Under the pieces are notes generated by a model that did not search any database, had not been told where the DNA came from, and saw only the letters and a list, made by a program, of their open reading frames with translations. A program made the translations under genes and the position numbers. This document shows, one piece after another, positions 1-64,000 of a stretch of 64,000 nt of DNA (the first letter of the stretch is position 1; the number at the start of each line of letters is the position of its first letter). Source of the stretch: Acidiphilium sp. PA (GTDB lineage Bacteria > Pseudomonadota > Alphaproteobacteria > Acetobacterales > Acetobacteraceae); the NCBI RefSeq assembly GCF_026191915.1, contig NZ_JAIMBY010000001.1:248001-312000 (forward strand), given 5' to 3'.

Positions 1-220
1 CGCGCGCCTGCGTGGCCGCCGGTGCGGCCTCTTCATCCTGCATTAGAATACGCTTTCGGCGCGGTCGGTCTGTCAAAAGGCAGATCGTCTCCAGCGCCCG
101 CAAGGACCGATGAGCCGCATCAAAAACAGTCACAAAATCGCGACGCTGGCCGCATCGGTGAACGGCGTGGCGCATGCCTCCTGGCTATGCCCCACGCCAA
201 TTGCGCCTCGCTATTCGAGC
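1..220. other. Intergenic start of window, no gene seen
   Basis: No reading frame here has recognisable protein features. The short frames that cross it overlap the 3' end of the PEP-CTERM gene on the other strand and look like chance. The window edge may cut off a gene to the left. Confidence 0.4.
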
Positions 221-778
221 TCAGACGTTCTTGCGGCGCCTGCGCGTAAACACAGCAAGCGCGACGAGACCCGAGCCAAGAACCGCCAATGAACCGGGTT
301 CGGGAACGGCAACCGGAGTCAAAGAAAAAATCCCGGAGGTGATAAAACCCCCGTTCGCGCTCCCGGGCGGCGCAAGGATATCAGCATACAACCCGGCGCC
401 GTTGTAAGAATAAATGTTAATCTCCCCGCCGAGCGCGTCAGTGAACGCTAGACCTGCTTGGTCAAGATAAACGGCGCCGGGCGTTGGCGAGTAGTAGACA
501 ATATTATCATTAGCAGGAACCGAACAGCACGAGCCCGGCGCAAGCAGGCCAGTAATGCTGGACCCATTATAGGTCCCGGTAATCGCCGTGATGTCATAAC
601 CCGCTGGACTGTTCAAACTGTTGGAAGGATCGAGGCGGCCAGTCGTCAGCGTACCACTGGCGCGGTCCAACAAGGGTGACCCGGTGTAGGACCAGTCATA
701 GACCGCTGCAGGGGCCGTACCAGCGAGGCACAACAATGCCCCAAGCACCATCAGTGTCGATCGACCATATAGCGTCAT
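221..778 (-). CDS. PEP-CTERM sorting domain protein
   Basis: Predicted exported, surface-sorted protein of 185 aa. Residues 1-25 form a signal peptide ending near APAA. The middle is a low-complexity Gly/Ser/Tyr-rich region typical of PEP-CTERM ectodomains. The tail has the full sorting signal: VPEPGS at about residue 160, a hydrophobic helix (LAVLGSGLVALAVF) and a basic RRRRK end. Such tails are recognised by an exosortase (EpsH/XrtA type) and linked to exopolysaccharide production or flocculation; no exosortase lies in this window. A sigma-54 promoter sits about 55 bp upstream of the start and a second motif upstream of that is shared with the PEP-CTERM gene at 4540. The mature function is unknown because ectodomains in this class are not conserved. 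Confidence 0.85.
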   Translation of the reverse strand: MTLYGRSTLMVLGALLCLAGTAPAAVYDWSYTGSPLLDRASGTLTTGRLDPSNSLNSPAGYDITAITGTYNGSSITGLLAPGSCCSVPANDNIVYYSPTPGAVYLDQAGLAFTDALGGEINIYSYNGAGLYADILAPPGSANGGFITSGIFSLTPVAVPEPGSLAVLGSGLVALAVFTRRRRKNV

Positions 779-833
779 CGTAAATAATTCCTATTTTTGC
801 ATGTTTCGAACATATCATGGACAAAATATTACC

Positions 834-849
834 AGCAAGATATGTGCCA
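834..849 (-). promoter_or_regulatory. Sigma-54 (-24/-12) promoter of PEP-CTERM gene
   Basis: On the minus strand the sequence is TGGCACATATCTTGCT, a full match to the RpoN consensus TGGCAYR-N4-TTGCW with correct GG-to-GC spacing. It lies about 55 bp upstream of the PEP-CTERM start codon at 778. The gene at 4540 has the same arrangement. Sigma-54 promoters need an enhancer-binding activator; PEP-CTERM systems are known to use PrsK/PrsR. Confidence 0.8.
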
Positions 850-899
850 AAAAATATAGTTTTTAAATTCAATACGTTGCCAAAATCGCTCCCGGGTGA

Positions 900-916
900 G
901 TGTAAAGAATCCTGAC
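900..916 (-). promoter_or_regulatory. Shared upstream activator-like motif (copy 1)
   Basis: Minus strand GTCAGGATTCTTTACAC, 50 bp upstream of the -24 element of the PEP-CTERM promoter. The first 16 bases are identical to the motif upstream of the other PEP-CTERM gene (4345-4360), at a similar distance from its -24 box. Position and conservation suit an enhancer site for a sigma-54 activator such as PrsR; that binding is inference. Confidence 0.6.
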
Positions 917-1182
917 AAAATCTCCGTAACGACTCGCCGAATCGACGCGGAAACCGTCAGACTGCCGCGCACGGCGCAGCCGGCCCGGTGGGCGGGCGGT
1001 CCCTTGCGCAGCACGCCAGATCAAAAAATTACGGCAAGTCGATGCCATCGCGACCAACCGTGTCCGGTAAGCGCATAACACCGCCCGGTTAACCATCTCC
1101 CAATGTCACCGCAGCCGGCGTGCTCAAAACCCATCAGTCAGGACCACACCCACGGCCCCGCCCTCCAATCGCCCACCAACCT
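917..1182. other. Intergenic, nothing recognised
   Basis: This stretch lies between the PEP-CTERM regulatory region and the 3' end of the alpha/beta hydrolase gene. No gene, strong hairpin or family repeat was seen. Confidence 0.4.
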
Positions 1183-2202
1183 TCAAGCCGCCAGCAGCTC
1201 TTTCAATTTACCATCGATGAAATCGACATCGACCGGATTGGTTCCAGGCCCGCCCGCGAAATGCCCCCAGATCGAGGGTACCGGAATCAGCGTCGCATTC
1301 GGCATATGCGCAACCTCGAACGCGCTGTCCTCCGGCGGAAAATAAAGATCGGTCTGGCCCGGCATCACATACGCCTTCGCCTTGATCGCACCGAGCGCCT
1401 TGGCAAAATCGCCGTTATACAGTTCATTGTCGCTGATATCGCCGTTCTGCCAGGTCCAGAGCATGGTCAGCAGATTGTTCGCATCCTTCGGCAGAAAAAA
1501 CCCTTCCCAGAACGCAACCAGGAAATCTTCGAGCGAAGAATACCCGAGCGTCTTGATATCAAGCGCCTCGCGATAAAACGCCTGCGAAAATCCCCACCCC
1601 GCATAAACCCGCGCCATCGCCCGCAGCCCGCGCGCCGGCTTGGTGGTGTACCAGCCATCGGCGAAGGCCGCATCCGCCGTCAGCGCCGCCTTCACCCCTT
1701 CCAGAAACACGAAATTATGCCGCGAACACTTGGCCGACCCGCAGAACGGCGCAATCCGCTCCACCATGTCCGGATACAGCGCCCCCCAATGAAACGTCTG
1801 CAACGCCCCCATCGACCAGCCCACCACCAGGCGAACCCGCTCGATCCCGAACAACTCGGTCACCAGCCGGTGCTGCGCCCGCACATTGTCGCACGCCGTC
1901 ACCAGCGGAAACCGCGCCGCGTTATACGGCTCAGGCGTATTGCTCGGCGAGGATGACAGGCCGTTACCCAGCATGTTCGGGATAATAATGAACAAATGCG
2001 CCGGATCGAGCGCCCGCCCCGGCCCGATCAACCATTCATTGTCGTAATGCTGTCCCGAATACCATGTCGGATAGACAACGACATTATCCTTCGCCGCATT
2101 GAGCGTGCCGAACGTCTTGTAAGCAAGCTTGCAACCGCGGATCGTCGCACCGCGTTGCAAACCAAAATCGCCGAGGTCGAAAATTTCATAGTCTGCCGGC
2201 AT
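1183..2202 (-). CDS. Alpha/beta hydrolase, homoserine acetyltransferase-like
   Basis: 339-aa alpha/beta-fold enzyme of the MetX (homoserine O-acetyltransferase) superfamily. The nucleophile elbow VVGWSMGA carries the catalytic Ser (about residue 130). PGQTDLYFPPEDS supplies the acid and SIWGHFAGGPG near the C terminus the His. Many MetX-like proteins with this GWSMGA elbow are hydrolases or acyltransferases of unknown substrate rather than methionine enzymes, and no other met gene is nearby, so I do not call it metX. It follows the NCS1 permease on the same strand with a gap of about 77 bp, suggesting that it acts on the imported compound. A purine-rich AAAGGACAG precedes the ATG. Confidence 0.8.
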   Translation of the reverse strand: MPADYEIFDLGDFGLQRGATIRGCKLAYKTFGTLNAAKDNVVVYPTWYSGQHYDNEWLIGPGRALDPAHLFIIIPNMLGNGLSSSPSNTPEPYNAARFPLVTACDNVRAQHRLVTELFGIERVRLVVGWSMGALQTFHWGALYPDMVERIAPFCGSAKCSRHNFVFLEGVKAALTADAAFADGWYTTKPARGLRAMARVYAGWGFSQAFYREALDIKTLGYSSLEDFLVAFWEGFFLPKDANNLLTMLWTWQNGDISDNELYNGDFAKALGAIKAKAYVMPGQTDLYFPPEDSAFEVAHMPNATLIPVPSIWGHFAGGPGTNPVDVDFIDGKLKELLAA

Positions 2203-2279
2203 TGTCTGTCCTTTTCCGTTCGCAGGCCAAGGGAAATGCGCGCCGCTGTGCCTGCACCGGCGGCCGCATGAAACTCAAC

Positions 2280-3602
2280 TCAGGCGATGCGCCGCGCCCG
2301 CTCGGCAGTCAGCGCGCCAATCGCGTAATACGCCACCCCGCCTGTGATCATCGAAGCAATGGCGGTCGAATACCCCGGCGCATCGAACTGCACGAGCAAC
2401 CCCACCGCCGAACCGATTGCCCACGCAATGAACGGGCTGACGCGCACATTGGCATCGACCGTCGCATCCCGCCGCAGACTATATTGATCAACCAGAACAA
2501 TCGCGCCGATCGGCGGCACCAGCACCCCGAGCAGGCTGAGCCACTGGATGAAGAACGCCCAAACATTCCCCGCCGCAACCACAATGCCAATCGCACCCAG
2601 CATCACCGCCATCACGCGCATATGCGTCCCTAGAATCCGCGACCACCCGGTTGATGAATTATACAAACAATGCGAGCAGACCGAGCCAAGATTGCAATAC
2701 AGAAACACCGCCGCCAGCGCGCTGAGCCAACCGAGTTGCAATCCGTTCAAATACCCGAACAGATTATCGGAGCCGAACGGGTTGGCATCCGGCTTGGCCA
2801 GTGCCGCGGTCATCACACCCCCGATCAGCATGGCAACCAGATTGGCAATCGGAAACGCGCACGCCGTCGCAATGATTGAATCCCGCGTCGAGCGTGCCCA
2901 GCGATTGAAGTCGGCGGTTACCGTCCCGGCATCGATGAACAGGGCAATTACAACGGTGAGGCCCGCGCCCATCGACATCGTCGCTTTGCCGTTATTGCCG
3001 GCATAGGCCAGAATCGCATGCCAACTGCTATGGCTCGCCGCATCGCCGGCAACGAACAGACCGAGCGCCAGAAACAGCGGAATCGAAACCAGCCCGATAT
3101 AGTGCAGCCCACGCACGCCCACGAACGTAATGCCGATATAGAAAACCCCGGCAATCACCGTCATCAACACATAATTCAGATGATACGCACTACTCACCAG
3201 CGCCCCGGTAATCCCGGTCTGCACCGCGTACCACCCCAGCAGCAGCGTCGAGAGCAGGCCGGACGCAACCACATAGCCTTTGCGGCCGAACACGATGCTG
3301 GCAAGCTGGGCAAAACTCGTACCGCTGCGCGTCCCCAGCACGCCAAGTGAACCGACATAAACCAGCATGACCAGATTCCCGATCACCATCGCCGCCAGCG
3401 CGTCGCGAAACCCCATGCCGAGCACCAGGATCGAACCGGTCATGGCGCCCGTCATGATCATCGGAAACCCAGCCCACACCAGCGAGACCGAAAACAGGCT
3501 GCGCCGCGCGGTCGGCGGCACCGGGTGGTGCTCATACTCATCACCCAGCAGATGATCCACCTCCGCCTGCCCGAAAGCCCCGTGCTCATGCGTCTGTTTC
3601 AT
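2280..3602 (-). CDS. NCS1-family (cytosine/hydantoin-type) permease
   Basis: Inner-membrane secondary transporter of the NCS1 nucleobase family (CodB-like), about 440 aa with about 12 hydrophobic segments. Family hallmarks are the N-terminal PPTARRSLFSVSLVWAGFPMIMTGAM block ahead of TM1 (residues about 35-60) and the glycine-rich first helices. The start at 3602 (MKQTHEHG) is preferred because AGGG lies just upstream; a TTG at 3617 would add five residues. The hydrolase at 2202 is probably co-transcribed. The substrate is likely cytosine, allantoin, hydantoin or a related heterocycle, but cannot be decided from sequence. A hairpin with a T-run sits about 100 bp upstream. Confidence 0.85.
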   Translation of the reverse strand: MKQTHEHGAFGQAEVDHLLGDEYEHHPVPPTARRSLFSVSLVWAGFPMIMTGAMTGSILVLGMGFRDALAAMVIGNLVMLVYVGSLGVLGTRSGTSFAQLASIVFGRKGYVVASGLLSTLLLGWYAVQTGITGALVSSAYHLNYVLMTVIAGVFYIGITFVGVRGLHYIGLVSIPLFLALGLFVAGDAASHSSWHAILAYAGNNGKATMSMGAGLTVVIALFIDAGTVTADFNRWARSTRDSIIATACAFPIANLVAMLIGGVMTAALAKPDANPFGSDNLFGYLNGLQLGWLSALAAVFLYCNLGSVCSHCLYNSSTGWSRILGTHMRVMAVMLGAIGIVVAAGNVWAFFIQWLSLLGVLVPPIGAIVLVDQYSLRRDATVDANVRVSPFIAWAIGSAVGLLVQFDAPGYSTAIASMITGGVAYYAIGALTAERARRIA

Positions 3603-3697
3603 TGCTTGCCCTGACAACCTTTCATGAGGAATACTCCGTAAATGTACTGAATGCTTCTGGCTTCATGACCGAGCCTCGACATGCCTGGTCAGAACGC

Positions 3698-3735
3698 AAA
3701 AAAACCCGCACCAACCGATGAAGGTCGAGACGGGG
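3698..3735 (-). terminator. Terminator-like hairpin with T7 run
   Basis: On the minus strand, CCCG and GACC pair with GGTT and CGGG (interrupted stem, short loop), followed by TTTTTTT. It lies just downstream of the decayed GFA gene and about 100 bp upstream of the NCS1 permease start. It most simply ends the old GFA transcription unit. I found no known riboswitch core that would make it an attenuator of the permease. Confidence 0.5.
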
Positions 3736-3793
3736 CAATACTGCCTGGCATTTGAAGATCCCGCAGCGCTGTTGCTGCGTTTGGCAAATTTCG

Positions 3794-4253
3794 TTACATA
3801 TTCACATAGCTGATATGCCGCGTGACGTCAATGATCACCGCCCGCGACGCAGCAGGCACATTTCTCTCTCGCATCCCATCACCCTCATCGGCCAAGCGCC
3901 TGGTAACGCCCAGCTGGGCATTGCCAAATCGCGCAATCACGCGCTCGGTCAGACCAAAATGCGTCGTTGCACCACAATATGCGCAAAATGGACGTCCGCC
4001 GCCGGATCGTCCCTGTCCCCCGCCGATATCCCGCCCTGGCGCCCGCACTGCCGACAGCCGCAGGATCGAAATACCTCCAGCGCGCACCGGACGTGTCGCA
4101 CCGCGTGCCATTGCAGCCATTGATGAAGTCAGGCCACTGCCGAACGTCATTCCGCACACGGCCGCAAAGACACGTCAGTTCCAACGTCGTCCACCCAAAC
4201 CACAGGGACCATCCCCGGCAGAAACCACCCCGGACGCGGCCCTCCCGCTTCAT
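3794..4253 (-). pseudogene. Frameshifted GFA/CENP-V family zinc protein remnant
   Basis: Three minus-strand frames together reproduce a GFA (glutathione-dependent formaldehyde-activating-like) domain. Frame A gives LTCLCGRVRNDV, then DFINGCNGTRC and SGARWRYFDPAAV. A short middle piece in another frame gives RDDPAADVHF. A third frame gives FCAYCGATTHFGLTERVIARFGN and RLADE. Joining them needs one inserted base near the G5 run (about 4027-4031) and one near TTTT (about 4000-4003). One zinc-ligand position that is usually CxCxxC reads CNGTRC, and the C terminus lacks the normal ending. A terminator-like hairpin follows. I read it as a decayed single-domain gene; sequencing error at the homopolymers could explain the shifts but not the lost Cys. 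Confidence 0.7.
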
Positions 4254-4344
4254 GGCGCAAATGGATAAAAAATAAAATTATTGCCGATAAAGCACAAACC
4301 ATGTCAGCGGTTGACAATGCAAACCGATTGCAATCAGAAGTGGT

Positions 4345-4360
4345 GTCAGGATTCTTTACA
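4345..4360 (+). promoter_or_regulatory. Shared upstream activator-like motif (copy 2)
   Basis: GTCAGGATTCTTTACA, 64 bp upstream of the -24 box of the second PEP-CTERM gene. It is identical over 16 bases to the minus-strand motif at 900-916. The conservation stands out because the surrounding intergenic sequences are unrelated. Confidence 0.6.
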
Positions 4361-4422
4361 ACTATGCCAGGAATAGACGAGTAGCTGCACTCTAACTAAC
4401 TGAAATCCTTGAAAATTAATTT

Positions 4423-4439
4423 TTGGCATGATGTTTGCT
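4423..4439 (+). promoter_or_regulatory. Sigma-54 (-24/-12) promoter of PEP-CTERM gene
   Basis: TTGGCATGATGTTTGCT matches TGGCAYR-N4-TTGCW at every defined position. It is about 100 bp upstream of the translation start at 4540, leaving a 5' leader of roughly 90 nt. Confidence 0.8.
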
Positions 4440-4539
4440 TAACATACCGGCAGGTGAATACCGGCGGATCGCGTGCGCGCTGAACGAGTCGGCCATACAC
4501 CACAAAAAATGTGATTTAACCGCTGTTATGGAGATGATG

Positions 4540-5211
4540 ATGCGCAACAAACTTCAGAGATTGGCTGGCGCCACGGTCCTGGCCGCCACTTTGGCGGGCG
4601 GCATCGCCCACGCGTCGCCGATCACATTCGCCGTGCAGGTCTGGACGGCATCGACACCCGGCGCGACGAGCACCAGTGCCAGTCAGCAGGCCACGCCCGA
4701 CAATCCAATCGCACAAAACGCCAACCTTGCCACATCCTTCAGCTTCGCCGGCTTGCCTGATTGGAACAATCCGGCCCACTCAGCCAATACGTTCACCGAT
4801 TTCGTTGTTCCGTCGACCGCTATCCAGAATCAAGTTTTCTTTGGCACCTATGCCACCACGCAAAACTTCGTTCTGAGCACCAGTAATTTCAGCAGCGTGT
4901 CGCTGTTCGAATTGAGCTTTACCACAACCGCCAATCTGTCGGGCACAATCCAGCACGACGACGGTCTGAGCATCTGGAATAGCATCAACTCGGTCGAATA
5001 CGTCAACAGCGCCGCCCCGACCAACGAGATCGGAACGCCCTTCTCGCTCGGGCCGGGCAGCTATAACCTGTGGTATGTCGAAGCCAACGGCGCGCCGGCC
5101 GTGCTGAAATTCAATGTGCCGGAGCCGGGTTCGCTGCTCGTGCTCGGTACGGGTCTGATCGGCCTTGGCCTCGTGCTGCGCCGGTCAAGGAAAGACCGCG
5201 TCATCGGCTAA
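4540..5211 (+). CDS. PEP-CTERM sorting domain protein
   Basis: Exported protein of 223 aa from the ATG at 4540; in-frame ATGs at 4528, 4534 and 4537 would add up to four residues. GGAG just upstream of 4540 suits the later start. A signal peptide (MRNKLQRLAGATVLAATLAGGIAHA) leads into a Thr/Ser/Asn-rich ectodomain with few charged residues, possibly a beta-sandwich. The tail is canonical: VPEPGSLLVLGTGLIGLGLVLRRSRK. It is paralogous in architecture, but not in ectodomain, to the protein at 221-778. Both genes have sigma-54 promoters and the same upstream motif, so they are likely one regulon. A strong intrinsic terminator follows. Role in surface or extracellular matrix is inferred from the sorting signal. 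Confidence 0.88.
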   Translation: MRNKLQRLAGATVLAATLAGGIAHASPITFAVQVWTASTPGATSTSASQQATPDNPIAQNANLATSFSFAGLPDWNNPAHSANTFTDFVVPSTAIQNQVFFGTYATTQNFVLSTSNFSSVSLFELSFTTTANLSGTIQHDDGLSIWNSINSVEYVNSAAPTNEIGTPFSLGPGSYNLWYVEANGAPAVLKFNVPEPGSLLVLGTGLIGLGLVLRRSRKDRVIG

Positions 5212-5240
5212 CGCCCCGCCGCCCCATCGAGCCTGACGGA

Positions 5241-5270
5241 AAACCTCCGGCCGCGCCGGAGGTTTTTTTT
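5241..5270 (+). terminator. Intrinsic terminator after PEP-CTERM gene
   Basis: AACCTCCGG pairs with CCGGAGGTT around a short GC-rich loop, followed by eight T residues. It starts about 30 bp after the stop codon. Confidence 0.9.
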
Positions 5271-5358
5271 CGCCTCCCCAGCGCCCACACACGTCAAACC
5301 AGGCCCCGGTCATCGCAAACAGCAACAAGGCCCCCCGCCGGAGGCAGCCCCGGCGCCG

Positions 5359-5853
5359 TCAAACCGGTGGCTCGACCTTGGGTCGCCCATCGTGCGGACC
5401 CAGCGGCCGCTCCGGCGGGTTCACCCAGCGCTCCGGGCAAGCCGCCTCAAAGCTCGCATTCAGCGGATAGCGGATCCGGTTTTCATGCGTTGCCTCGCCA
5501 ACCACCAGCAGCCGGACCTCGCTGGCCGTGTTGTTCATGAATGTGTGCGAAATGCCGGTACCGGGCGGAAACCCCACAGCGTCACCCACGCGCAGGCGCA
5601 CCAAATGGCCGTCGATCCAGGCATCCGGCGTGCCCTCCAGAACATACACGAACTCTTCCAGCGCGCTCTCGGCATGGGGGTAGGAGGTCCGCCGGCCAGG
5701 CGGCAGGCGCTCGTGATGGATGCCGATCCGCTTCAGCCCCAGCTTGCGGCCGAGCGGCGCATTGATCGAAAGCAACTCGTCATCACCCGGATAATGCGCG
5801 TTATCCGGCTCTTCCAGCTCTGACCAATGCCGGACGAAATCAGGTCGATCCAT
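5359..5853 (-). CDS. Cupin-domain protein
   Basis: 164-aa single-domain cupin. The first metal-binding motif is seen as SYPHAESALEEFVYVLEG (residues about 60-77) and the second as GDAVGFPPGTGISHTFMN (about 92-110), giving the His/Glu/His ligand pattern. The C terminus is Pro-rich. The start is set at 5853 (MDRPDFVRHW) because a GGAGGG Shine-Dalgarno lies seven bases upstream; a longer frame from 5919 has no such signal. The enzyme or binding role of this subgroup is not known. It stands alone, convergent with the PEP-CTERM gene. Confidence 0.8.
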   Translation of the reverse strand: MDRPDFVRHWSELEEPDNAHYPGDDELLSINAPLGRKLGLKRIGIHHERLPPGRRTSYPHAESALEEFVYVLEGTPDAWIDGHLVRLRVGDAVGFPPGTGISHTFMNNTASEVRLLVVGEATHENRIRYPLNASFEAACPERWVNPPERPLGPHDGRPKVEPPV

Positions 5854-6056
5854 CAATACCCTCCGTTGCCACGGCCCGTCACGAGCCATATCGGAACAAC
5901 CTAGCGCACAACCACCCAAAACCCATCACCCCGACCCCACACCGTCATTGCAGGCAGCGCGGCAATCCACCCCAGCCAACCCCCAAACAAAGAATCTAAC
6001 AAAACCTCTAACAAACCTCTTTCTCACCCCCCACCCGCCATGGTTTACACTTACCC

Positions 6057-6776
6057 ATGATCGCAAACGCGCCGTTCATGCCTGCCGATCCGACCGAGCG
6101 CTTCACGGTGATCTTCCGTGCCCTGCAGCGCTCGGTCGCCGACAACGGCTACCGCCTCAAAATCCACGGCCCGCTCATCGTCCTGATCTGGAACTACCTC
6201 GCCCGCCAGATCGCCCGCTTCGCCCGCATCGCATCCCGCCCACCCCAATCTCCCCGCACCCGCACCCGCGCTCCCGGACCGGTGGAGCGCGAACCCGCCA
6301 CCGCCAAACCCAAACCACCCCTCACACTCCCCCGCGGCTTCGCCTGGCTCATCCGCCTGCTCCCCAACGGCCCCGCCACCGTCGTCGCCGGTGCCGCCGC
6401 CCGCGCCGATCTCCAGCTTTTCATGGAAGACCCCATCGTGCTGGACCTGCTCGCCACCCACCCCAGCCTCGGCCGCATCCTCCGCCCCCTCCACACCATG
6501 CTCGGCCTGCGTCCCCCCCAAATCATCAAACGCCCCCGAAAACCCCGGAGCGAGCCCGCAAACCCCGCCACCCCCCGCCCGAAACGCCCCCGCCCGAAAC
6601 GCCAGCCCGACTTCATGGCCCAATACAAAGTCAACCCCGACGGCAGCATCGACTTCACCCCCGAACAACTCCGCGACATCCTCGGCCCACCCCCACCACC
6701 CGTGCCCCCCTGGCACCACCCCTTCGTGCCCTCCTTCGATGCCAAAAAAATGTGGCGCAAAGGCCCACGGGGCTGA
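6057..6776 (+). CDS. Unknown proline-rich protein, paralogue A
   Basis: 239 aa of unknown function. Residues 1-65 look alpha-helical and amphipathic (NAPFMPADPTERF, then ALQRSVADNGYRLKIHGPLIVLIWNYLARQIARFARI). A Pro/Arg/Thr linker follows. A second helical block (PRGFAWLIRLLPNGPATVVAGAAARADLQLFMEDP, about 105-145) ends in HPSLGRILRPLHTMLGL. The C-terminal part is basic and Pro-rich with KVNPDGSIDFTPEQLRDILGPPPPPVPPW. I see no signal peptide or catalytic motif. A paralogue about 95% identical lies inverted at 53860-54585; the differences are a few substitutions and short indels in the Pro-rich linkers. The conserved non-repetitive parts argue for a real protein. Confidence 0.7.
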   Translation: MIANAPFMPADPTERFTVIFRALQRSVADNGYRLKIHGPLIVLIWNYLARQIARFARIASRPPQSPRTRTRAPGPVEREPATAKPKPPLTLPRGFAWLIRLLPNGPATVVAGAAARADLQLFMEDPIVLDLLATHPSLGRILRPLHTMLGLRPPQIIKRPRKPRSEPANPATPRPKRPRPKRQPDFMAQYKVNPDGSIDFTPEQLRDILGPPPPPVPPWHHPFVPSFDAKKMWRKGPRG

Positions 6777-6789
6777 TGCACGCCTGAAT

Positions 6790-6807
6790 CGTTACGATAT
6801 CATAACG
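6790..6807. repeat. 18-bp near-palindrome 3' of duplicated gene (copy 1)
   Basis: CGTTACGATATCATAACG, an inverted repeat with a GATATC centre and one mismatched pair. It sits 14 bases after the stop codon of paralogue A. The same site, with the mismatch swapped, follows paralogue B at 53829-53846. It could be a protein-binding site or part of the element boundary. Confidence 0.55.
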
Positions 6808-6823
6808 AAACAGGCAAAGAAGC

Positions 6824-6960
6824 AAGGGAAGTTCTTCTTTTTTGTGAACAAAAAAGAAGCAAAAAAAACTTTGTTCATTTGGGTCTGCGGCTGTGAAAAC
6901 GCCCGTGCCTCAGGGTCAGAAAGTTTTTTGCTTCTTTTTTACAAAAAAGAAGCCTTCCCT
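6824..6960. repeat. A/T hairpin repeat, long form (copy 1)
   Basis: Two hairpins in inverted orientation. The left is CTTCTTTTTTGT/ACAAAAAAGAAG (6834-6859). The right is GCTTCTTTTTT/AAAAAAGAAGC (6930-6953). Each is bordered inside by an A-run plus CTTT, and outside by GGGAAG/CTTCCC. A ~55-bp core with CGCCCGTGCCTCAGGGTC lies between them. It sits between convergent genes (unknown gene and hisN-like) and could act as a two-way terminator. Long copies also occur at 38.0 and 42.4 kb, and a divergent one at 26.4 kb. Confidence 0.85.
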
Positions 6961-6968
6961 CCCCTACC

Positions 6969-7733
6969 CTACCCCAACGCCGCCAATACCCCGCCCAGCA
7001 TGGCCCTATCTCCCAGCGCCAGCACCTCGCCCGGGCTATCCAGCGTCAGCCGCCGTCCCTGCCAATCCGTCACCGACCCACCCGCCGCCTCGATCACCGG
7101 CACAACCGCCGCCCAATCCCACGGTTTCAGCCCCGCTTCGGCGATCACGTCGATCTGTCCCAGCGCCAGCAGCCCGTAGGCATAGGCATCACCGCCATAG
7201 GTCACCCGCCGGCACGCGGCCGCGAGCCGGCCGAATTTCACATGCTGCGCCGGTTCGAACATCTCCGGCGCCGTGCAGGACAATTCCGCATCCGCCAGCG
7301 CCGTCAGTCTGCGGCACCCCGCACGACCGTGCCGCCCGCTGAACTGCAGCACCCCGCCATCCGCCAGCCAGCGCTCCCCGGTGATCGGCTGATCGATCAG
7401 CCCAAGCACTGGCACGCCCTCGTCGAGCAGCGCGATCAGCGTCGCAAAAATCGGCCGTCCCGTAATGAACGCCCGTGTCCCATCGATCGGATCGACCACC
7501 CAGGTGAAGCGCCCGCGCGCCACCCCGCCCATCTCCTCGCCGATGATCCCAAACGCCGGCGTCCGCTCCGCCAGCACCGCCCGGATCGCGGCCTCGGCAC
7601 CCTGATCCGCCAGCGTCACCGGGCTGTCATCGCTTTTGGTCACCACATCCGGCAGCGCCCGGAAATACCGCCCGATCACCGCCCCCGCCGCATCCGCCGC
7701 CGCCGCAGCGACGGCGGCATACCCATCGCTCAC
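6969..7733 (-). CDS. hisN: Inositol-monophosphatase family, probable histidinol-phosphatase
   Basis: 254-aa Mg2+-dependent phosphatase of the IMPase fold. Motifs in order: GIIGEEMGG (metal Glu, about residue 65), WVVDPIDGTRAFITGRP (DPIDGT metal-binding motif, about 79-95) and GLKPWDWAAVVPVIEAAGG (WDxAA motif, about 200-220). The FITGRP segment, the YG-GDAY-AYGLLALG block and the length resemble alphaproteobacterial HisN (histidinol-phosphate phosphatase of histidine synthesis) more than SuhB or CysQ, but the subgroup call is inference. Its start overlaps the end of the cytochrome c gene by four bases, so the two are co-transcribed. An A/T hairpin repeat follows the stop. Confidence 0.8.
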   Translation of the reverse strand: MSDGYAAVAAAAADAAGAVIGRYFRALPDVVTKSDDSPVTLADQGAEAAIRAVLAERTPAFGIIGEEMGGVARGRFTWVVDPIDGTRAFITGRPIFATLIALLDEGVPVLGLIDQPITGERWLADGGVLQFSGRHGRAGCRRLTALADAELSCTAPEMFEPAQHVKFGRLAAACRRVTYGGDAYAYGLLALGQIDVIAEAGLKPWDWAAVVPVIEAAGGSVTDWQGRRLTLDSPGEVLALGDRAMLGGVLAALG

Positions 7734-8722
7734 TTCAGCGGCGCAGGGCTGGCCGATTGCGCGTTCAGATACGCCACCACATCGGCGCGCACCTGGTTAT
7801 TCTTGATCCCCGGATACGCCATATGCGTCCCCGGAATATCCTTCATCGGATTATACAGCCACTCGTTCAGCTTATGCGGCGTCCATTTGCCATGCGCCGC
7901 CTTCTTCACCGCGCCCGAAAAACTATACCCCGCCTTGGCGAACATCGGTGACCCCACCACGCCGTACAAATTCGGCCCGACGCCGTTGGCCCCGCCACTG
8001 TTGATCGAATGGCACGCCGAGCATTGCTGCTGGAAAAAACTCTCCCCCTTGGCGACCACCGCGCTGGCGAGCAGCGGCTTGATCGAGGGCGCCCCGCTGC
8101 TCAGCCCCGCCGGCGCCGCCGCCGCGGTCGCCGTCGCACCGCCCGCACCCGGCTTGGGCAGCGGAATCGGGTTGGACGACAGCGTCCGCAGATACGCGAT
8201 CGTATCGGCGCGCACCTGGTCGTTCTTGATCCCGGTATAGCCCATCCGCGTGCCCGGCACGTCCTTCTGCGGATCGTCGAGCCATTCGTTCATCTTCTGA
8301 TAGGTCCACACGCCCGACGCCTTCGCCTTCGCGGCCGAGGAGAAATCATACCCCGCCTTGGCGAACATCTTGTCGTTCATCACGCCGTACAAATTCGGCC
8401 CGACCCCGTTCGCCCCGCCCTTGTTCACCGAATGGCAGGCCGAACATTGCTGGGCGACGAAACTGGCCCCCTTGCTGACATCCGCCTTGACGATCAACCC
8501 GTCGATCGAGGGCACCCCACCCCCGGCCGGCGCCGTCGCGGTGGCCGCCGTCGCAATCACCGGCTTCTTCGGCGCGTCCTTGCCGGAAATGATTCCGGCC
8601 GCGTGAGTCGCGATCCAGAACACCAGCCCGGCCGACAGAATGCCGCCAGCGATCTTGTTCAGCAGCAACGGATCACGACGCTTGCCGCCGGTACCGTTCG
8701 CATGGGGGTTTGGCGTATTCAT
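7730..8722 (-). CDS. Membrane-anchored di-heme cytochrome c
   Basis: 330-aa electron carrier. A basic cytoplasmic N terminus and one TM helix (about 22-43, ILSAGLVFWIATHAAG) anchor it. Two tandem class I cytochrome c domains face the periplasm, each with CSACHSVN or CSACHSIN (CxxCH) and a distal Met in PGTRMGYTG or PGTHMAYPG. They are joined by a Pro/Ala/Gly linker. The domains are clear internal repeats (NGVGPNLYGV occurs in both) and resemble mitochondrial-type c of the CycM/c552 group that feeds terminal oxidases. GGAGG precedes the ATG. Partner oxidase is not in the window. Confidence 0.88.
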   Translation of the reverse strand: MNTPNPHANGTGGKRRDPLLLNKIAGGILSAGLVFWIATHAAGIISGKDAPKKPVIATAATATAPAGGGVPSIDGLIVKADVSKGASFVAQQCSACHSVNKGGANGVGPNLYGVMNDKMFAKAGYDFSSAAKAKASGVWTYQKMNEWLDDPQKDVPGTRMGYTGIKNDQVRADTIAYLRTLSSNPIPLPKPGAGGATATAAAAPAGLSSGAPSIKPLLASAVVAKGESFFQQQCSACHSINSGGANGVGPNLYGVVGSPMFAKAGYSFSGAVKKAAHGKWTPHKLNEWLYNPMKDIPGTHMAYPGIKNNQVRADVVAYLNAQSASPAPLK

Positions 8723-8790
8723 AGTCAGGCATCCTCCAGAGCTTTACCGGGGGATGTATAACGATTTAGGAAAGTGCGACAAGCGATAAC

Positions 8791-9564
8791 GTGATCGCAC
8801 GCAGGGAGGCCGCAATTCCATCACCGATCATCCTGATCCCCGCCCGGCTCGGCTCGACTCGCCTGCCCGGCAAACCGCTGGCCGACATCGCCGGCCTGCC
8901 GATGATCGTCCACGTCCTGCGCCGCGCCCAGGCCGCCGCGGTCGGGCCGGTGGTGATCGCCTGCGCCGAACCCGCCATCGCCGCAGCGGTGCGAAAGGCA
9001 GCCGGCATCGCGATCATGACCGATCCCGATCTGCCCAGCGGCTCGGATCGGATCGCCGCGGCCCTCGCCGAATTCGACCCGGCCCGCACGCATGACATCG
9101 TGATCAACCTGCAGGGCGACCTGCCGGGCTTCGACCCCGCCACCCTGCACGACCTGCTCGCCGTGCTCGATAACCCGGGCTTCGACATCGCAACCCTGGT
9201 CGCCCCGATCACCAGCCCGGATGAAGCCGCGGCCGATCAGGTGGTCAAAGCCGCCTGCGGCTTCGAAGCCGGCGACATCGCGCCCGCGCTCTATTTCTCG
9301 CGCCACATCATCCCCTCCGGCGCCGGGCCGCTCTGGCATCATGTCGGCGTCTACGCCTACCGCCGCGCGGCGCTCGAACGCTTCGTCGCCGCCCCGCCCT
9401 CGCCGCTCGAACGGCGCGAGAAACTCGAACAATTGCGCGCCCTCGAACTCGGCCTGCGGATCGGCGCCGCCCGCATCGCCCACGCGCCGTTCGGCGTCGA
9501 CACGCCGGACGATCTGGCCCGCGCCCGCCGCGCACTCGCCGCCAAGGACATCACTGACCCATGA
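8791..9564 (+). CDS. kdsB: 3-deoxy-manno-octulosonate cytidylyltransferase
   Basis: Activates Kdo as CMP-Kdo for the lipopolysaccharide inner core; cytosolic. The N-terminal nucleotide-binding motif IPARLGSTRLPGKPLADI is diagnostic. Also present are TDPDLPSGSDRIAAAL and INLQGDLPGFDP (the usual NxQGDxP), and ASPLERREKLEQLRALELG near the C terminus. 257 aa from the GTG at 8791. A strong GGGAGG at 8804 lies inside the frame and points to an ATT at 8815, so the true start is uncertain. Four-base overlap with pheA downstream. Confidence 0.95.
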   Translation: MIARREAAIPSPIILIPARLGSTRLPGKPLADIAGLPMIVHVLRRAQAAAVGPVVIACAEPAIAAAVRKAAGIAIMTDPDLPSGSDRIAAALAEFDPARTHDIVINLQGDLPGFDPATLHDLLAVLDNPGFDIATLVAPITSPDEAAADQVVKAACGFEAGDIAPALYFSRHIIPSGAGPLWHHVGVYAYRRAALERFVAAPPSPLERREKLEQLRALELGLRIGAARIAHAPFGVDTPDDLARARRALAAKDITDP

Positions 9565-10424
9565 CCGACACCATCGCCTTCCAGGGCGTCCCCGGCGCCT
9601 ATTCCGATCTCGCCTGCCGCACCGCCTTCCCCGGCATGGCGACCCTGCCCTGCCAGACCTTCGAAGCCGCGATCGATGCGGTCCGCTCCGGTGCCGCAAC
9701 CCTCGCCATGCTGCCGACCGAAAACTCCCTGTCCGGCCGCGTGCCGGACATGCACACCCTCCTGCCGGACTCGGGCCTGTCGATCATCGCGGAGCATTTC
9801 CAGCGCGTCGAGCATTGCCTGCTCGGCGTCCCCGGAACCACGCTGGCCGAGGTTCGGAAAATTCACTCCCACGCCGTCGCCCTCGGCCAGATCCGCGCCC
9901 TGGTCCGCGAGCTGGGCGCGCAAACCATCGTCGAGGCCGATACCGCCGGCTCGGCCGAGCTGGTCGCGCGCTGGAACCGGCCGGAAAGCGCCGCCGTCGC
10001 CTCGTCGCTCGCCGCCGAAATCTACGGGCTCGACATCCTCCGCCGCAACGTCGAGGACGCTGCCCACAACACCACCCGTTTCTACGTGATGGCGAAAACC
10101 CCCCGCCTGCCGCCGGTCGAGACCGATAACCTGATCACCAGCTTCGTCTTCCGCGTCCGCAACGTGCCCGCCGCCCTGTTCAAGGCGCTCGGCGGCTTTG
10201 CCACCAACGGCGTCAACATGACCCGGCTGGAAAGCTACATGGTCGGCGGCCAGTTCGCCGCCACCCAGTTCCTCGCCGAAATCGACGGCCACCCCGAACA
10301 GCGCGACGTCCGCCTCGCCCTCGAAGAGCTGAATTTCTTCTCCCGCGAAATCCGCATCCTCGGCGTCTACCCCGCCGCACCCTTCCGCCTGGCCCAGCGC
10401 GCCGCGCAGAGCGGTGCCGAATAA
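9561..10424 (+). CDS. pheA: Prephenate dehydratase
   Basis: Converts prephenate to phenylpyruvate in phenylalanine synthesis. 287 aa, monofunctional, with no chorismate mutase domain. The catalytic PDT domain begins with FQGVPGAYSDLACR, has PTENSLSGRVPD (about 53-64) and ends with the TRF motif (AAHNTTRFYVM, about 165-176). A C-terminal ACT domain (SFVFRVRNVPAALFKALGGFA then GVNMTRLESYM) allows allosteric Phe inhibition. Starts with ATGA overlapping the kdsB stop, so translationally coupled to it. Confidence 0.95.
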   Translation: MTDTIAFQGVPGAYSDLACRTAFPGMATLPCQTFEAAIDAVRSGAATLAMLPTENSLSGRVPDMHTLLPDSGLSIIAEHFQRVEHCLLGVPGTTLAEVRKIHSHAVALGQIRALVRELGAQTIVEADTAGSAELVARWNRPESAAVASSLAAEIYGLDILRRNVEDAAHNTTRFYVMAKTPRLPPVETDNLITSFVFRVRNVPAALFKALGGFATNGVNMTRLESYMVGGQFAATQFLAEIDGHPEQRDVRLALEELNFFSREIRILGVYPAAPFRLAQRAAQSGAE

Positions 10425-10612
10425 AACCTGGCGTTGCACGGAGCATCCGGCGGCGATTCGTTAGATAATGCACCATCATCGTCCCGGACCCGTCGAATTT
10501 CGTTGTGACCCGCGACCGGTTTTGCTAACACTCACGCCGATCGAGGCGCAATAACCGCCTCACGGGGCAGGCATCGGCGCAAAACACAACCGGTGATTGC
10601 CGGGAGAGCGTG

Positions 10613-12403
10613 ATGACCGTGCCGAGCGAGACATTCAACCCGATCAGCGCCCCCGCCGCCGACTGGAGCGATCCGGCGAACTGGTCGGGTGGCGTGGTGC
10701 CGGGCGCCGGCGTCGCCGCCGCCATCGCCGGCACGACCGCCCTGCTCGACCCCGGGGTCACGATCGAGGCGAGCCTCGCCCTCGCCGGCGGTGCCGCGCT
10801 GAGCGGCAACGACGGCGCCGTGGTGCTCGGCTCATCGGCCGCACTCACCCTCTCGGGCAACGGTGCGCTCCTCGCGAACGATTCCGTGGTCAACCAGGGC
10901 GTCATCGCGCTCGGCGCGGCATCGAGCCTCAGCGTCGTGGTCGAGCTCGGCGCGCTCAGCGGCCTCACCGGCGCGGCGCCGCCCAGCTTCGCCAACACCG
11001 GCACCATCGCGCTCGCAACCGGCGCCACGCTCGCCATCACCGGCACCGAATTCGAAAACACCGGTACCCTGGCGCTCGCCGGCGGCACGCTCATGCTCGA
11101 CGGCGGCGCGCTCGCCGGCGGCGGCACCATCGATCTCGCCGATAACGCGCTGGCCTGGCTGGGGGATGGCGTGGCCGACCAGCAAATCAGCTTCGCCGGC
11201 GGCACACTCGCCCTCGCCGATCCGCTGCTCGGGGCCGCGGTCTCGCTCACCGGCTTCACCAGCGGCGATGTCCTGCTGCTGCCGACCCTGGCGGACGCCC
11301 GCATCGCCGAGGCCAACGGCCAGGTCACCATCGAGACCGCGACCGGCGTCGTCGAAGGTAGTTTCGCGCTGGCCGGCACGCCGGCCCTCAGCGTCGTCGC
11401 CTCGGGCAGCGGCAGCGCCCTGGTCATCGCCGCGGCCAGCGCGCCCGCCCCGGGCAACGACCCGCCCTGCTTCGCGCGCGGCACCGCCATCCTCACCCCC
11501 AGCGGCTATCGGCCGGTCGAACAGCTTGCGGTCGGCGATCCGGTGATCACCGCGAGCGGCGGCATCCAGCCGATCGTCTGGGTCGGTCAGCACACGTCGG
11601 ATCTCGCGACCCATCCCGCACCCCACCGGGTGCAGCCCATCCGCATCGCGGCCGGCGCGCTCGCGCACAGCGTGCCGCGCCGTGCCCTGCGGGTCTCGCC
11701 CGATCACGCCATCGCGCTGGACGGCGTGCTGATCCCCGCCAAACTGCTGGTCAACGGCGCCACGATCATCCAGGAACAGGATTGCCTCGCGGTCACCTAT
11801 CACCACATCGAACTGCCCCGCCACGACGTCGTGCTGGCCGAAGCGGCACCCTGCGAAACCTATCTCGACACCGGCAACCGCGCGGGCTTCAGCACCGCAT
11901 CCTCATGGCCGGTGCGGCAGAAACGCTGGGACCGCGATGCCTGCGCGCCGCTGGTCACCGCCGGCGGCCGCTTGCGCCGCAGCCGCGCCGCCCTGCACGA
12001 CCGGGCCTGCGCGCTCGGCTTTACCCCGGCAGCCGCCGCCACGGTCAGTCTCTGGATCGATGGCCGGCCCGCCGCGCGCGATGCCGCCGGGCGCTTCGCC
12101 GTACCGCTGGTGCACGGTGGCCGCGCGGTCATCCGCTCGCACCGCTTCATCCCCGCGCATTTCGATCCTGCCTCGGATGACCGGCGCGAACTCGGCGTCG
12201 CCATCACCGCCCTGCGCGCCGGCCGCCGCCGCTTCAATCCGGACGATCTCGTCCATTCCGGCTTTCACCCCCGCGCCAGCGGCGATACCGCCCGCTGGAC
12301 CGATGGCAACGGCGTGATCCATCTGCCGACCTGTGTGCGATCGATCGCGGTCGACATCGCTGGCCTGCCTCTCGCCTGGCAGCGCCCCGCACCGCCGCAG
12401 TGA
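10613..12403 (+). CDS. Hint-domain (Hedgehog/intein-type) repeat protein
   Basis: 596 aa. Residues about 10-280 are Gly/Ala/Thr-rich imperfect repeats (ANTGTIALATGATL, ENTGTLALAGGTLML) that suggest a parallel beta-helix like adhesin passengers. A Hint domain (PF13403 type) starts at about 285 with PCFARGTAILTPSGYRPVEQL, whose Cys is the presumed nucleophile. VSPDHAIALDGVLIPAK follows (His motif), and then a 180-aa tail found in Acetobacteraceae Hint_2 proteins. No classical signal peptide, so export would be non-classical (type I or unknown). The Hint fold suggests self-cleavage, but no substrate is known. Start at ATG 10613 after CGGGAGAG; a GTG lies directly before it. Confidence 0.8.
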   Translation: MTVPSETFNPISAPAADWSDPANWSGGVVPGAGVAAAIAGTTALLDPGVTIEASLALAGGAALSGNDGAVVLGSSAALTLSGNGALLANDSVVNQGVIALGAASSLSVVVELGALSGLTGAAPPSFANTGTIALATGATLAITGTEFENTGTLALAGGTLMLDGGALAGGGTIDLADNALAWLGDGVADQQISFAGGTLALADPLLGAAVSLTGFTSGDVLLLPTLADARIAEANGQVTIETATGVVEGSFALAGTPALSVVASGSGSALVIAAASAPAPGNDPPCFARGTAILTPSGYRPVEQLAVGDPVITASGGIQPIVWVGQHTSDLATHPAPHRVQPIRIAAGALAHSVPRRALRVSPDHAIALDGVLIPAKLLVNGATIIQEQDCLAVTYHHIELPRHDVVLAEAAPCETYLDTGNRAGFSTASSWPVRQKRWDRDACAPLVTAGGRLRRSRAALHDRACALGFTPAAAATVSLWIDGRPAARDAAGRFAVPLVHGGRAVIRSHRFIPAHFDPASDDRRELGVAITALRAGRRRFNPDDLVHSGFHPRASGDTARWTDGNGVIHLPTCVRSIAVDIAGLPLAWQRPAPPQ

Positions 12404-12490
12404 CAAATCAATGACACTGCGTCACCCCCGGTTGCATCCCGCACCGGGGCATTTCACAAACCGGGCATCGTTCAACATCAAGGATCATCG

Positions 12491-13525
12491 ATGACACGAT
12501 TCCGCCTGGCCCTCGCGCTCGCCGCGTCACTCCTGCCCGCGATCGCCGCCGCCGCCCCGCCGCACTTCGCCGTGACCGGCAGCATCCCGATCGCCGGCCC
12601 GGTGAAATGGGACTATCTGACCACCCAGCCCGGCACCAACTGCCTCTTTGCGGCGGAGGGCGATCGCGTCGTCGTGGTCGATACCGCGACCCGCAAACCC
12701 ATCGCCACCATCGCCCCGATCGACGGCGCCCACGGCATCGCGCTCGCGCCGCGCCTCAATCGCGGCTTCGCAACCGCGGGCATCGCCGGCACGGTCACGA
12801 TGTTCAACCTGAAAACCCTAAAACCCATCAAGACCATCGACGTCGCCCCCGGACCGGACGCCATCGCCTACGACCCCGCGACCGAACGCGTTTTCGTGCC
12901 CAATGAAAAAACCCAGGCGCTGATCGCGATCGATGCCCGCACCGGCAAAATCATCAAGCGCATTCCGTTCCACGCCGATCCCGAATTCATCGTCACCGAT
13001 GGACGCGGCACCGCCTATCTCAACCTCAACTCGGCCGACCAGATCGCGGTGGTGAACACCCGCACCCTCACGATCATCCGGCGGATCGACGTGGCCCCCA
13101 CCTGCCACGGCCCCACCGGTCTCGCGATCGATCGTGCCCGCGAACGGCTGTTCGTCTCCTGCCGCAATCACGCGGTCGATGTCGTCGCGGCGCGCTCCGG
13201 GCGCATCCTGGCAACCCTGCCGATCCCGGCATTTTCCGATGCGATGCGGTTCGACCCCTCACGCAACCTCGCCTTCGCCCCCAGCATCGATGGCACCCTC
13301 ACGGTGATCGGCGCCGCCGGCAAGAGCGGCTATAAAATCGTCCAGACCCTGAAAACCGCGCCCACCGCCCGCACCATGGCGTTCGATCAGGCGACCCAGA
13401 CCGCGTATCTCTCGGCCGCCACCATCGTCAAAACCCTGCCGCCGGCACCGGGCAAAACCTATGGCAGGCCCGTATTCGCACCGGGGAGCTTCCGCATCCT
13501 GATCGTCAGGGCCGAACACCATTGA
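12491..13525 (+). CDS. Exported YncE-like beta-propeller protein
   Basis: 344 aa with a signal peptide (residues 1-22, ending AIAAAAPP). At least five repeats of about 42 residues follow the YVTN/YncE pattern, for example RVVVVDTATRKPIATIAPI, ERVFVPNEKTQALIAIDARTGKIIKRI and QIAVVNTRTLTIIRRIDV. Seven-bladed propellers of this type are periplasmic and bind partners or DNA; no enzyme function is indicated. It is preceded by AAGGATC close to the ATG and stands alone between the Hint protein and hrcA (convergent). Confidence 0.8.
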   Translation: MTRFRLALALAASLLPAIAAAAPPHFAVTGSIPIAGPVKWDYLTTQPGTNCLFAAEGDRVVVVDTATRKPIATIAPIDGAHGIALAPRLNRGFATAGIAGTVTMFNLKTLKPIKTIDVAPGPDAIAYDPATERVFVPNEKTQALIAIDARTGKIIKRIPFHADPEFIVTDGRGTAYLNLNSADQIAVVNTRTLTIIRRIDVAPTCHGPTGLAIDRARERLFVSCRNHAVDVVAARSGRILATLPIPAFSDAMRFDPSRNLAFAPSIDGTLTVIGAAGKSGYKIVQTLKTAPTARTMAFDQATQTAYLSAATIVKTLPPAPGKTYGRPVFAPGSFRILIVRAEHH

Positions 13526-13557
13526 GCCGAACCCAGCGCGTCCGGTGGGCCGCGCTG

Positions 13558-14649
13558 TCAGCCGAGCAGGCGGCCGATGACGCGGGCCGTGTAATCGACC
13601 ACCGGAATGATCTTGCCGTAGTTGATCCGGCTCGGGCCGATCACGCCGATCGCGCCGACGATCCGATCATTCCGGTTGCGCGCCGGGGCGACCACCATCG
13701 ACATGCCGGACGCCCCGAACAGGCCGCTCTCCGCGCCGATGAAAATCCGCACCCCGTCCGATTGTTCGGCCAGTTCCAGCAGTTTCAGCATGGTCTCCTG
13801 CGCCTCGAGCCGCTCGAACAATTGCTGCAGCGCGGCCAGCTTTTCGACCTGGTCGATATCGGCCAGCAACCGCCCCTGGCCGCGCACGATCAACGACCCG
13901 CCGCGCCCCTCGCCCGACCAGGTGGCGAGCCCGGCCTCGACAATGCCGGCCGCGATCGAATCGAGCGCCGAACGGTCCGCGGTCATGTCCGCCGCCACCC
14001 GCCGCCGCAGATCCGCCAACGACAGGCCGGACAATTGCGCGTTCAGATAATTGCTTGCCTCCTGCAACGCCGAAGGCGGCAGGCCGAGCGGCGTCTCGAT
14101 CACCCGGTTCTCGACCTGGCCATCCGCCGAAACCAGCACCACCAGCGCCCGGCCGGAACTCAGCGGCACGAATTCGATATGCTTGATCGCGCCTTCCGAT
14201 TTCGGCGCGAGCACGATCCCCGCCGCCGACGACAGGCCGGACAGCAGGGTGGATGCCTCGGTCAGCGTGTCTTGCACCGACCGGCCGGACTGCGCGAGCG
14301 CCGCCTCGATCCGCTCGCGCTCCTCATCGGACAATTCACCGAAATGCAGCAACCCATCGACGAACAGCCGCAAACCCCGGTCGGTCGGCAGGCGGCCCGC
14401 CGAAATATGCGGCGAGAACAGCAGTCCGGCCTCGGTCAGATCGGCCATGACATTGCGGATCGTCGCCGGCGACAGACCCAGCGGCAGCAGGCGCGATAAT
14501 GTGCGGCTGCCCACCGGCTCACCGGTTTCGACATATTGCTCGACGATTTCGCGCAGCACCGCGGCCGATCGGGCATCGAGCCCGGGTGGCCGCTTGGTCG
14601 GGGCGCCTGACTGAAACGTGCGCGGCGGTCGCGGGGGTGACTGGTCCAT
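13558..14649 (-). CDS. hrcA: Heat-inducible transcription repressor HrcA
   Basis: Repressor of the groE/dnaK-type heat-shock regulon through the CIRCE operator. 363 aa. An N-terminal winged helix ([29 protein letters not shown], then [18 protein letters not shown]) is followed by the HrcA core, with [28 protein letters not shown] and the C-terminal [24 protein letters not shown] block. The frame stays open far upstream, but family alignment and an ATG at 14649 ([10 protein letters not shown]) set the start. It is divergent from rph, a common alphaproteobacterial arrangement. No CIRCE element was seen in the short gap to rph. Confidence 0.95.
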
Positions 14650-14716
14650 CGGGCAAGAAGAGGCTATCGCGGGGCGAAAATCAAGTAATCGCAGCACCCT
14701 CACCGGAGAGCCTTTC

Positions 14717-15448
14717 ATGAACGCCCCCACACGACCCAGCGGCCGCACGGCCGATGCGCTGCGCCGCGTTGAAATCGTCACCGGCTTCTCCCACCACGCG
14801 GAAGGCTCGGCGCTGATCCGGATGGGCGGCACCGAAGTGCTGTGCACCGCCAGCGTGGAGTCCCGCGTGCCCGGGTTCCTGCGCAACACCGGCCTCGGCT
14901 GGGTGACGGCGGAATACGGCATGCTGCCACGCGCCACCCACACCCGCGGCGACCGTGAAGCCGCACGTGGCAAGCAATCCGGCCGCACCCAGGAAATCCA
15001 GCGCCTGATCGGGCGCAGCCTGCGCGCCGTGGTCGATCGGAAATTGCTCGGCGAAATGAGCATCACCCTCGATTGCGACGTGCTGAACGCCGACGGCGGC
15101 ACCCGCTGCGCCGCCATCACCGGCTCCTACGTCGCCCTCGCGCTCGCCATCAGGAAACTTCAGGCCAACAACGTGCTGAAGGCCAACCCGCTGATCGGCC
15201 AGGTTGCCGCGGTATCCTGCGGTATTTTCGAAGGCAGCCCGGTGCTCGACCTCGACTATGCCGAAGATTCCAACGCCGAGGCGGATGCGAATTTCGTGCT
15301 GACGGCCGCGGGCGGCATCGTTGAAATCCAGGCGACGGCGGAGCAGGCAACCTTCGACGACGCCGCATTCGCCGCCTTGCTCGGCCTCGCCCGCCAGGGC
15401 ACCGCCGCCCTGTTCGCCGCCCAGACCGCGGCCATCGAGACGGCGTGA
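14717..15448 (+). CDS. rph: Ribonuclease PH
   Basis: Phosphorolytic 3'-5' exoribonuclease that trims tRNA 3' ends. 243 aa, the usual length. Motifs: [82 protein letters not shown]. Start at 14717 follows a GGAGAG Shine-Dalgarno. Its TGA overlaps the ATG of rdgB, giving a two-gene unit for RNA and nucleotide housekeeping. Confidence 0.97.
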
Positions 15449-16035
15449 TGCGGCTCGAACGCGGCCAGCGGTTGATCATCGCAACCCACAACCCAGGCAA
15501 ACTCGCGGAGTTCGCCCTGCTGCTGGCACCGTTCGGATTGGACTGCGTCGCATCGAGCGCGCTGGGCCTGCCGGAGCCGGCGGAAACCGCGCCGGATTTC
15601 GCGGGCAATGCACAAATCAAGGCTCTCGAAGCCGCGCGCGCCAGCAATACCTGGGCGCTCGCCGATGATTCCGGCCTGCTGGTCAGTGCCATGGGAAACG
15701 CCCCCGGCGTGCACTCCGCACGCTTCGCCACCAAAGCCGGTGGCTACGATCAGGCGATGGCGCGCATCATCGCGGCGACCCGCACCAACGATCACGCCGC
15801 CTTCGCCTGCGCCATCTGCCTCGCCACACCGGATGGCAAAACCGCAACCTACCTCGGCTACTGCCATGGCCACATCGCCGCCACTCCCCGCGGCGCCAGC
15901 GGCTTCGGCTACGACCCGATCTTCATCCCCGCCGGCGCAACCCAGAGCTTCGGTGAAATGGACAAACCCACAAAAGCCGCCCTCAGCCACCGCGGCCGCG
16001 CCCTCAGGCAGTTCGTAGCGGCGCATTGCGGGTGA
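15448..16035 (+). CDS. rdgB: XTP/dITP diphosphatase (Ham1/RdgB)
   Basis: Hydrolyses dITP, XTP and related non-canonical nucleotides to keep them out of DNA and RNA. 195 aa. Motifs: IIATHNPGKLAEF at the N terminus (substrate loop), ADDSGLLVSAMGNAPGVHSARFA (metal-binding Asp and GxxSAR), SGFGYDPIFIPAG and KAALSHRGRALRQF (C-terminal SHRxxA). ATG at 15448 overlaps the rph stop; a GTG one codon earlier is less likely. A large palindromic repeat starts about 15 bp after the stop. Confidence 0.96.
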   Translation: MRLERGQRLIIATHNPGKLAEFALLLAPFGLDCVASSALGLPEPAETAPDFAGNAQIKALEAARASNTWALADDSGLLVSAMGNAPGVHSARFATKAGGYDQAMARIIAATRTNDHAAFACAICLATPDGKTATYLGYCHGHIAATPRGASGFGYDPIFIPAGATQSFGEMDKPTKAALSHRGRALRQFVAAHCG

Positions 16036-16049
16036 TGCTGGCCGGTGGT

Positions 16050-16416
16050 GGGGGGCGCTTGAAGCAAGCAAGGCGGGGGGCTTTGCCCCCTCGACCCCCA
16101 CTAAGGGCATCTCGGCGCTTACGCGGCCTTCGGCCACGGTCGCCTCGATCCCTTAGAACCCGCTAGTTTTAGGCAAGGGGAGGGCGCTGCCTCGGTGGCT
16201 AAGCTGATCTGGCTTGGGTCGCCTCCCCTTGCCTAAAACTAATGGATTTTAAAGCCCGGCGCGCGTCGCGCGCCTCATCGTATGATAGCGGGCATCTTGC
16301 CCGCGGGGCCTTTAACGGGGTCCAGGGGCGGAGGAGCCGAAGGTTCCAGCGATGCTCTTCATCGCTGGAACGGCTCCGGAGGGAGAGCCCTGGCCTTACT
16401 TGCTTCAGCCGCCCAC
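16050..16416. repeat. Nested GC-rich palindromic repeat (copy A)
   Basis: About 370 bp between rdgB and gltB. The inner inverted repeat is CTAGTTTTAGGCAAGGGGAG with CTCCCCTTGCCTAAAACTA. The outer arms begin GGGGGGCGCTTGAAGCAAGCAAGG and end CCTTACTTGCTTCAGCCGCC. Extra local hairpins are inserted in both halves, for example GGTTCCAGCGATG/CATCGCTGGAAC. Copy B at 34169-34454 has the same inner and outer parts in the opposite orientation. No protein is encoded. A terminator role for rdgB and gltB (convergent) is plausible. Confidence 0.8.
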
Positions 16417-16430
16417 ACCACCGACGGGCA

Positions 16431-19400
16431 TCACTCCGCCGGCACCAGCACGCGGTCTGCCGTCATCATTGGCACGGGCAGGAATTTTGCGTAATCGCGT
16501 GGGACGATCATCCAGAAATGTTGGATGGTGCGGTCCCATGCGTTCAGCAAGGCTTCGGCGTAGCGGCTCTGGGTTTCGCGGGCGTGTTCGGTGACCAGGG
16601 CGCGCAGGTGGTCGGCCCAGTAGGGCTCGGAAACGCGGTTCCACAATAGTGTTTCCGGGTTGATCCGCAGTTCGAAATCATCGTGGGCGTCGTAGACGAA
16701 GGCGATTCCGCCGGTGAAGCCGGCGCCGAAATTATCGCCGGTCGCTCCAAGAATGACCACGGTGCCCCCGGTCATGTATTCGCAGGCGTTCGAGCCTGAG
16801 CCTTCGATGACGGCGGTGGCACCGGAGTTGCGGACGGCGAAGCGCTCGCCTGCCTGGCCGGCGGCGAATAATTTGCCTGCCGTGGCACCATAGAGGCAGG
16901 TGTTGCCGATGATGGTGTTTTCGTTGCTGATCATGGTCGAGGATGGTGCCGGGCGCACCACGATGGTCGCACCCGACAGGCCTTTGCCGACATAGTCGTT
17001 GGCGTCGCCGAAGACTTCCAGTTTCAGCCCCTGGACCGCGAAGGCGCCGAGCGACTGGCCGGCGGCGCCGCGCAGGCGCACCGTGACGTGATCGGGTTTG
17101 AGGTCCATGCCCTTCATGGTCCGGACGATGCGTGATGAAAACTTGGTGCCGATCGCGCGGTGGGTGTTGCGGATGCCGTATTGCAGCTGCATTTTCTCGC
17201 CGCGTTCGAAAAACGCGCCGGCATCGGCGATCATCTGCGCATCGAGCGTTTCGGGCACTTCGTTGCGGCCTTCGAGCGTGCAGTAGCGTGCGTGCGGGCC
17301 GGGGTCGGCCTGGGCGAGGATCGCGTTCAGATCGAGGTCGTCGAGGATCTCGGAGCCGCGCGAGACCTGGTGGAGGTAGTCGGTGCGCCCGATCACATCT
17401 GCCAGATGGCGCACGCCGAGCGAGGCCAGGATATGCCGGACGTCCTCGGCCACGAACGAGAACAGATTGATGACTTTCTCGGGCGTGCCTTCGAACTTCG
17501 CGCGCAGGGCCTCGTCCTGCGTGCACACGCCGACCGGGCAGGTGTTGGAGTGGCACTGCCGCACCATGATGCAGCCCATGGCGACGAGCGATGCGGTGCC
17601 GATGCCGAATTCCTCGGCGCCGAGCATCGCGGCGATCACCACGTCGCGCCCCGTCTTGATGCCGCCATCGGTGCGCAGTTTCACCTTGTGGCGCAAGCGA
17701 TTGAGCATCAGCACCTGATGCGCTTCCGACAAGCCCATTTCCCAGGGCAGGCCGGCGTATTTGATGGAGGTTTGCGGGCTTGCGCCAGTGCCGCCGGAAT
17801 GGCCGGAGATCAGGATCGCATCCGCTTTTGCCTTAGCGACACCCGCGGCAATCGTTCCGATACCGGATCGTGAAACCAGCTTCACGCAGACGCTGGCCTG
17901 CGGGTTGATCTGTTTCAGATCATAGATCAGCTGAGCCAGATCCTCGATCGAATAGATATCGTGATGCGGCGGCGGGCTGATCAGCATGACGCCGGGTGTC
18001 GCGTGGCGCAGCTTGGCGATCAGACCGGTCACCTTGAAACCGGGCAACTGACCACCTTCGCCGGGCTTGGCACCCTGGGCGACTTTTATTTCGATTTCGC
18101 GACAATTATTGAGATATTCGGCGTTGACGCCGAACCGGCCGGAGGCGATCTGTTTGATCGCGGAGGATGCGTTATCGCCGTTGGCGCGGGGTTTCGCGCG
18201 CTCGGCATCTTCACCGCCTTCACCGGAATCCGATCGTGCGCCGATCCGGTTCATTGCGATCGAGAGCGTCTCATGGGCTTCGGGCGAGAGGGCGCCGAGC
18301 GAAATGCCTGGTGCGAGCAGGCGTTTTCTGATCTCGGTGATGCTCTCCACCTCATCGACGGGAATCGGCGTCAGACCCTCGCGGCGGAAATCGAGCAGGT
18401 CGCGCAGCGCGACGGGGGCCTGGCTGTGCACCGCATCGGCGTATTTTTTGTAGAGCGTGTAGCTATCGGTCGCGACCGCGGTTTGCAGCATGTGCACCAT
18501 GCCGCCATCGAATGCATGGGTCTCGCCCTGGCGGCGCAGGCGATACACGCCGCCGACCGGCAGGGTCACCGCATCGGAATCCCATGCGGTCGCGTGCAGT
18601 TCGAGCAGTTTGTGGGCGATACCGGGCAGGCCGATGCCGGAGATTCGCGAGAGCATGCCTGGGAAAAACTCAGCGACCAAGGCGCGCGACAGGCCGATCG
18701 CCTCGAAATTGTAGCCGCCGCGATAGGATGAAATCACCGAGATGCCGAGTTTCGACATCACCTTGAGCAGACCCTTGCTCACGGCCTTCTTGTAGCGCCC
18801 GACGCAATCCTTCAGCGACAGCGTGCCGAACAGGCCGCGCCGGTGGCGGTCCGCGATGCTTTCCTGCGCGAGATAGGCGTTGATCGTGGTGGCACCGACG
18901 CCGATCAGCACGGCGAAATAATGCACATCCATGCATTCCGCCGCGCGCACGTTCAGGCTGGTGAAGGTTCGCAGCGACTGGCGCACGAGATGGGTGTGCA
19001 CCGCGCCGGTCGCGAGGATCATGGGGATCGGCGCGTGGGTTTCGTTGAAGGCTTCGTCGGTCAGAATGACATGGGTGCGGCCGGCGCGGACACCTTCCTC
19101 GGCCTCGCGGCGGATGCGTTCGATCGCGGCGCGCAGCCCGGCCTCGCCGGCGGCGACCGGAAACGTGCAATCGACCACGCAGGCATTGACGCCCATGGTG
19201 CGGCGCATCGCATCGAACTCGGCGGTCGACAAAACCGGGCTGTCCAGCTGCAACAGATCGCATTGCTCGGAATCTTCATCGAGCACGTTGCCCAGATTGC
19301 CGAGTCGGGTCTTGAGCGACATGACGCGCGATTCCCGCAGGCTATCGATCGCGGGATTGGTCACCTGCGAGAAATTCTGGCGGAAGTAATGGTGCAGCCC

Positions 19401-20978
19401 CCGATAACGCTCGGATAGCACCGCGATCGGCGTATCATCGCCCATCGAGCCGATCGCCTCGCCCGCGTCCTCCACCATCGGGTGCAGGATCAGTTCGAGT
19501 TCCTCGAGCGTGTAGCCGACACCGAGCTGCCGGCGGCGGAGGTCTTCGCCGGCGAACAGCACGGGCTCCGGCGCATCGGTCTTCACGATGTGATCGATCA
19601 CGGTGATCCGCTTGGTCCAGGCGCCAAAATCCTGTCGCGCCGCCAGCACATCCATCATTTCGTTATGGTGATAAAACCGACCGCTGGCGAGATCGACCGC
19701 GATGGTCTCGCCCGGACCGACATGGCCGCGTTCGACGATGCGGATTTCATCGAGCTTCACCATGCCGGTTTCCGAGCCGATGATCAGTAGATCATCGCTG
19801 GTCTTGGTAAAGCGCAGCGGGCGCAAGCCGTTGCGGTCGAGCCCGGCGATGGCGAAGCGGCCATCGGTCGCGGTGATCGCGGCCGGCCCGTCCCACGGCT
19901 CCATCACCGCGTTGCAATAGGCGATCAGGTCGCGATGGGCGGTCTTCATCGTGGCATTGCTGCCCATCGCTGGCGGGATCATCAGCGTCTTTGCCATCGG
20001 TGCGTCGCGCCCGCCGTGGATCAGCAGTTCGAACACGGCATCGAGCGTCGCGGTGTCGGAGCTGCCGGCCTGGATGACCGGCTTGATGTCATCGAGATGA
20101 TTGTTGAGCACGGCGGCCGACAGGCGGGTTTCGTGGCTTTTCATCCAGTTGACGTTGCCGGCCAGCGTGTTGATCTCGCCGTTGTGCGCCAGCGTGCGGA
20201 ACGGCTGCGCGAGCCGCCAGGTCGGGAACGTGTTGGTGGAGTAGCGCTGATGATAGATCGCAAAGCGTGAGATGAACCGGTCATCGAGCAGATCGGGGTA
20301 GAATTCGGTCAGGCTCTGGGCGAGGAACATGCCTTTGTAGATGATCGAGCGGCATGACAGCGAGCAGATATAGAGTTCGGGAATCTGCGCCTCGATCGCG
20401 GATTTTTCGATGCGGCGGCGAATGATGTAGAGATCGCGCTCGTAATCGGCTTCGGCCTTGCCGAGCGCGTTCCAGATCATGATCTGTTCGATTTCCGGCC
20501 GCGTTGCATTGGCTTTTTCGCCGATGCAGGCGACATCGATCGGCACCTGCCGCCAGCCGTAGATGCGGTAGCCGAAATTCAGGATCTCGGTTTCGATGAT
20601 CTGGCGGCAGCGCTCCTGCGCGGAAAGATCGGTCTTGGGCAGAAAGACCATGCCGACCGCGATCGGGCCCTGGCGCATCCGGTCGCCGCCGCGCTCCACC
20701 GCATCGGCAAAGAAATCCTGTGGTATTTCCACGTGAATTCCCGCGCCATCGCCGGTTTTGCCATCGGCGTCGACCGCGCCGCGGTGCCAGACGGCCTTGA
20801 GCGCATTGATCCCCGCGAGCACCACGTCGCGGCGCTGCCGGCCGTCGAGCGCCGCGATCAGGCCGACGCCGCAATTGTCGTGCTCCTGCGCGGCATCGTA
20901 GCTGCCGGCGAGTTTGGCCACGTTGCTGTGCCAGGCTGCGAGAAATTCCGCGGCTGTCTCTTCGGTCATCGCCTTCAC
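16431..20978 (-). CDS. gltB: Glutamate synthase (NADPH) large subunit
   Basis: Glutamine amidotransferase/synthase that makes glutamate from glutamine and 2-oxoglutarate. 1515 aa, the normal length. Order: Ntn amidotransferase domain whose catalytic Cys (about residue 36, HDNCGVGL) is exposed after propeptide cleavage; central domain; FMN synthase domain with SGHSGGTGASP; 3Fe-4S cluster motif RQCHSNTCPVGVC; C-terminal beta-helix with repeated Gly motifs (GATAGKLFAAGQAGERFAVRNSGA). Start overlaps the gltD stop by four bases, so the order is gltD-gltB in one operon. Ends next to palindromic repeat A. Confidence 0.98.
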   Translation of the reverse strand: MKAMTEETAAEFLAAWHSNVAKLAGSYDAAQEHDNCGVGLIAALDGRQRRDVVLAGINALKAVWHRGAVDADGKTGDGAGIHVEIPQDFFADAVERGGDRMRQGPIAVGMVFLPKTDLSAQERCRQIIETEILNFGYRIYGWRQVPIDVACIGEKANATRPEIEQIMIWNALGKAEADYERDLYIIRRRIEKSAIEAQIPELYICSLSCRSIIYKGMFLAQSLTEFYPDLLDDRFISRFAIYHQRYSTNTFPTWRLAQPFRTLAHNGEINTLAGNVNWMKSHETRLSAAVLNNHLDDIKPVIQAGSSDTATLDAVFELLIHGGRDAPMAKTLMIPPAMGSNATMKTAHRDLIAYCNAVMEPWDGPAAITATDGRFAIAGLDRNGLRPLRFTKTSDDLLIIGSETGMVKLDEIRIVERGHVGPGETIAVDLASGRFYHHNEMMDVLAARQDFGAWTKRITVIDHIVKTDAPEPVLFAGEDLRRRQLGVGYTLEELELILHPMVEDAGEAIGSMGDDTPIAVLSERYRGLHHYFRQNFSQVTNPAIDSLRESRVMSLKTRLGNLGNVLDEDSEQCDLLQLDSPVLSTAEFDAMRRTMGVNACVVDCTFPVAAGEAGLRAAIERIRREAEEGVRAGRTHVILTDEAFNETHAPIPMILATGAVHTHLVRQSLRTFTSLNVRAAECMDVHYFAVLIGVGATTINAYLAQESIADRHRRGLFGTLSLKDCVGRYKKAVSKGLLKVMSKLGISVISSYRGGYNFEAIGLSRALVAEFFPGMLSRISGIGLPGIAHKLLELHATAWDSDAVTLPVGGVYRLRRQGETHAFDGGMVHMLQTAVATDSYTLYKKYADAVHSQAPVALRDLLDFRREGLTPIPVDEVESITEIRKRLLAPGISLGALSPEAHETLSIAMNRIGARSDSGEGGEDAERAKPRANGDNASSAIKQIASGRFGVNAEYLNNCREIEIKVAQGAKPGEGGQLPGFKVTGLIAKLRHATPGVMLISPPPHHDIYSIEDLAQLIYDLKQINPQASVCVKLVSRSGIGTIAAGVAKAKADAILISGHSGGTGASPQTSIKYAGLPWEMGLSEAHQVLMLNRLRHKVKLRTDGGIKTGRDVVIAAMLGAEEFGIGTASLVAMGCIMVRQCHSNTCPVGVCTQDEALRAKFEGTPEKVINLFSFVAEDVRHILASLGVRHLADVIGRTDYLHQVSRGSEILDDLDLNAILAQADPGPHARYCTLEGRNEVPETLDAQMIADAGAFFERGEKMQLQYGIRNTHRAIGTKFSSRIVRTMKGMDLKPDHVTVRLRGAAGQSLGAFAVQGLKLEVFGDANDYVGKGLSGATIVVRPAPSSTMISNENTIIGNTCLYGATAGKLFAAGQAGERFAVRNSGATAVIEGSGSNACEYMTGGTVVILGATGDNFGAGFTGGIAFVYDAHDDFELRINPETLLWNRVSEPYWADHLRALVTEHARETQSRYAEALLNAWDRTIQHFWMIVPRDYAKFLPVPMMTADRVLVPAE

Positions 20979-22417
20979 TCCGCTGCGGTCGCGAACGACG
21001 CGCTCTGTTCGAGATATTGATGCATCGCGGCCGCGGCGTCGCGCCCGTCCTTGATCGCCCAGACCACCAGGCTCGCGCCGCGCACGATGTCGCCGGCAGC
21101 GAACACGCCGGGCAGCGCGGTCATGAAATCCTTCGAGCCGACCTTGAGCGTTCCCCAGCGGGTCAGTGCCAGACCGGGCTCGTTGAAGGCGCCGGGCAGG
21201 TCTTCGGGGTCGAACCCCAGCGCCTTGATGACCAGATCCGCCTCGACCGTGAAGGACGACCCGGCGACCGGTTCGACGATCTGCCGGCCCGAGGCATCGG
21301 CGAGGCCGAGGTGCATCCGCACCGCACGCACGCCGGTGACGTGATCATCGCCCAGAAACGCCTCGGGTGCGGCGAGCCAGGTGAACTCGATGCCCTCGTC
21401 GATCGCGTTGGCCACCTCGCGCATCGAGCCGGGCATGTTTGCCCGATCGCGCCGATAGAGGCAGGTGACCGAGGCGGCGTCCTGGCGGATGGCGGTGCGC
21501 ACGCAATCCATCGCGGTATCGCCGCCGCCGATCACCACCACGCGCTTGCCGGCGGCGTTGAGCAGGCCGGAGTCGTAATCGGGCACGTCATCGCCCAATC
21601 CCTTGCGGTTCGAGGCGATCAGATAATCGAGCGCCGGCACGATGCCGCGCAGGCCCGACCCCGGTGCTGCGATTTCGCGCGCTTTATAGACGCCGGTTGC
21701 GATCAGCACGGCATCGTGGCGGCCGCGCAGGGCCTCGAAGCTCAGCGTGCCGCCGATGTCCTGGTTCAGGTGAAACCGGATGCCACCGTCTTCCAGCCAC
21801 AGGCGGCGGCGCTCGACGATCGGTTTTTCCAGTTTGAAGCCGGGAATGCCATAGATCAGCAGGCCGCCCATCCGGTCGTGCCGGTCATAGACATGGACCT
21901 GATAGCCCTGGCGGCGCAGCGCCTCGGCGGCGGCGAGACCGGCGGGGCCGGCACCGATGATGCCGATCGACTGCGCGCGTTCGCGCCGCGGGCGGATCGG
22001 CCGGACCCAGCCCTGCTCGAAGGCGGTATCGGTGATGAAACGCTCGACCGCGCCGATCGTGACGCTCTCGAAGCCTTTTTCGATCACGCAATTGCCTTCG
22101 CACAGCCGGTCCTGCGGGCAGATGCGGCCGCAGATTTCGGGGAAGGTGTTGGTCGCGGCGGAGATTTCATACGCCTCCTCCAACCGTCCCTCGGCGGACA
22201 GTTTCAGCCAGTCGGGGATGTTGTTCCCGAGCGGGCAGTGGATCTGGCAGAACGGAATGCCGCATTGGCTGCAACGGCTCGCCTGGGCGCTGGCGCCGGC
22301 CTGATCGAATTCCCGATAGATCTCGCCGAAATCCTCGCGCCGCTCCGCCACGCCGCGTTTCTGGGGCGGTTGCTGTGGCAGGCGGACGAATTGCTGCATG
22401 TGCTCGGTCATCGGCAC
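20975..22417 (-). CDS. gltD: Glutamate synthase (NADPH) small subunit
   Basis: Supplies electrons from NADPH to GltB. 480 aa. N-terminal cysteine motifs for 4Fe-4S clusters: CSQCGIPFCQIHCPLGNNIPDWL and CGRICPQDRLCEGNC. FAD-binding Rossmann motif IGIIGAGPAGLAAAEALRRQG (about 150). NAD(P)H-binding motif VVVIGGGDTAMDCVRTA (about 285) followed by YRRDRANMPGS. The last 60 residues contain AAGDIVRGASLVVWAIKDGRDAA, typical of this family. First gene of the gltD-gltB operon; AACGGAG lies upstream of the ATG. Confidence 0.98.
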   Translation of the reverse strand: MPMTEHMQQFVRLPQQPPQKRGVAERREDFGEIYREFDQAGASAQASRCSQCGIPFCQIHCPLGNNIPDWLKLSAEGRLEEAYEISAATNTFPEICGRICPQDRLCEGNCVIEKGFESVTIGAVERFITDTAFEQGWVRPIRPRRERAQSIGIIGAGPAGLAAAEALRRQGYQVHVYDRHDRMGGLLIYGIPGFKLEKPIVERRRLWLEDGGIRFHLNQDIGGTLSFEALRGRHDAVLIATGVYKAREIAAPGSGLRGIVPALDYLIASNRKGLGDDVPDYDSGLLNAAGKRVVVIGGGDTAMDCVRTAIRQDAASVTCLYRRDRANMPGSMREVANAIDEGIEFTWLAAPEAFLGDDHVTGVRAVRMHLGLADASGRQIVEPVAGSSFTVEADLVIKALGFDPEDLPGAFNEPGLALTRWGTLKVGSKDFMTALPGVFAAGDIVRGASLVVWAIKDGRDAAAAMHQYLEQSASFATAAE

Positions 22418-22572
22418 AACTCCGTTTCCGTTATTTCACTGTTCGGATTTCGTTTATCCGATCAAACCGCCCGACACCAGCAATATTTGACCTATAGGAC
22501 AGGATAGGTGTTACATTTATTTGTTTTTCTGCATTGCGCCCAGCGCCGATCGCGACCAATCGGTGCAAATAA

Positions 22573-22596
22573 GTCCCAAATCGGACCTATCTGGGA
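22573..22596 (-). terminator. Possible weak terminator after NDUFA9-like gene
   Basis: TCCCAAAT and ATCTGGGA form an imperfect 8-bp stem (one G-T type pair). It directly follows the stop codon, and on the minus strand TTATTTG comes after it. The short T-rich tail makes it a weak candidate. Confidence 0.35.
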
Positions 22597-22597
22597 T

Positions 22598-23539
22598 TCA
22601 GCCTGGTTTTCCCTTGCCGCCGACGCGGTAGCGCCGCAGATAATCGGGCACGATCAGGCGGATCGGTGTGGGCGTGATGCCGAGGTTCGCCAGCGTCAGC
22701 GCGCCGGGCGTGACCACGTTGTCCTGGCGCAGCAGCAATAATTGGTCGCGCGTGAGCAATTTGCCCGGCAGATGTTCCAGCACGCTCGCCTGCAGCACAG
22801 CGAGCCAGCGGGGCAGCGCGATCAACGCGCGATGCCGGCCGGTCTCGTGCAGGATGTAGGCCATCAGCGCACGGAAGGTTTCGATGTCGGGCCCGCCGAG
22901 TTCGTAGGTCTGGCCCATCGTTGCTGGCTGCGCGAGCGCCGCCATCACCGCCTGCGCGACATCGCCGACATAGACCGGCTGGAACCGGGTGTTGCCTTCG
23001 ATCACCGGCAAAGCCGGCGCGATCGCGGCCATCGCGCCGAACCGGTTGAAAAACTGATCCTCCGGTCCGAACACGATCGAGGGGCGCAGGATCGTCGCGG
23101 TCGGAAATGCGGCGCGCACCGCGGCTTCGCCGGCGCCCTTGCTGCGCGCGTACTGGCTGGCGCTGGCGGGATCGGCGCCGATCGCCGAGATCTGGATCAG
23201 CCGGGCAACCCCGCCGGCGGCGGCGAGGCGCGCGATCAGGCCGGCGCCGGCGTGCTGCACGCGCTCGAAATCGCCGCGCCGCCGCTCGGCCAGAATCCCC
23301 ACCAGATTGACCACGGCATCGGCCGATTCGACCGAACGGCGAACCGCCGCCTCGTTATCGAGCGGGGCATAAAGCGGCACGATCTGCCCGACGCTGCCGA
23401 GCGGTCGCAAAAACGCGCCGGCCTCGGTATTCCGCATCGCGGCACGCACCATATAGCCCTGGTCAGCCAAGCGCTTGACCACGTAGCGGCCGATAAAACC
23501 GGAGGCGCCGAATACCGTTGCGATCTTGCGCGATGCCAT
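22598..23539 (-). CDS. NAD(P)-binding protein, complex I NDUFA9-like
   Basis: 313-aa atypical short-chain dehydrogenase fold. ATVFGASGFIGRYVVKRLADQGY gives the GxxGxxG dinucleotide motif at the N terminus. NLVGILAERRRGDFERVQHAGA and QISAIGADPASASQYARSKGAGE (Tyr-x3-Lys-like) follow. The pattern matches bacterial homologues of the NDUFA9/39-kDa complex I accessory subunit and ubiquinone-biosynthesis-type reductases. Start at 23539 (MASRKIATV) is chosen because AGGAG lies just upstream; a frame from 23590 has no signal. Physiological role not shown by context (gltBD on one side, tRNA-Leu and rnd on the other). Confidence 0.8.
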   Translation of the reverse strand: MASRKIATVFGASGFIGRYVVKRLADQGYMVRAAMRNTEAGAFLRPLGSVGQIVPLYAPLDNEAAVRRSVESADAVVNLVGILAERRRGDFERVQHAGAGLIARLAAAGGVARLIQISAIGADPASASQYARSKGAGEAAVRAAFPTATILRPSIVFGPEDQFFNRFGAMAAIAPALPVIEGNTRFQPVYVGDVAQAVMAALAQPATMGQTYELGGPDIETFRALMAYILHETGRHRALIALPRWLAVLQASVLEHLPGKLLTRDQLLLLRQDNVVTPGALTLANLGITPTPIRLIVPDYLRRYRVGGKGKPG

Positions 23540-23690
23540 GAAATCTCCTGGGGTTGCTCCGGGAAATGGTCGCACGATCACCCGCGGCAAGACAACTGCC
23601 CGGCGGTAGGCGCATTGACGGGCGCAGGCGGCTTCGCTAAAGCGCGGCTCATCGGTTGCCGCCTCGTGACGCGGCGCTCGAAAGCCCCCT

Positions 23691-23773
23691 GCCCAGGTGG
23701 CGAAATGGTAGACGCGCAGGCTTCAGGTGCCTGTGGCCGCAAGGCTGTGGAAGTTCGAGTCTTCTCCTGGGCA
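23691..23773 (+). tRNA. tRNA-Leu (CAG)
   Basis: 83-nt class II tRNA without an encoded CCA. The acceptor stem is GCCCAGG with CCTGGGC plus discriminator A. The anticodon arm CAGGC-TTCAGGT-GCCTG puts CAG at 23724-23726. A short variable arm TGGCCGCAAGGCTG and the T-arm with GTTCGAGTC follow. Located just upstream of rnd. Confidence 0.95.
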
Positions 23774-23835
23774 TTTGGGTGGGCCATTTCCGTGGGGCGA
23801 CAGGCCGGTCCGTCATCATATTGTTGGAAAATCAC

Positions 23836-24492
23836 ATGAGCCAGACGCAGTTTGCCGCCGGCGCGACCATTCACATCCACCGCCACGACCTGCCGGATGG
23901 CATCACGTTCGGCCCGATGGTCGCGATCGATACCGAAACCATGGGCCTTGATCCCCGGCGCGACCGGCTTTGTCTGGTGCAGCTCTCGGCTGGTGATGGG
24001 ACCGCGCATCTGGTGCAGATCATCCCGCCTGCCATGGGCGGGCGTGGGGCCGATTGCCCCAACCTGAAGGCGCTGCTGACCAACCCGGACGTGACCAAGA
24101 TTTTTCACTTCGCCCGGTTCGATGTCGCGGCCCTCTACAACGGGCTCGGCGTGATGACCGCACCGGTGATCTGCACCAAGATCGCCTCGAAACTGATCCG
24201 CACCTATACCGACCGGCATGGTCTGAAGGATCTGTGCCGCGATCTGATCGGCGTCGATCTGTCCAAGCAGCAGCAGACCAGCGATTGGGGCGCACCCGAA
24301 CTGACCGCCGAGCAATGCGCCTATGCCGCATCGGATGTGCTGCATCTGCACGCGTTGTGGGCGAAGCTCGATGCGTTGCTGGTACGGGAAAACCGGCGCG
24401 ATATCGCCCAGGCCTGTTACGATTTCCTGCCGATGCGCGGCCGGCTCGATCTGCTGGGCTACGAGGACCCGGACCTGTTCAGCCACCGGTGA
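23836..24492 (+). CDS. rnd: Short ribonuclease D (DEDDy 3'-5' exonuclease)
   Basis: 218 aa, only the exonuclease domain. Exo I VAIDTETMGLDPRRDRLCLVQL (Asp and Glu ligands), Exo II FHFARFDVAALYNGLG (Asp) and Exo III CAYAASDVLHLHALW (Tyr-x3-Asp) are all present. The HRDC domains of E. coli RNase D are absent, as is common in alphaproteobacteria. Role: 3' maturation of tRNA and other stable RNAs. It follows tRNA-Leu by 62 bp and precedes kdsD, the usual alphaproteobacterial order rnd-kdsD-lptC-lptA-lptB. Start at 23836; the Shine-Dalgarno is weak (GGAAAATC). Confidence 0.9.
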   Translation: MSQTQFAAGATIHIHRHDLPDGITFGPMVAIDTETMGLDPRRDRLCLVQLSAGDGTAHLVQIIPPAMGGRGADCPNLKALLTNPDVTKIFHFARFDVAALYNGLGVMTAPVICTKIASKLIRTYTDRHGLKDLCRDLIGVDLSKQQQTSDWGAPELTAEQCAYAASDVLHLHALWAKLDALLVRENRRDIAQACYDFLPMRGRLDLLGYEDPDLFSHR

Positions 24493-24564
24493 GCGCGCCG
24501 CCGATTACACTTGGTTGCGCCCTGATGAGTTGACCCGACGCGATCCATCGTCCCATACAGGATC

Positions 24565-25602
24565 ATGAGTCTGAGGCAGACATTGGATCATCCCCGCATC
24601 GGCCGCAGGGCCGGGGGCGGCGATGACGAATCGGCGTCGGTGACGCACGATCTCGCGGTTGCGCGCGATGTGCTGAGCACCGAGGCGGATGCGTTGAAAG
24701 CACTGGCCGGCACGCTGGGTAGCGGCTTCTCGGCCACGGTTTCGCTGCTGCACGAAGCGGGCGGCCGGGTGGTGGTGACCGGCATGGGCAAATCCGGCCA
24801 TGTCGCCCGCAAGATCGCGGCGACCCTGGCCTCCACCGGCACCCCTGCCCTGTTCGTGCATCCGGCGGAGGCGAGCCATGGCGATCTCGGCATGATCGTG
24901 CCAGGCGATGTGGTGCTGGCCCTGTCCAATTCCGGTGAAGCGGCGGAACTTGCCGACATCGTGACCCATGCCCGGCGGTTCGCGCTGCCGCTGATTGCGA
25001 TCACCGGGCGCGCCGACAGCACGCTGGCACGGGCGGCGACACAGGTGCTGCTGCTGCCGAACGCGCCGGAGGCCGGGCCGATCGGCCTGGCGCCGACCAC
25101 CAGCACGACCATGCAGATGGCGCTGGGCGATGCGCTGGCGGTGACGCTGCTGTGCCGGCGCGGCTTTACCGCGGCGGATTTTTCCTCGTTCCATCCCGGC
25201 GGCAAGCTCGGCGCCCGGCTCAAGCGGGTGAGCGATCTGATGCACACCGGCGCCGCAATCCCGCTCGCCGGGCCCGAGACCACCATGGACCGGGCGATCC
25301 TGCTGATCACCGAAAAGCATTTCGGCTGCCTCGGCATCGTCGATCCCGAGGGCAGGCTGCTCGGCATCGTGACCGATGGCGATATGCGCCGCGCCATGGG
25401 GCCGGATTTCCTGAACCGGCGGGCGGATGCCATCATGACGCGCACACCCCGCGTGATCGATGCGGCGGCACTCGCCGAGGACGCGCTGCACGACATGACG
25501 GCGCTGGACCCCAAGGTGATGTCGCTGTTCGTGGTCGATGCGGCGCGGCGCGTGATCGGGATCGTGCATATGCATGACCTGCTGCGCGCCGGGGTGGCGT
25601 GA
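24565..25602 (+). CDS. kdsD: Arabinose-5-phosphate isomerase
   Basis: Converts ribulose-5-P to arabinose-5-P, the first step towards Kdo. 345 aa. SIS domain with VVVTGMGKSGHVARKIAATLASTGTPALFVHPAEASHGDLGMI and ALSNSGEAAEL, followed by SSFHPGGKLG, then two CBS domains (ITEKHFGCLGIVDPEGRLLGIVTDGDMRR and SLFVVDAARRVIGIVHMHDLLRAG). The N terminus is about 25 residues longer than in E. coli. Its TGA overlaps a GTG start of lptC. With kdsB at 8.8 kb it covers two Kdo steps. Confidence 0.95.
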   Translation: MSLRQTLDHPRIGRRAGGGDDESASVTHDLAVARDVLSTEADALKALAGTLGSGFSATVSLLHEAGGRVVVTGMGKSGHVARKIAATLASTGTPALFVHPAEASHGDLGMIVPGDVVLALSNSGEAAELADIVTHARRFALPLIAITGRADSTLARAATQVLLLPNAPEAGPIGLAPTTSTTMQMALGDALAVTLLCRRGFTAADFSSFHPGGKLGARLKRVSDLMHTGAAIPLAGPETTMDRAILLITEKHFGCLGIVDPEGRLLGIVTDGDMRRAMGPDFLNRRADAIMTRTPRVIDAAALAEDALHDMTALDPKVMSLFVVDAARRVIGIVHMHDLLRAGVA

Positions 25603-26348
25603 GCATGACCCCGCCGATCGCACCCGAACGCGCTGGCGGCCCCGCCGATGCGCACAGCGACAAAAAACCGGGCTCGCTGTTGACCAGCGAGGGGATCATG
25701 GCGGCGCTGAGCCGCACGCGCGAAGAACAGCGCGCCGTGCTCAGGCGCCACCGCCGCACGGTGTCGATCTTCAAATACACGCTGCCGGCGGTCGCCGCCG
25801 TGCTGATCACGGCGCTCGCCGTGTTTCCGAATCTGCGCAATGGCGCCGCGATCGGCCGGATTTCGTACAAGAAACAGGCGGTTGCGGCCGGCACACCGCT
25901 CTCGCGCATGAGCGCGGCGCGGTATCGCGGCGTGGATGCGCAGGGCGAGAAATTCACCATCACGGCGCGGCGGGTCATCCAGGTCACGCAGGACCGGCTG
26001 AACCTGGTGGCGCCGAAGGGCGATCTGACCACCAAAGCCGGCAACTGGCTGATGCTGAACGCGCGCCGCGGCCTGTATCACCAGAACAGCCAGTTGCTCG
26101 ACCTCGCCGGCAAGGTGACGCTGTACCGCCAGGACGGCACGGTTCTGCACACCAGCCGCGCCGCGATCGATATCAAGGGCGGCTCGGCCAAGGGCTCCGA
26201 TCCGGTCAGGGCGTTCGGGCCGTTCGGCACGCTGCACGCGCAGGACGGCTTCGTTGCGACCAATCATGGCAGTGATATTCTGTTCAAGGGCGCTTCGCAC
26301 GTGGTGCTTGATCAGGTCGCGGTTCCGGCCGTTGGAGGCGGATCGTGA
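25599..26348 (+). CDS. lptC: LPS export protein LptC
   Basis: Bitopic inner-membrane protein that hands lipopolysaccharide from LptB2FG to LptA. 249 aa from the GTG at 25599 (overlapping kdsD); an ATG two codons later is possible. A cytoplasmic N terminus of about 55 residues precedes one TM helix (about 58-80, TLPAVAAVLITALAVFPNL). The periplasmic beta-jellyroll has GVDAQGEKFTITARRVIQ, LNLVAPKGDLTTKAGNWLMLNARRGLY and LDLAGKVTLYRQDG. Followed with overlap by the lptA frame. Confidence 0.9.
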   Translation: MSMTPPIAPERAGGPADAHSDKKPGSLLTSEGIMAALSRTREEQRAVLRRHRRTVSIFKYTLPAVAAVLITALAVFPNLRNGAAIGRISYKKQAVAAGTPLSRMSAARYRGVDAQGEKFTITARRVIQVTQDRLNLVAPKGDLTTKAGNWLMLNARRGLYHQNSQLLDLAGKVTLYRQDGTVLHTSRAAIDIKGGSAKGSDPVRAFGPFGTLHAQDGFVATNHGSDILFKGASHVVLDQVAVPAVGGGS

Positions 26349-26356
26349 CGGTGAGG

Positions 26357-26496
26357 CAAGGCAAGGACTGCTTTTTTGTAAAAAAGCAGCAAAAAACTTT
26401 TGTTAATCTGGGCCATGGGCGGTTGCACCAGCACGGACTGATGGTTGAAAAGTTTTTTTGCTTCTTTTTTTCCAAAAAAAGAAGTGCTTCCTTCCT
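26357..26496. repeat. A/T hairpin repeat, long form (copy 2, inside lptA 5' end)
   Basis: Left hairpin CTGCTTTTTT/AAAAAAGCAG (26368-26389) with AAAAAACTTT after it. The core is diverged (GGGCCATGGGCGGTTGCACC). The right half has AAAAGTTTTTTTGCTTC and TTTTTTTCC/AAAAAAAGAAG. The left stem differs from other copies but stays fully paired. Unlike the others it lies in an open reading frame: it separates lptC from the conserved part of lptA and is translated if lptA starts at 26345 or 26441. Confidence 0.8.
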
Positions 26497-27424
26497 TCTC
26501 TTTTTTACCTGCGCAGCACCCCTGGCCGCCCAGGCCCAATCCCTCGGCTTCGGCGGCGGCTCCGGCCCGACGCCGGTGCCGATCAACATCACTGCGAGCA
26601 ACGGCATCGCCTGGAACCAGACGGCGCACACCGTGACCGCGATGGGCAACGCCCAGGCAGTGCGCGGCAAGGTGACGGTGACGGCGGATCAACTGGTCGC
26701 GCATTATCAGCCGAAATCGGGCACCACGCCGCCCGCGACCAAACCCGCCGCGACCGATGGCGGGCTGGGCGGGCTCGATTCCGGCTCGTCGCAGATCACG
26801 CAGCTCGATGCGGTCGGCAATGTGCATATTTTCACCGCGACCGATCAGGCGTTCGGGGATCTGGCGGTGTTTCACATGGACCGGCACGAACTGGTTCTGA
26901 CCGGCAAGCACCTGAAGCTGACGACGCCGACCGATACGGTGACGGCGCGCGATCAGATCCAGTATTGGTCGCAGGCGCGCAAGGCCGTCGCGATCGGCAA
27001 CGCGCTGATCGTGACGAACGACCACCGATCGATCGCGGCGGATACGCTGACCGGCTATTTCATCGCGGCCGCGGCGCCGGGCGTCGCCGCGGCGAAACCA
27101 TCGTCCGATCCGGACGATCAGGCGAGCAAGCTGCGCAAGGTCGTCGCGGTCGGGCATGTGGTGGTGCGGACGGCGACCGACATCGCGACCGGCGAGCACG
27201 GCGTGTATCATCCGGCGACCGGCATCGCGATTTTGACAGGTGACGTGCATATCACGCGTGGACCGAACGAATTGGCGGGGCAGCGCGGTCAGGTGAACAT
27301 GAAAACCGGTATCGCGACCCTGATGGCGACCAAGGGCCATCGCGTCGAGGGCATGGTGCTGCCGAATTCCGCCCCTGGGCCTGCCGCGAAGTCGCCGCAA
27401 TCTGCGCGGAAACCGGGATCATGA
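26441..27424 (+). CDS. lptA: LPS transport periplasmic protein LptA
   Basis: Periplasmic bridge protein that carries lipopolysaccharide to the outer membrane. The beta-jellyroll is seen as ITASNGIAWNQTAHTVTAMGNAQAVRGKVTVTADQLVAHY, later QLDAVGNVHIFTATDQAFGD and ITGDVHITRG-like strands. It is longer than E. coli LptA (327 aa from 26441), with a Pro/Ala-rich insert near residue 90. The signal peptide is unusual: MVEKFFCFFFSKKRSAS then LLFFTCAAPLAAQAQ, its first part encoded by the A/T hairpin repeat. A GTG at 26345 overlapping lptC is in frame but would place 32 extra residues before this signal. lptB overlaps the end by four bases. Confidence 0.85.
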   Translation: MVEKFFCFFFSKKRSASFLLFFTCAAPLAAQAQSLGFGGGSGPTPVPINITASNGIAWNQTAHTVTAMGNAQAVRGKVTVTADQLVAHYQPKSGTTPPATKPAATDGGLGGLDSGSSQITQLDAVGNVHIFTATDQAFGDLAVFHMDRHELVLTGKHLKLTTPTDTVTARDQIQYWSQARKAVAIGNALIVTNDHRSIAADTLTGYFIAAAAPGVAAAKPSSDPDDQASKLRKVVAVGHVVVRTATDIATGEHGVYHPATGIAILTGDVHITRGPNELAGQRGQVNMKTGIATLMATKGHRVEGMVLPNSAPGPAAKSPQSARKPGS

Positions 27425-28212
27425 ACGAGCAATCGCGCGTCAGCGAGGGCGGCTACCGCGAGCCGGCCGGCATGATTTCGACGCCATCGGGCGCGGGACT
27501 GGTCGCGACCGGTCTTGGCAAGAGTTTTCGCAAGCGCCCGGTTGTGCGCAACGTGTCGGTCACGCTGCGGCGCGGTGAGGTGGTGGGACTGCTGGGGCCG
27601 AACGGCGCGGGCAAGACCACGACGTTCTACATGATCGTCGGGCTGATCCAGCCGGACACCGGCTCGATCGTGCTGGATGGCGCGGATATCTCGACCTTGC
27701 CGATGTATCGCCGCGCCCGCCTCGGGGTTGGCTACCTGCCGCAGGAGGCGAGCGTGTTTCGCGGCCTGACGGTTGAGCAGAACATCATGGCGGCGCTGGA
27801 AGTGGTCGAGCACGACCGCGACCGGCGCGATGCGATGCTGACTGAATTGCTGGCGGAATTCAGCATTCTGCACCTGCGGCGCACCCCGGCCATTGCGCTG
27901 TCGGGCGGTGAGCGCCGCCGGGTGGAAATCGCCCGTGCGCTGGCCACCGGCCCCAGCTACATTCTGCTCGACGAACCGCTGGCCGGGATCGATCCCATCG
28001 CGGTCGGCGAGATCCGTGACATGGTGACCCAGTTGAAAGACCGCGGTCTTGGCGTGGTTATTACCGACCATAATGTGCGCGAGACGCTCGAAGTGATCGA
28101 CCGGGCCTATATTCTGCACGACGGGCAGGTTTTGATGGAGGGTCTGCCGGATGAGGTCGTGGCGCATCCGGATGTGCGGCGCGTTTATCTCGGGGATCGG
28201 TTTATTCTGTAA
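27421..28212 (+). CDS. lptB: LPS export ABC transporter ATPase LptB
   Basis: Cytoplasmic ATPase that powers LPS extraction by LptFG. 263 aa with an N-terminal extension of about 25 residues. Walker A GLLGPNGAGKTTTFYMIVGL, Q-loop YLPQEASVFRGLTVEQN, signature ALSGGERRRVEIARAL, Walker B YILLDEPLAGIDP and switch His ITDHNVRETL are all intact. ATG overlaps the lptA stop. LptF and LptG are not in the window. A single A/T hairpin repeat with trailing T residues follows at once and probably terminates the operon. Confidence 0.97.
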   Translation: MNEQSRVSEGGYREPAGMISTPSGAGLVATGLGKSFRKRPVVRNVSVTLRRGEVVGLLGPNGAGKTTTFYMIVGLIQPDTGSIVLDGADISTLPMYRRARLGVGYLPQEASVFRGLTVEQNIMAALEVVEHDRDRRDAMLTELLAEFSILHLRRTPAIALSGGERRRVEIARALATGPSYILLDEPLAGIDPIAVGEIRDMVTQLKDRGLGVVITDHNVRETLEVIDRAYILHDGQVLMEGLPDEVVAHPDVRRVYLGDRFIL

Positions 28213-28253
28213 AAGAAGGGTTCTTTTTTGCAAAAAAGAACCAAAAAACTTTT
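28213..28253. repeat. A/T hairpin repeat, short form (copy 3)
   Basis: GGTTCTTTTTT/AAAAAAGAACC (28219-28242) flanked by GAAG and AAAAAACTTTT. It lies between the convergent lptB and aspartic protease genes, where it can terminate both. The GGTTC/GAACC stem replaces the GCTTC/GAAGC of other copies with pairing kept. Confidence 0.85.
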
Positions 28254-28258
28254 ATCCG

Positions 28259-29167
28259 TTATCTTGCAAATAATTGATCGGTCGTGTTCGAGATATAGAT
28301 CTCGTGATGGGCGATCAGATTGTCGCCGATCACCAGACGATTGTCGATCTGTGCCAGATGGCCACCGACGGCAATGATCGGGTGATGCCAGACGAGCCCG
28401 CCGAAGATGAGCGTCTTGAAGCGGTACAGTTTTGCGATGAAGATCTGGTTGCCGACGCCGCTGTATTTCCGCTCCCCCACGATCTGTGGATGCTCCGCAG
28501 CGAGGCCGGAGGCGTGGAACAGGTATTCCGACAGAAAACTGCTGGCCGCACCGGTATCAAGAATCGCGGTCAGGCGATGACCATCCAGCGTGACCGGAAA
28601 TTTCGGTGCGCCATTGCCCGCCTTGCCGAAATCGACAGGGTGTAGTGCACCGCTCCATGGCACGATCGTGCCGCAATCGAACGTATCGACGAGAAACACC
28701 TGCTGCGCCGGCAGGTCGATGTAGATATCGTAATAACGCAGGATGTCGTTGCCGATCAGGCCGCCGAGATGCCGCCCATCGGGCAGTTTGTGGTCCGACA
28801 ACGCGAGCACAGGCAGCAGGATCTTGCTGCCGCGCGCAGCACCGAGTTGAAAATCGCGCACCGTCGCGACCGAGGTGAACGTCGACCCGCCCGCGCCGGC
28901 GACCAGCAGCGATTTGCTGGCCTCGACCGGCAGATTGAGCGCGGTGGCGACCGACGGTGTCACGCTGGAAAACGCGCCACCGGTATCGATCACGATATCC
29001 ACCGGCAACCCGTTCATCCGCGCGCGGACGATCGGCATCGGGCTGTTCGGAAAGGCGGTCTCGAGCAGGGCAACCGGCTTGGGTTTGCATACGCCCGATG
29101 AAGCACAACCGCCCATGGCCAGCATCATCATGATACCAGCCAGCACAAAAGCAAAATTCACAGACAT
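28259..29167 (-). CDS. Lipoprotein with two retropepsin-like aspartic protease lobes
   Basis: 302 aa. The N terminus is a lipoprotein signal (FAFVLAGIMMMLAMGGC, lipid Cys about residue 21), so it is membrane-anchored and periplasmic. Two Asp-Thr-Gly motifs are present: VDIVIDTGGAFSSVT (about 55-69) and LTAILDTGAASSFLS (about 190-204). Each is followed by a hydrophobic flap-like segment and a second conserved loop (LGGLIGNDILRYYDIYIDL; RLVIGDNLIAHHEIYI). One chain thus carries both lobes of an active site that single-lobed bacterial retropepsins build by dimerising. Substrate unknown. The start codon directly follows a strong hairpin and G-run. Confidence 0.75.
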   Translation of the reverse strand: MSVNFAFVLAGIMMMLAMGGCASSGVCKPKPVALLETAFPNSPMPIVRARMNGLPVDIVIDTGGAFSSVTPSVATALNLPVEASKSLLVAGAGGSTFTSVATVRDFQLGAARGSKILLPVLALSDHKLPDGRHLGGLIGNDILRYYDIYIDLPAQQVFLVDTFDCGTIVPWSGALHPVDFGKAGNGAPKFPVTLDGHRLTAILDTGAASSFLSEYLFHASGLAAEHPQIVGERKYSGVGNQIFIAKLYRFKTLIFGGLVWHHPIIAVGGHLAQIDNRLVIGDNLIAHHEIYISNTTDQLFAR

Positions 29168-29199
29168 CCCCCCTGATCGGCAAGCGATCAGGGGGGGGG
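29166..29199. promoter_or_regulatory. Hairpin with G9 run between glcB and protease gene
   Basis: CCCCCTGATCG pairs with CGATCAGGGGG around a short GCAAG-like loop, ending in nine G residues on the plus strand. On the minus strand it lies downstream of glcB and abuts the ATG of the protease gene, with GGGGGG as the only Shine-Dalgarno-like stretch, so the hairpin would mask it. It could be a GlcB terminator, a translational control, or both. Confidence 0.5.
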
Positions 29200-29247
29200 A
29201 AATGTTACGATTCGTCCAATCACGTCACCGTGATCATGCGCTCGGCG

Positions 29248-31416
29248 TCAGGCGGCGGCTTTGGCCTCGCGGCGCCGGTCATGCAGGATGAATTCGGTAT
29301 AGCCGTTCGGCTGGGTGCGGCCCTTGAACACCAGATCGCAGGCGGCCTGGAACGCGATGCCGTCGAAACCCGGTGCCATGGGCTTATAGAGCGGATCGCC
29401 GGCGTTCTGACCATCGACGACCGCGGCCATCCGCTTCATCGTCGCCATCACCTGCGCCTCAGTAACGATGCCGTGGTGCAGCCAGTTGGCGATGTGCTGG
29501 GCGGAAATCCGCAGGGTCGCGCGGTCTTCCATCAGTGCCACGTTGTGAATATCGGGCACTTTCGAGCAGCCGATCCCCTGGTCGATCCAGCGCACCACAT
29601 AGCCGAGAATGCCCTGCGCGTTGTTGTCGAGCTCCTGCTGAATATCGTCCGGTTGCCAGTTCGGCCGGCCGGCCAGCGGGATCGTCAGCAGATCGTTCAG
29701 CGAACCCATCGGGCGGGATTTCAGCTCGGTCTGGCGGGCTGCGATATCGACCTTGTGGTAGTGCAGCGCATGCAGCGTCGCCGCGGTAGGCGATGGCACC
29801 CAGGCGGTGTTCGCACCGGCGCGCGGATGGCCGATTTTCTGCTCTAGCATCGCGGCCATCGCATCCGGCGCCGCCCACATGCCCTTGCCGATCTGGGCGC
29901 GGCCGGGCAGGCCGCAGGCGATGCCGATATCGACGTTGCGATCCTCGTAGGATTTGATCCACGGCGTGTTTTTGATCTCGTTCTTGCGGATCATTGGCCC
30001 CGCTTCGATCGAGGTGTGGATTTCATCGCCGGTGCGGTCGAGAAAGCCGGTGTTGATGAAAAAGATGCGGTGCCGTGCGGCCTCGATACAGGCGGCGAGA
30101 TTGGCCGAGGTGCGGCGTTCCTCGTCCATGATGCCCATTTTGATCGTGTTCGCCGGCAGATGCAGCAGGGTCTCCACCGCGCCGAACAGCGCATTGGCGT
30201 AGGCGACTTCGTGGGCGCCGTGCATCTTTGGTTTGACGATGTAGATCGATCCCGCGCGCGAGTTTTTCAGCCCCGCGGTGCGTTTGAGGTCGTGCAGCCC
30301 GCACAGCGCGGTCACCACGAGATCGAGCATGGTCTCGGGGATCGGGTTGCCGGCGGCATCGAGCACGGTGTCGGTGTAGATATGATGCCCGACATTGCGG
30401 ATGAGCATCAGCACGCGGCCAGGCAGTGTGAATTCGGTGCCATCCGGCGCGGTATAGACCCGGTCGGCGGCGAGGCGGCGGGTGAAGCGCGTGCCGCCTT
30501 TTTCGACCTGCTCTTCGAGCGTGCCGTTCATCAGACCGAGCCAGTTGCGATAGACCACCACCTTGTCCTCGGCATCGACCGCGGCAACGCTGTCCTCGGC
30601 GTCCATGATCGAGCTGATGGCGGATTCGATCACCAGATCGGCGATGCCGGCCGGATCGGTCTTGCCGATCGTGTTGGTCGGATCGATCACGATTTCGACG
30701 TGCAGATTGTGATTGCGCAGCAGGATCGCGGTCGGTTTTGCCGGATCGCCACGGTAGCCGGCGAATTGCGCGCCGTGCTTGATGCCGGTTTCCCCGCGTT
30801 CGAGCACGACCGCGAGATGGCCGTTATGGATGTGATAGCCGCGCGCCTCCTTGTGGCTGCCGACCGAGAGCGGAAAATTCGCATCGAGAAACGCCCGCGC
30901 GCGCGCAACCACGGCGGCACCGCGCTTTTCGTTGTAGGTCCTGCCCCGCTCCTGACCCTCCGACTCGGGGATCGCATCGGTGCCATAAAGCGCATCGTAC
31001 AGGCTGCCCCAGCGCGCGTTGGCGGCATTCAGCGCGTAGCGCGCGTTCATCACCGGCACCACCAGCTGCGGGCCGGCGATGGTGGCGATTTCCGCATCGA
31101 CCATGCTGGTGCTGACCGCGAATGTCGAAGGCTCGGGCTGCAGATAGCCGATTTCACGCAGAAACGCCTGATATGCCGCCTGATCGATCGGCTGCGCCTT
31201 GTGGGTACGGTGCCACTGATCGATCGCGGTCTGCAAACGGTCACGCTCGGCCATCAGCTCGGCATTGCGCGGCGCGTGTTTGGCGATCAGCGCGCTGAAA
31301 CCGCGCCAGAATTCGCTCGGCTCCAGCCCGGTGCCCGGCAATGCTTCGGAAGCGATGAAATGGTGCAGCGGTGCAGCGATTTTGATGCTACCCGCATCGA
31401 TATAGGTTTGGCTCAT
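29248..31416 (-). CDS. glcB: Malate synthase G
   Basis: Condenses glyoxylate and acetyl-CoA to malate; cytosolic. 722 aa, against 723 for E. coli GlcB. Key blocks: [32 protein letters not shown]-like [103 protein letters not shown] (catalytic and Mg2+ residues) and [29 protein letters not shown]. The frame is open far upstream, but family length and MSQTYIDAG fix the start at 31416. Divergent from the SOS-linked repair operon. No isocitrate lyase in view, so glycolate/glyoxylate use is the likelier role. Confidence 0.97.
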
Positions 31417-31521
31417 AAAGGGGGTCTCCATCCGTTGCGGTGGTTTTGGCCAAACGCCACGCGCTTGTCGAGTGGGCGGAACCCGCAGGCTGACACCCTC
31501 CTCTTGCAACCGCCATTTTAC

Positions 31522-31536
31522 GAACATATAGTGAAC
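31522..31536 (+). promoter_or_regulatory. LexA (SOS) box, alphaproteobacterial type
   Basis: GAACATATAGTGAAC, a perfect GAAC-N7-GAAC direct repeat as bound by LexA in Rhodobacter, rhizobia and relatives. It lies 22 bp upstream of the radical SAM start at 31558, where a repressor would block the promoter, and about 105 bp upstream of glcB on the other strand. Confidence 0.8.
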
Positions 31537-31557
31537 AAATGATTGGTGGTTGTTTCG

Positions 31558-32772
31558 ATGGATGAAGCGCTCGACGCAAAACTGCGGATCCTGACCGATG
31601 CCGCGAAATACGATGCGTCCTGCGCCTCGTCGGGCGGTAAAAAACGCGCCGCGGGAAAGTCCGGCATCGGTTCGACCACCGGCTCGGGCATCTGCCACTC
31701 CTACACGCCCGACGGCCGCTGCATTTCGCTGCTGAAGATCCTGCTGACCAATTACTGCCTGTTCGACTGCGCCTATTGCATCAACCGCCGCTCCTCCAAC
31801 ACCAGGCGCGCCCGCTTCACCGTGGCGGAAGTGGTGTCCCTCACCCTCGGGTTCTACAAGCGCAATTATATCGAGGGGTTGTTCCTCTCGTCCGGCATCA
31901 TCCGCTCGCCCGATTACACGATGGAGCAGATGATGCTGGTGGCGAAAACCCTGCGCAACGAGCATGGATTCGCCGGCTACATCCATCTGAAAACCATTCC
32001 CGAGGCCAATCCCTGGCTGATCGAACAGGCCGGGCTGTTCGCGGACCGGCTCTCGATCAATCTCGAACTGCCGCTGCAGAAAAGCCTCGAGGATCTCGCG
32101 CCCGAAAAGAACACCGCGACCATCAAGACCGCGATGGGGCAGATGCGCGAACGCATCGTCGAGGCAAAAGAGGAACGCCGGCATTTCGCGCCGGCCGGGC
32201 AGAGCACGCAGTTGATCGTCGGCGCCGATGCCGCGACCGACGACATCGTGCTGACGACGAGCGCATCGCTCTACAAAAACTACGCCCTCAAGCGCGTCTA
32301 TTATTCCGCGTTCAGCCCGATCCCCGAGGCGAGCCGATTCCTGCCCGCCAAATCGCCGCCCTTGCAGCGCGAGCACCGGCTGTATCAGGCGGATTGGCTG
32401 CTGCGCTATTACGGCTTCACCGTGCCTGAAATCACCGACGGCGGCGATCACGGCATGCTCGACCTCGATATCGACCCGAAACTCGCCTGGGCCTTGAAAC
32501 ACCGCGCGCTGTTTCCGGTCGATGTGAACACCGCGCCGCGCGAAATGCTGTTGCGGGTGCCGGGGCTGGGCACGCGCGCGGTGGATCGCATCCTCGCCGC
32601 ACGGCGGCACATGCGTCTGCGGCTCGATGACATCGCCCGCCTGACCAGCGGGCTGAAACGGCTGCGACCGTTCCTGATCACGCTCGACCATCGCCCCACC
32701 CGGCTGATCGACCGCGCCGATCTGCGGCAAAGCCTGGTCGCACCGCCGGTGCAACCGAGCCTGTTCGATTGA
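31558..32772 (+). CDS. Putative DNA modification/repair radical SAM protein
   Basis: 404-aa member of the TIGR03916 family. The 4Fe-4S cluster motif is CLFDCAYC (CX3CX2C, about residue 65), preceded by [41 protein letters not shown] and [20 protein letters not shown] are family blocks. The C terminus has a helix-hairpin-helix DNA-binding-like motif ([27 protein letters not shown], about 320-346). This family is almost always paired with a DUF4130/UdgX partner, as here (overlapping start). The reaction is unknown. A LexA box upstream supports an SOS-induced repair role. Confidence 0.9.
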
Positions 32773-34175
32773 ACACAGCCGTCACCCTCGCCGCCGGCGC
32801 CGACCAGGACGGGTTTCGCCTGGCGGTCCGGCGCCTGCTCGCCGCCGATGTCGCGCCGGATGCCGTGGTCTGGGGCACGCCGGATGCGGGCGATCTGTTC
32901 GGCGGCACGCTGACCGGCGATGCGCCGCCGGTCATGCTGCCGCGGGCACTCGCCGCGATGATCACGCCGGTGGTCTGCCATCGTGATCCCGAACGCTACG
33001 CCCTGCTGTATCGGCTGATCTGGCGGATGCGGCACGGCGAGCCCGCCCTGCTTGCCAACCCCGCCGACCCGCTGGTCCGCCGGCTGGAGACGATGCGCAA
33101 AGCCATCCGCCGCGATCTGCACAAAATGCACGCCTTCGTGCGGTTCCGCGAAACCATCGCGCCCGATGGCACGGCGCGCTACATCGCCTGGTTCGAGCCG
33201 GATCATTACATCGTCGAAGCGACGGCGGGATTCTTTGTCGAACGATTCCGCGGCATGATCTGGGCCATTCTCACCCCGGTCGGCTCGCTGTTCTGGGATA
33301 CCGAACGCCTCGCGATCGGTGGCGCCGGCAGCAAGGACCACCTGCCGGCCGATGACGCGTTCGAGGCCGGCTGGTGCAGCTATTACGAAAGCATCTTCAA
33401 TCCCGCGCGGCTCAACACGGTCGCAATGCGCAGCGAAATGGCCGGCAAATACTGGCACAATTTGCCCGAAGCGCGCTTGATCCCCGCCCTCGTGCGCGGC
33501 GCACCGGAGCGGCTGCGCGAAATGGTCGCGCGCGAAGCCACCGCCCCGGTCCATCGCGACCCGACGCGCGCGGTCGCCGCCATGACCAGGCAAAACCCGC
33601 AATCCCTCGCCGATCTCAACCGCATCATCGCCGCCGCCCCCGGCCTCGTGCCGGGCTCAGCACGCGCGGTGCTCGGCGAAGGCCCGGTCGGGGCGGCGAT
33701 CATGCTGGTCGGCGAACAACCGGGCGACGCCGAAGACATCGCCGGCCGCCCCTTCGTCGGCCCGGCCGGGCAGATGCTCGATCGCGCCCTGGCCGCCGCC
33801 GGGATCGATCGCACCACCACCTACCTCACCAACGCGGTCAAACATTTCAAATACCAGCAACGCGGCAAACGCCGGCTGCACGCATCGCCCACCACGAGCG
33901 AAGTGAAACATTACCGCTGGTGGCTGATGCAGGAACTCGGCTTCGTGCAGCCCAAACTGGTCGTGGCCCTCGGCGCAACCGCGCTGCTCGCCCTCACCGG
34001 CCAGCCCCTGCCGCTGCTGCGCAACCGCGGCCCGATCAGTTTCGACGGCCAGGCCGGCTTCGTCACAACCCACCCCGCCTACCTGCTGCGCCTGCCCGAT
34101 CCCGCCACCCAACAAACCGCCTACACCGCCTTCGTCGCCGACCTCCAACACGCCCGATCCTTGGCCTCCGCGTGA
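32769..34175 (+). CDS. DUF4130-UdgX fusion, uracil-DNA glycosylase superfamily
   Basis: 468 aa. The N-terminal half is the DUF4130 (TIGR03915) domain found with the radical SAM partner. Residues about 270-460 are a UdgX-type glycosylase: motif [21 protein letters not shown], the R-loop KRRLHASP and motif B-like [10 protein letters not shown]. In Mycobacterium UdgX the His of KRRIH forms a covalent bond with the abasic site; here Ile is Leu but the His is kept. Starts with TTG overlapping the TGA of the upstream gene, so translation is coupled. The GCGTGA stop belongs to the giant palindromic repeat that follows. Confidence 0.92.
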
Positions 34176-34454
34176 TAACCCGATGCCTGCCGTTTTGGGG
34201 GCGCTTTGGGCAAGCAAGGCCAGGGGCTCTGCCCCTGGACCCCGTTAAAGGCGGAGCCTTTAAAATCCATTAGTTTTAGGTAAGGGGAGGGCGCTGCCTC
34301 GGACTTTTCGCCGATCTGGCCTGTGTCGCCCTCCCCTTACCTAAAACTAGCGGGTTCTAAGGGCTCCGCCCTTAGTGGGGGTCGAGGGGGCAAAGCCCCC
34401 CGCCTTGCTCACCCAAAGCGCCCCCCAAGACGGCAAGCATCAGGTTATCACGCG
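34169..34454. repeat. Nested GC-rich palindromic repeat (copy B)
   Basis: 286-bp inverted repeat exactly filling the gap between convergent udgX-like and pqiC. The outer arms start CGCGTGATAACC at 34169 and end GGTTATCACGCG at 34454, and they match over about 50 bp. A second arm pair surrounds GGGGCTCTGCCCC. The inner palindrome is TTAGTTTTAGGTAAGGGGAGGGCG with its complement around a ~40-bp loop. Each arm carries GCGTGATAA and supplies the stop of the adjacent gene. Confidence 0.85.
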
Positions 34455-35035
34455 TGGCCCGGGGCCAGGAGGGTGGCGATCTGGGTGGCGAAGTCGCCCC
34501 ACACTGCGGACATGGCGGCGGCGATTTGGGTGGGCGTAGTGCCGTTGGTGGGCGAGCGCAGGTGGATGAGGCGGGTTTGGCGGTGTTGGCTGGTTTGGGG
34601 TTTGACCGAGACATCGGCCTCGAGGGTGATTTGGCCGGTAGCATCGGGGTCGAAGGTCAGGATGTTGATTTCGATGATCAGGCTATCGGGCAGGTCGATG
34701 GCGCCGCCGCCGCCGATCACGGTGGCGTCGGGCAGGCGCTGGGCCAGGTTCTGGACCATGCTGGTGCGCAGCAGGTCGGTGAGGGAGCCGGCCCATTGAT
34801 TGTCATCGAAGGTGGCGAAGCTGGTGCGGCTGCTGGGTTTGGGCAGGCCGCTCTGGTTCAGATAGGACGGGATGATGATCGGCCGCAGGGCGATATTGGC
34901 GTGCACCGTGCGATCGACGGCGCCTGGGATTGGCGCGATGCGGTAATATTGTGTGACGACGGCGGTGCCGCACCCGGCCAGCGGGGCGCAGAGGGCGGCG
35001 GCGCCGGCAATCAGGGTGGTGCGGCGGGTCGGCAT
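34448..35035 (-). CDS. pqiC: PqiC-like outer-membrane lipoprotein
   Basis: 195-aa ABC-transport auxiliary lipoprotein of the PqiC/YmbA type. Signal peptide and lipobox LAGC (TLIAGAAALCAPLAGC). YYRIAPIPG, a conserved LRPIIIPSYLNQS strand and NQWAGSLTDLLRTSMVQNLAQRLP follow. Third gene of pqiABC, in which PqiC forms an outer-membrane ring for the PqiB tube. ATG at 35035 overlaps the pqiB stop and has AAGGAGC upstream. The C terminus ends inside the giant palindromic repeat. Confidence 0.88.
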   Translation of the reverse strand: MPTRRTTLIAGAAALCAPLAGCGTAVVTQYYRIAPIPGAVDRTVHANIALRPIIIPSYLNQSGLPKPSSRTSFATFDDNQWAGSLTDLLRTSMVQNLAQRLPDATVIGGGGAIDLPDSLIIEINILTFDPDATGQITLEADVSVKPQTSQHRQTRLIHLRSPTNGTTPTQIAAAMSAVWGDFATQIATLLAPGHA

Positions 35036-36612
35036 CAACGCTTGCTCCTTCCGAACAGAACCGCTTGCGGGTGCTGCGACAGGTAGTTGGTCAATTGCTG
35101 GACCGATTGCAGGGTCTGGTTGCTCTGGCTGATCAACCGTTCGAGGTTGATCTCGAAATCGGAATCGGGGCCATAGCTGCGGTTCAGCGATTTCAGCAGT
35201 TGATTGGTCGATTGCGCAGTCTGCGATACCGCGTTCAGGGTATGGTCGATCGGCGCATGCTCCAGCGTGCGGTTGGCGGTGACGATCAGTTTGTTCATGT
35301 TATCGCCGATCTGCTGGATTGGCAGTTTGTCGAGCTTGGCTGAAACGCTGGCGAGCGATTGCATGATGGCGTCGAGCCCGCCGGGCTGGCTGGGCAGCAC
35401 CATCATATTGTGCTCATGCGTGACTGAGGCCGGTTTGGCGTGCGGCACCATGGTGAAGGCAATGATCTTCTGGCCGGTGACGATGTTGCCGGTCGCGATT
35501 TCGACGCGCATGCCCCGATCGACCAGTTTCTGGAATTCGGTGATTTCGTTGATCGATTGCAGCGCCTGCGGATTTGGAAAAATCCGGCCGGGCTGCAGGC
35601 GCATTTCGACCTTGGCCCGGATGAGTGCGGAGTGCAGATCGACCACGAGTTTCAGCTTGGAGACCACGCCGACCTGTATGCCGAGAAACATCACCGGCGC
35701 GCCCTCGGTCAGGCCGCTGACCGAGGATGTGAAGTACGAAACGACCGGCAATTGCGTCTGATAGCCTGCGGTCTCGGCGGCTTCGTGGGTCGGGTAGAGC
35801 GGGAACACCGCTTCGCTGGGGCTGGGTTTGTCGTTGTCGGCACGTGGTGGCAGCGCGAAGGTGACGCCGCCGGTCACCAACGCCTGAATGGACTGTACCT
35901 CGATATGAAACGCGCCGCCGATAATGCCCGCGGTGATGCCGGACGAGTTCCAGAACAGACTTGCCGGCTTGACCAGATTGTCGAACGGCGCGCGCACGAA
36001 AATCCTGATTTTCGCCGGGCCGAGGCCGTTGCCCAGATCATAGCCGAGCACCTCGCCCACCTGAACGTCGCGGTAGAACACCGGTGAGCCGGTGTTGAGC
36101 GAGCCGATATCCTTGGCGCGCAGCACGAAGGTACGGCCGGCGACATCCGAGCGGACGCCCGGCGGTTGTTCGAGGCCGACGAAATGCGATTGCGGCTTGC
36201 CGCCCGGTGCACCGGGATCGACGCCGATGAACGCGCCGGACACCAGCGTATCAAGGCCGGATGGGTCCTTGAACGAGAAATGCGGCCGCACCACCCAGAA
36301 CCGCGCATGGCTGGTCAGGAAGCGCGCGCCGATATTGTTCATCCGCACATGCGCGATGACGTGGCGATTGTTACGGCTGAGATCGATGGTTTCGAGCGTA
36401 CCCAGCGTCATTGCCTTGTATTTGACCTGGGTCTGTCCGGCGACCAGGCCCTGCGCGGTATCGAATTGCAAGGTCAGCAGCGGGCCTTGCTGGGCTAGCG
36501 TGCGCAAGCCGAGATAGGCCGCAATCCCGATCGCGATCAGCGGCACCAGCCAGACGAAGGAGAAGCGTTTGCGTTTCAGCTGGGCCGGCTTCAGAGCGGG
36601 CGGTTCGGTCAT
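35035..36612 (-). CDS. pqiB: PqiB, three-MCE-domain lipid transport protein
   Basis: 525 aa. Residues about 15-40 are a TM anchor (FVWLVPLIAIGIAAYLGL). Three MCE/MlaD domains follow: LTLQFDTAQGLVAGQTQVKYKAMTLGTLETI, GSPVFYRDVQVGEVLGYDLG and EGAPVMFLGIQVGVVSKLKL. The C-terminal part has long amphipathic helices that build the periplasmic tunnel. Proposed job: phospholipid traffic between inner and outer membrane. Four-base overlaps with both pqiA and pqiC show one operon. Confidence 0.93.
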   Translation of the reverse strand: MTEPPALKPAQLKRKRFSFVWLVPLIAIGIAAYLGLRTLAQQGPLLTLQFDTAQGLVAGQTQVKYKAMTLGTLETIDLSRNNRHVIAHVRMNNIGARFLTSHARFWVVRPHFSFKDPSGLDTLVSGAFIGVDPGAPGGKPQSHFVGLEQPPGVRSDVAGRTFVLRAKDIGSLNTGSPVFYRDVQVGEVLGYDLGNGLGPAKIRIFVRAPFDNLVKPASLFWNSSGITAGIIGGAFHIEVQSIQALVTGGVTFALPPRADNDKPSPSEAVFPLYPTHEAAETAGYQTQLPVVSYFTSSVSGLTEGAPVMFLGIQVGVVSKLKLVVDLHSALIRAKVEMRLQPGRIFPNPQALQSINEITEFQKLVDRGMRVEIATGNIVTGQKIIAFTMVPHAKPASVTHEHNMMVLPSQPGGLDAIMQSLASVSAKLDKLPIQQIGDNMNKLIVTANRTLEHAPIDHTLNAVSQTAQSTNQLLKSLNRSYGPDSDFEINLERLISQSNQTLQSVQQLTNYLSQHPQAVLFGRSKR

Positions 36613-37955
36613 GAGGACTCCGCGATCAGCGTGCGGTCGGGTTTGGATGCCGGTGCGGTATGATCAGCTCCGTCCCACATCAGGCGTGGGTCGAATGCCT
36701 CGACGGCGAACATGGTCAGCACCACGACGCCCGCGAAGCACGCAGCACCGGTTGAGGCCCGCACGTTGGCAAACTGGCCGAACCTCAACAGTGCGACCAG
36801 GATCGAGATCATGAAAACATCGATCATCGACCAGCGGCCGATGAAATCGACAAAACGATAGGTTCGCGTCAGGCCGAGCAGATGCCGCCCGCTCGGGCGC
36901 TGCGCCTCGATCAGCATGCAGGCCATCGACAACAGCTTGATCAGCGGGATGGCGATGCTCGCGAGCAGCACGAGCAGGCCGAGCGGCCAGAGGCCGGCCG
37001 CGAACAATTCCACGATGCCGCCCATGATGGTGAAGGGCGTGGTGCGGGCCAGCTGGGTGATCAGCATCACCGGAAAGAGATTGGCCGGAACGTAAAGTGC
37101 CATCGCCGCGATCACGAAGGCCCAGCTGCGGGCGATGCTGTCGGGCTTGCGGTCGCGCAGGACCGTGTCGCACCGCGTGCATGCCATGCCTGGTTCGGCG
37201 CGGTTGATCAGGAAACAACAATGGCAGCCGATCAGATGGCCGCCACAGTGACCGGCATCGATCGGGCGTGGCGTGGGGCCGGTATCGAGCGCATTCCAGA
37301 CGGCGCCGGTATCGAGCGAGCCATCGAGTGCGGCCATCGAGATCATCAGGCCGACCAGGGCGAACAGCGACAGGTCGAGATGCACGGTCGCCATCGCGGT
37401 CAGGCGCGTATAGGCGACCAGGAAGCCGAGCAGATAGACATCGACCATCGCCCACGGCCCGATCACCGGATACCAGCGGAAGATCGCCTTGAGAAAGCGG
37501 GTCGGCGGGTGCTGCAGGCGGATGCCGAACAGGGTGAGCAGCAGGATGCCCAGCTTGATCCCTGGAAAAATGATGGTAACCGCCAACACCAGCAGCCCGA
37601 CCAGATCGAACCCCTGGACCGAGAGTTGCAGCGGACCGGTCGCGATATCCGCGAGTTGCAATCGGCCATAGATCGAGATCTGCACGAACGGGCCGACCAG
37701 CGCGAATACGTAAAACAAGCCGGCGGCAAGCGCCCAGCCGCGCGGGATGCGCATGTCGGGGTGCCAGATGCGCCCGAGACCGCTGGTGCATTGCGGGCAG
37801 CTGGCCGCGACACCGCGCACATTGTGCGGCACCGTCGAGATCAGGCCGCAGTATGGGCAGTCGCGCAGGGCGACGGGATGCGAAACGTCACTCGCCAAGC
37901 GAGGCGGACTCCGATCCGAAGATCCGGGCAGGCTGGCGCAGGGCGGGTTCGGCAA
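36609..37955 (-). CDS. pqiA: PqiA integral membrane protein
   Basis: 448 aa, two homologous halves of about four TM helices each. Each half is preceded by a zinc-ribbon: CPYCGLI with CPQC (about residue 32-58) and CHCCFLI with CTRC (about 258-275), like rubredoxin-type ribbons in E. coli PqiA. DSIARSWAFVIAAMALYVPANLFPVM and GRWSMIDVFMISILVALLRFGQ are family signatures. First gene of pqiABC. A long A/T hairpin repeat (38018-38155) lies upstream, so any promoter is within or next to it. Confidence 0.92.
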   Translation of the reverse strand: MPNPPCASLPGSSDRSPPRLASDVSHPVALRDCPYCGLISTVPHNVRGVAASCPQCTSGLGRIWHPDMRIPRGWALAAGLFYVFALVGPFVQISIYGRLQLADIATGPLQLSVQGFDLVGLLVLAVTIIFPGIKLGILLLTLFGIRLQHPPTRFLKAIFRWYPVIGPWAMVDVYLLGFLVAYTRLTAMATVHLDLSLFALVGLMISMAALDGSLDTGAVWNALDTGPTPRPIDAGHCGGHLIGCHCCFLINRAEPGMACTRCDTVLRDRKPDSIARSWAFVIAAMALYVPANLFPVMLITQLARTTPFTIMGGIVELFAAGLWPLGLLVLLASIAIPLIKLLSMACMLIEAQRPSGRHLLGLTRTYRFVDFIGRWSMIDVFMISILVALLRFGQFANVRASTGAACFAGVVVLTMFAVEAFDPRLMWDGADHTAPASKPDRTLIAESS

Positions 37956-38017
37956 CCGTCATGACGGTTATAGTGGGGATGCGAGGCAACCGGCGCAATG
38001 TGGGGATACACTAGGTA

Positions 38018-38155
38018 AAGGAAGGGCTTCTTTTTTGAAAAAAAGAAGCAAAAAACTTTCCGACCCTGGGGCACGGGCGCTGAAACCGGCACAGACCCAA
38101 ATTAACAAAGTTTCTTTTGCTTCTTTTTTGTTCACAAAAAAGAAGACCTTCCCTT
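38018..38155. repeat. A/T hairpin repeat, long form (copy 4)
   Basis: GGGCTTCTTTTTT/AAAAAAGAAGC on the left and CTTCTTTTTTGT/ACAAAAAAGAAG on the right. The core CGACCCTGGGGCACGGGCGCTGA is the reverse complement of the core in copy 1, so this copy is inverted. It lies between the dehydratase 3' end and pqiA (same strand). Confidence 0.85.
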
Positions 38156-38195
38156 GCTTTTTGCCGTTACAGCCCGCCGCCGAAAAACCCAAGCC

Positions 38196-39977
38196 TCAAT
38201 GATTATCGCGCGGCACGCCGAAGCGTTCCGCGATCCGCTGATAGCCGACCGCGTGTTCCATTACCGCGCCGGTTTCCAGCTGGCCGGTAAAGCGGCGGTG
38301 GATTTCCTGCCAGGGGGTCTGGTTGAGCAGTTCGGGCAGTTCCATCGCCTCGCGCCGGCGGGTCAGTTCGGCTTCGTCGATCAGGATATTGGCGGTGCGG
38401 GTCTTGAGATCGACCCGGATGCGATCGCCGGTTTTCAGCAGCAGCAGGCCGCCGCCGACCGCTGATTCCGGCGATGCGTTCAGGATCGAGGGGCTGCCCG
38501 AGGTGCCGCTCTGCCGCCCGTCGCCGATGCAGGGCAGCTGGTTGACGCCCTGTTTCACCAGCGCATCCGGCGGCAGCATGTTCACCACCTCGGCCGAGCC
38601 GGGATAACCGATCGGGCCGCAATTGCGGATCACCAGGATGCAGTCGGCATCGATGCCGAGCGAGGCGTCGTTGATCCGGTCGTGATAGTCCTCCGGCCCC
38701 TCGAACACGATGGCGCGGCCTTCGAATGCATCATGATCGCCGGGCTTGCGCATGAAGCGGTCGCGGAACTCGGGCGAGATCACCGAGGTTTTCATGATCG
38801 CGCTGTGGAACAGATTGCCGGTCAGCACGGCAAACCCGGCGTGTTCGTGCAGCGGGGTCGTATAATCGGTGATCATTTCGGGATCGATGCTGCGCTTGCC
38901 GCGGTTTTCCTCGCCCATGGTCCGGCCGGAGACGGTCAGCGCCCCTTCGCGGATCTTGCCATGGCGCATCAGCTCGCCGATCACGGCGGGCAGGCCGCCG
39001 GCGCGGTGGAACCGCTCGCCGAGATATTTGCCGGCCGGCATCATGTTGACCAGCAGCGGAATTTCGTAGCCGATCCTGTCCCAATCCGCGATGTCGAGTT
39101 CGACGCCGATGTGCCGCGCGATCGCGATCACATGCGGCGGGCAATTGGTCGAAGCACCGATCGCCGAGGCGCAGACGATGGCGTTCTCGAAGGCTTCGCG
39201 CGTCAGGATGCGCGACGGGCGCAAATCCTCATGCACCATGTCGACGATGCGCTTGCCGGTTTCATAGGCGATCTGCGCGCGCTCGCGGTACGGGCCGGGA
39301 ATGGCGGCGCAGCCGGGCAGCGACATCCCCAGCGCTTCGGCCATCGCGTTCATGGAGCTCGCGGTGCCCATGGTGTTGCAATGGCCGACGCTGGGGGCCG
39401 AGCCGGCCACCATGTCGATGAATTTGTCATAGGCGATTTCACCGGCGGCGAGCCGGCGGCGGGCTTCCCATACCACGGTGCCGGAACCGACCAGTTCACC
39501 TTCGAACCAGCCATCGAGCATCGGGCCGCCGGACAGCACGATGGCCGGGATATCGACGGTGGCGGCACCCATGATCATCGCGGGCGTGGTTTTATCGCAG
39601 CCGGTGGTCAGCACCACGCCGTCGAGCGGATAGCCGAACAGCACTTCGACCAGGCCAAGGTAGGTCAGGTTGCGGTCGAGTGCTGCGGTCGGGCGCTTGC
39701 CGGTTTCCTGAATCGGGTGGACCGGAAACTCGATCGGCACGCCGCCGGCGGCGCGAATGCCATCGGCCACCCGCTTGGCCAGTTCGATGTGATGGCGGTT
39801 GCACGGCGACAGATCACTGCCGGTCTGCGCGATCCCGATGATCGGCTTGCCGGACTGCAATTCCTCACGGGTCAGCCCGTAATTCAGGTAGCGCTCCAAA
39901 TAGAGCGCGGTCATGCCGGGATTGCCGGGATTGTCGAACCATTGGGCCGAACGCAGCTTGGTCGGGGTATTGCTCAT
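38196..39977 (-). CDS. IlvD/Edd-family sugar-acid dehydratase
   Basis: 593-aa Fe-S dehydratase. Cluster cysteines: [10 protein letters not shown] (about 56), [10 protein letters not shown] (about 125) and [27 protein letters not shown] (about 198). Divergence from IlvD and clustering with a lactonase and an SDR point to an aldonate (xylonate, arabonate or galactonate) dehydratase that makes a 2-keto-3-deoxy acid. The exact sugar cannot be read. Follows the SDR by 11 bp on the same strand. Confidence 0.85.
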
Positions 39978-39988
39978 CGGTGTTGCTT

Positions 39989-40735
39989 TCAGTTCGACCA
40001 GCCGCCGTCAATCACATGAGCGACGCCGGTGGTGAAGCGGGATTCGTCGGAGGCGAGATACAAGGCGAGCATGGCCATTTCTTCGGGCGTGCCAAGCCTT
40101 CCCATCGGCTGGCGGCCAACGAACTCCGCCTCGATCGTCGCGGTGTCGGTGTTGCGGGCAGCGGCCAGGGCGGCAATGCGGCCGCGCAGCGACGGGCTTT
40201 CCACCGTCCCGGGGCAGATCGCGTTGCAGCGCACCCCTTTGGTGACGTAGTCGGCCGCGACCGATTTGGTCAGCCCCACCACGGCCGCCTTCGAGGCGCC
40301 ATACGCGAAACGGTTGACCGTGCCCTTGATCGACCCGACCGTGGAAGCGATGTTGATGATCGAGCCGCCACGCCTTTCCAGCATGCCCGGCAGAAACGCG
40401 CGGATCGTATGGAACATCGATGTCACGTTGAGATCGAACGAGAACTGCCAGTCCCGTTCGGCGCAATCGAGCACCGCGCCGTGCGCGACGTAGCCGGCCG
40501 CGTTGACCAGAATATCGACCGGCCCGACCGACTGCGCGATCGCCGCGATCGCGGCGGCATCGGTCACATCGAGCGCCATCGCGCCCTCGATTCCGGCGAG
40601 CAGGCCGGCATCGCGGTCCGTCGCGATCACCCTGGCGCCTTCGCGCATCAGGGTTTCAGCAATCGCGCGGCCAATCCCCTGCCCCGCGGCCGTAACGAAA
40701 GCGGTTTTGCCGGCGACGCGTCCTGTGTTCGACAT
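39989..40735 (-). CDS. Short-chain dehydrogenase/reductase
   Basis: 248-aa classical [18 protein letters not shown] (TGxxxGIG variant), an Asp at the end of beta2 (ATDRDAG) suggesting NAD preference, NAAG ([10 protein letters not shown]), catalytic Ser in [12 protein letters not shown] and YGASK. Similar to 2-keto-3-deoxy-L-fuconate dehydrogenases and DHRS6-type enzymes. First gene of a two-gene unit with the sugar-acid dehydratase, divergent from a gluconolactonase, so it probably oxidises an intermediate of the same pathway. Confidence 0.85.
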
Positions 40736-40899
40736 AGTCGTTCCTCATCATCTTGTTGCTTGCCAGCGGGGCCGACTGGACCGAAACTGGTGCGGTTGAT
40801 AGATGACGATTACCAATAACCAACACGCACCGCAAGCAGACCAACCAGCGCCGCAGGCAGACCAACGTGCGCAGAAAGCAAGAGGGGGGAACACCGACA
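40736..40899. promoter_or_regulatory. Divergent control region of the sugar-acid locus
   Basis: Between the SDR and lactonase starts. Two direct copies of GCAGACCAAC, about 20 bp apart (near 40838 and 40857), and an imperfect inverted pair GGTGCGGTTG/CAACACGCACC (near 40791-40833) are seen. Either could be an operator for one regulator serving both directions; no regulator gene is adjacent. Confidence 0.4.
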
Positions 40900-41814
40900 A
40901 TGAGCGAAGGTTACCATATCTATGATCCGCGGATGCGGCCGATGCTGCTGATGAACGCGGCAGTCGAGCGGATCGCGACCGGATTTCGCTGGGCGGAAGG
41001 TCCGGTCTGGTTCGGCGACGCGAACTGCCTGCTGTGGTCAGACATTCCCAACGACCGGATCATGCGCTGGTGGCCGACCGGGGAGATGGATGTCTATCGC
41101 GCCCCGGCCCGTTTCACCAACGGCCACACCCGCGACCGCCAGGGCCGGCTGATCAGCTGCGAGCACGGCGGGCGCTGCGTCAGCCGCACCGAATACGACG
41201 GCAGCGTGACCGTGCTGGTCGACCGGTTCGAGGGCAGAAAACTCAACTCACCCAACGATGTGGTGGTGAAATCGGACGGCTCGATCTGGTTCACCGACCC
41301 CGACTACGGCATCATGTCCGATTACGAGGGCCACCGCGCGGAAAGCGAAATCGGGGCCTGCCGCGTCTACCGGTTCGACCCGGCGAGCGGTGCGCTCACG
41401 GTCGTCGCCGATGATTACGAGCGGCCGAACGGCATTGCCTTCAGCCCGGACGAGCGGTTCCTCTACGTGGCCGATACCGGTTTCACCCATCGCGAAGGCG
41501 GGCCGCATCACATCAGGGTGCACGAGGTGATCGACGGGACGCGCCTCGGCGCGGGACGGGTGTTCACCGTGATCGAACCCGGCTTCGCCGACGGGTTCCG
41601 GCTCGATGAGCACGGCAACATCTGGACCAGTTGCGGTTCGGGTAATGCGGTCGCCGCCTTCGCGCCGGACGGCACACCGCTCGGCAAGATCGATATCCCC
41701 GAAATGGTCAGCAACCTCTGCTTCGGCGGGCCGAAGCGCAACCGCCTGTTCATCACCGCGACGACGTCGGTCTATTCGCTCTACCTCGGCGTGCGCGGCC
41801 ATCCTGTTTTATAA
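40900..41814 (+). CDS. SMP-30/gluconolactonase family lactonase
   Basis: 304-aa six-bladed propeller. Metal-ligand motifs: RWAEGPVWF (Glu), KLNSPNDVVVKSDGSIWFTDPDYG (Asn and Asp) and NGIAFSPDERFLYVADTG (Asp, about 195-215). Opens an aldonolactone to the aldonate, upstream of the dehydratase. Start at 40900 after GAGGGGGGA; an earlier in-frame ATG at 40867 lacks spacing. Followed by pncA two bases after the stop. Confidence 0.88.
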   Translation: MSEGYHIYDPRMRPMLLMNAAVERIATGFRWAEGPVWFGDANCLLWSDIPNDRIMRWWPTGEMDVYRAPARFTNGHTRDRQGRLISCEHGGRCVSRTEYDGSVTVLVDRFEGRKLNSPNDVVVKSDGSIWFTDPDYGIMSDYEGHRAESEIGACRVYRFDPASGALTVVADDYERPNGIAFSPDERFLYVADTGFTHREGGPHHIRVHEVIDGTRLGAGRVFTVIEPGFADGFRLDEHGNIWTSCGSGNAVAAFAPDGTPLGKIDIPEMVSNLCFGGPKRNRLFITATTSVYSLYLGVRGHPVL

Positions 41815-41816
41815 CG

Positions 41817-42419
41817 ATGAACCGCAACACCGCCCTTCTCGTGATCGATGTGCAGCGCGATTTCTGCGCCGGCGGCGCGCTCGCGGTGCCGGATGGCGAT
41901 GCCGTGGTGCCGGTGATCAACGCGCTGGCAGTGCACTACGAAACCGTAGTGATCACGCAGGACTGGCATCCGGCGGGGCACGTCTCCTTCGCCAGCACGC
42001 ATCCCGGGCGGGCGGCGTTCGAGACCATCACGCTCGGCTACGGAACCCAGGTGCTCTGGCCGGATCATTGCGTGATGGGCAGCCCAGGGGCCGCGCTGCA
42101 TCCCGGCCTCACGATCCCGCACGCGACACTGATCCTGCGTAAAGGGTCGAACCGGGGCATCGATTCCTATTCGGCCTTTCTCGAAGCCGACCGGACCAGC
42201 CGCACCGGGCTCGATGGCTATCTGGCCGCGCGCGGCATCACCGCCGTCGATCTGTGCGGGCTCGCGACCGATTACTGCGTGTCCTGGTCGGCGCAGGACG
42301 CGCGGCACTTCGGGTTCGCGGCACGGGTGATCGAACCGGCGTGCCGCGCGATCGACCTCGATGGATCGCTGGCGGCGGCGTGGGCGGCGATGGGGGGTGC
42401 GGGTGTTGTGCGGGGTTGA
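41817..42419 (+). CDS. pncA: Nicotinamidase (PncA)
   Basis: Hydrolyses nicotinamide to nicotinate for NAD salvage. 200 aa. Catalytic Asp in LLVIDVQRDFCAGGALAVPDGD, metal ligands in TQDWHPAGHVSF (D-x-H) and downstream His, Lys in LILRKGSNRGIDSYSAF, and catalytic Cys in LCGLATDYCVSWSAQDA. Starts three bases after the lactonase stop, so co-transcribed; the pairing with sugar-acid genes may reflect NAD demand or chance. Ends at an A/T hairpin repeat. Confidence 0.95.
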   Translation: MNRNTALLVIDVQRDFCAGGALAVPDGDAVVPVINALAVHYETVVITQDWHPAGHVSFASTHPGRAAFETITLGYGTQVLWPDHCVMGSPGAALHPGLTIPHATLILRKGSNRGIDSYSAFLEADRTSRTGLDGYLAARGITAVDLCGLATDYCVSWSAQDARHFGFAARVIEPACRAIDLDGSLAAAWAAMGGAGVVRG

Positions 42420-42422
42420 GAG

Positions 42423-42560
42423 AAGGGAAGGCTTCTTTTTTGAAAAAAAGAAGCAAAAAACTTTCTGACTCTGAGGCACGGGCGTTTTCACCGGCACTGG
42501 CCCAAATTAACAAAGTTTTTTTTGCTTCTTTTTTGTTCACAAAAAAGAAGACTCTTCCCT
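42423..42560. repeat. A/T hairpin repeat, long form (copy 5)
   Basis: Begins GGGAAGGCTTCTTTTTT/AAAAAAAGAAGC and ends CTTCTTTTTTGT/ACAAAAAAGAAG, with the core CTGAGGCACGGGCGTTTTCACC. Same orientation as copy 4 and very close to it and to the inverse of copy 1. Lies between pncA and asmA. Confidence 0.88.
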
Positions 42561-42630
42561 CCTCTCCCTTTCTCCGAAGTTCCCGCCCCAGGGGTCGCAC
42601 AGAACCGCCCGGTCTGATACCAGCGCGCGC

Positions 42631-45624
42631 ATGAGCGACGCGGCGGATCATCGGACCAGGGTTGCACGGCGGATCATCGCCGTGCTGGCGGTGATCGGGC
42701 TGGCCGCCGTCGCGATCGTCTATCTGCCGCGCATCGCCTCGGGCAATTACCATCGTGCGGCGATCGAGCGGCTGGCGAGCGATGCGCTGGGGCGGCGGGT
42801 GAGCATTGCCGGGCCGATCGAATTATCGCTGCTGCCCGATCCGCAGTTGCGCGCCGATACCATCACCATCGGCAGTCCGAAGGGCGGGTTGATCACCGCG
42901 GCGACGCTGAAGCTCGACCTTGCCCCCCTGCCCTTGCTGCTGGGTCGGCTGCGCGCGACCAGGCTGACGCTGCGCAAACCCGATGTGGCGCTGCCCTGGC
43001 CGCTGCCGGGCGGTGCCGCCGCCGTGGCACCGCCGCTCTGGCTGGCCTCGTTGCATGCCACCATCGTCGATGGCGTGTTCCGGCTGGGATCGCTGACGTT
43101 CGATCATGTCGATCTGTCGATCTTCACCGGCGGGCCGAACGCGGTGCTGGCGGCATCCGGCACGCTGGCGATCGATGGCGTGCCGGCCTCGGTGACGCTG
43201 GATATCGACAACACCGGCGGTGCCGCGCCCGCGCCGGTGCAGAGCACGATCCGGCTCGACGGCAAGGCCGGGCGGATGGATTTCAAAGGCACGCTCGACC
43301 GCGCGAGCGTGCTGCGCGGCACCCTCGGCGGCACGTTGGCGGGGCTGGGTGGCGCATCCGGCACATCCGGCCCGGTGCAGTTCAAGGCTGGCCTCGCCGC
43401 CGATGGCGCGGTCGTGACGCTGAACAATATCGATGCGCGCGTGACCAACCCCAGGATCGGCGATGCCAGCCATACGCGCGGCAGCGCCACGATCGCACTG
43501 CGCCCGGCACCGCTGCTGCGGCTCGATCTGACCGGAGCGCGCTGGCGGATCGGCGCCGGGCAGACCCTGCTGCGGCACATCGCGGCGGTGCTGCCGATCG
43601 CGGCGCGGCTCGACCTGACCGATAGCCGGGTCAACCCCCTCACCGTCAAATCGATCCACGCCGATCTGACGAGCGATGCGGCGGGGACGCAAGTTCAGGC
43701 GCTGGCGATGAGCCTGCCGGGCGCGGGATCGCTGACGCTGGCCCGGTCCACCCCCTCCGGCGGCGCGGACCGGGTGCGGATTGCCGCTCCCGATCCGGCG
43801 CGCACCATTGCGGCGCTGCGCGCCCGCTATGCCTGGCTGCCAGACTGGCCGGATGGGCTGGGCGCGCTCTTGCTTGCGGGACATTTGCGGCTCGGGGCGG
43901 ATGGGGCGATCGACCTGGCGCGGCTCGAGGGGGCGATCGGCGGCAAGACCTGGCCGCGTTCGCGCTTCACCGGCGGATTGATGCTGCGCCCGGGCCGCCG
44001 CGGTGCCGCGATCGCCGCCGATCTCGCATTCGACCACCTGCGCCTGACGCCGGTGGCCCTCCGCGCGCTGCGCGCGGCGCTGCTGGACAAGACCCCGACC
44101 ATCGCCGGGCCGATCGCCCTGCGGGCGCGCACGTTCGATATCGTGACGCAAACCAGGGGCGCGCCGCCGCTGTTCACCGGCGCGCATCTGCTGATCGACG
44201 GTGCGCTGCGCGATGCGGCCTCGGGCGGTGGTGTCGCGCTGTCGCTGGCGACGCTGCGGATCGGCCAGACGCTGGTGGTCGGGCATGGCGCGCGCCGGAG
44301 CGATGGCGGCATCATGGCGGCGCGCTGGCTGATCACCGGGCCGGATGCGGCGGCGACGCTGGCGGCGATCACGCACGGATCGGGCGGCAAGCCGCCGGCG
44401 TGGTTCGGCTTGCCGGTGTGGCATCACCGCTTCGCGGCCGCCTTGGTCGCGGCCGGGCCGATGCGGGCGCTGCATACCGGGCTCACGCTGCATCTCGGCG
44501 CGATAAGGGCGGCGGCGTTGCCGGTGATCGATCTGGCCGGCGGCACCGCGACCGGGGCGGTGACGCTGCATGCGCCGAATGCGGTAGCCGTGATCCGCGA
44601 TCTCGGCGGCGCGGGGGCGCTTGGTGCGCGCAACGGGCTGGACTGGCCAGGCGCGGGCTCGGTCAGCCTGCGGGCGTCGGCGTTTCTGAGCGATGACCGG
44701 CTCGGCCTGCCCGATTTCGTGCTCTCGCTCGGCGCGCTGACCACCAGCGGCTCGTTGAGCCTGCGGCTGGGTCACCGGCCCGCGATCGCCGGCACCATCG
44801 CCGCCGATACGCTGATGATCCCGACGCCGGACACAGTGCTGCATCTGGCCGGTGCTGCGATGGCCGGCACGCTGCGGATCGCGCTGCCACGCATCACCGC
44901 CGCGCGCATCGCGGATGCGCAGACGGTTGTTGCCCGGCATGTAGCCGGCAGTCTCGGCGTTGGCGATGCCGCGGCAACACTCAGCATCGACCGGGCGGAG
45001 GTCGCAGGCGGCGTGCTGGGGGGCGACGCGACGCTCACCGATGGCCCCGCCGCCGGCATCACGATCAAGGCGCACCTGCAGAACGCCGATGCCGCGACAC
45101 TGGCGCAGGACAGCGGTATCGCCGTGCCGGTCGATGCCGGTACGCTGGGTCTGACCGTTGATCTGACGGCGCAGGGCGCCTCACCGGCGGACTGGCGCAC
45201 GACGCTCGCCGGTCATGTCACGGCGCTCGGCAGCGCGCTCGCGATCCGCGGGATCGATCTCGCCGCGGCCGCCAACGCGCTGGCGCAGGCGCTGGCACGG
45301 CAACCGGCGCACCCGGGCGATGCGATGCTGCGCATGGCGGTGCGGGCCGCCCTGCAGCCTGGCACGACGGTATTTGATACCACCACCCTGCAAGGCGCCG
45401 TGGCGGGCGGCGTGATGACGCTGGATCAGTCCAGCCTCACCGGCGCGGCGGGATCGATCGGGCTCGGCGGCACGGTGGATTTCGCACACGACCGGCTGGC
45501 CCTGACCGCGATCCTGCGGCCGCACATCGATGGCCCGATCGCGGCGCCGGCGCTGCCCATCAAACTATCCGGCTCGCTCGATCATCCGCGCATCGCCGCG
45601 CACCGCGGGGCGGCGCCGCCATGA
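42631..45624 (+). CDS. AsmA-family protein
   Basis: 997 aa. One N-terminal TM helix (ARRIIAVLAVIGLAAVAIVYLP, about 10-32) leads into a long periplasmic beta-rich region. The N-terminal AsmA signature is seen in ALGRRVSIAGPIELSLLPDPQLRADTITIGSPKGG. The C-terminal AsmA-like part has ALAIRGIDLAAAANALAQAL and the repeating groove strands (GAAGSIGLGGTVDFAHDRLALTAILRP). Family members are thought to bridge lipid transfer to the outer membrane. Overlaps the MFS gene by four bases. Confidence 0.85.
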   Translation: MSDAADHRTRVARRIIAVLAVIGLAAVAIVYLPRIASGNYHRAAIERLASDALGRRVSIAGPIELSLLPDPQLRADTITIGSPKGGLITAATLKLDLAPLPLLLGRLRATRLTLRKPDVALPWPLPGGAAAVAPPLWLASLHATIVDGVFRLGSLTFDHVDLSIFTGGPNAVLAASGTLAIDGVPASVTLDIDNTGGAAPAPVQSTIRLDGKAGRMDFKGTLDRASVLRGTLGGTLAGLGGASGTSGPVQFKAGLAADGAVVTLNNIDARVTNPRIGDASHTRGSATIALRPAPLLRLDLTGARWRIGAGQTLLRHIAAVLPIAARLDLTDSRVNPLTVKSIHADLTSDAAGTQVQALAMSLPGAGSLTLARSTPSGGADRVRIAAPDPARTIAALRARYAWLPDWPDGLGALLLAGHLRLGADGAIDLARLEGAIGGKTWPRSRFTGGLMLRPGRRGAAIAADLAFDHLRLTPVALRALRAALLDKTPTIAGPIALRARTFDIVTQTRGAPPLFTGAHLLIDGALRDAASGGGVALSLATLRIGQTLVVGHGARRSDGGIMAARWLITGPDAAATLAAITHGSGGKPPAWFGLPVWHHRFAAALVAAGPMRALHTGLTLHLGAIRAAALPVIDLAGGTATGAVTLHAPNAVAVIRDLGGAGALGARNGLDWPGAGSVSLRASAFLSDDRLGLPDFVLSLGALTTSGSLSLRLGHRPAIAGTIAADTLMIPTPDTVLHLAGAAMAGTLRIALPRITAARIADAQTVVARHVAGSLGVGDAAATLSIDRAEVAGGVLGGDATLTDGPAAGITIKAHLQNADAATLAQDSGIAVPVDAGTLGLTVDLTAQGASPADWRTTLAGHVTALGSALAIRGIDLAAAANALAQALARQPAHPGDAMLRMAVRAALQPGTTVFDTTTLQGAVAGGVMTLDQSSLTGAAGSIGLGGTVDFAHDRLALTAILRPHIDGPIAAPALPIKLSGSLDHPRIAAHRGAAPP

Positions 45625-46871
45625 CGCGGGACCGGCGCTGGCAGCTCGCGGCCTATTTATTGCTCAACGGCGGGTTCTTCTTTTTCGACACCGCGATGGG
45701 CCTGTTCGATGTCGCGACCTACGGGTATTTCGCGCGCGAGCACGTGGCGTCCTATCTGTTCGCGCTGGATTTCGTGATGGTCAGCGTGCCGATGCTGCTC
45801 GGCGGCTGGCTCGCGCATCTGCTCAACCGGCGGTTCGGCGTGCGCGCGGTGATCGGGCTGGGCTACACGATCGCGACTGCCGGGTTCCTGGTGTTGTTTC
45901 TGACCGGGCTGTACCGGATTCCGCTGTGCCTGCTGATTGTCGCATTCCTGCTCGGCATCGTGTTCAGCGCGATCCTGCCGGCCCTGTCGCGCTTCATCCG
46001 CGATGTGTTCGGCGCGGGCAAAGGTGCCGTGCTGGCATTGAAGCTCGATGCGATCTTCATGGCGGTGGGCATGGTCGCGGGTGTCGGTTTTGGCACAATC
46101 TGGTTCGATCGCGAGGGGCTGGCAGTGTTCTTTCCCCTCGCGACCGGCTGTTTCGCGCTGGCGGGGATGATCCATGTCAGCACCCTGTTCTTCCCCGGCG
46201 TGCTGCGCGACTACGCCGGGCCGGAAGTGCCGGCGCGCTGGGCCGCCACGCTGCGGGCGATGCGCCGGGCCGAGACCAAATGGCGCAGCCTGATGCTGCA
46301 ACCCTCGTTGAACATGGTGATCGTGCCGCTGATGGTCGGCCTGCCGGCCGCCGCCGCCGAGCGGCATTACGGCGCACTGCCGGTGATCGGGCTGGTCGCG
46401 GCACCCATCATCGTGCTGGCCGGGCGGCGCACCGGCATGCTGGCCGGGCGGCTGCTGGCGCCGGAATGCCTCCTCCGGCTGATGGTCGCACGGCGTGGGG
46501 CGGCGCTGGTGCCGATGATCGGATTTTTCATCCTGTACGCGCTCGCGTTTCTGGTGCCGTCGCTGCCGCTGGTGTTCGCCCTGGTGTTCTGCGCGCATCT
46601 GCTCAGCAATGTGGTGGCGGGCGCCGTGTTCTATGGCGTGCAGACCGAGTTTCCCGCGGGCGAGACGGCGGCGGCCAGCGCGCTGCAATCGCAGCTATCG
46701 ACCGGCGTCTGGGTCATCGTGGCGTCCCTGGCGACGGGATTGCTGGTGTTTCTGCCGCCGGCGGCCACGCTCGGGCTCGCCGGATGCGGGCTGGCGGGGG
46801 CGGCGCTGGTGCTGCGCGGGTCCGGCATCGGCGGGTTTCAACCCATCGTGGCGCGCCCTATATCGAAATGA
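45621..46871 (+). CDS. Major facilitator superfamily transporter
   Basis: 416 aa with about 12 TM segments. The loop 2-3 region (GGWLAHLLNRRFGVRAVIGLGYTI) fits the MFS A-motif GxLaDrxGRR loosely. The N terminus is unusually short and aromatic (LLNGGFFFFDTAMGLFDVATYGYFAREH). Substrate not predictable. ATG overlaps the asmA stop, an odd pairing that may only reflect genome compaction. Followed 13 bp later by the GST gene. Confidence 0.75.
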   Translation: MTRDRRWQLAAYLLLNGGFFFFDTAMGLFDVATYGYFAREHVASYLFALDFVMVSVPMLLGGWLAHLLNRRFGVRAVIGLGYTIATAGFLVLFLTGLYRIPLCLLIVAFLLGIVFSAILPALSRFIRDVFGAGKGAVLALKLDAIFMAVGMVAGVGFGTIWFDREGLAVFFPLATGCFALAGMIHVSTLFFPGVLRDYAGPEVPARWAATLRAMRRAETKWRSLMLQPSLNMVIVPLMVGLPAAAAERHYGALPVIGLVAAPIIVLAGRRTGMLAGRLLAPECLLRLMVARRGAALVPMIGFFILYALAFLVPSLPLVFALVFCAHLLSNVVAGAVFYGVQTEFPAGETAAASALQSQLSTGVWVIVASLATGLLVFLPPAATLGLAGCGLAGAALVLRGSGIGGFQPIVARPISK

Positions 46872-46884
46872 ACCGTGGAGATGG

Positions 46885-47583
46885 ATGATGATCGAGCTCT
46901 ACTACTGGACGACGCCGAACGGCCACAAGATCACGATGTTTCTCGAAGAGGCCGCTACGCCGTATAACATCCATGCCATCAATATCGGCGCGGGCGATCA
47001 ATTCAGCCCCAAGTTCCTCAGGATCTCGCCGAACAACCGCATCCCCGCGATCGTCGATACCGCGCCGGGGGATGGCGGTGCGCCGATCAGCGTTTTCGAA
47101 TCAGGTGCGATCCTGCAGTACCTGGCGGAAAAGACCGGAATGTTCATGCCGGCCGACCAGCGGGGCCGGACCGAGGTGATGCAGTGGTTGTTCTGGCAGA
47201 TGGGCGGGTTGGGCCCGATGCTCGGGCAGAACCATCATTTCAGCCAGTATGCCCCGGAAAAACTCGACTATGCGATCAACCGTTATGTCAACGAGACCAA
47301 CCGGCTGTATGGCGTGCTCAACAAGCGTCTCGCGGACCGCGAGTTCATGGCGGGGGATTACTCGATCGCGGACATGGCGAGCTATCCGTGGATCGTCCCG
47401 TATGAGCGGCAGGGCCAGAACCTCGATGATTTTCCGCATCTGAAACGCTGGTTCCACGCGATCAAGGACCGCCCGGCCACCGTGCGCGCCTACGAAAAGG
47501 CGAAAGCGATTTCCCAGCAGGCGACGGTCAATGAAGAGTCGAAGAAGATCCTGTTCGGCCAGACGGCAAAGCACGTCGTCTGA
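46885..47583 (+). CDS. Glutathione S-transferase (Ure2p/YghU-like)
   Basis: 232 aa. N-terminal thioredoxin-like domain IELYYWTTPNGHKITMFLEEAATPYNIHAINIG with TPNG in the YghU/YfcG-type active-site position. NNRIPAIVDTAP (cis-Pro) and VFESGAILQYLAEKTG (glutathione-binding ES) follow. The all-alpha C-terminal domain has the N-capping box YSIADMASYPWI. Probably a disulfide-bond oxidoreductase with glutathione. Start at 46885 after GTGGAG. Its last 56 bases overlap the 3' end of the gene on the opposite strand. Confidence 0.92.
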   Translation: MMIELYYWTTPNGHKITMFLEEAATPYNIHAINIGAGDQFSPKFLRISPNNRIPAIVDTAPGDGGAPISVFESGAILQYLAEKTGMFMPADQRGRTEVMQWLFWQMGGLGPMLGQNHHFSQYAPEKLDYAINRYVNETNRLYGVLNKRLADREFMAGDYSIADMASYPWIVPYERQGQNLDDFPHLKRWFHAIKDRPATVRAYEKAKAISQQATVNEESKKILFGQTAKHVV

Positions 47584-50221
47584 GCGCGGCACGGGGCCAC
47601 AGTGCGCATCCAACCCAGAGTGCAAGGGCCAAGCCCGCCAGCGTGACCGATCGCCGCGTGCCACGCGGGCGATAGCTGAATGTGACGACATCGTGCCCGG
47701 CCGGCAGCACGACCGATTGAAACAGGGTGCCGTGGCGCGCAACCGGTAGGGCGCGCCCATTCAGCCGCGCCCGCCAGCCGGGGAACCAGGCTTCCTGACG
47801 GACCAGGATCGCCGGTGCCGGACAATCCGCAGTGAGGTCGTTTCGACCCCGCACGGTCAGGCGGCAGGCGGGATCTGCACTGAAATAGCGATGATAGGCC
47901 CGGATGCGAAAGATCGACATGACCGCATCCTGATAGACCGGCATGACCGAGCCTCCCGGCAGGGTCTGGCCGAGGCGCAGATCCGGCATCGTCGTCCCGG
48001 CGGCGGACCGGCGCAGCCAGACTGCCACGGGATGCGCGCCGATCACATGGGTCAGGCGCAGATGCAGTGCCGCACCCGCGGTCAGGTCGATGGCCGGATG
48101 CAGGGGGATGTTCAGCCAGGCATCGTCCTGCGCGGTGGCGAGCGGCGCGGTGCCGGCGGCGCACAGCGCGCCCGCGCAGAGGCGGGCGGACAGGATGCCG
48201 GTCGAACTGCCGTCGTAGGTGCCGATCAGGACGGCGACGTGATCGATCCTGGTCAGGCCGGCCGTCACGGCCGCGACCTGCCGCGCGTCAAACGCGGTGT
48301 CGAGCGATGCGCCGGCACCCAGAGCTGCGGCACCTGCAAAGATGTCTGCCCGCGGCAGCGTAACGGTGCGCAGGAACGGGCTGGTCTGGCCGGGGCTGGT
48401 GATGACATATTTGACGCCGACCGCGGCATAGTCGCGCACGTGATCGAACAGAATGGTACGCCCCTGGCCGCTGCCAGGCGGTGCTTTCCACCATCCCACG
48501 AACATCATGCCCGTGTCATACGGATCGAGATGGTGCCTGATATAGTCGCTCCACGCCTGCGACACCGGCAATTGGCTGTCATCGATCGAGGCGAGGCGGT
48601 AGCCGGCCGGATAGTCCGGGCCGAACGGGCGGAGCGAATAGACCCGTGCGCGGCCGAGATGCGCCCTGAGATAGGCGATGCCGCCGGTGTAGTACCGATA
48701 AGGGCGCGGTGCCGACAGTTGTGGCAGGGCTGCGACCACGAAGGCATCGAGCAGCATCGCCGCCGCGATCATGCGGGCGCGCCGGGCCGCAGGGTTCAGC
48801 CCGGCCAGCGCCGCCAGAATGATCAATCCAGCCAGAGCCTCGAACCCCGTGCCCAGCACGATCGTCACGCGCACCGGCGGACTCGCGAAATGGTACCAGC
48901 CGGTGATGATGGCCCGGTCCGGCAGGACGACGCCGGCGATCACCGCCATGAGCAGGGCACCGATCAGGGCAGCCCGCCGCAGGCTCAGCGGGCGCGCGGC
49001 GCAGCGATCGAGCCCGATGCCGGCGAGCACGAAGGTTGCCATCGACAGGGCCGGCCACAGGAATCGCGCGGTATTGACCAGATGGAGATCAGGGATGATG
49101 GCGTTCAGCACGGCGGCGACACCGGGAATCCCGTAGCAGCGCGCAAGACCGACGCCGAGGAATATGCCGAGGCCGATGATCAGGCCGCGCGCCGGATCGG
49201 TCCGCGCGCGGAGCAGCGCAGCCATGGCCGGGACTACCGCGGTAACGCCGAGCCAGCCGCCAAGTTTGACCAGGGCAAGCTTCGGCAGGTGGGCGGCAAC
49301 CCACCCGGCCGATGCATGAATGCCGGTCGGGCCGTAGATCATTGGAAACAGCGCGAGCGGCATCAACGTCGGCGGCAGGCGATCGACCGCGTAGGCCGCC
49401 TTGTGCGCGCCCAGAAAACTATGAGCGGCGTAATTCAGGAACGGCACCACCAGCGGCAGCGCCAGACCGAGGCCGATGATCAACGCCAGCATGATCTTGC
49501 CGGCGAAGCGCCACCGCGCGGCACCGAGCGTGGCAAAGCGCGCCAACGTCCAGGCCGCGGCCAGCAATCCGTCGAGATAGGCGACCTCCGGATAGCCGCC
49601 GTACAGCGAATAAGCGAGGCCGAACACGATCCAGTGCCAGCCCTGCGCCGCACCGGAGCGCGCGGCGGTGGCGCTGCGCTCGATGCCGAGCAGGATCAGC
49701 GGCAGGAACGCGAGCGAGCCCATCGCGTGCGGTTCCATCAGGAATGCGCCGTTCAAGGCAAACAGGCCGGCGCTGACCAGGCCAGGCGTACGGCGGCAGC
49801 CGAGCTGGAGCATCAGCGCATAGGTGCCGAGCCCCGCGATGACCTGCATCAGCAGCTTCACGACGAACCAGCCCTGCCAATATTTCATGATCAGCACGAA
49901 GGGCAGGAAGAACGACATTGTCTGCATCTCGGCGGCGAGCGGCATGCCGATTCCGGTATAGGGGTTCCACCAGGGGACGATGCCGCGCAGCCAGTCCGAC
50001 GCGCTGAGCCGGGCCAGGGGTTGGGTCAGCAGGCCGATCGAGGCGTCCCAATACCCCGGCGGGCCACCGAGCAGCGTGGGCGAGCCGGGCGTGGTCAACG
50101 AACTCCAGACGTCGGCGGGGTTGTTGCTGCGCAGGCCCAGCACGAACAAAGCGCTGGCCGCGACCGGCAGCAGGATGAGGGCGGCGATCGGCCAGAGATG
50201 CGGGCGCAGCCGGTTGAGCAT
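47528..50221 (-). CDS. Large polytopic membrane protein, YfhO-like
   Basis: 897 aa. About a dozen TM helices in the first two thirds (for example PIAALILLPVAASALFVLGL). An external loop with WDASIGLLTQPLARLSASDWLRGIVPWWNPYTGIGMPLAAE is typical of YfhO/GT-C-like proteins, which may handle lipid-linked sugars. A periplasmic C-terminal region ends with a TM helix. Function unproven. Starts 7 bp after hemW on the same strand. The 3' end overlaps the convergent GST by 56 bp. Confidence 0.7.
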   Translation of the reverse strand: MLNRLRPHLWPIAALILLPVAASALFVLGLRSNNPADVWSSLTTPGSPTLLGGPPGYWDASIGLLTQPLARLSASDWLRGIVPWWNPYTGIGMPLAAEMQTMSFFLPFVLIMKYWQGWFVVKLLMQVIAGLGTYALMLQLGCRRTPGLVSAGLFALNGAFLMEPHAMGSLAFLPLILLGIERSATAARSGAAQGWHWIVFGLAYSLYGGYPEVAYLDGLLAAAWTLARFATLGAARWRFAGKIMLALIIGLGLALPLVVPFLNYAAHSFLGAHKAAYAVDRLPPTLMPLALFPMIYGPTGIHASAGWVAAHLPKLALVKLGGWLGVTAVVPAMAALLRARTDPARGLIIGLGIFLGVGLARCYGIPGVAAVLNAIIPDLHLVNTARFLWPALSMATFVLAGIGLDRCAARPLSLRRAALIGALLMAVIAGVVLPDRAIITGWYHFASPPVRVTIVLGTGFEALAGLIILAALAGLNPAARRARMIAAAMLLDAFVVAALPQLSAPRPYRYYTGGIAYLRAHLGRARVYSLRPFGPDYPAGYRLASIDDSQLPVSQAWSDYIRHHLDPYDTGMMFVGWWKAPPGSGQGRTILFDHVRDYAAVGVKYVITSPGQTSPFLRTVTLPRADIFAGAAALGAGASLDTAFDARQVAAVTAGLTRIDHVAVLIGTYDGSSTGILSARLCAGALCAAGTAPLATAQDDAWLNIPLHPAIDLTAGAALHLRLTHVIGAHPVAVWLRRSAAGTTMPDLRLGQTLPGGSVMPVYQDAVMSIFRIRAYHRYFSADPACRLTVRGRNDLTADCPAPAILVRQEAWFPGWRARLNGRALPVARHGTLFQSVVLPAGHDVVTFSYRPRGTRRSVTLAGLALALWVGCALWPRAALRRRALPSGRTGSSSTLH

Positions 50222-50228
50222 CGACGGT

Positions 50229-51377
50229 TTATCGAACCAGCGCGGCCAGCAGGGAGTTCAGCCGCTTGCGGCCTTCGGCGGTGGCGGTCAGGCGCCCGGG
50301 CGTCGCTTCGATGTAGCCGGCGAGCAGGGCCTGATCGAGGATGCCGGGGTCGAGCGTGTCGATCAGCGCCCGGCCGGTGCGGGCGGCATAGGCTTTGGTG
50401 TCGATGCCTTCGGCAAGGCGCAGGCCCATCAGCAAAGCTTCGCGGGCGCGTTCATCCGCAGTGACCTCGGTCTCCTCGACGCTGCCGTGGCCGCGCGCCT
50501 CGACGCGCCGGGCCCATGCCTCCGGCGCGCGGTGCCGGCGTGTCGCGATCAATTGATCGCCGAGGGTGATCCGGCCATGCGCGCCGGCGCCGATGCCTGC
50601 GTAATCCTGATAGCGCCAGTAGGCGAGGTTGTGGCGGGATTCCTGGCCCGGTTTCGCGTAGTTCGAAATCTCATACGGCGCGAGGCCGAATTGGGCGGCG
50701 ACGTCGGCGGTGGCGTCATATAACGCGGCGGCCTCCTCATCGTCCGGCAGGGTGAAGGCGGCGCGGCCGTAAAGGGTCGCGAATTGCGTGCCGGGCTCGA
50801 TGGTGAGCTGGTAGAGCGATAGATGATCGAGCCCGACGGCGAGCGCGGCGGCGAGTTCGGCGCGCCAGGCGGCGAGGGTCTGGCCGGGGCGGGCGTAGAT
50901 CAGGTCGAAACTGGCGCGGGGGAAAATATCGCGGCCGATTTCGACCGCCGCCATCGCCTGGGCGGCGGAGTGGTTGCGGCCGAGGAAGGTGAGCGCCGCA
51001 TCGTCGAGGCTCTGCACGCCGATCGAGATACGGTTGACGCCGGCTGCGCGATAGGCGCGGAAGCGGCCGGCCTCGATGCTGGTGGGATTGGCTTCGAGGG
51101 TGATTTCAAGATCGGGCGCCGGGGTGAAGAGCGCGGTCGCATCGGCGATCAGCGCCGCGACGCTTTCAGGTGCCATCAGGCTCGGTGTGCCGCCGCCGAA
51201 AAAGATCGAGGCAAGCCGGCGCGGGCCGAGGCGGGTGGCTTCGAAGGCAAGCTCGGTGCGCAGGGCGGCGATGATGCGCGCCTCGGGGATCGCCGCGCGG
51301 ACGTGGGAATTGAAGTCGCAATAGGGGCATTTCGACAGGCAGAACGGCCAATGGATATAAAGGGCGATGGGCTGCAT
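50229..51377 (-). CDS. hemW: Heme chaperone HemW (radical SAM)
   Basis: 382 aa. Radical SAM cluster motif CLSKCPYC (CX3CX2C) near the N terminus in IHWPFCLSKCPYCDFNSHV. FFGGGTPSLM, ITLEANPTSIE and NRISIGVQSLDDAALTFLGRNH follow, and the C terminus has the HemW domain. HemN-only cysteine is absent, in line with HemW heme insertion rather than coproporphyrinogen oxidase. Start at 51377 (MQPIALYIHWPF) is set by family alignment; the frame is open 48 codons further upstream without a Shine-Dalgarno. First of a two-gene unit with the YfhO-like gene. Confidence 0.9.
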   Translation of the reverse strand: MQPIALYIHWPFCLSKCPYCDFNSHVRAAIPEARIIAALRTELAFEATRLGPRRLASIFFGGGTPSLMAPESVAALIADATALFTPAPDLEITLEANPTSIEAGRFRAYRAAGVNRISIGVQSLDDAALTFLGRNHSAAQAMAAVEIGRDIFPRASFDLIYARPGQTLAAWRAELAAALAVGLDHLSLYQLTIEPGTQFATLYGRAAFTLPDDEEAAALYDATADVAAQFGLAPYEISNYAKPGQESRHNLAYWRYQDYAGIGAGAHGRITLGDQLIATRRHRAPEAWARRVEARGHGSVEETEVTADERAREALLMGLRLAEGIDTKAYAARTGRALIDTLDPGILDQALLAGYIEATPGRLTATAEGRKRLNSLLAALVR

Positions 51378-51486
51378 GGCGTGGTTGTGTCCGATCTGGC
51401 GAAACAAGCAAGATCGGCCGCTCGCAAGGCATAGGTTTGCCCGATGAATGAGATATGGAGAATCGACTTCACCTATAACGTCGTGA

Positions 51487-53745
<2,259 letters not shown>

Positions 53746-53772
53746 TTGGTCTGACTGCGAAGATCGGCTGAG

Positions 53773-53801
53773 GTGCGGCGGCGTCAGTGACGCCGCCGCA
53801 C
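53773..53801 (+). terminator. GC-rich hairpin after katG
   Basis: GTGCGGCGGCGTC pairs perfectly with GACGCCGCCGCAC around an AGT loop, about 28 bp after the katG stop. No T-run follows, so intrinsic termination is uncertain, but it would stabilise the mRNA end. Confidence 0.55.
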
Positions 53802-53828
53802 TGATTCCGGGGTCTGGTTTGTCTATTT

Positions 53829-53846
53829 CGTTATGATATCGTAACG
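53829..53846. repeat. 18-bp near-palindrome 3' of duplicated gene (copy 2)
   Basis: CGTTATGATATCGTAACG, the mirror of the site at 6790-6807 and also 14 bases after the stop codon. Its distance from the gene is conserved. Confidence 0.55.
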
Positions 53847-53859
53847 ATTTAGGCGTGCA

Positions 53860-54585
53860 TCAGCCTCGCGGGCCTTTGCGCCACATTTTTTTGGCGTCGA
53901 ACGAGGGCACGAAGGGGTGGTGCCAGGGTGGGACGGGCGGTGGGGGTGGGCCGAGGATGTCGCGGAGTTGTTCGGGGGTGAAGTCGATGCTGCCGTCGGG
54001 GTTGACTTTGTATTGGGCCATGAAGTCGGGCTGGCGCCTGGGGCGGGGGCGTTTGGGGCGGGGGGTGGGTGCGCCTGTGGGGGCGTTTGTGGGTTCGCTC
54101 CGGGGTTTTCTGGGGCGTTTGATGATTTGGGGGGGACGCAGGCCGAGCATGGTGTGGAGGGGGCGGAGGATGCGGCCGAGGCTGGGGTGGGTGGCCAGCA
54201 GCTCCAGCACGATGGGGTCTTCCATGAAAAGCTGGAGATCGGCGCGGGCGGCGGCACCGGCGACGACGGTGGCGGGGCCGTTGGGCAGCAGGCGGATCAG
54301 CCAGGCGAAGCCGCGCGGCAGGGTGAGGGGTGGTTTGGGTTTGGCGGTGGCGGGTTCGCGCTCGACCGGTCTGGGAGCACGGGTGCGGGGGGATTGGGGC
54401 GGGCGGGATGCGATGCGGGCGAAGCGGGCGATCTGGCGGGCGAGGTAGTTCCAGATCAGGACGATGAGCGGGCCGTGGATTTTGAGGCGGTAGCCGTTGT
54501 CGGCAACCGAGCGCTGCAGGGCACGGAAGATCACCGCAAAGCGCTCGGTCGGGTCGGCAGGCATGAACGGCGCGTTTGCGATCAT
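53860..54585 (-). CDS. Unknown proline-rich protein, paralogue B
   Basis: 241 aa, about 95% identical to the protein at 6057-6776. Differences from it include Ala for Thr at residue 17, loss of two residues in the first Pro/Arg linker, VLELL for VLDLL, and a four-residue insertion (TGAP) in the second linker. The helical blocks and the C-terminal KVNPDGSIDFTPEQLRDIL are unchanged. Constraint on helices and drift in linkers fits two expressed copies. An A/T hairpin repeat lies upstream (54650-54694). Function unknown. Confidence 0.7.
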   Translation of the reverse strand: MIANAPFMPADPTERFAVIFRALQRSVADNGYRLKIHGPLIVLIWNYLARQIARFARIASRPPQSPRTRAPRPVEREPATAKPKPPLTLPRGFAWLIRLLPNGPATVVAGAAARADLQLFMEDPIVLELLATHPSLGRILRPLHTMLGLRPPQIIKRPRKPRSEPTNAPTGAPTPRPKRPRPRRQPDFMAQYKVNPDGSIDFTPEQLRDILGPPPPPVPPWHHPFVPSFDAKKMWRKGPRG

Positions 54586-54649
54586 GGGTAAGTGTAAACC
54601 ATGGTCGGTGGGGGGTGAGAAAGGAAAAAGTCAGGGAAGGAAGGAAGAA

Positions 54650-54694
54650 AGGAAGCGCTTCTTTTTTGTAAAAAAGAAGCAAAAAACTTTTGTT
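54650..54694. repeat. A/T hairpin repeat, short form (copy 6)
   Basis: GCTTCTTTTTT/AAAAAAGAAGC (54657-54680) preceded by GGAAGC and followed by AAAAAACTTTTGTT. It lies between marR (ends at 54739) and paralogue B, both on the minus strand. On the minus strand the ordering suits a terminator for marR. Confidence 0.85.
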
Positions 54695-54738
54695 GGTTTT
54701 TCAGGGCGTGCGGGGGCGTTGGGCGGGATTGGTCGGTG

Positions 54739-55179
54739 TTACGGGAGATCGACCTGTTTCGCGCTGGCGGCTTCCATCATCGACAGAAGATTTTTCAATT
54801 CGGGACCGATCCGCTCGATTTCCGCCAGATGGATGCTGGATAAGACCGCCAGGCGGGCTTCGCCCTGCTCTGTCAGGCTCAACCGGACACGCCGGCGATC
54901 GGCCGTGTCGTCCCCGCGCGTGACATACCCCGCGCGCACCAGGCGATCCACCAGCTCCACCGTGCTGTTGTGATGGAGGATCAAAAAGCCCGCCAGATCG
55001 GCAATGCTGGCGCCCCCGGTGTTTTGTGCCGTCTTGATACCCAGCAACGCTTGATGCTGGCGCGGCGTAAGCCCCGCGTCCCGCGCGGCGGTTTCGCTGA
55101 AAGTCAGAAACTGGCGCAGTGCGAAGCGGAACGCCGCAAGGGTTTGATAGTCCTGATCGGTCAAATGCGGCTCGGGCAT
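54739..55179 (-). CDS. MarR-family transcriptional regulator
   Basis: 146 aa. Winged-helix: LTPRQHQALLGIKTAQNTGGASIADLAGFLILHHNSTVELVDRLVRAGYVTRGDDTADRRRVRLSLTEQG, with the DxR wing motif intact, and dimerisation helices at both ends. Divergent from the ClC channel gene; a palindrome in the gap is the likely operator, so it probably controls itself and the channel. The inducing signal is unknown. Confidence 0.92.
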   Translation of the reverse strand: MPEPHLTDQDYQTLAAFRFALRQFLTFSETAARDAGLTPRQHQALLGIKTAQNTGGASIADLAGFLILHHNSTVELVDRLVRAGYVTRGDDTADRRRVRLSLTEQGEARLAVLSSIHLAEIERIGPELKNLLSMMEAASAKQVDLP

Positions 55180-55214
55180 GGCTGTGTCTTAGCGCATCGG
55201 AGAACACCGTTGAA

Positions 55215-55235
55215 ATATATCGTGATCCGATATAT
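55215..55235. promoter_or_regulatory. Probable MarR operator
   Basis: ATATATCG-TGATC-CGATATAT, a perfect 8-bp inverted repeat with a 5-base spacer, in the 96-bp gap between marR and the ClC gene. Length and symmetry suit a MarR dimer. Confidence 0.65.
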
Positions 55236-55275
55236 AGGGCCGCACAACTCACGCCCTGATCGAGATTCGCGCCGC

Positions 55276-57099
55276 ATGAAAACCACCGTCAGACCGCCCG
55301 CCGGCATCAAGGCCCTGGGCGATTTCACGACCGACTGCCGGTTGTTTCCCCTGTCCGCGCTCGCGCTGTTGGCCGGTACGTTCGGCGTTCTGGCCGGCTG
55401 GGTCCTGCTGCGGATGATCGGGCTGATCAACGATCTGGTCTATTACGGCGTCTGGTCGACCAGGATGCTGCCGGCGGGCGGGATGCTGCACCACGGTCAT
55501 CCGGCGGCGTGGACGATCCTGATTCCGGCCGGCGGTGCGGTGATCATCGGCATCATGGCGCGCTATGGGTCAGAGAAAATCCGCGGTCATGGCATCCCCG
55601 AAGCGATCGAGGCGATCATGCTCGGCGGTTCGAAACTCGACCTCAAGGTCGCGATCCTCAAACCGGTTTCCTCGGCCATTTCGATCGGCACCGGCGGTCC
55701 GTTTGGTGCCGAGGGCCCGATCATCATGACGGGCGGGGCCGCCGCCTCGCTGATGGCTCAATGCTTTTCCCTGACCGACGCCGAGCGCAAGACCCTGCTG
55801 GTCGCCGGCGCCTGCGCGGGCATGACGGCGGTGTTCGGAACCCCTGTGGCAGCAATCCTGCTCGCGATCGAGCTGCTGCTGTTCGAGCTCAAGCCGCGCA
55901 GCGTGGTGCCGGTGTCGGTCGCGTGCATTACCGCTGCGATCGAGCGCCGTTTCATTCTTACCCCGGCACCGCTGTTTCCCTACACGGGGTCCGTCACGAT
56001 CGATCCGCTGCACGCGCTCGGCTGGGTCGGGCTGGGACTGGCGGCCGGCCTCGGTTCGGCGCTGCTGACCAGCATGGTGTACGGCGCGGAGGATCATTTT
56101 GAAAAATTGCCGATCCATTGGATGTGGTGGCCCGTGCTTGGCGGCATCGTGGTCGGCATCGGCGGCATGATCGACCCCGCGGCGCTCGGCGTCGGCTATC
56201 CTGATATCGCCCGTCTGCTGGCCGGCACGTTGATGGGCGCGGCGGCGGTGCGGCTCCTTCTGGTCAAGGCGGTGATCTGGGCGATCGCGCTGGGTTCGGG
56301 TACATCGGGCGGTGTGCTGGCGCCGCTGCTGATCATGGGCGGTGCGCTGGGTGCGGTCGCCGCGCCGGTCCTGCCGCATGCCGCACCCGGCTTCTGGGCC
56401 GTGGCCGGCATGGCGGCCATGATGGGTGGCACGATGCGCGCGCCCCTGACATCCACATTGTTTGCCGTCGAACTGACGGGCAGCCATCTCATTCTTCTGC
56501 CCGTCATCACGGCCAGCATGGCCAGCATGGCCGTGACCGTGCTGCTGATGAAACGCTCGATCCTGACCGAAAAAATCGCCCGGCGTGGCCATCATTTGAC
56601 ACGCGAGTACAGTATCGACCCGCTGGCGGTGGCGCGGGTGGGCGATATCATGGCTTCGCCCGCCGAGACCCTGGCCTCGGACCTGACGGTTGGTGCCGCC
56701 ATCGATTTCTTCCTGAGCATGGAGGCGCGGCACCGCGCCTACCCGGTGACCGACGAAGCGGGTCGGCCGGTTGGCCTGGTGTCGCGCGCCGATATTCTGA
56801 CCTGGATCGGCGGCGGCGCGCCGCGCGACATGCTGCTTGCCACGGCGACCGCAACCCGCCCCCTGGTGACCGCGTGGACCGGTGAAATGGCGATCACGGT
56901 GGCCGCGCGCATGATCGGGGACGATGCGCCGCGCATTCCCGTGATCGACGATGCCGGCCGCCTGTGCGGCATCGTCTCCCGCGCCGATCTGCTCAGGGTG
57001 CATCATCGCATCGTCGCGTCCGAAACCAGACGCGACCGCTTTTTCATGCGCCGGGCCAAAAACGCGCGCGACCCCGCCTTCACAGATGCGCGCATGTGA
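55276..57099 (+). CDS. ClC-type chloride channel/antiporter with CBS pair
   Basis: 607 aa. ClC core of about 420 residues with the selectivity motifs GHGIPEAIEAIM (GSGIP-like), GGPFGAEGPIIMTGG (GxEGP with the gating Glu) and GSGTSGGVLAPLLIMGG (GxFxP-like). Two CBS domains follow: GDIMASPAETLASDLTVGAAIDFFL and AITVAARMIGDDAPRIPVIDDAGRLCGIVSRADLLRVHH. Membrane Cl- transport, perhaps H+-coupled for acid resistance. Whether it is a channel or antiporter cannot be set; the proton Glu of E. coli ClcA is not obvious. Start at 55276 because the longer frame overlaps marR. Confidence 0.9.
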   Translation: MKTTVRPPAGIKALGDFTTDCRLFPLSALALLAGTFGVLAGWVLLRMIGLINDLVYYGVWSTRMLPAGGMLHHGHPAAWTILIPAGGAVIIGIMARYGSEKIRGHGIPEAIEAIMLGGSKLDLKVAILKPVSSAISIGTGGPFGAEGPIIMTGGAAASLMAQCFSLTDAERKTLLVAGACAGMTAVFGTPVAAILLAIELLLFELKPRSVVPVSVACITAAIERRFILTPAPLFPYTGSVTIDPLHALGWVGLGLAAGLGSALLTSMVYGAEDHFEKLPIHWMWWPVLGGIVVGIGGMIDPAALGVGYPDIARLLAGTLMGAAAVRLLLVKAVIWAIALGSGTSGGVLAPLLIMGGALGAVAAPVLPHAAPGFWAVAGMAAMMGGTMRAPLTSTLFAVELTGSHLILLPVITASMASMAVTVLLMKRSILTEKIARRGHHLTREYSIDPLAVARVGDIMASPAETLASDLTVGAAIDFFLSMEARHRAYPVTDEAGRPVGLVSRADILTWIGGGAPRDMLLATATATRPLVTAWTGEMAITVAARMIGDDAPRIPVIDDAGRLCGIVSRADLLRVHHRIVASETRRDRFFMRRAKNARDPAFTDARM

Positions 57100-57206
57100 G
57101 ACGATTTCCGCCACGGTTCATTTCGGACCCAGACGCGCTCATATTCGACAGCCTGATAACGCGCCCGGGACTCAACGAAGCCGCGCGGCGGTTTGCGCCT
57201 GATATA

Positions 57207-57249
57207 AAAAGTTTTTTGGTTCTTTTTTACAAAAAAGAACCGCTTCCTT
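57207..57249. repeat. A/T hairpin repeat, short form (copy 7)
   Basis: GGTTCTTTTTT/AAAAAAGAACC (57218-57241) preceded by AAAAAGTTTTTT. Between the ClC gene and rpsB. Orientation inverse to copy 3, with the same GGTTC-type stem. Confidence 0.85.
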
Positions 57250-57413
57250 GCCTTCCCCGCTCATCTGCGTCATACCGCGCGCGTCAGCTTCGGGCTGATA
57301 ATTCGCACATGGAGCGCCTTCCCCTGTTTTGGGGTCCGGTGTCGCGAGGCATGGCTCTGTGGAGGTTTTAACCGGACGATCGCCGCGGGGCGGTCATAGA
57401 AAGGATGTTGCTC
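57250..57413 (+). promoter_or_regulatory. rpsB leader region
   Basis: Upstream region of rpsB; GAAAGGATG-like purine run supplies the Shine-Dalgarno (57400-57405). The stem CGCCGCGGGGCGG is possible. I could not confirm a conserved S2-binding leader structure or promoter boxes. Confidence 0.3.
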
Positions 57414-58187
57414 ATGGCTATGCCAGAGGTTTCGTTGCGTCAGTTGCTCGAGTCGGGTGTGCATTTCGGGCACAACACGCGGCGGTGGAATCCGCGGATG
57501 GCGCCGTATTTGTTTGGCGTGCGGAATCAGGTTCATATCATCGATCTGCAGCAGACGGTGCCGATGCTGGAGCGGGCGTTGCGCGAGGTGCGTAATGTGA
57601 CGGCGGGTGGCGGGCGTGTGTTGTTTGTCGGCACCAAGCGGGCGGCGGCGGACCATGTGGCCGAGGCGGCGCAGCGGTGCGGGCAGTATTATGTCAATCA
57701 TCGTTGGTTGGGCGGCATGCTGACCAACTGGAAGACGATCACCAATTCCATTCGCAAGCTGCGGCAGATGGAGGACACGGTGAGCGGTGAGGCGCAGGGC
57801 CTGACCAAGAAGGAAATTCTGAACCTGTCGCGCGAGAAGGAAAAGCTGGAGCGCGCGCTGGGCGGCATCAAGGAGATGGGCGGGCTGCCGGATATTCTGT
57901 TCATCATCGACACCAACAAGGAGAAGCTGGCGGTCGAGGAGGCGAACAAGCTCGGAATTCCGGTGGTTGCGGTGCTGGATTCGAATTCGGACCCCGAGGG
58001 TGTGACGTTTCCGATTCCGGGCAATGACGATGCGATCCGCGCGATCACGCTGTATTGCGATCTGATTGCCGGTGCGGTGCTCGATGGCATCAGCGCGGAG
58101 ATGGCGGCTTCGGGCGCGGATATCGGGGCGTTGGAAGAGTTGCCGCCGGATGCGGGCGCCGATGAGGATGCCGCCGTTCACGCCTGA
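57414..58187 (+). CDS. rpsB: 30S ribosomal protein S2
   Basis: 257 aa. [45 protein letters not shown] at the N terminus and [24 protein letters not shown] and [22 protein letters not shown] are diagnostic. The start at 57414 (MAMPEV) has AAAGGA upstream; 57420 is also possible. The C-terminal Asp/Glu-rich tail is typical of alphaproteobacteria. Followed by tsf after 29 bp, the universal rpsB-tsf pair. Confidence 0.98.
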
Positions 58188-58216
58188 GTTTTTTTGATCA
58201 ATTGAGGAGAATGACC

Positions 58217-59122
58217 ATGGCCGAAGTTACTGGCGCGATGGTGAAGGATCTGCGCGACAAGACGGGCGCGGGGATGATGGATTGCAAGAAGGCGCTGGTT
58301 GAGGCGGGCGGCGACATGGAAGCCGCGGTGGACTGGCTGCGCAAGAAGGGTCTGGCGGCGGCGGCGAAGAAATCGGGCCGGGTTGCGGCCGAGGGCCTGG
58401 TTGGTGTTGCGCATGAGGGCAACAGGGCCGCGATGGTCGAGGTGAATGCCGAGACCGATTTCGTTGCGCGCAATGATGCGTTTCAGGCGTTCGTCGAGAC
58501 GGTGGCCAGGCTGGCGCTGAGCGTGGGCGAGGATGTCGAGGCGTTGAAGGCGGCGGCGTATCCGGGGACTTCGCATTCGGTGGCCGAGGAGCTGACGCAT
58601 CTGATTGCGACGGTGGGCGAGAACATGACGATCCGGCGGGTTGCCGTGATCGAGGTTTCCAAGGGTGCGGCGGCTTCGTATGTGCATGGCGCGCTGAAGC
58701 CGGGCCTGGGCAAGATTGGCGTGCTGGTGGCGCTGGAGGGCAATGCCGAGGACGCATTGTTCGCGCTCGGGCGGCAGATTGGCATGCATATTGCGGCGAC
58801 GCGGCCGGATGCGATCAGCGCGGCGGATGTGGACCCGGCGGCGGTTGCGCGCGAGCGGGCGATTTTCGCCGACCAGGCGCGGGCCGAGGGCAAGCCGGAT
58901 GCGATTATCGAAAAGATGGTCGAGGGACGGGTTCGCAAGTATTTCGCGGATGTGGTGCTGCTCGAGCAGGTGTGGGTGCATGACGGCGAGAGCAAGGTGC
59001 AGAAGATTGTGCACAATGCCGGCGCCGAGGTGACGCGGTTTGTGCGGTTCACGCTTGGTGAGGGGATTGAGAAGGAGACCACCGATTTCGCGGCCGAAGT
59101 TGCGGCGGCGGCGGGGGTTTGA
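58217..59122 (+). CDS. tsf: Elongation factor Ts
   Basis: Nucleotide exchange factor for EF-Tu. 301 aa. N-terminal UBA-like domain [37 protein letters not shown], then [13 protein letters not shown] (EF-Tu contact TDFV) and the two core subdomains. Start at 58217 follows AGGAGA. A strong intrinsic terminator lies 52 bp after the stop. Confidence 0.98.
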
Positions 59123-59173
59123 GGTTGGGGGTTTTTCCGTAAGCGGAAGACTTCGGCGTTTTTGATTGTTGGG

Positions 59174-59209
59174 CCGGCGTCGTGGGGTTTCACGTCGCCG
59201 GTTTTTTTT
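59174..59209 (+). terminator. Intrinsic terminator of rpsB-tsf
   Basis: CCGGCG-T-CGTG pairs with CACG-T-CGCCGG around GGGTTT, followed by eight T residues. It lies 52 bp after tsf. Confidence 0.92.
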
Positions 59210-59323
59210 GGGTTGGGGGTTGGGTGGATTGTTGGGCGCGGGTTAGCGCGGAGACGTGATCGGGCCGGGGGCGCGGGGGTGATTGCGGGTTGTTCCGGTT
59301 CGATGTAGTAACGTTAACGGTCG

Positions 59324-59344
59324 CGGTGCGGATGCGCCGCACCG
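59324..59344 (+). promoter_or_regulatory. 5'-leader hairpin of lipoprotein gene
   Basis: CGGTGCGG pairs with CCGCACCG around ATGCG, 46 bp before the ATG at 59391. It is too far to mask the Shine-Dalgarno (TGAGGA) and lacks a T-run, so its role (mRNA stability or a DNA site) is open. Confidence 0.35.
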
Positions 59345-59390
59345 TTGTTATGGTTGGCCCGATCACAATCTCATTGAGGAATTTGGCAAA

Positions 59391-59828
59391 ATGTCATTTT
59401 CATTGAAGCGTTCGCGGGGGCGTTTTTGCGTGGTTGCCGCACTGATGCCGTTGCTTGCGGGATGCAGTTATACTTTGAACCAGAATGCGACGATGGCGAA
59501 CGTGGTGCAGGCGGTGCCGCTGAACAACGGCAAGACGCTTTATGTGGGGTACAAGCTGCCGGATGCGGCTGCGTCGTGTCAGTTAGTCAATCAAACCAAG
59601 CGCAACTGGTCGCTGGCGCAGACCGAGGGGCAGATCAAGCTTGGCGGGGGGCGCCAGGTATTGAAGGATGCCGCGGTCGCCTCGGTCGAGCAGCGGCCGC
59701 AGGCGGGCATCAATTATGTGGCGCTGATCATTCCGAATGAGACCGATCTTGGCACGATCAACCTGACAATGGCGCGGGATGCGACGACGAGTTATTTCCG
59801 GTGCGTCAATCCGCCGCAGCCCGGGTGA
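59391..59828 (+). CDS. Small lipoprotein of unknown function
   Basis: 145 aa. Signal peptide with lipobox LLAGC (lipid Cys at about residue 25 after AALMPLLAGC). The mature part has a strand-rich region (TLYVGYKLPDAAASCQLVNQTKRNW, then GINYVALIIPNETDLGTINLTMARD) and a C-terminal Cys. Not recognised as a known family. GAGGAATTT lies upstream of the ATG, and a leader hairpin further up. Convergent with metH, 52 bp apart. Confidence 0.75.
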   Translation: MSFSLKRSRGRFCVVAALMPLLAGCSYTLNQNATMANVVQAVPLNNGKTLYVGYKLPDAAASCQLVNQTKRNWSLAQTEGQIKLGGGRQVLKDAAVASVEQRPQAGINYVALIIPNETDLGTINLTMARDATTSYFRCVNPPQPG

Positions 59829-59880
59829 GATTGTCGGGCTTCGCTGGGGCTCGGCCCAACCTGCGCTTGCTGCGTAACGG

Positions 59881-63366
<3,486 letters not shown>

Positions 63367-63425
63367 GATGTCTCACGATATAGCACGGACCGGGTGATTC
63401 CAATGTTTGATGCAACGGGGGTGCA

Positions 63426-63758
63426 ATGATCGAAGTGGTGTTCGGCGGTTCGGTGGCGCCGGGGGATGCGGTGCTGATCGAGGGGGATGCACCGGCACCG
63501 GCGGCCGCGGCGGTGGCGCGGTTCGTGGTGCCGGATAATCCGCTGCATGGCGTGGGGTGTGCGTGCTGCGCGCCGCGCGGGCCGGCGAGCGAGGCATTGT
63601 CGCGGTTGTTTCTGGCGCGGGCGCGCGGCGAGGTGGCGCTGTTTACGCGGGTGGTGGTGCTGGCGGGCGCCGATGGCGTGGCGCTGGTGCGGGCTGCGCT
63701 CGCGGGGGATGCGGTGACGCGGGCGCGGTTTCGCGGGGTGGAGATATCGTCTGACTGA
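63426..63758 (+). CDS. Small COG0523 (CobW)-like protein without P-loop
   Basis: 110 aa. It resembles only the middle of G3E/COG0523 metallochaperone GTPases: GVGCACCAPRGPASEALSRLFLARARGE matches the metal-binding GCxCC block (HGVGCACC) plus following helix, and FTRVVVLAGADGVALVRAALAGDAVTRARFRGVEI matches the RVVIETTGLADP..L..D..L..RF strand-helix. No Walker A (GxxGxGKT) or NKxD motif is present. The frame has its own start 59 bp from metH on the opposite strand, so it is more than a truncated end. Role unknown; metal (Zn/Co) handling for MetH is a guess. A decayed CobW gene is the main alternative. Confidence 0.6.
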   Translation: MIEVVFGGSVAPGDAVLIEGDAPAPAAAAVARFVVPDNPLHGVGCACCAPRGPASEALSRLFLARARGEVALFTRVVVLAGADGVALVRAALAGDAVTRARFRGVEISSD

Positions 63759-63770
63759 ATGTTAGTTATA

Positions 63771-63799
63771 TTGACATAGCGATAGTGTTCCCGTATCGT
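63771..63799 (+). promoter_or_regulatory. Sigma-70-type promoter of HTH gene
   Basis: TTGACA at 63771-63776, a 17-bp spacer and TATCGT at 63794-63799. Near-consensus boxes, rare in this GC-rich window. Confidence 0.6.
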
Positions 63800-63800
63800 T

Positions 63801-63818
63801 CTCCCTGTAACCAGGGAG
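63801..63818 (+). promoter_or_regulatory. Hairpin overlapping the Shine-Dalgarno
   Basis: CTCCCTG pairs with CAGGGAG around TAAC. The right arm contains the Shine-Dalgarno GGGAGG of the gene at 63826, so the stem would mask it. It begins immediately after the -10 box, so it would be at the very 5' end of the transcript if that promoter is used. Confidence 0.5.
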
Positions 63819-63825
63819 GCTCACC

Positions 63826-64000
63826 ATGCCGGGACGTCGCGATTGGACTGAAACCGCCGATAACACGATCCGCCAGATGCGGGCCGCCGGGGCGACCTGG
63901 GCGGCGATCGGGGATGTGCTGGGATTATCGCGCAACACCATCATCGAACGGGGGCGGCGAATCCACGCACCGGGCGGGCCGGTGCCGCCGCGCAAGGCGG
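63826..64000 (+). CDS. Helix-turn-helix protein, GcrA-like (partial)
   Basis: First 58 codons, cut off by the window edge. MPGRRDWTETADNTIRQMRAAGATWAAIGDVLGLSRNTIIERGRRI forms a predicted helix-turn-helix of the kind seen in GcrA-like and resolvase-type DNA-binding proteins common in Acetobacteraceae. A Pro-rich segment follows. The start has GGGAGG nine bases upstream inside a hairpin. Full-length domain content cannot be seen. Confidence 0.65.
   Translation, partial: MPGRRDWTETADNTIRQMRAAGATWAAIGDVLGLSRNTIIERGRRIHAPGGPVPPRKA

Follow-up and report, generated by a model that had tools for sequence, protein, structure and literature searches.

In the acid-loving bacterium Acidiphilium sp. PA, the 5' end of lptA carries a full, in-frame copy of a short palindromic repeat. 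We consider it probable, at about three chances in four, that this copy was inserted in frame between the start codon and n-region of the LptA signal peptide and its hydrophobic core, that translation begins at the native GTG (26345..26347, + strand), and that LptA is exported by Sec with a 64-residue leader that is then cleaved. All coordinates without a locus name refer to the window, the whole 64-kb stretch of the Acidiphilium sp. PA genome that was analyzed (C1:248001-312000 of genome G000).

The operon encodes, in this order, a SIS/CBS protein, lptC (25599..26348, +; Pfam LptC), lptA (26345..27424, +; an open reading frame of 359 aa, Pfam LptD_N/OstA) and lptB (27421..28212, +; Pfam ABC_tran, named from its place in the operon). 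A search of the genome with the PF03968 profile returned lptA and only one other gene, a 747-aa open frame that we take to be LptD, showing that lptA is present in a single copy.

The repeat unit is about 140 bp long and consists of two A/T-rich hairpins in inverted orientation flanking a GC-rich middle. In lptA the bipartite element extends from 26354 to 26496 (+; outer ends approximate), as aligned with other copies and with the unit found at the same site in A. rubrum. Its left arm (26368..26389, +) has a 10-bp A/T-rich stem with a GT loop (stems CTGCTTTTTT/AAAAAAGCAG), and its right arm (26461..26484, +), in inverted orientation, has an 11-bp stem with a CC loop (stems CTTCTTTTTTT/AAAAAAAGAAG); the two are 83% complementary over 30 nt. 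The middle (about 26402..26448, +) holds most of the substitutions relative to A. rubrum. The first-pass annotation had described a hairpin repeat between lptC and lptA at the point where lptA should start. The repeat is indeed there, but it is a bipartite unit of two hairpins and a middle rather than a single hairpin, and it falls within the open frame of lptA, which begins upstream at GTG 26345.

Units extracted from 89 bipartite copies, 48 from stretches of the Acidiphilium sp. PA genome and 41 from A. rubrum, measured 133-140 bp, and many had GGAAG/CTTCC-like outer ends. RNAalifold analysis of 76 copies recovered just the two hairpins, with compensatory changes among copies at the base of the left stem, so we rejected a cloverleaf fold of the whole element with a paired middle and an outer stem. 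With orientation fixed (81 of the 89 elements), the native middle folded no better than swapped halves (-13.09 vs -13.63), and with orientation likewise fixed the outer ends paired barely better than swapped controls (-11.66 vs -11.20, sd 0.31). In one orthologous pair (42423-42561 and A. rubrum L142:15941-16078), the two middle loops read TTTTCACC and CTGAAACC. They differ in part as though by inversion, a possible sign of template switching at the palindrome.

The repeat is abundant. The left-arm pattern matched the 4.54-Mb genome 222 times with up to 3 mismatches (123 forward, 99 reverse), while the same pattern read backwards gave no match in that genome, which confirms the repeat at 26357-26496 as real. 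The window holds 8 arm matches belonging to 7 elements. At the same 3-mismatch threshold, arm counts among the 13 Acidiphilium genomes were 222 in Acidiphilium sp. PA (G000), 266 in A. rubrum (G005, also locus L031), 198 in G002, 124 in G001, 33 in G012, 9 in G008 and 6 in G006, and the remaining six genomes had 0 or 1 match each. The arm (up to 2 mismatches) was found in 44 of 150 genomes sampled from the family (taken as Acetobacteraceae), representing 33 of 102 genera, and controls were found in none; the highest counts were in two genomes of other genera, G092 (1023 matches) and G139 (548). An Rfam scan of the window yielded only a tRNA, the element having no match at the gathering threshold.

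Most copies lie outside genes. Of 122 arm matches in Acidiphilium sp. PA, 6 were inside called genes and 13 partly so. Gene 3' ends facing an element were within 30 nt of it in 58 of 98 cases, and gene 5' ends in 22 of 78. One single-arm copy (28219..28252, +), common to A. rubrum, sits directly 3' of the lptB stop codon. Elsewhere in the window, a 2.6-kb segment with one open gene of 709 aa (54625-57206) has a single arm on either side, the two in opposite orientations (54661, +, and 57237, -); A. rubrum has about 100 bp in its place with both sides aligning, a possible gain or loss between repeats.

The nearest named genome is that of A. rubrum ATCC 35905, whose LptA is 93-94% identical and whose lptA bears the insertion at the same site with the frame intact. 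Of the 13 Acidiphilium genomes, 11 yielded an lptA orthologue; the search returned element matches only in G001 and nothing in G011. The element was at the 5' end of lptA in Acidiphilium sp. PA and A. rubrum only, and the nine other lptA genes were without it (G002, G003, G004, G006 [L059], G007, G008, G009, G010 and G012 [L032]). Similarly, 29 of 30 named loci had no arm 300 bases or less from where the match begins, A. rubrum being the exception. In the nine empty relatives, the lptA start codon overlaps or touches the lptC stop and a hydrophobic leader follows immediately; the six leaders that were scored (all but those of G007, G008 and G009) have 20-31 residues and end in AxA/Q, the slash marking cleavage. 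The empty sites are highly diverged, and the ends of the insert are A/G-rich where a target duplication was sought by eye. The N-terminus of LptA thus differs where the repeat is absent; an identical N-terminus in such relatives, which the first-pass annotation had named as evidence against its proposal, was not observed. From this distribution, the insertion probably arose in a common ancestor with A. rubrum, after the split from the other sampled Acidiphilium.

Two in-frame start codons deserve consideration. The GTG at 26345 overlaps the lptC stop codon (GTGA), in line with the overlapping or adjacent starts of the nine insert-free relatives, and is preceded by a Shine-Dalgarno-like GGAGG (26334..26338, +) located 6 nt upstream. 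Taken alone, this site is weak evidence for a start because just 18 of the 43 called genes of the window show at least 4 bases of Shine-Dalgarno match and because A. rubrum reads GGGGG at this position. The second candidate, the start originally proposed, is an ATG inside the element (26441..26443, +), and no 4-base Shine-Dalgarno match lies upstream of it in either species. If LptA started there, the repeat would supply the start codon and an n-region of about 17 residues, and 26345-26440 would be an untranslated spacer. This alternative draws on the conservation of the in-frame ATG in A. rubrum, on the ordinary length of the resulting leader (32 aa, with a net charge of +3 before the core), and on a PMT-family gene of another genus that seems to begin at an ATG in the middle of an element.

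The pattern of substitutions speaks against it. Between the GTG and the ATG, differences from A. rubrum were distributed 1, 1 and 7 by codon position (binomial P = 0.008 for 7 of 9). The two from the ATG to the end of the element (0, 2 and 0) were both at second positions and count the other way. Over the same middle region as was used for controls, 6 of 9 substitutions in lptA fell in its phase (P = 0.042), whereas 16 other orthologous element middles exhibited no codon phase; for the 7 that had 5 or more substitutions, P was no lower than 0.1 in any frame. With as few as nine substitutions, this third-position bias is suggestive of translation from GTG 26345. Conservation of the frame was set aside as weak evidence since 9 of 15 bipartite pairs, including the lptA pair, had no indels; in that comparison, 37 orthologous pairs were aligned (2 more were skipped) and 15 were classed as bipartite by script. 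Given that the native overlapping GTG with its GGAGG has been kept, that no such match precedes the ATG, and that third positions account for 7 of the 9 substitutions between the two codons, a start at ATG 26441 is unlikely. The GTG is probably the start of LptA, and the ATG is probably internal.

Translation from the GTG would yield a leader of 64 codons (26345..26536, +). The native GTGA start is followed by the whole element and then by the native core and AQA/QSLGF, so that the n-region is mostly encoded by the element while the h-region (26495-26527) is native. The hydrophobic core had been quoted as AAPLAAQAQ and placed outside the repeat; it is native, but it is longer, reading LLFFTCAAPLA followed by AQA/Q. 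Of the 43-45 or so residues added, many are basic or aromatic. The leader displays the features of a Sec signal, with a net charge of +3 in the 12 residues preceding the core, a core hydrophobicity of 2.08 and an AQA motif. Like the core of A. rubrum (2.30), this core is less hydrophobic than those of the six scored relatives (2.47-3.47; 10-residue Kyte-Doolittle).

LptA is needed in bacteria that bear lipopolysaccharide. Past the element, the first in-frame ATG, GTG or TTG is codon 78, in the mature part. Because lptA is present in a single copy and the next start lies within the mature part, the only LptA of the cell, if needed here, must be exported by a leader that holds repeat-encoded residues. 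The proposal that the repeat encodes part of the sole likely LptA export signal is therefore upheld.

We propose that a complete unit of this non-autonomous palindromic repeat entered lptA between the start codon and n-region and the hydrophobic core, with the frame kept. Ribosomes starting at the native GTG would most likely read through the repeat and produce a 64-residue leader with a long n-region rich in Lys, Arg and Phe. The native core LLFFTCAAPLA and the AQA/Q site would then direct LptA through Sec, and the leader would be cut off with all of its repeat-encoded residues, leaving mature LptA unchanged. The insertion may have survived because the frame was kept, because its arms encode basic and aromatic residues of the kind an n-region tolerates, and because the mature protein was unaffected.

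An alternative that we regard as improbable is that the element acts mainly as a regulator between lptC and lptA, as an attenuator, an RNA-processing site or an mRNA stabilizer, its coding role being incidental. The hairpin arms with their compensatory changes at the left stem foot would fit such a role, as would the 58 of 98 facing gene 3' ends located within 30 nt of an element, an arrangement reminiscent of transcribed REP-like repeats. However, no intrinsic terminator (a GC-rich stem with a T run) was found on the + strand at the element, and its fold energy did not stand out from that of shuffled sequences (z = -1.58), 16 of 200 of which folded as well; these results lend no support to the earlier suggestion of transcription attenuation. 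Furthermore, ribosomes would cross the element if the GTG is used. That the insert broke the leader of a decaying lptA, or is an assembly error, is hardly credible: the core is slightly less hydrophobic than those of the six relatives, but the same insert is present with an intact frame in the separate assembly of A. rubrum, and from codon 56 onward the substitutions between the two genes of this single-copy locus number 11, 6 and 50 by codon position, a strong third-position bias indicating that the rest of lptA has been under purifying selection since the insertion.

To look beyond lptA, we screened for arms fused in frame to signal-peptide-like N-termini at loci around the exact arm matches listed and at syntenic stretches, a sample of well-kept arms rather than of whole genomes (158 arms at 81 loci of G000, 141 at 65 of G005, 98 at 44 of G002, and, in other genera, 64 at 30 loci of G092 and 66 at 30 of G139). 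The screen flagged 31 rows (29 in the first four genomes and 2 in G139), of which 7 were kept by eye: lptA, L133, L210, L248, L285/L286 and L294. The others had a native start after the element, were weak, or were antisense, as judged by eye; the 66 arms at 30 loci of G139 gave no convincing case.

In a DUF2272 lipoprotein gene (L133:1564-2376; Pfam), both the TTG start and the n-region of the leader LKKRTKKLLLAGAVLLALSGC come from a single arm. Eight of the 13 Acidiphilium genomes have an orthologue. Acidiphilium sp. PA and A. rubrum have the arm intact. G012 has it in eroded form, with a local score of 21 where the best of 500 shuffles reached 12, and G001 and G002 may have kept a remnant (score 12 in each, compared with best shuffles of 11 and 9); no arm was seen by eye in G003, G004 and G010. 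Across five species (L133, L150-L154), from the perfect to the eroded arm, the TTG and the lipobox cysteine are equally far apart. An element also precedes a DUF2272 lipoprotein gene in G092, differently arranged.

A GDSL hydrolase gene (L248:504-1403, -; Pfam) carries a full unit in its signal peptide in both G001 and G002 (also L299 and L300). The unit lies between MRLVK, a short start of native-like sequence, and the native core ALLLAMLLPITAQA, giving a leader of 65 residues. No arm was found in this gene in the other 11 of the 13 Acidiphilium genomes, most of which have a short leader such as MLHRLLLCLALLLPVAAQA. By eye, the pair of sequences had no third-position bias in the element codons, which tells against the codon-phase argument made for lptA. 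In a PMT-family membrane protein of G092 (L294:1476-3029, +), the element encodes the cytoplasmic N-terminus that precedes the first helix, and the homologue in G013 (L323) also has an element-encoded N-terminus, here from an eroded element. These N-termini of two genera are apparently independent; the gene is in 14 of 20 genomes, and the comparison covers the 11 N-termini read (L322 and L324 were not found, and G162 was outside the reading). Outside the screen, the last 15-18 residues or so of a PEP-CTERM GDSL lipase (L109:1701-2783), a basic tail with the stop codon, are element sequence.

Other overlaps between genes and elements did not hold up. Longest-ORF starts inside elements, such as those of EutB and of a lyase (by Pfam), were judged by eye to have an ATG or other plausible start just past the element, and a BKACE enzyme (L295/L296) was discarded as a fusion since a native ATG lies downstream. 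Genes with called starts inside elements also included those of what we take to be a YchF-like and a cysteine-synthase-like protein. Among 282 merged elements (110 in G000, 100 in G005 and 72 in G002; many are shared by the first two genomes, which are not independent), none convincingly breaks a mature domain, by a test that requires the frame to be open and coding-like to either side. The weak candidates L112, L115 and L209, where both flanking frames are open and mildly coding, were set aside, the first two being antisense to strongly called genes. Still, lptA is not unique: the same repeat family appears to have done likewise in a few other exported or membrane proteins.

Short units of 133-140 bp, 222 arm matches, the lack of a transposase and terminal inverted repeats (arms 83% complementary) are features that the repeat shares with MITEs. 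Palindromic elements of Rickettsia (RPEs) were reportedly described by Ogata in 2000 and 2002. According to three reports, RPEs are palindromes of about 100-150 bp inserted in frame in conserved protein genes that are not destroyed, and orthologous genes of related species share insertion sites (PMC2229807, PMC10969869, PMC3767692). The genes for LptA and the GDSL hydrolase are likewise conserved and have an insertion that keeps the frame and is absent from other orthologues. There are also differences: RPEs occupy many conserved genes in a different host family, according to the same reports, whereas intragenic copies of the Acidiphilium repeat are rare and found mainly in N-terminal export or membrane signals. 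A report on Yersinia RU-2/YPAL places RU-2 at the N-terminus of YPO1552, a putative exported protein (Delihas 2007, PMC2759123). Here, in comparison, the gene is a single-copy lipopolysaccharide-transport gene, nine congeners have empty sites, and the repeat lies within the leader. RPEs and RU-2 are precedents for protein-coding palindromes.

The repeat shares traits with REP/BIME sequences associated with RAYT (PMC3733652), being present as hundreds of small palindromes, mostly intergenic and often just past stop codons. One arm, at about 35 bp, has the size of a REP, and a pair of inverted arms looks like a BIME. In contrast to the GTAG/CGTC families, the consensus lacks the tag, with CTTC at the arm foot (some copies read GTAG through stem changes). 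A RAYT gene (Y1_Tnp, PF01797) had no match in Acidiphilium sp. PA or in the element-rich G001 and G002; the 4 of 13 genomes with matches are the element-poor G007, G009 and G011 and the element-rich A. rubrum (one weak match, 26.7 bits). Mobilization as a REP by a Y1/RAYT enzyme is thus unsupported for Acidiphilium sp. PA. According to the REP survey, CGTC repeats are missing from Acetobacteraceae, and many repeats at gene starts are misannotations (PMC3733652). The tests for empty sites and for the lack of another start bear on this warning, and most overlaps here failed them. Coxiella QMITEs, too, are small repeats, and they lengthen or enter reading frames without shifting them; the main text of that report does not contain the terms signal peptide, signal sequence and N-termin- (PMC5896051). 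A literature search by title and start of abstract, with most subscription journals outside its scope, returned no account of the Acidiphilium repeat or of a repeat in lptA. What is new here is the host family and the repeat, a single-copy lipopolysaccharide-transport gene with empty sites, and the recurrence in export signals.

Tentatively, these observations suggest that an A/T-rich palindrome found across Acetobacteraceae has been a recurrent donor of n-regions for export signals, and that signal peptides are safe harbors in which its inserts persist and are gradually rewritten. Open frames of the arms would encode peptides rich in Lys/Arg and Phe/Leu, the hairpin loop in some cases offering a TTG start, and a cleavable leader may be the part of a gene that tolerates an insert of about 45 residues. 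Leaders would be the place where such inserts survive because the added residues are removed with the leader and the start context, the core and the cleavage site remain native. The gradual rewriting may be what the DUF2272 lipoprotein series displays, from a perfect to an eroded arm at constant length.

For genome annotation, the finding carries a warning in both directions, as most starts placed in such repeats looked false but a few look real, and trimming a real repeat-borne gene start would strip the protein of its signal peptide. The lptA gene offers a clean case, with empty sites in nine congeners and apparent parallels elsewhere, of a parasitic palindrome that is now part of the leader of a single-copy gene for outer-membrane biogenesis, a rare route for parasitic DNA into protein. 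It suggests a rule that can be tested across genomes: leaders may tolerate what mature domains do not.
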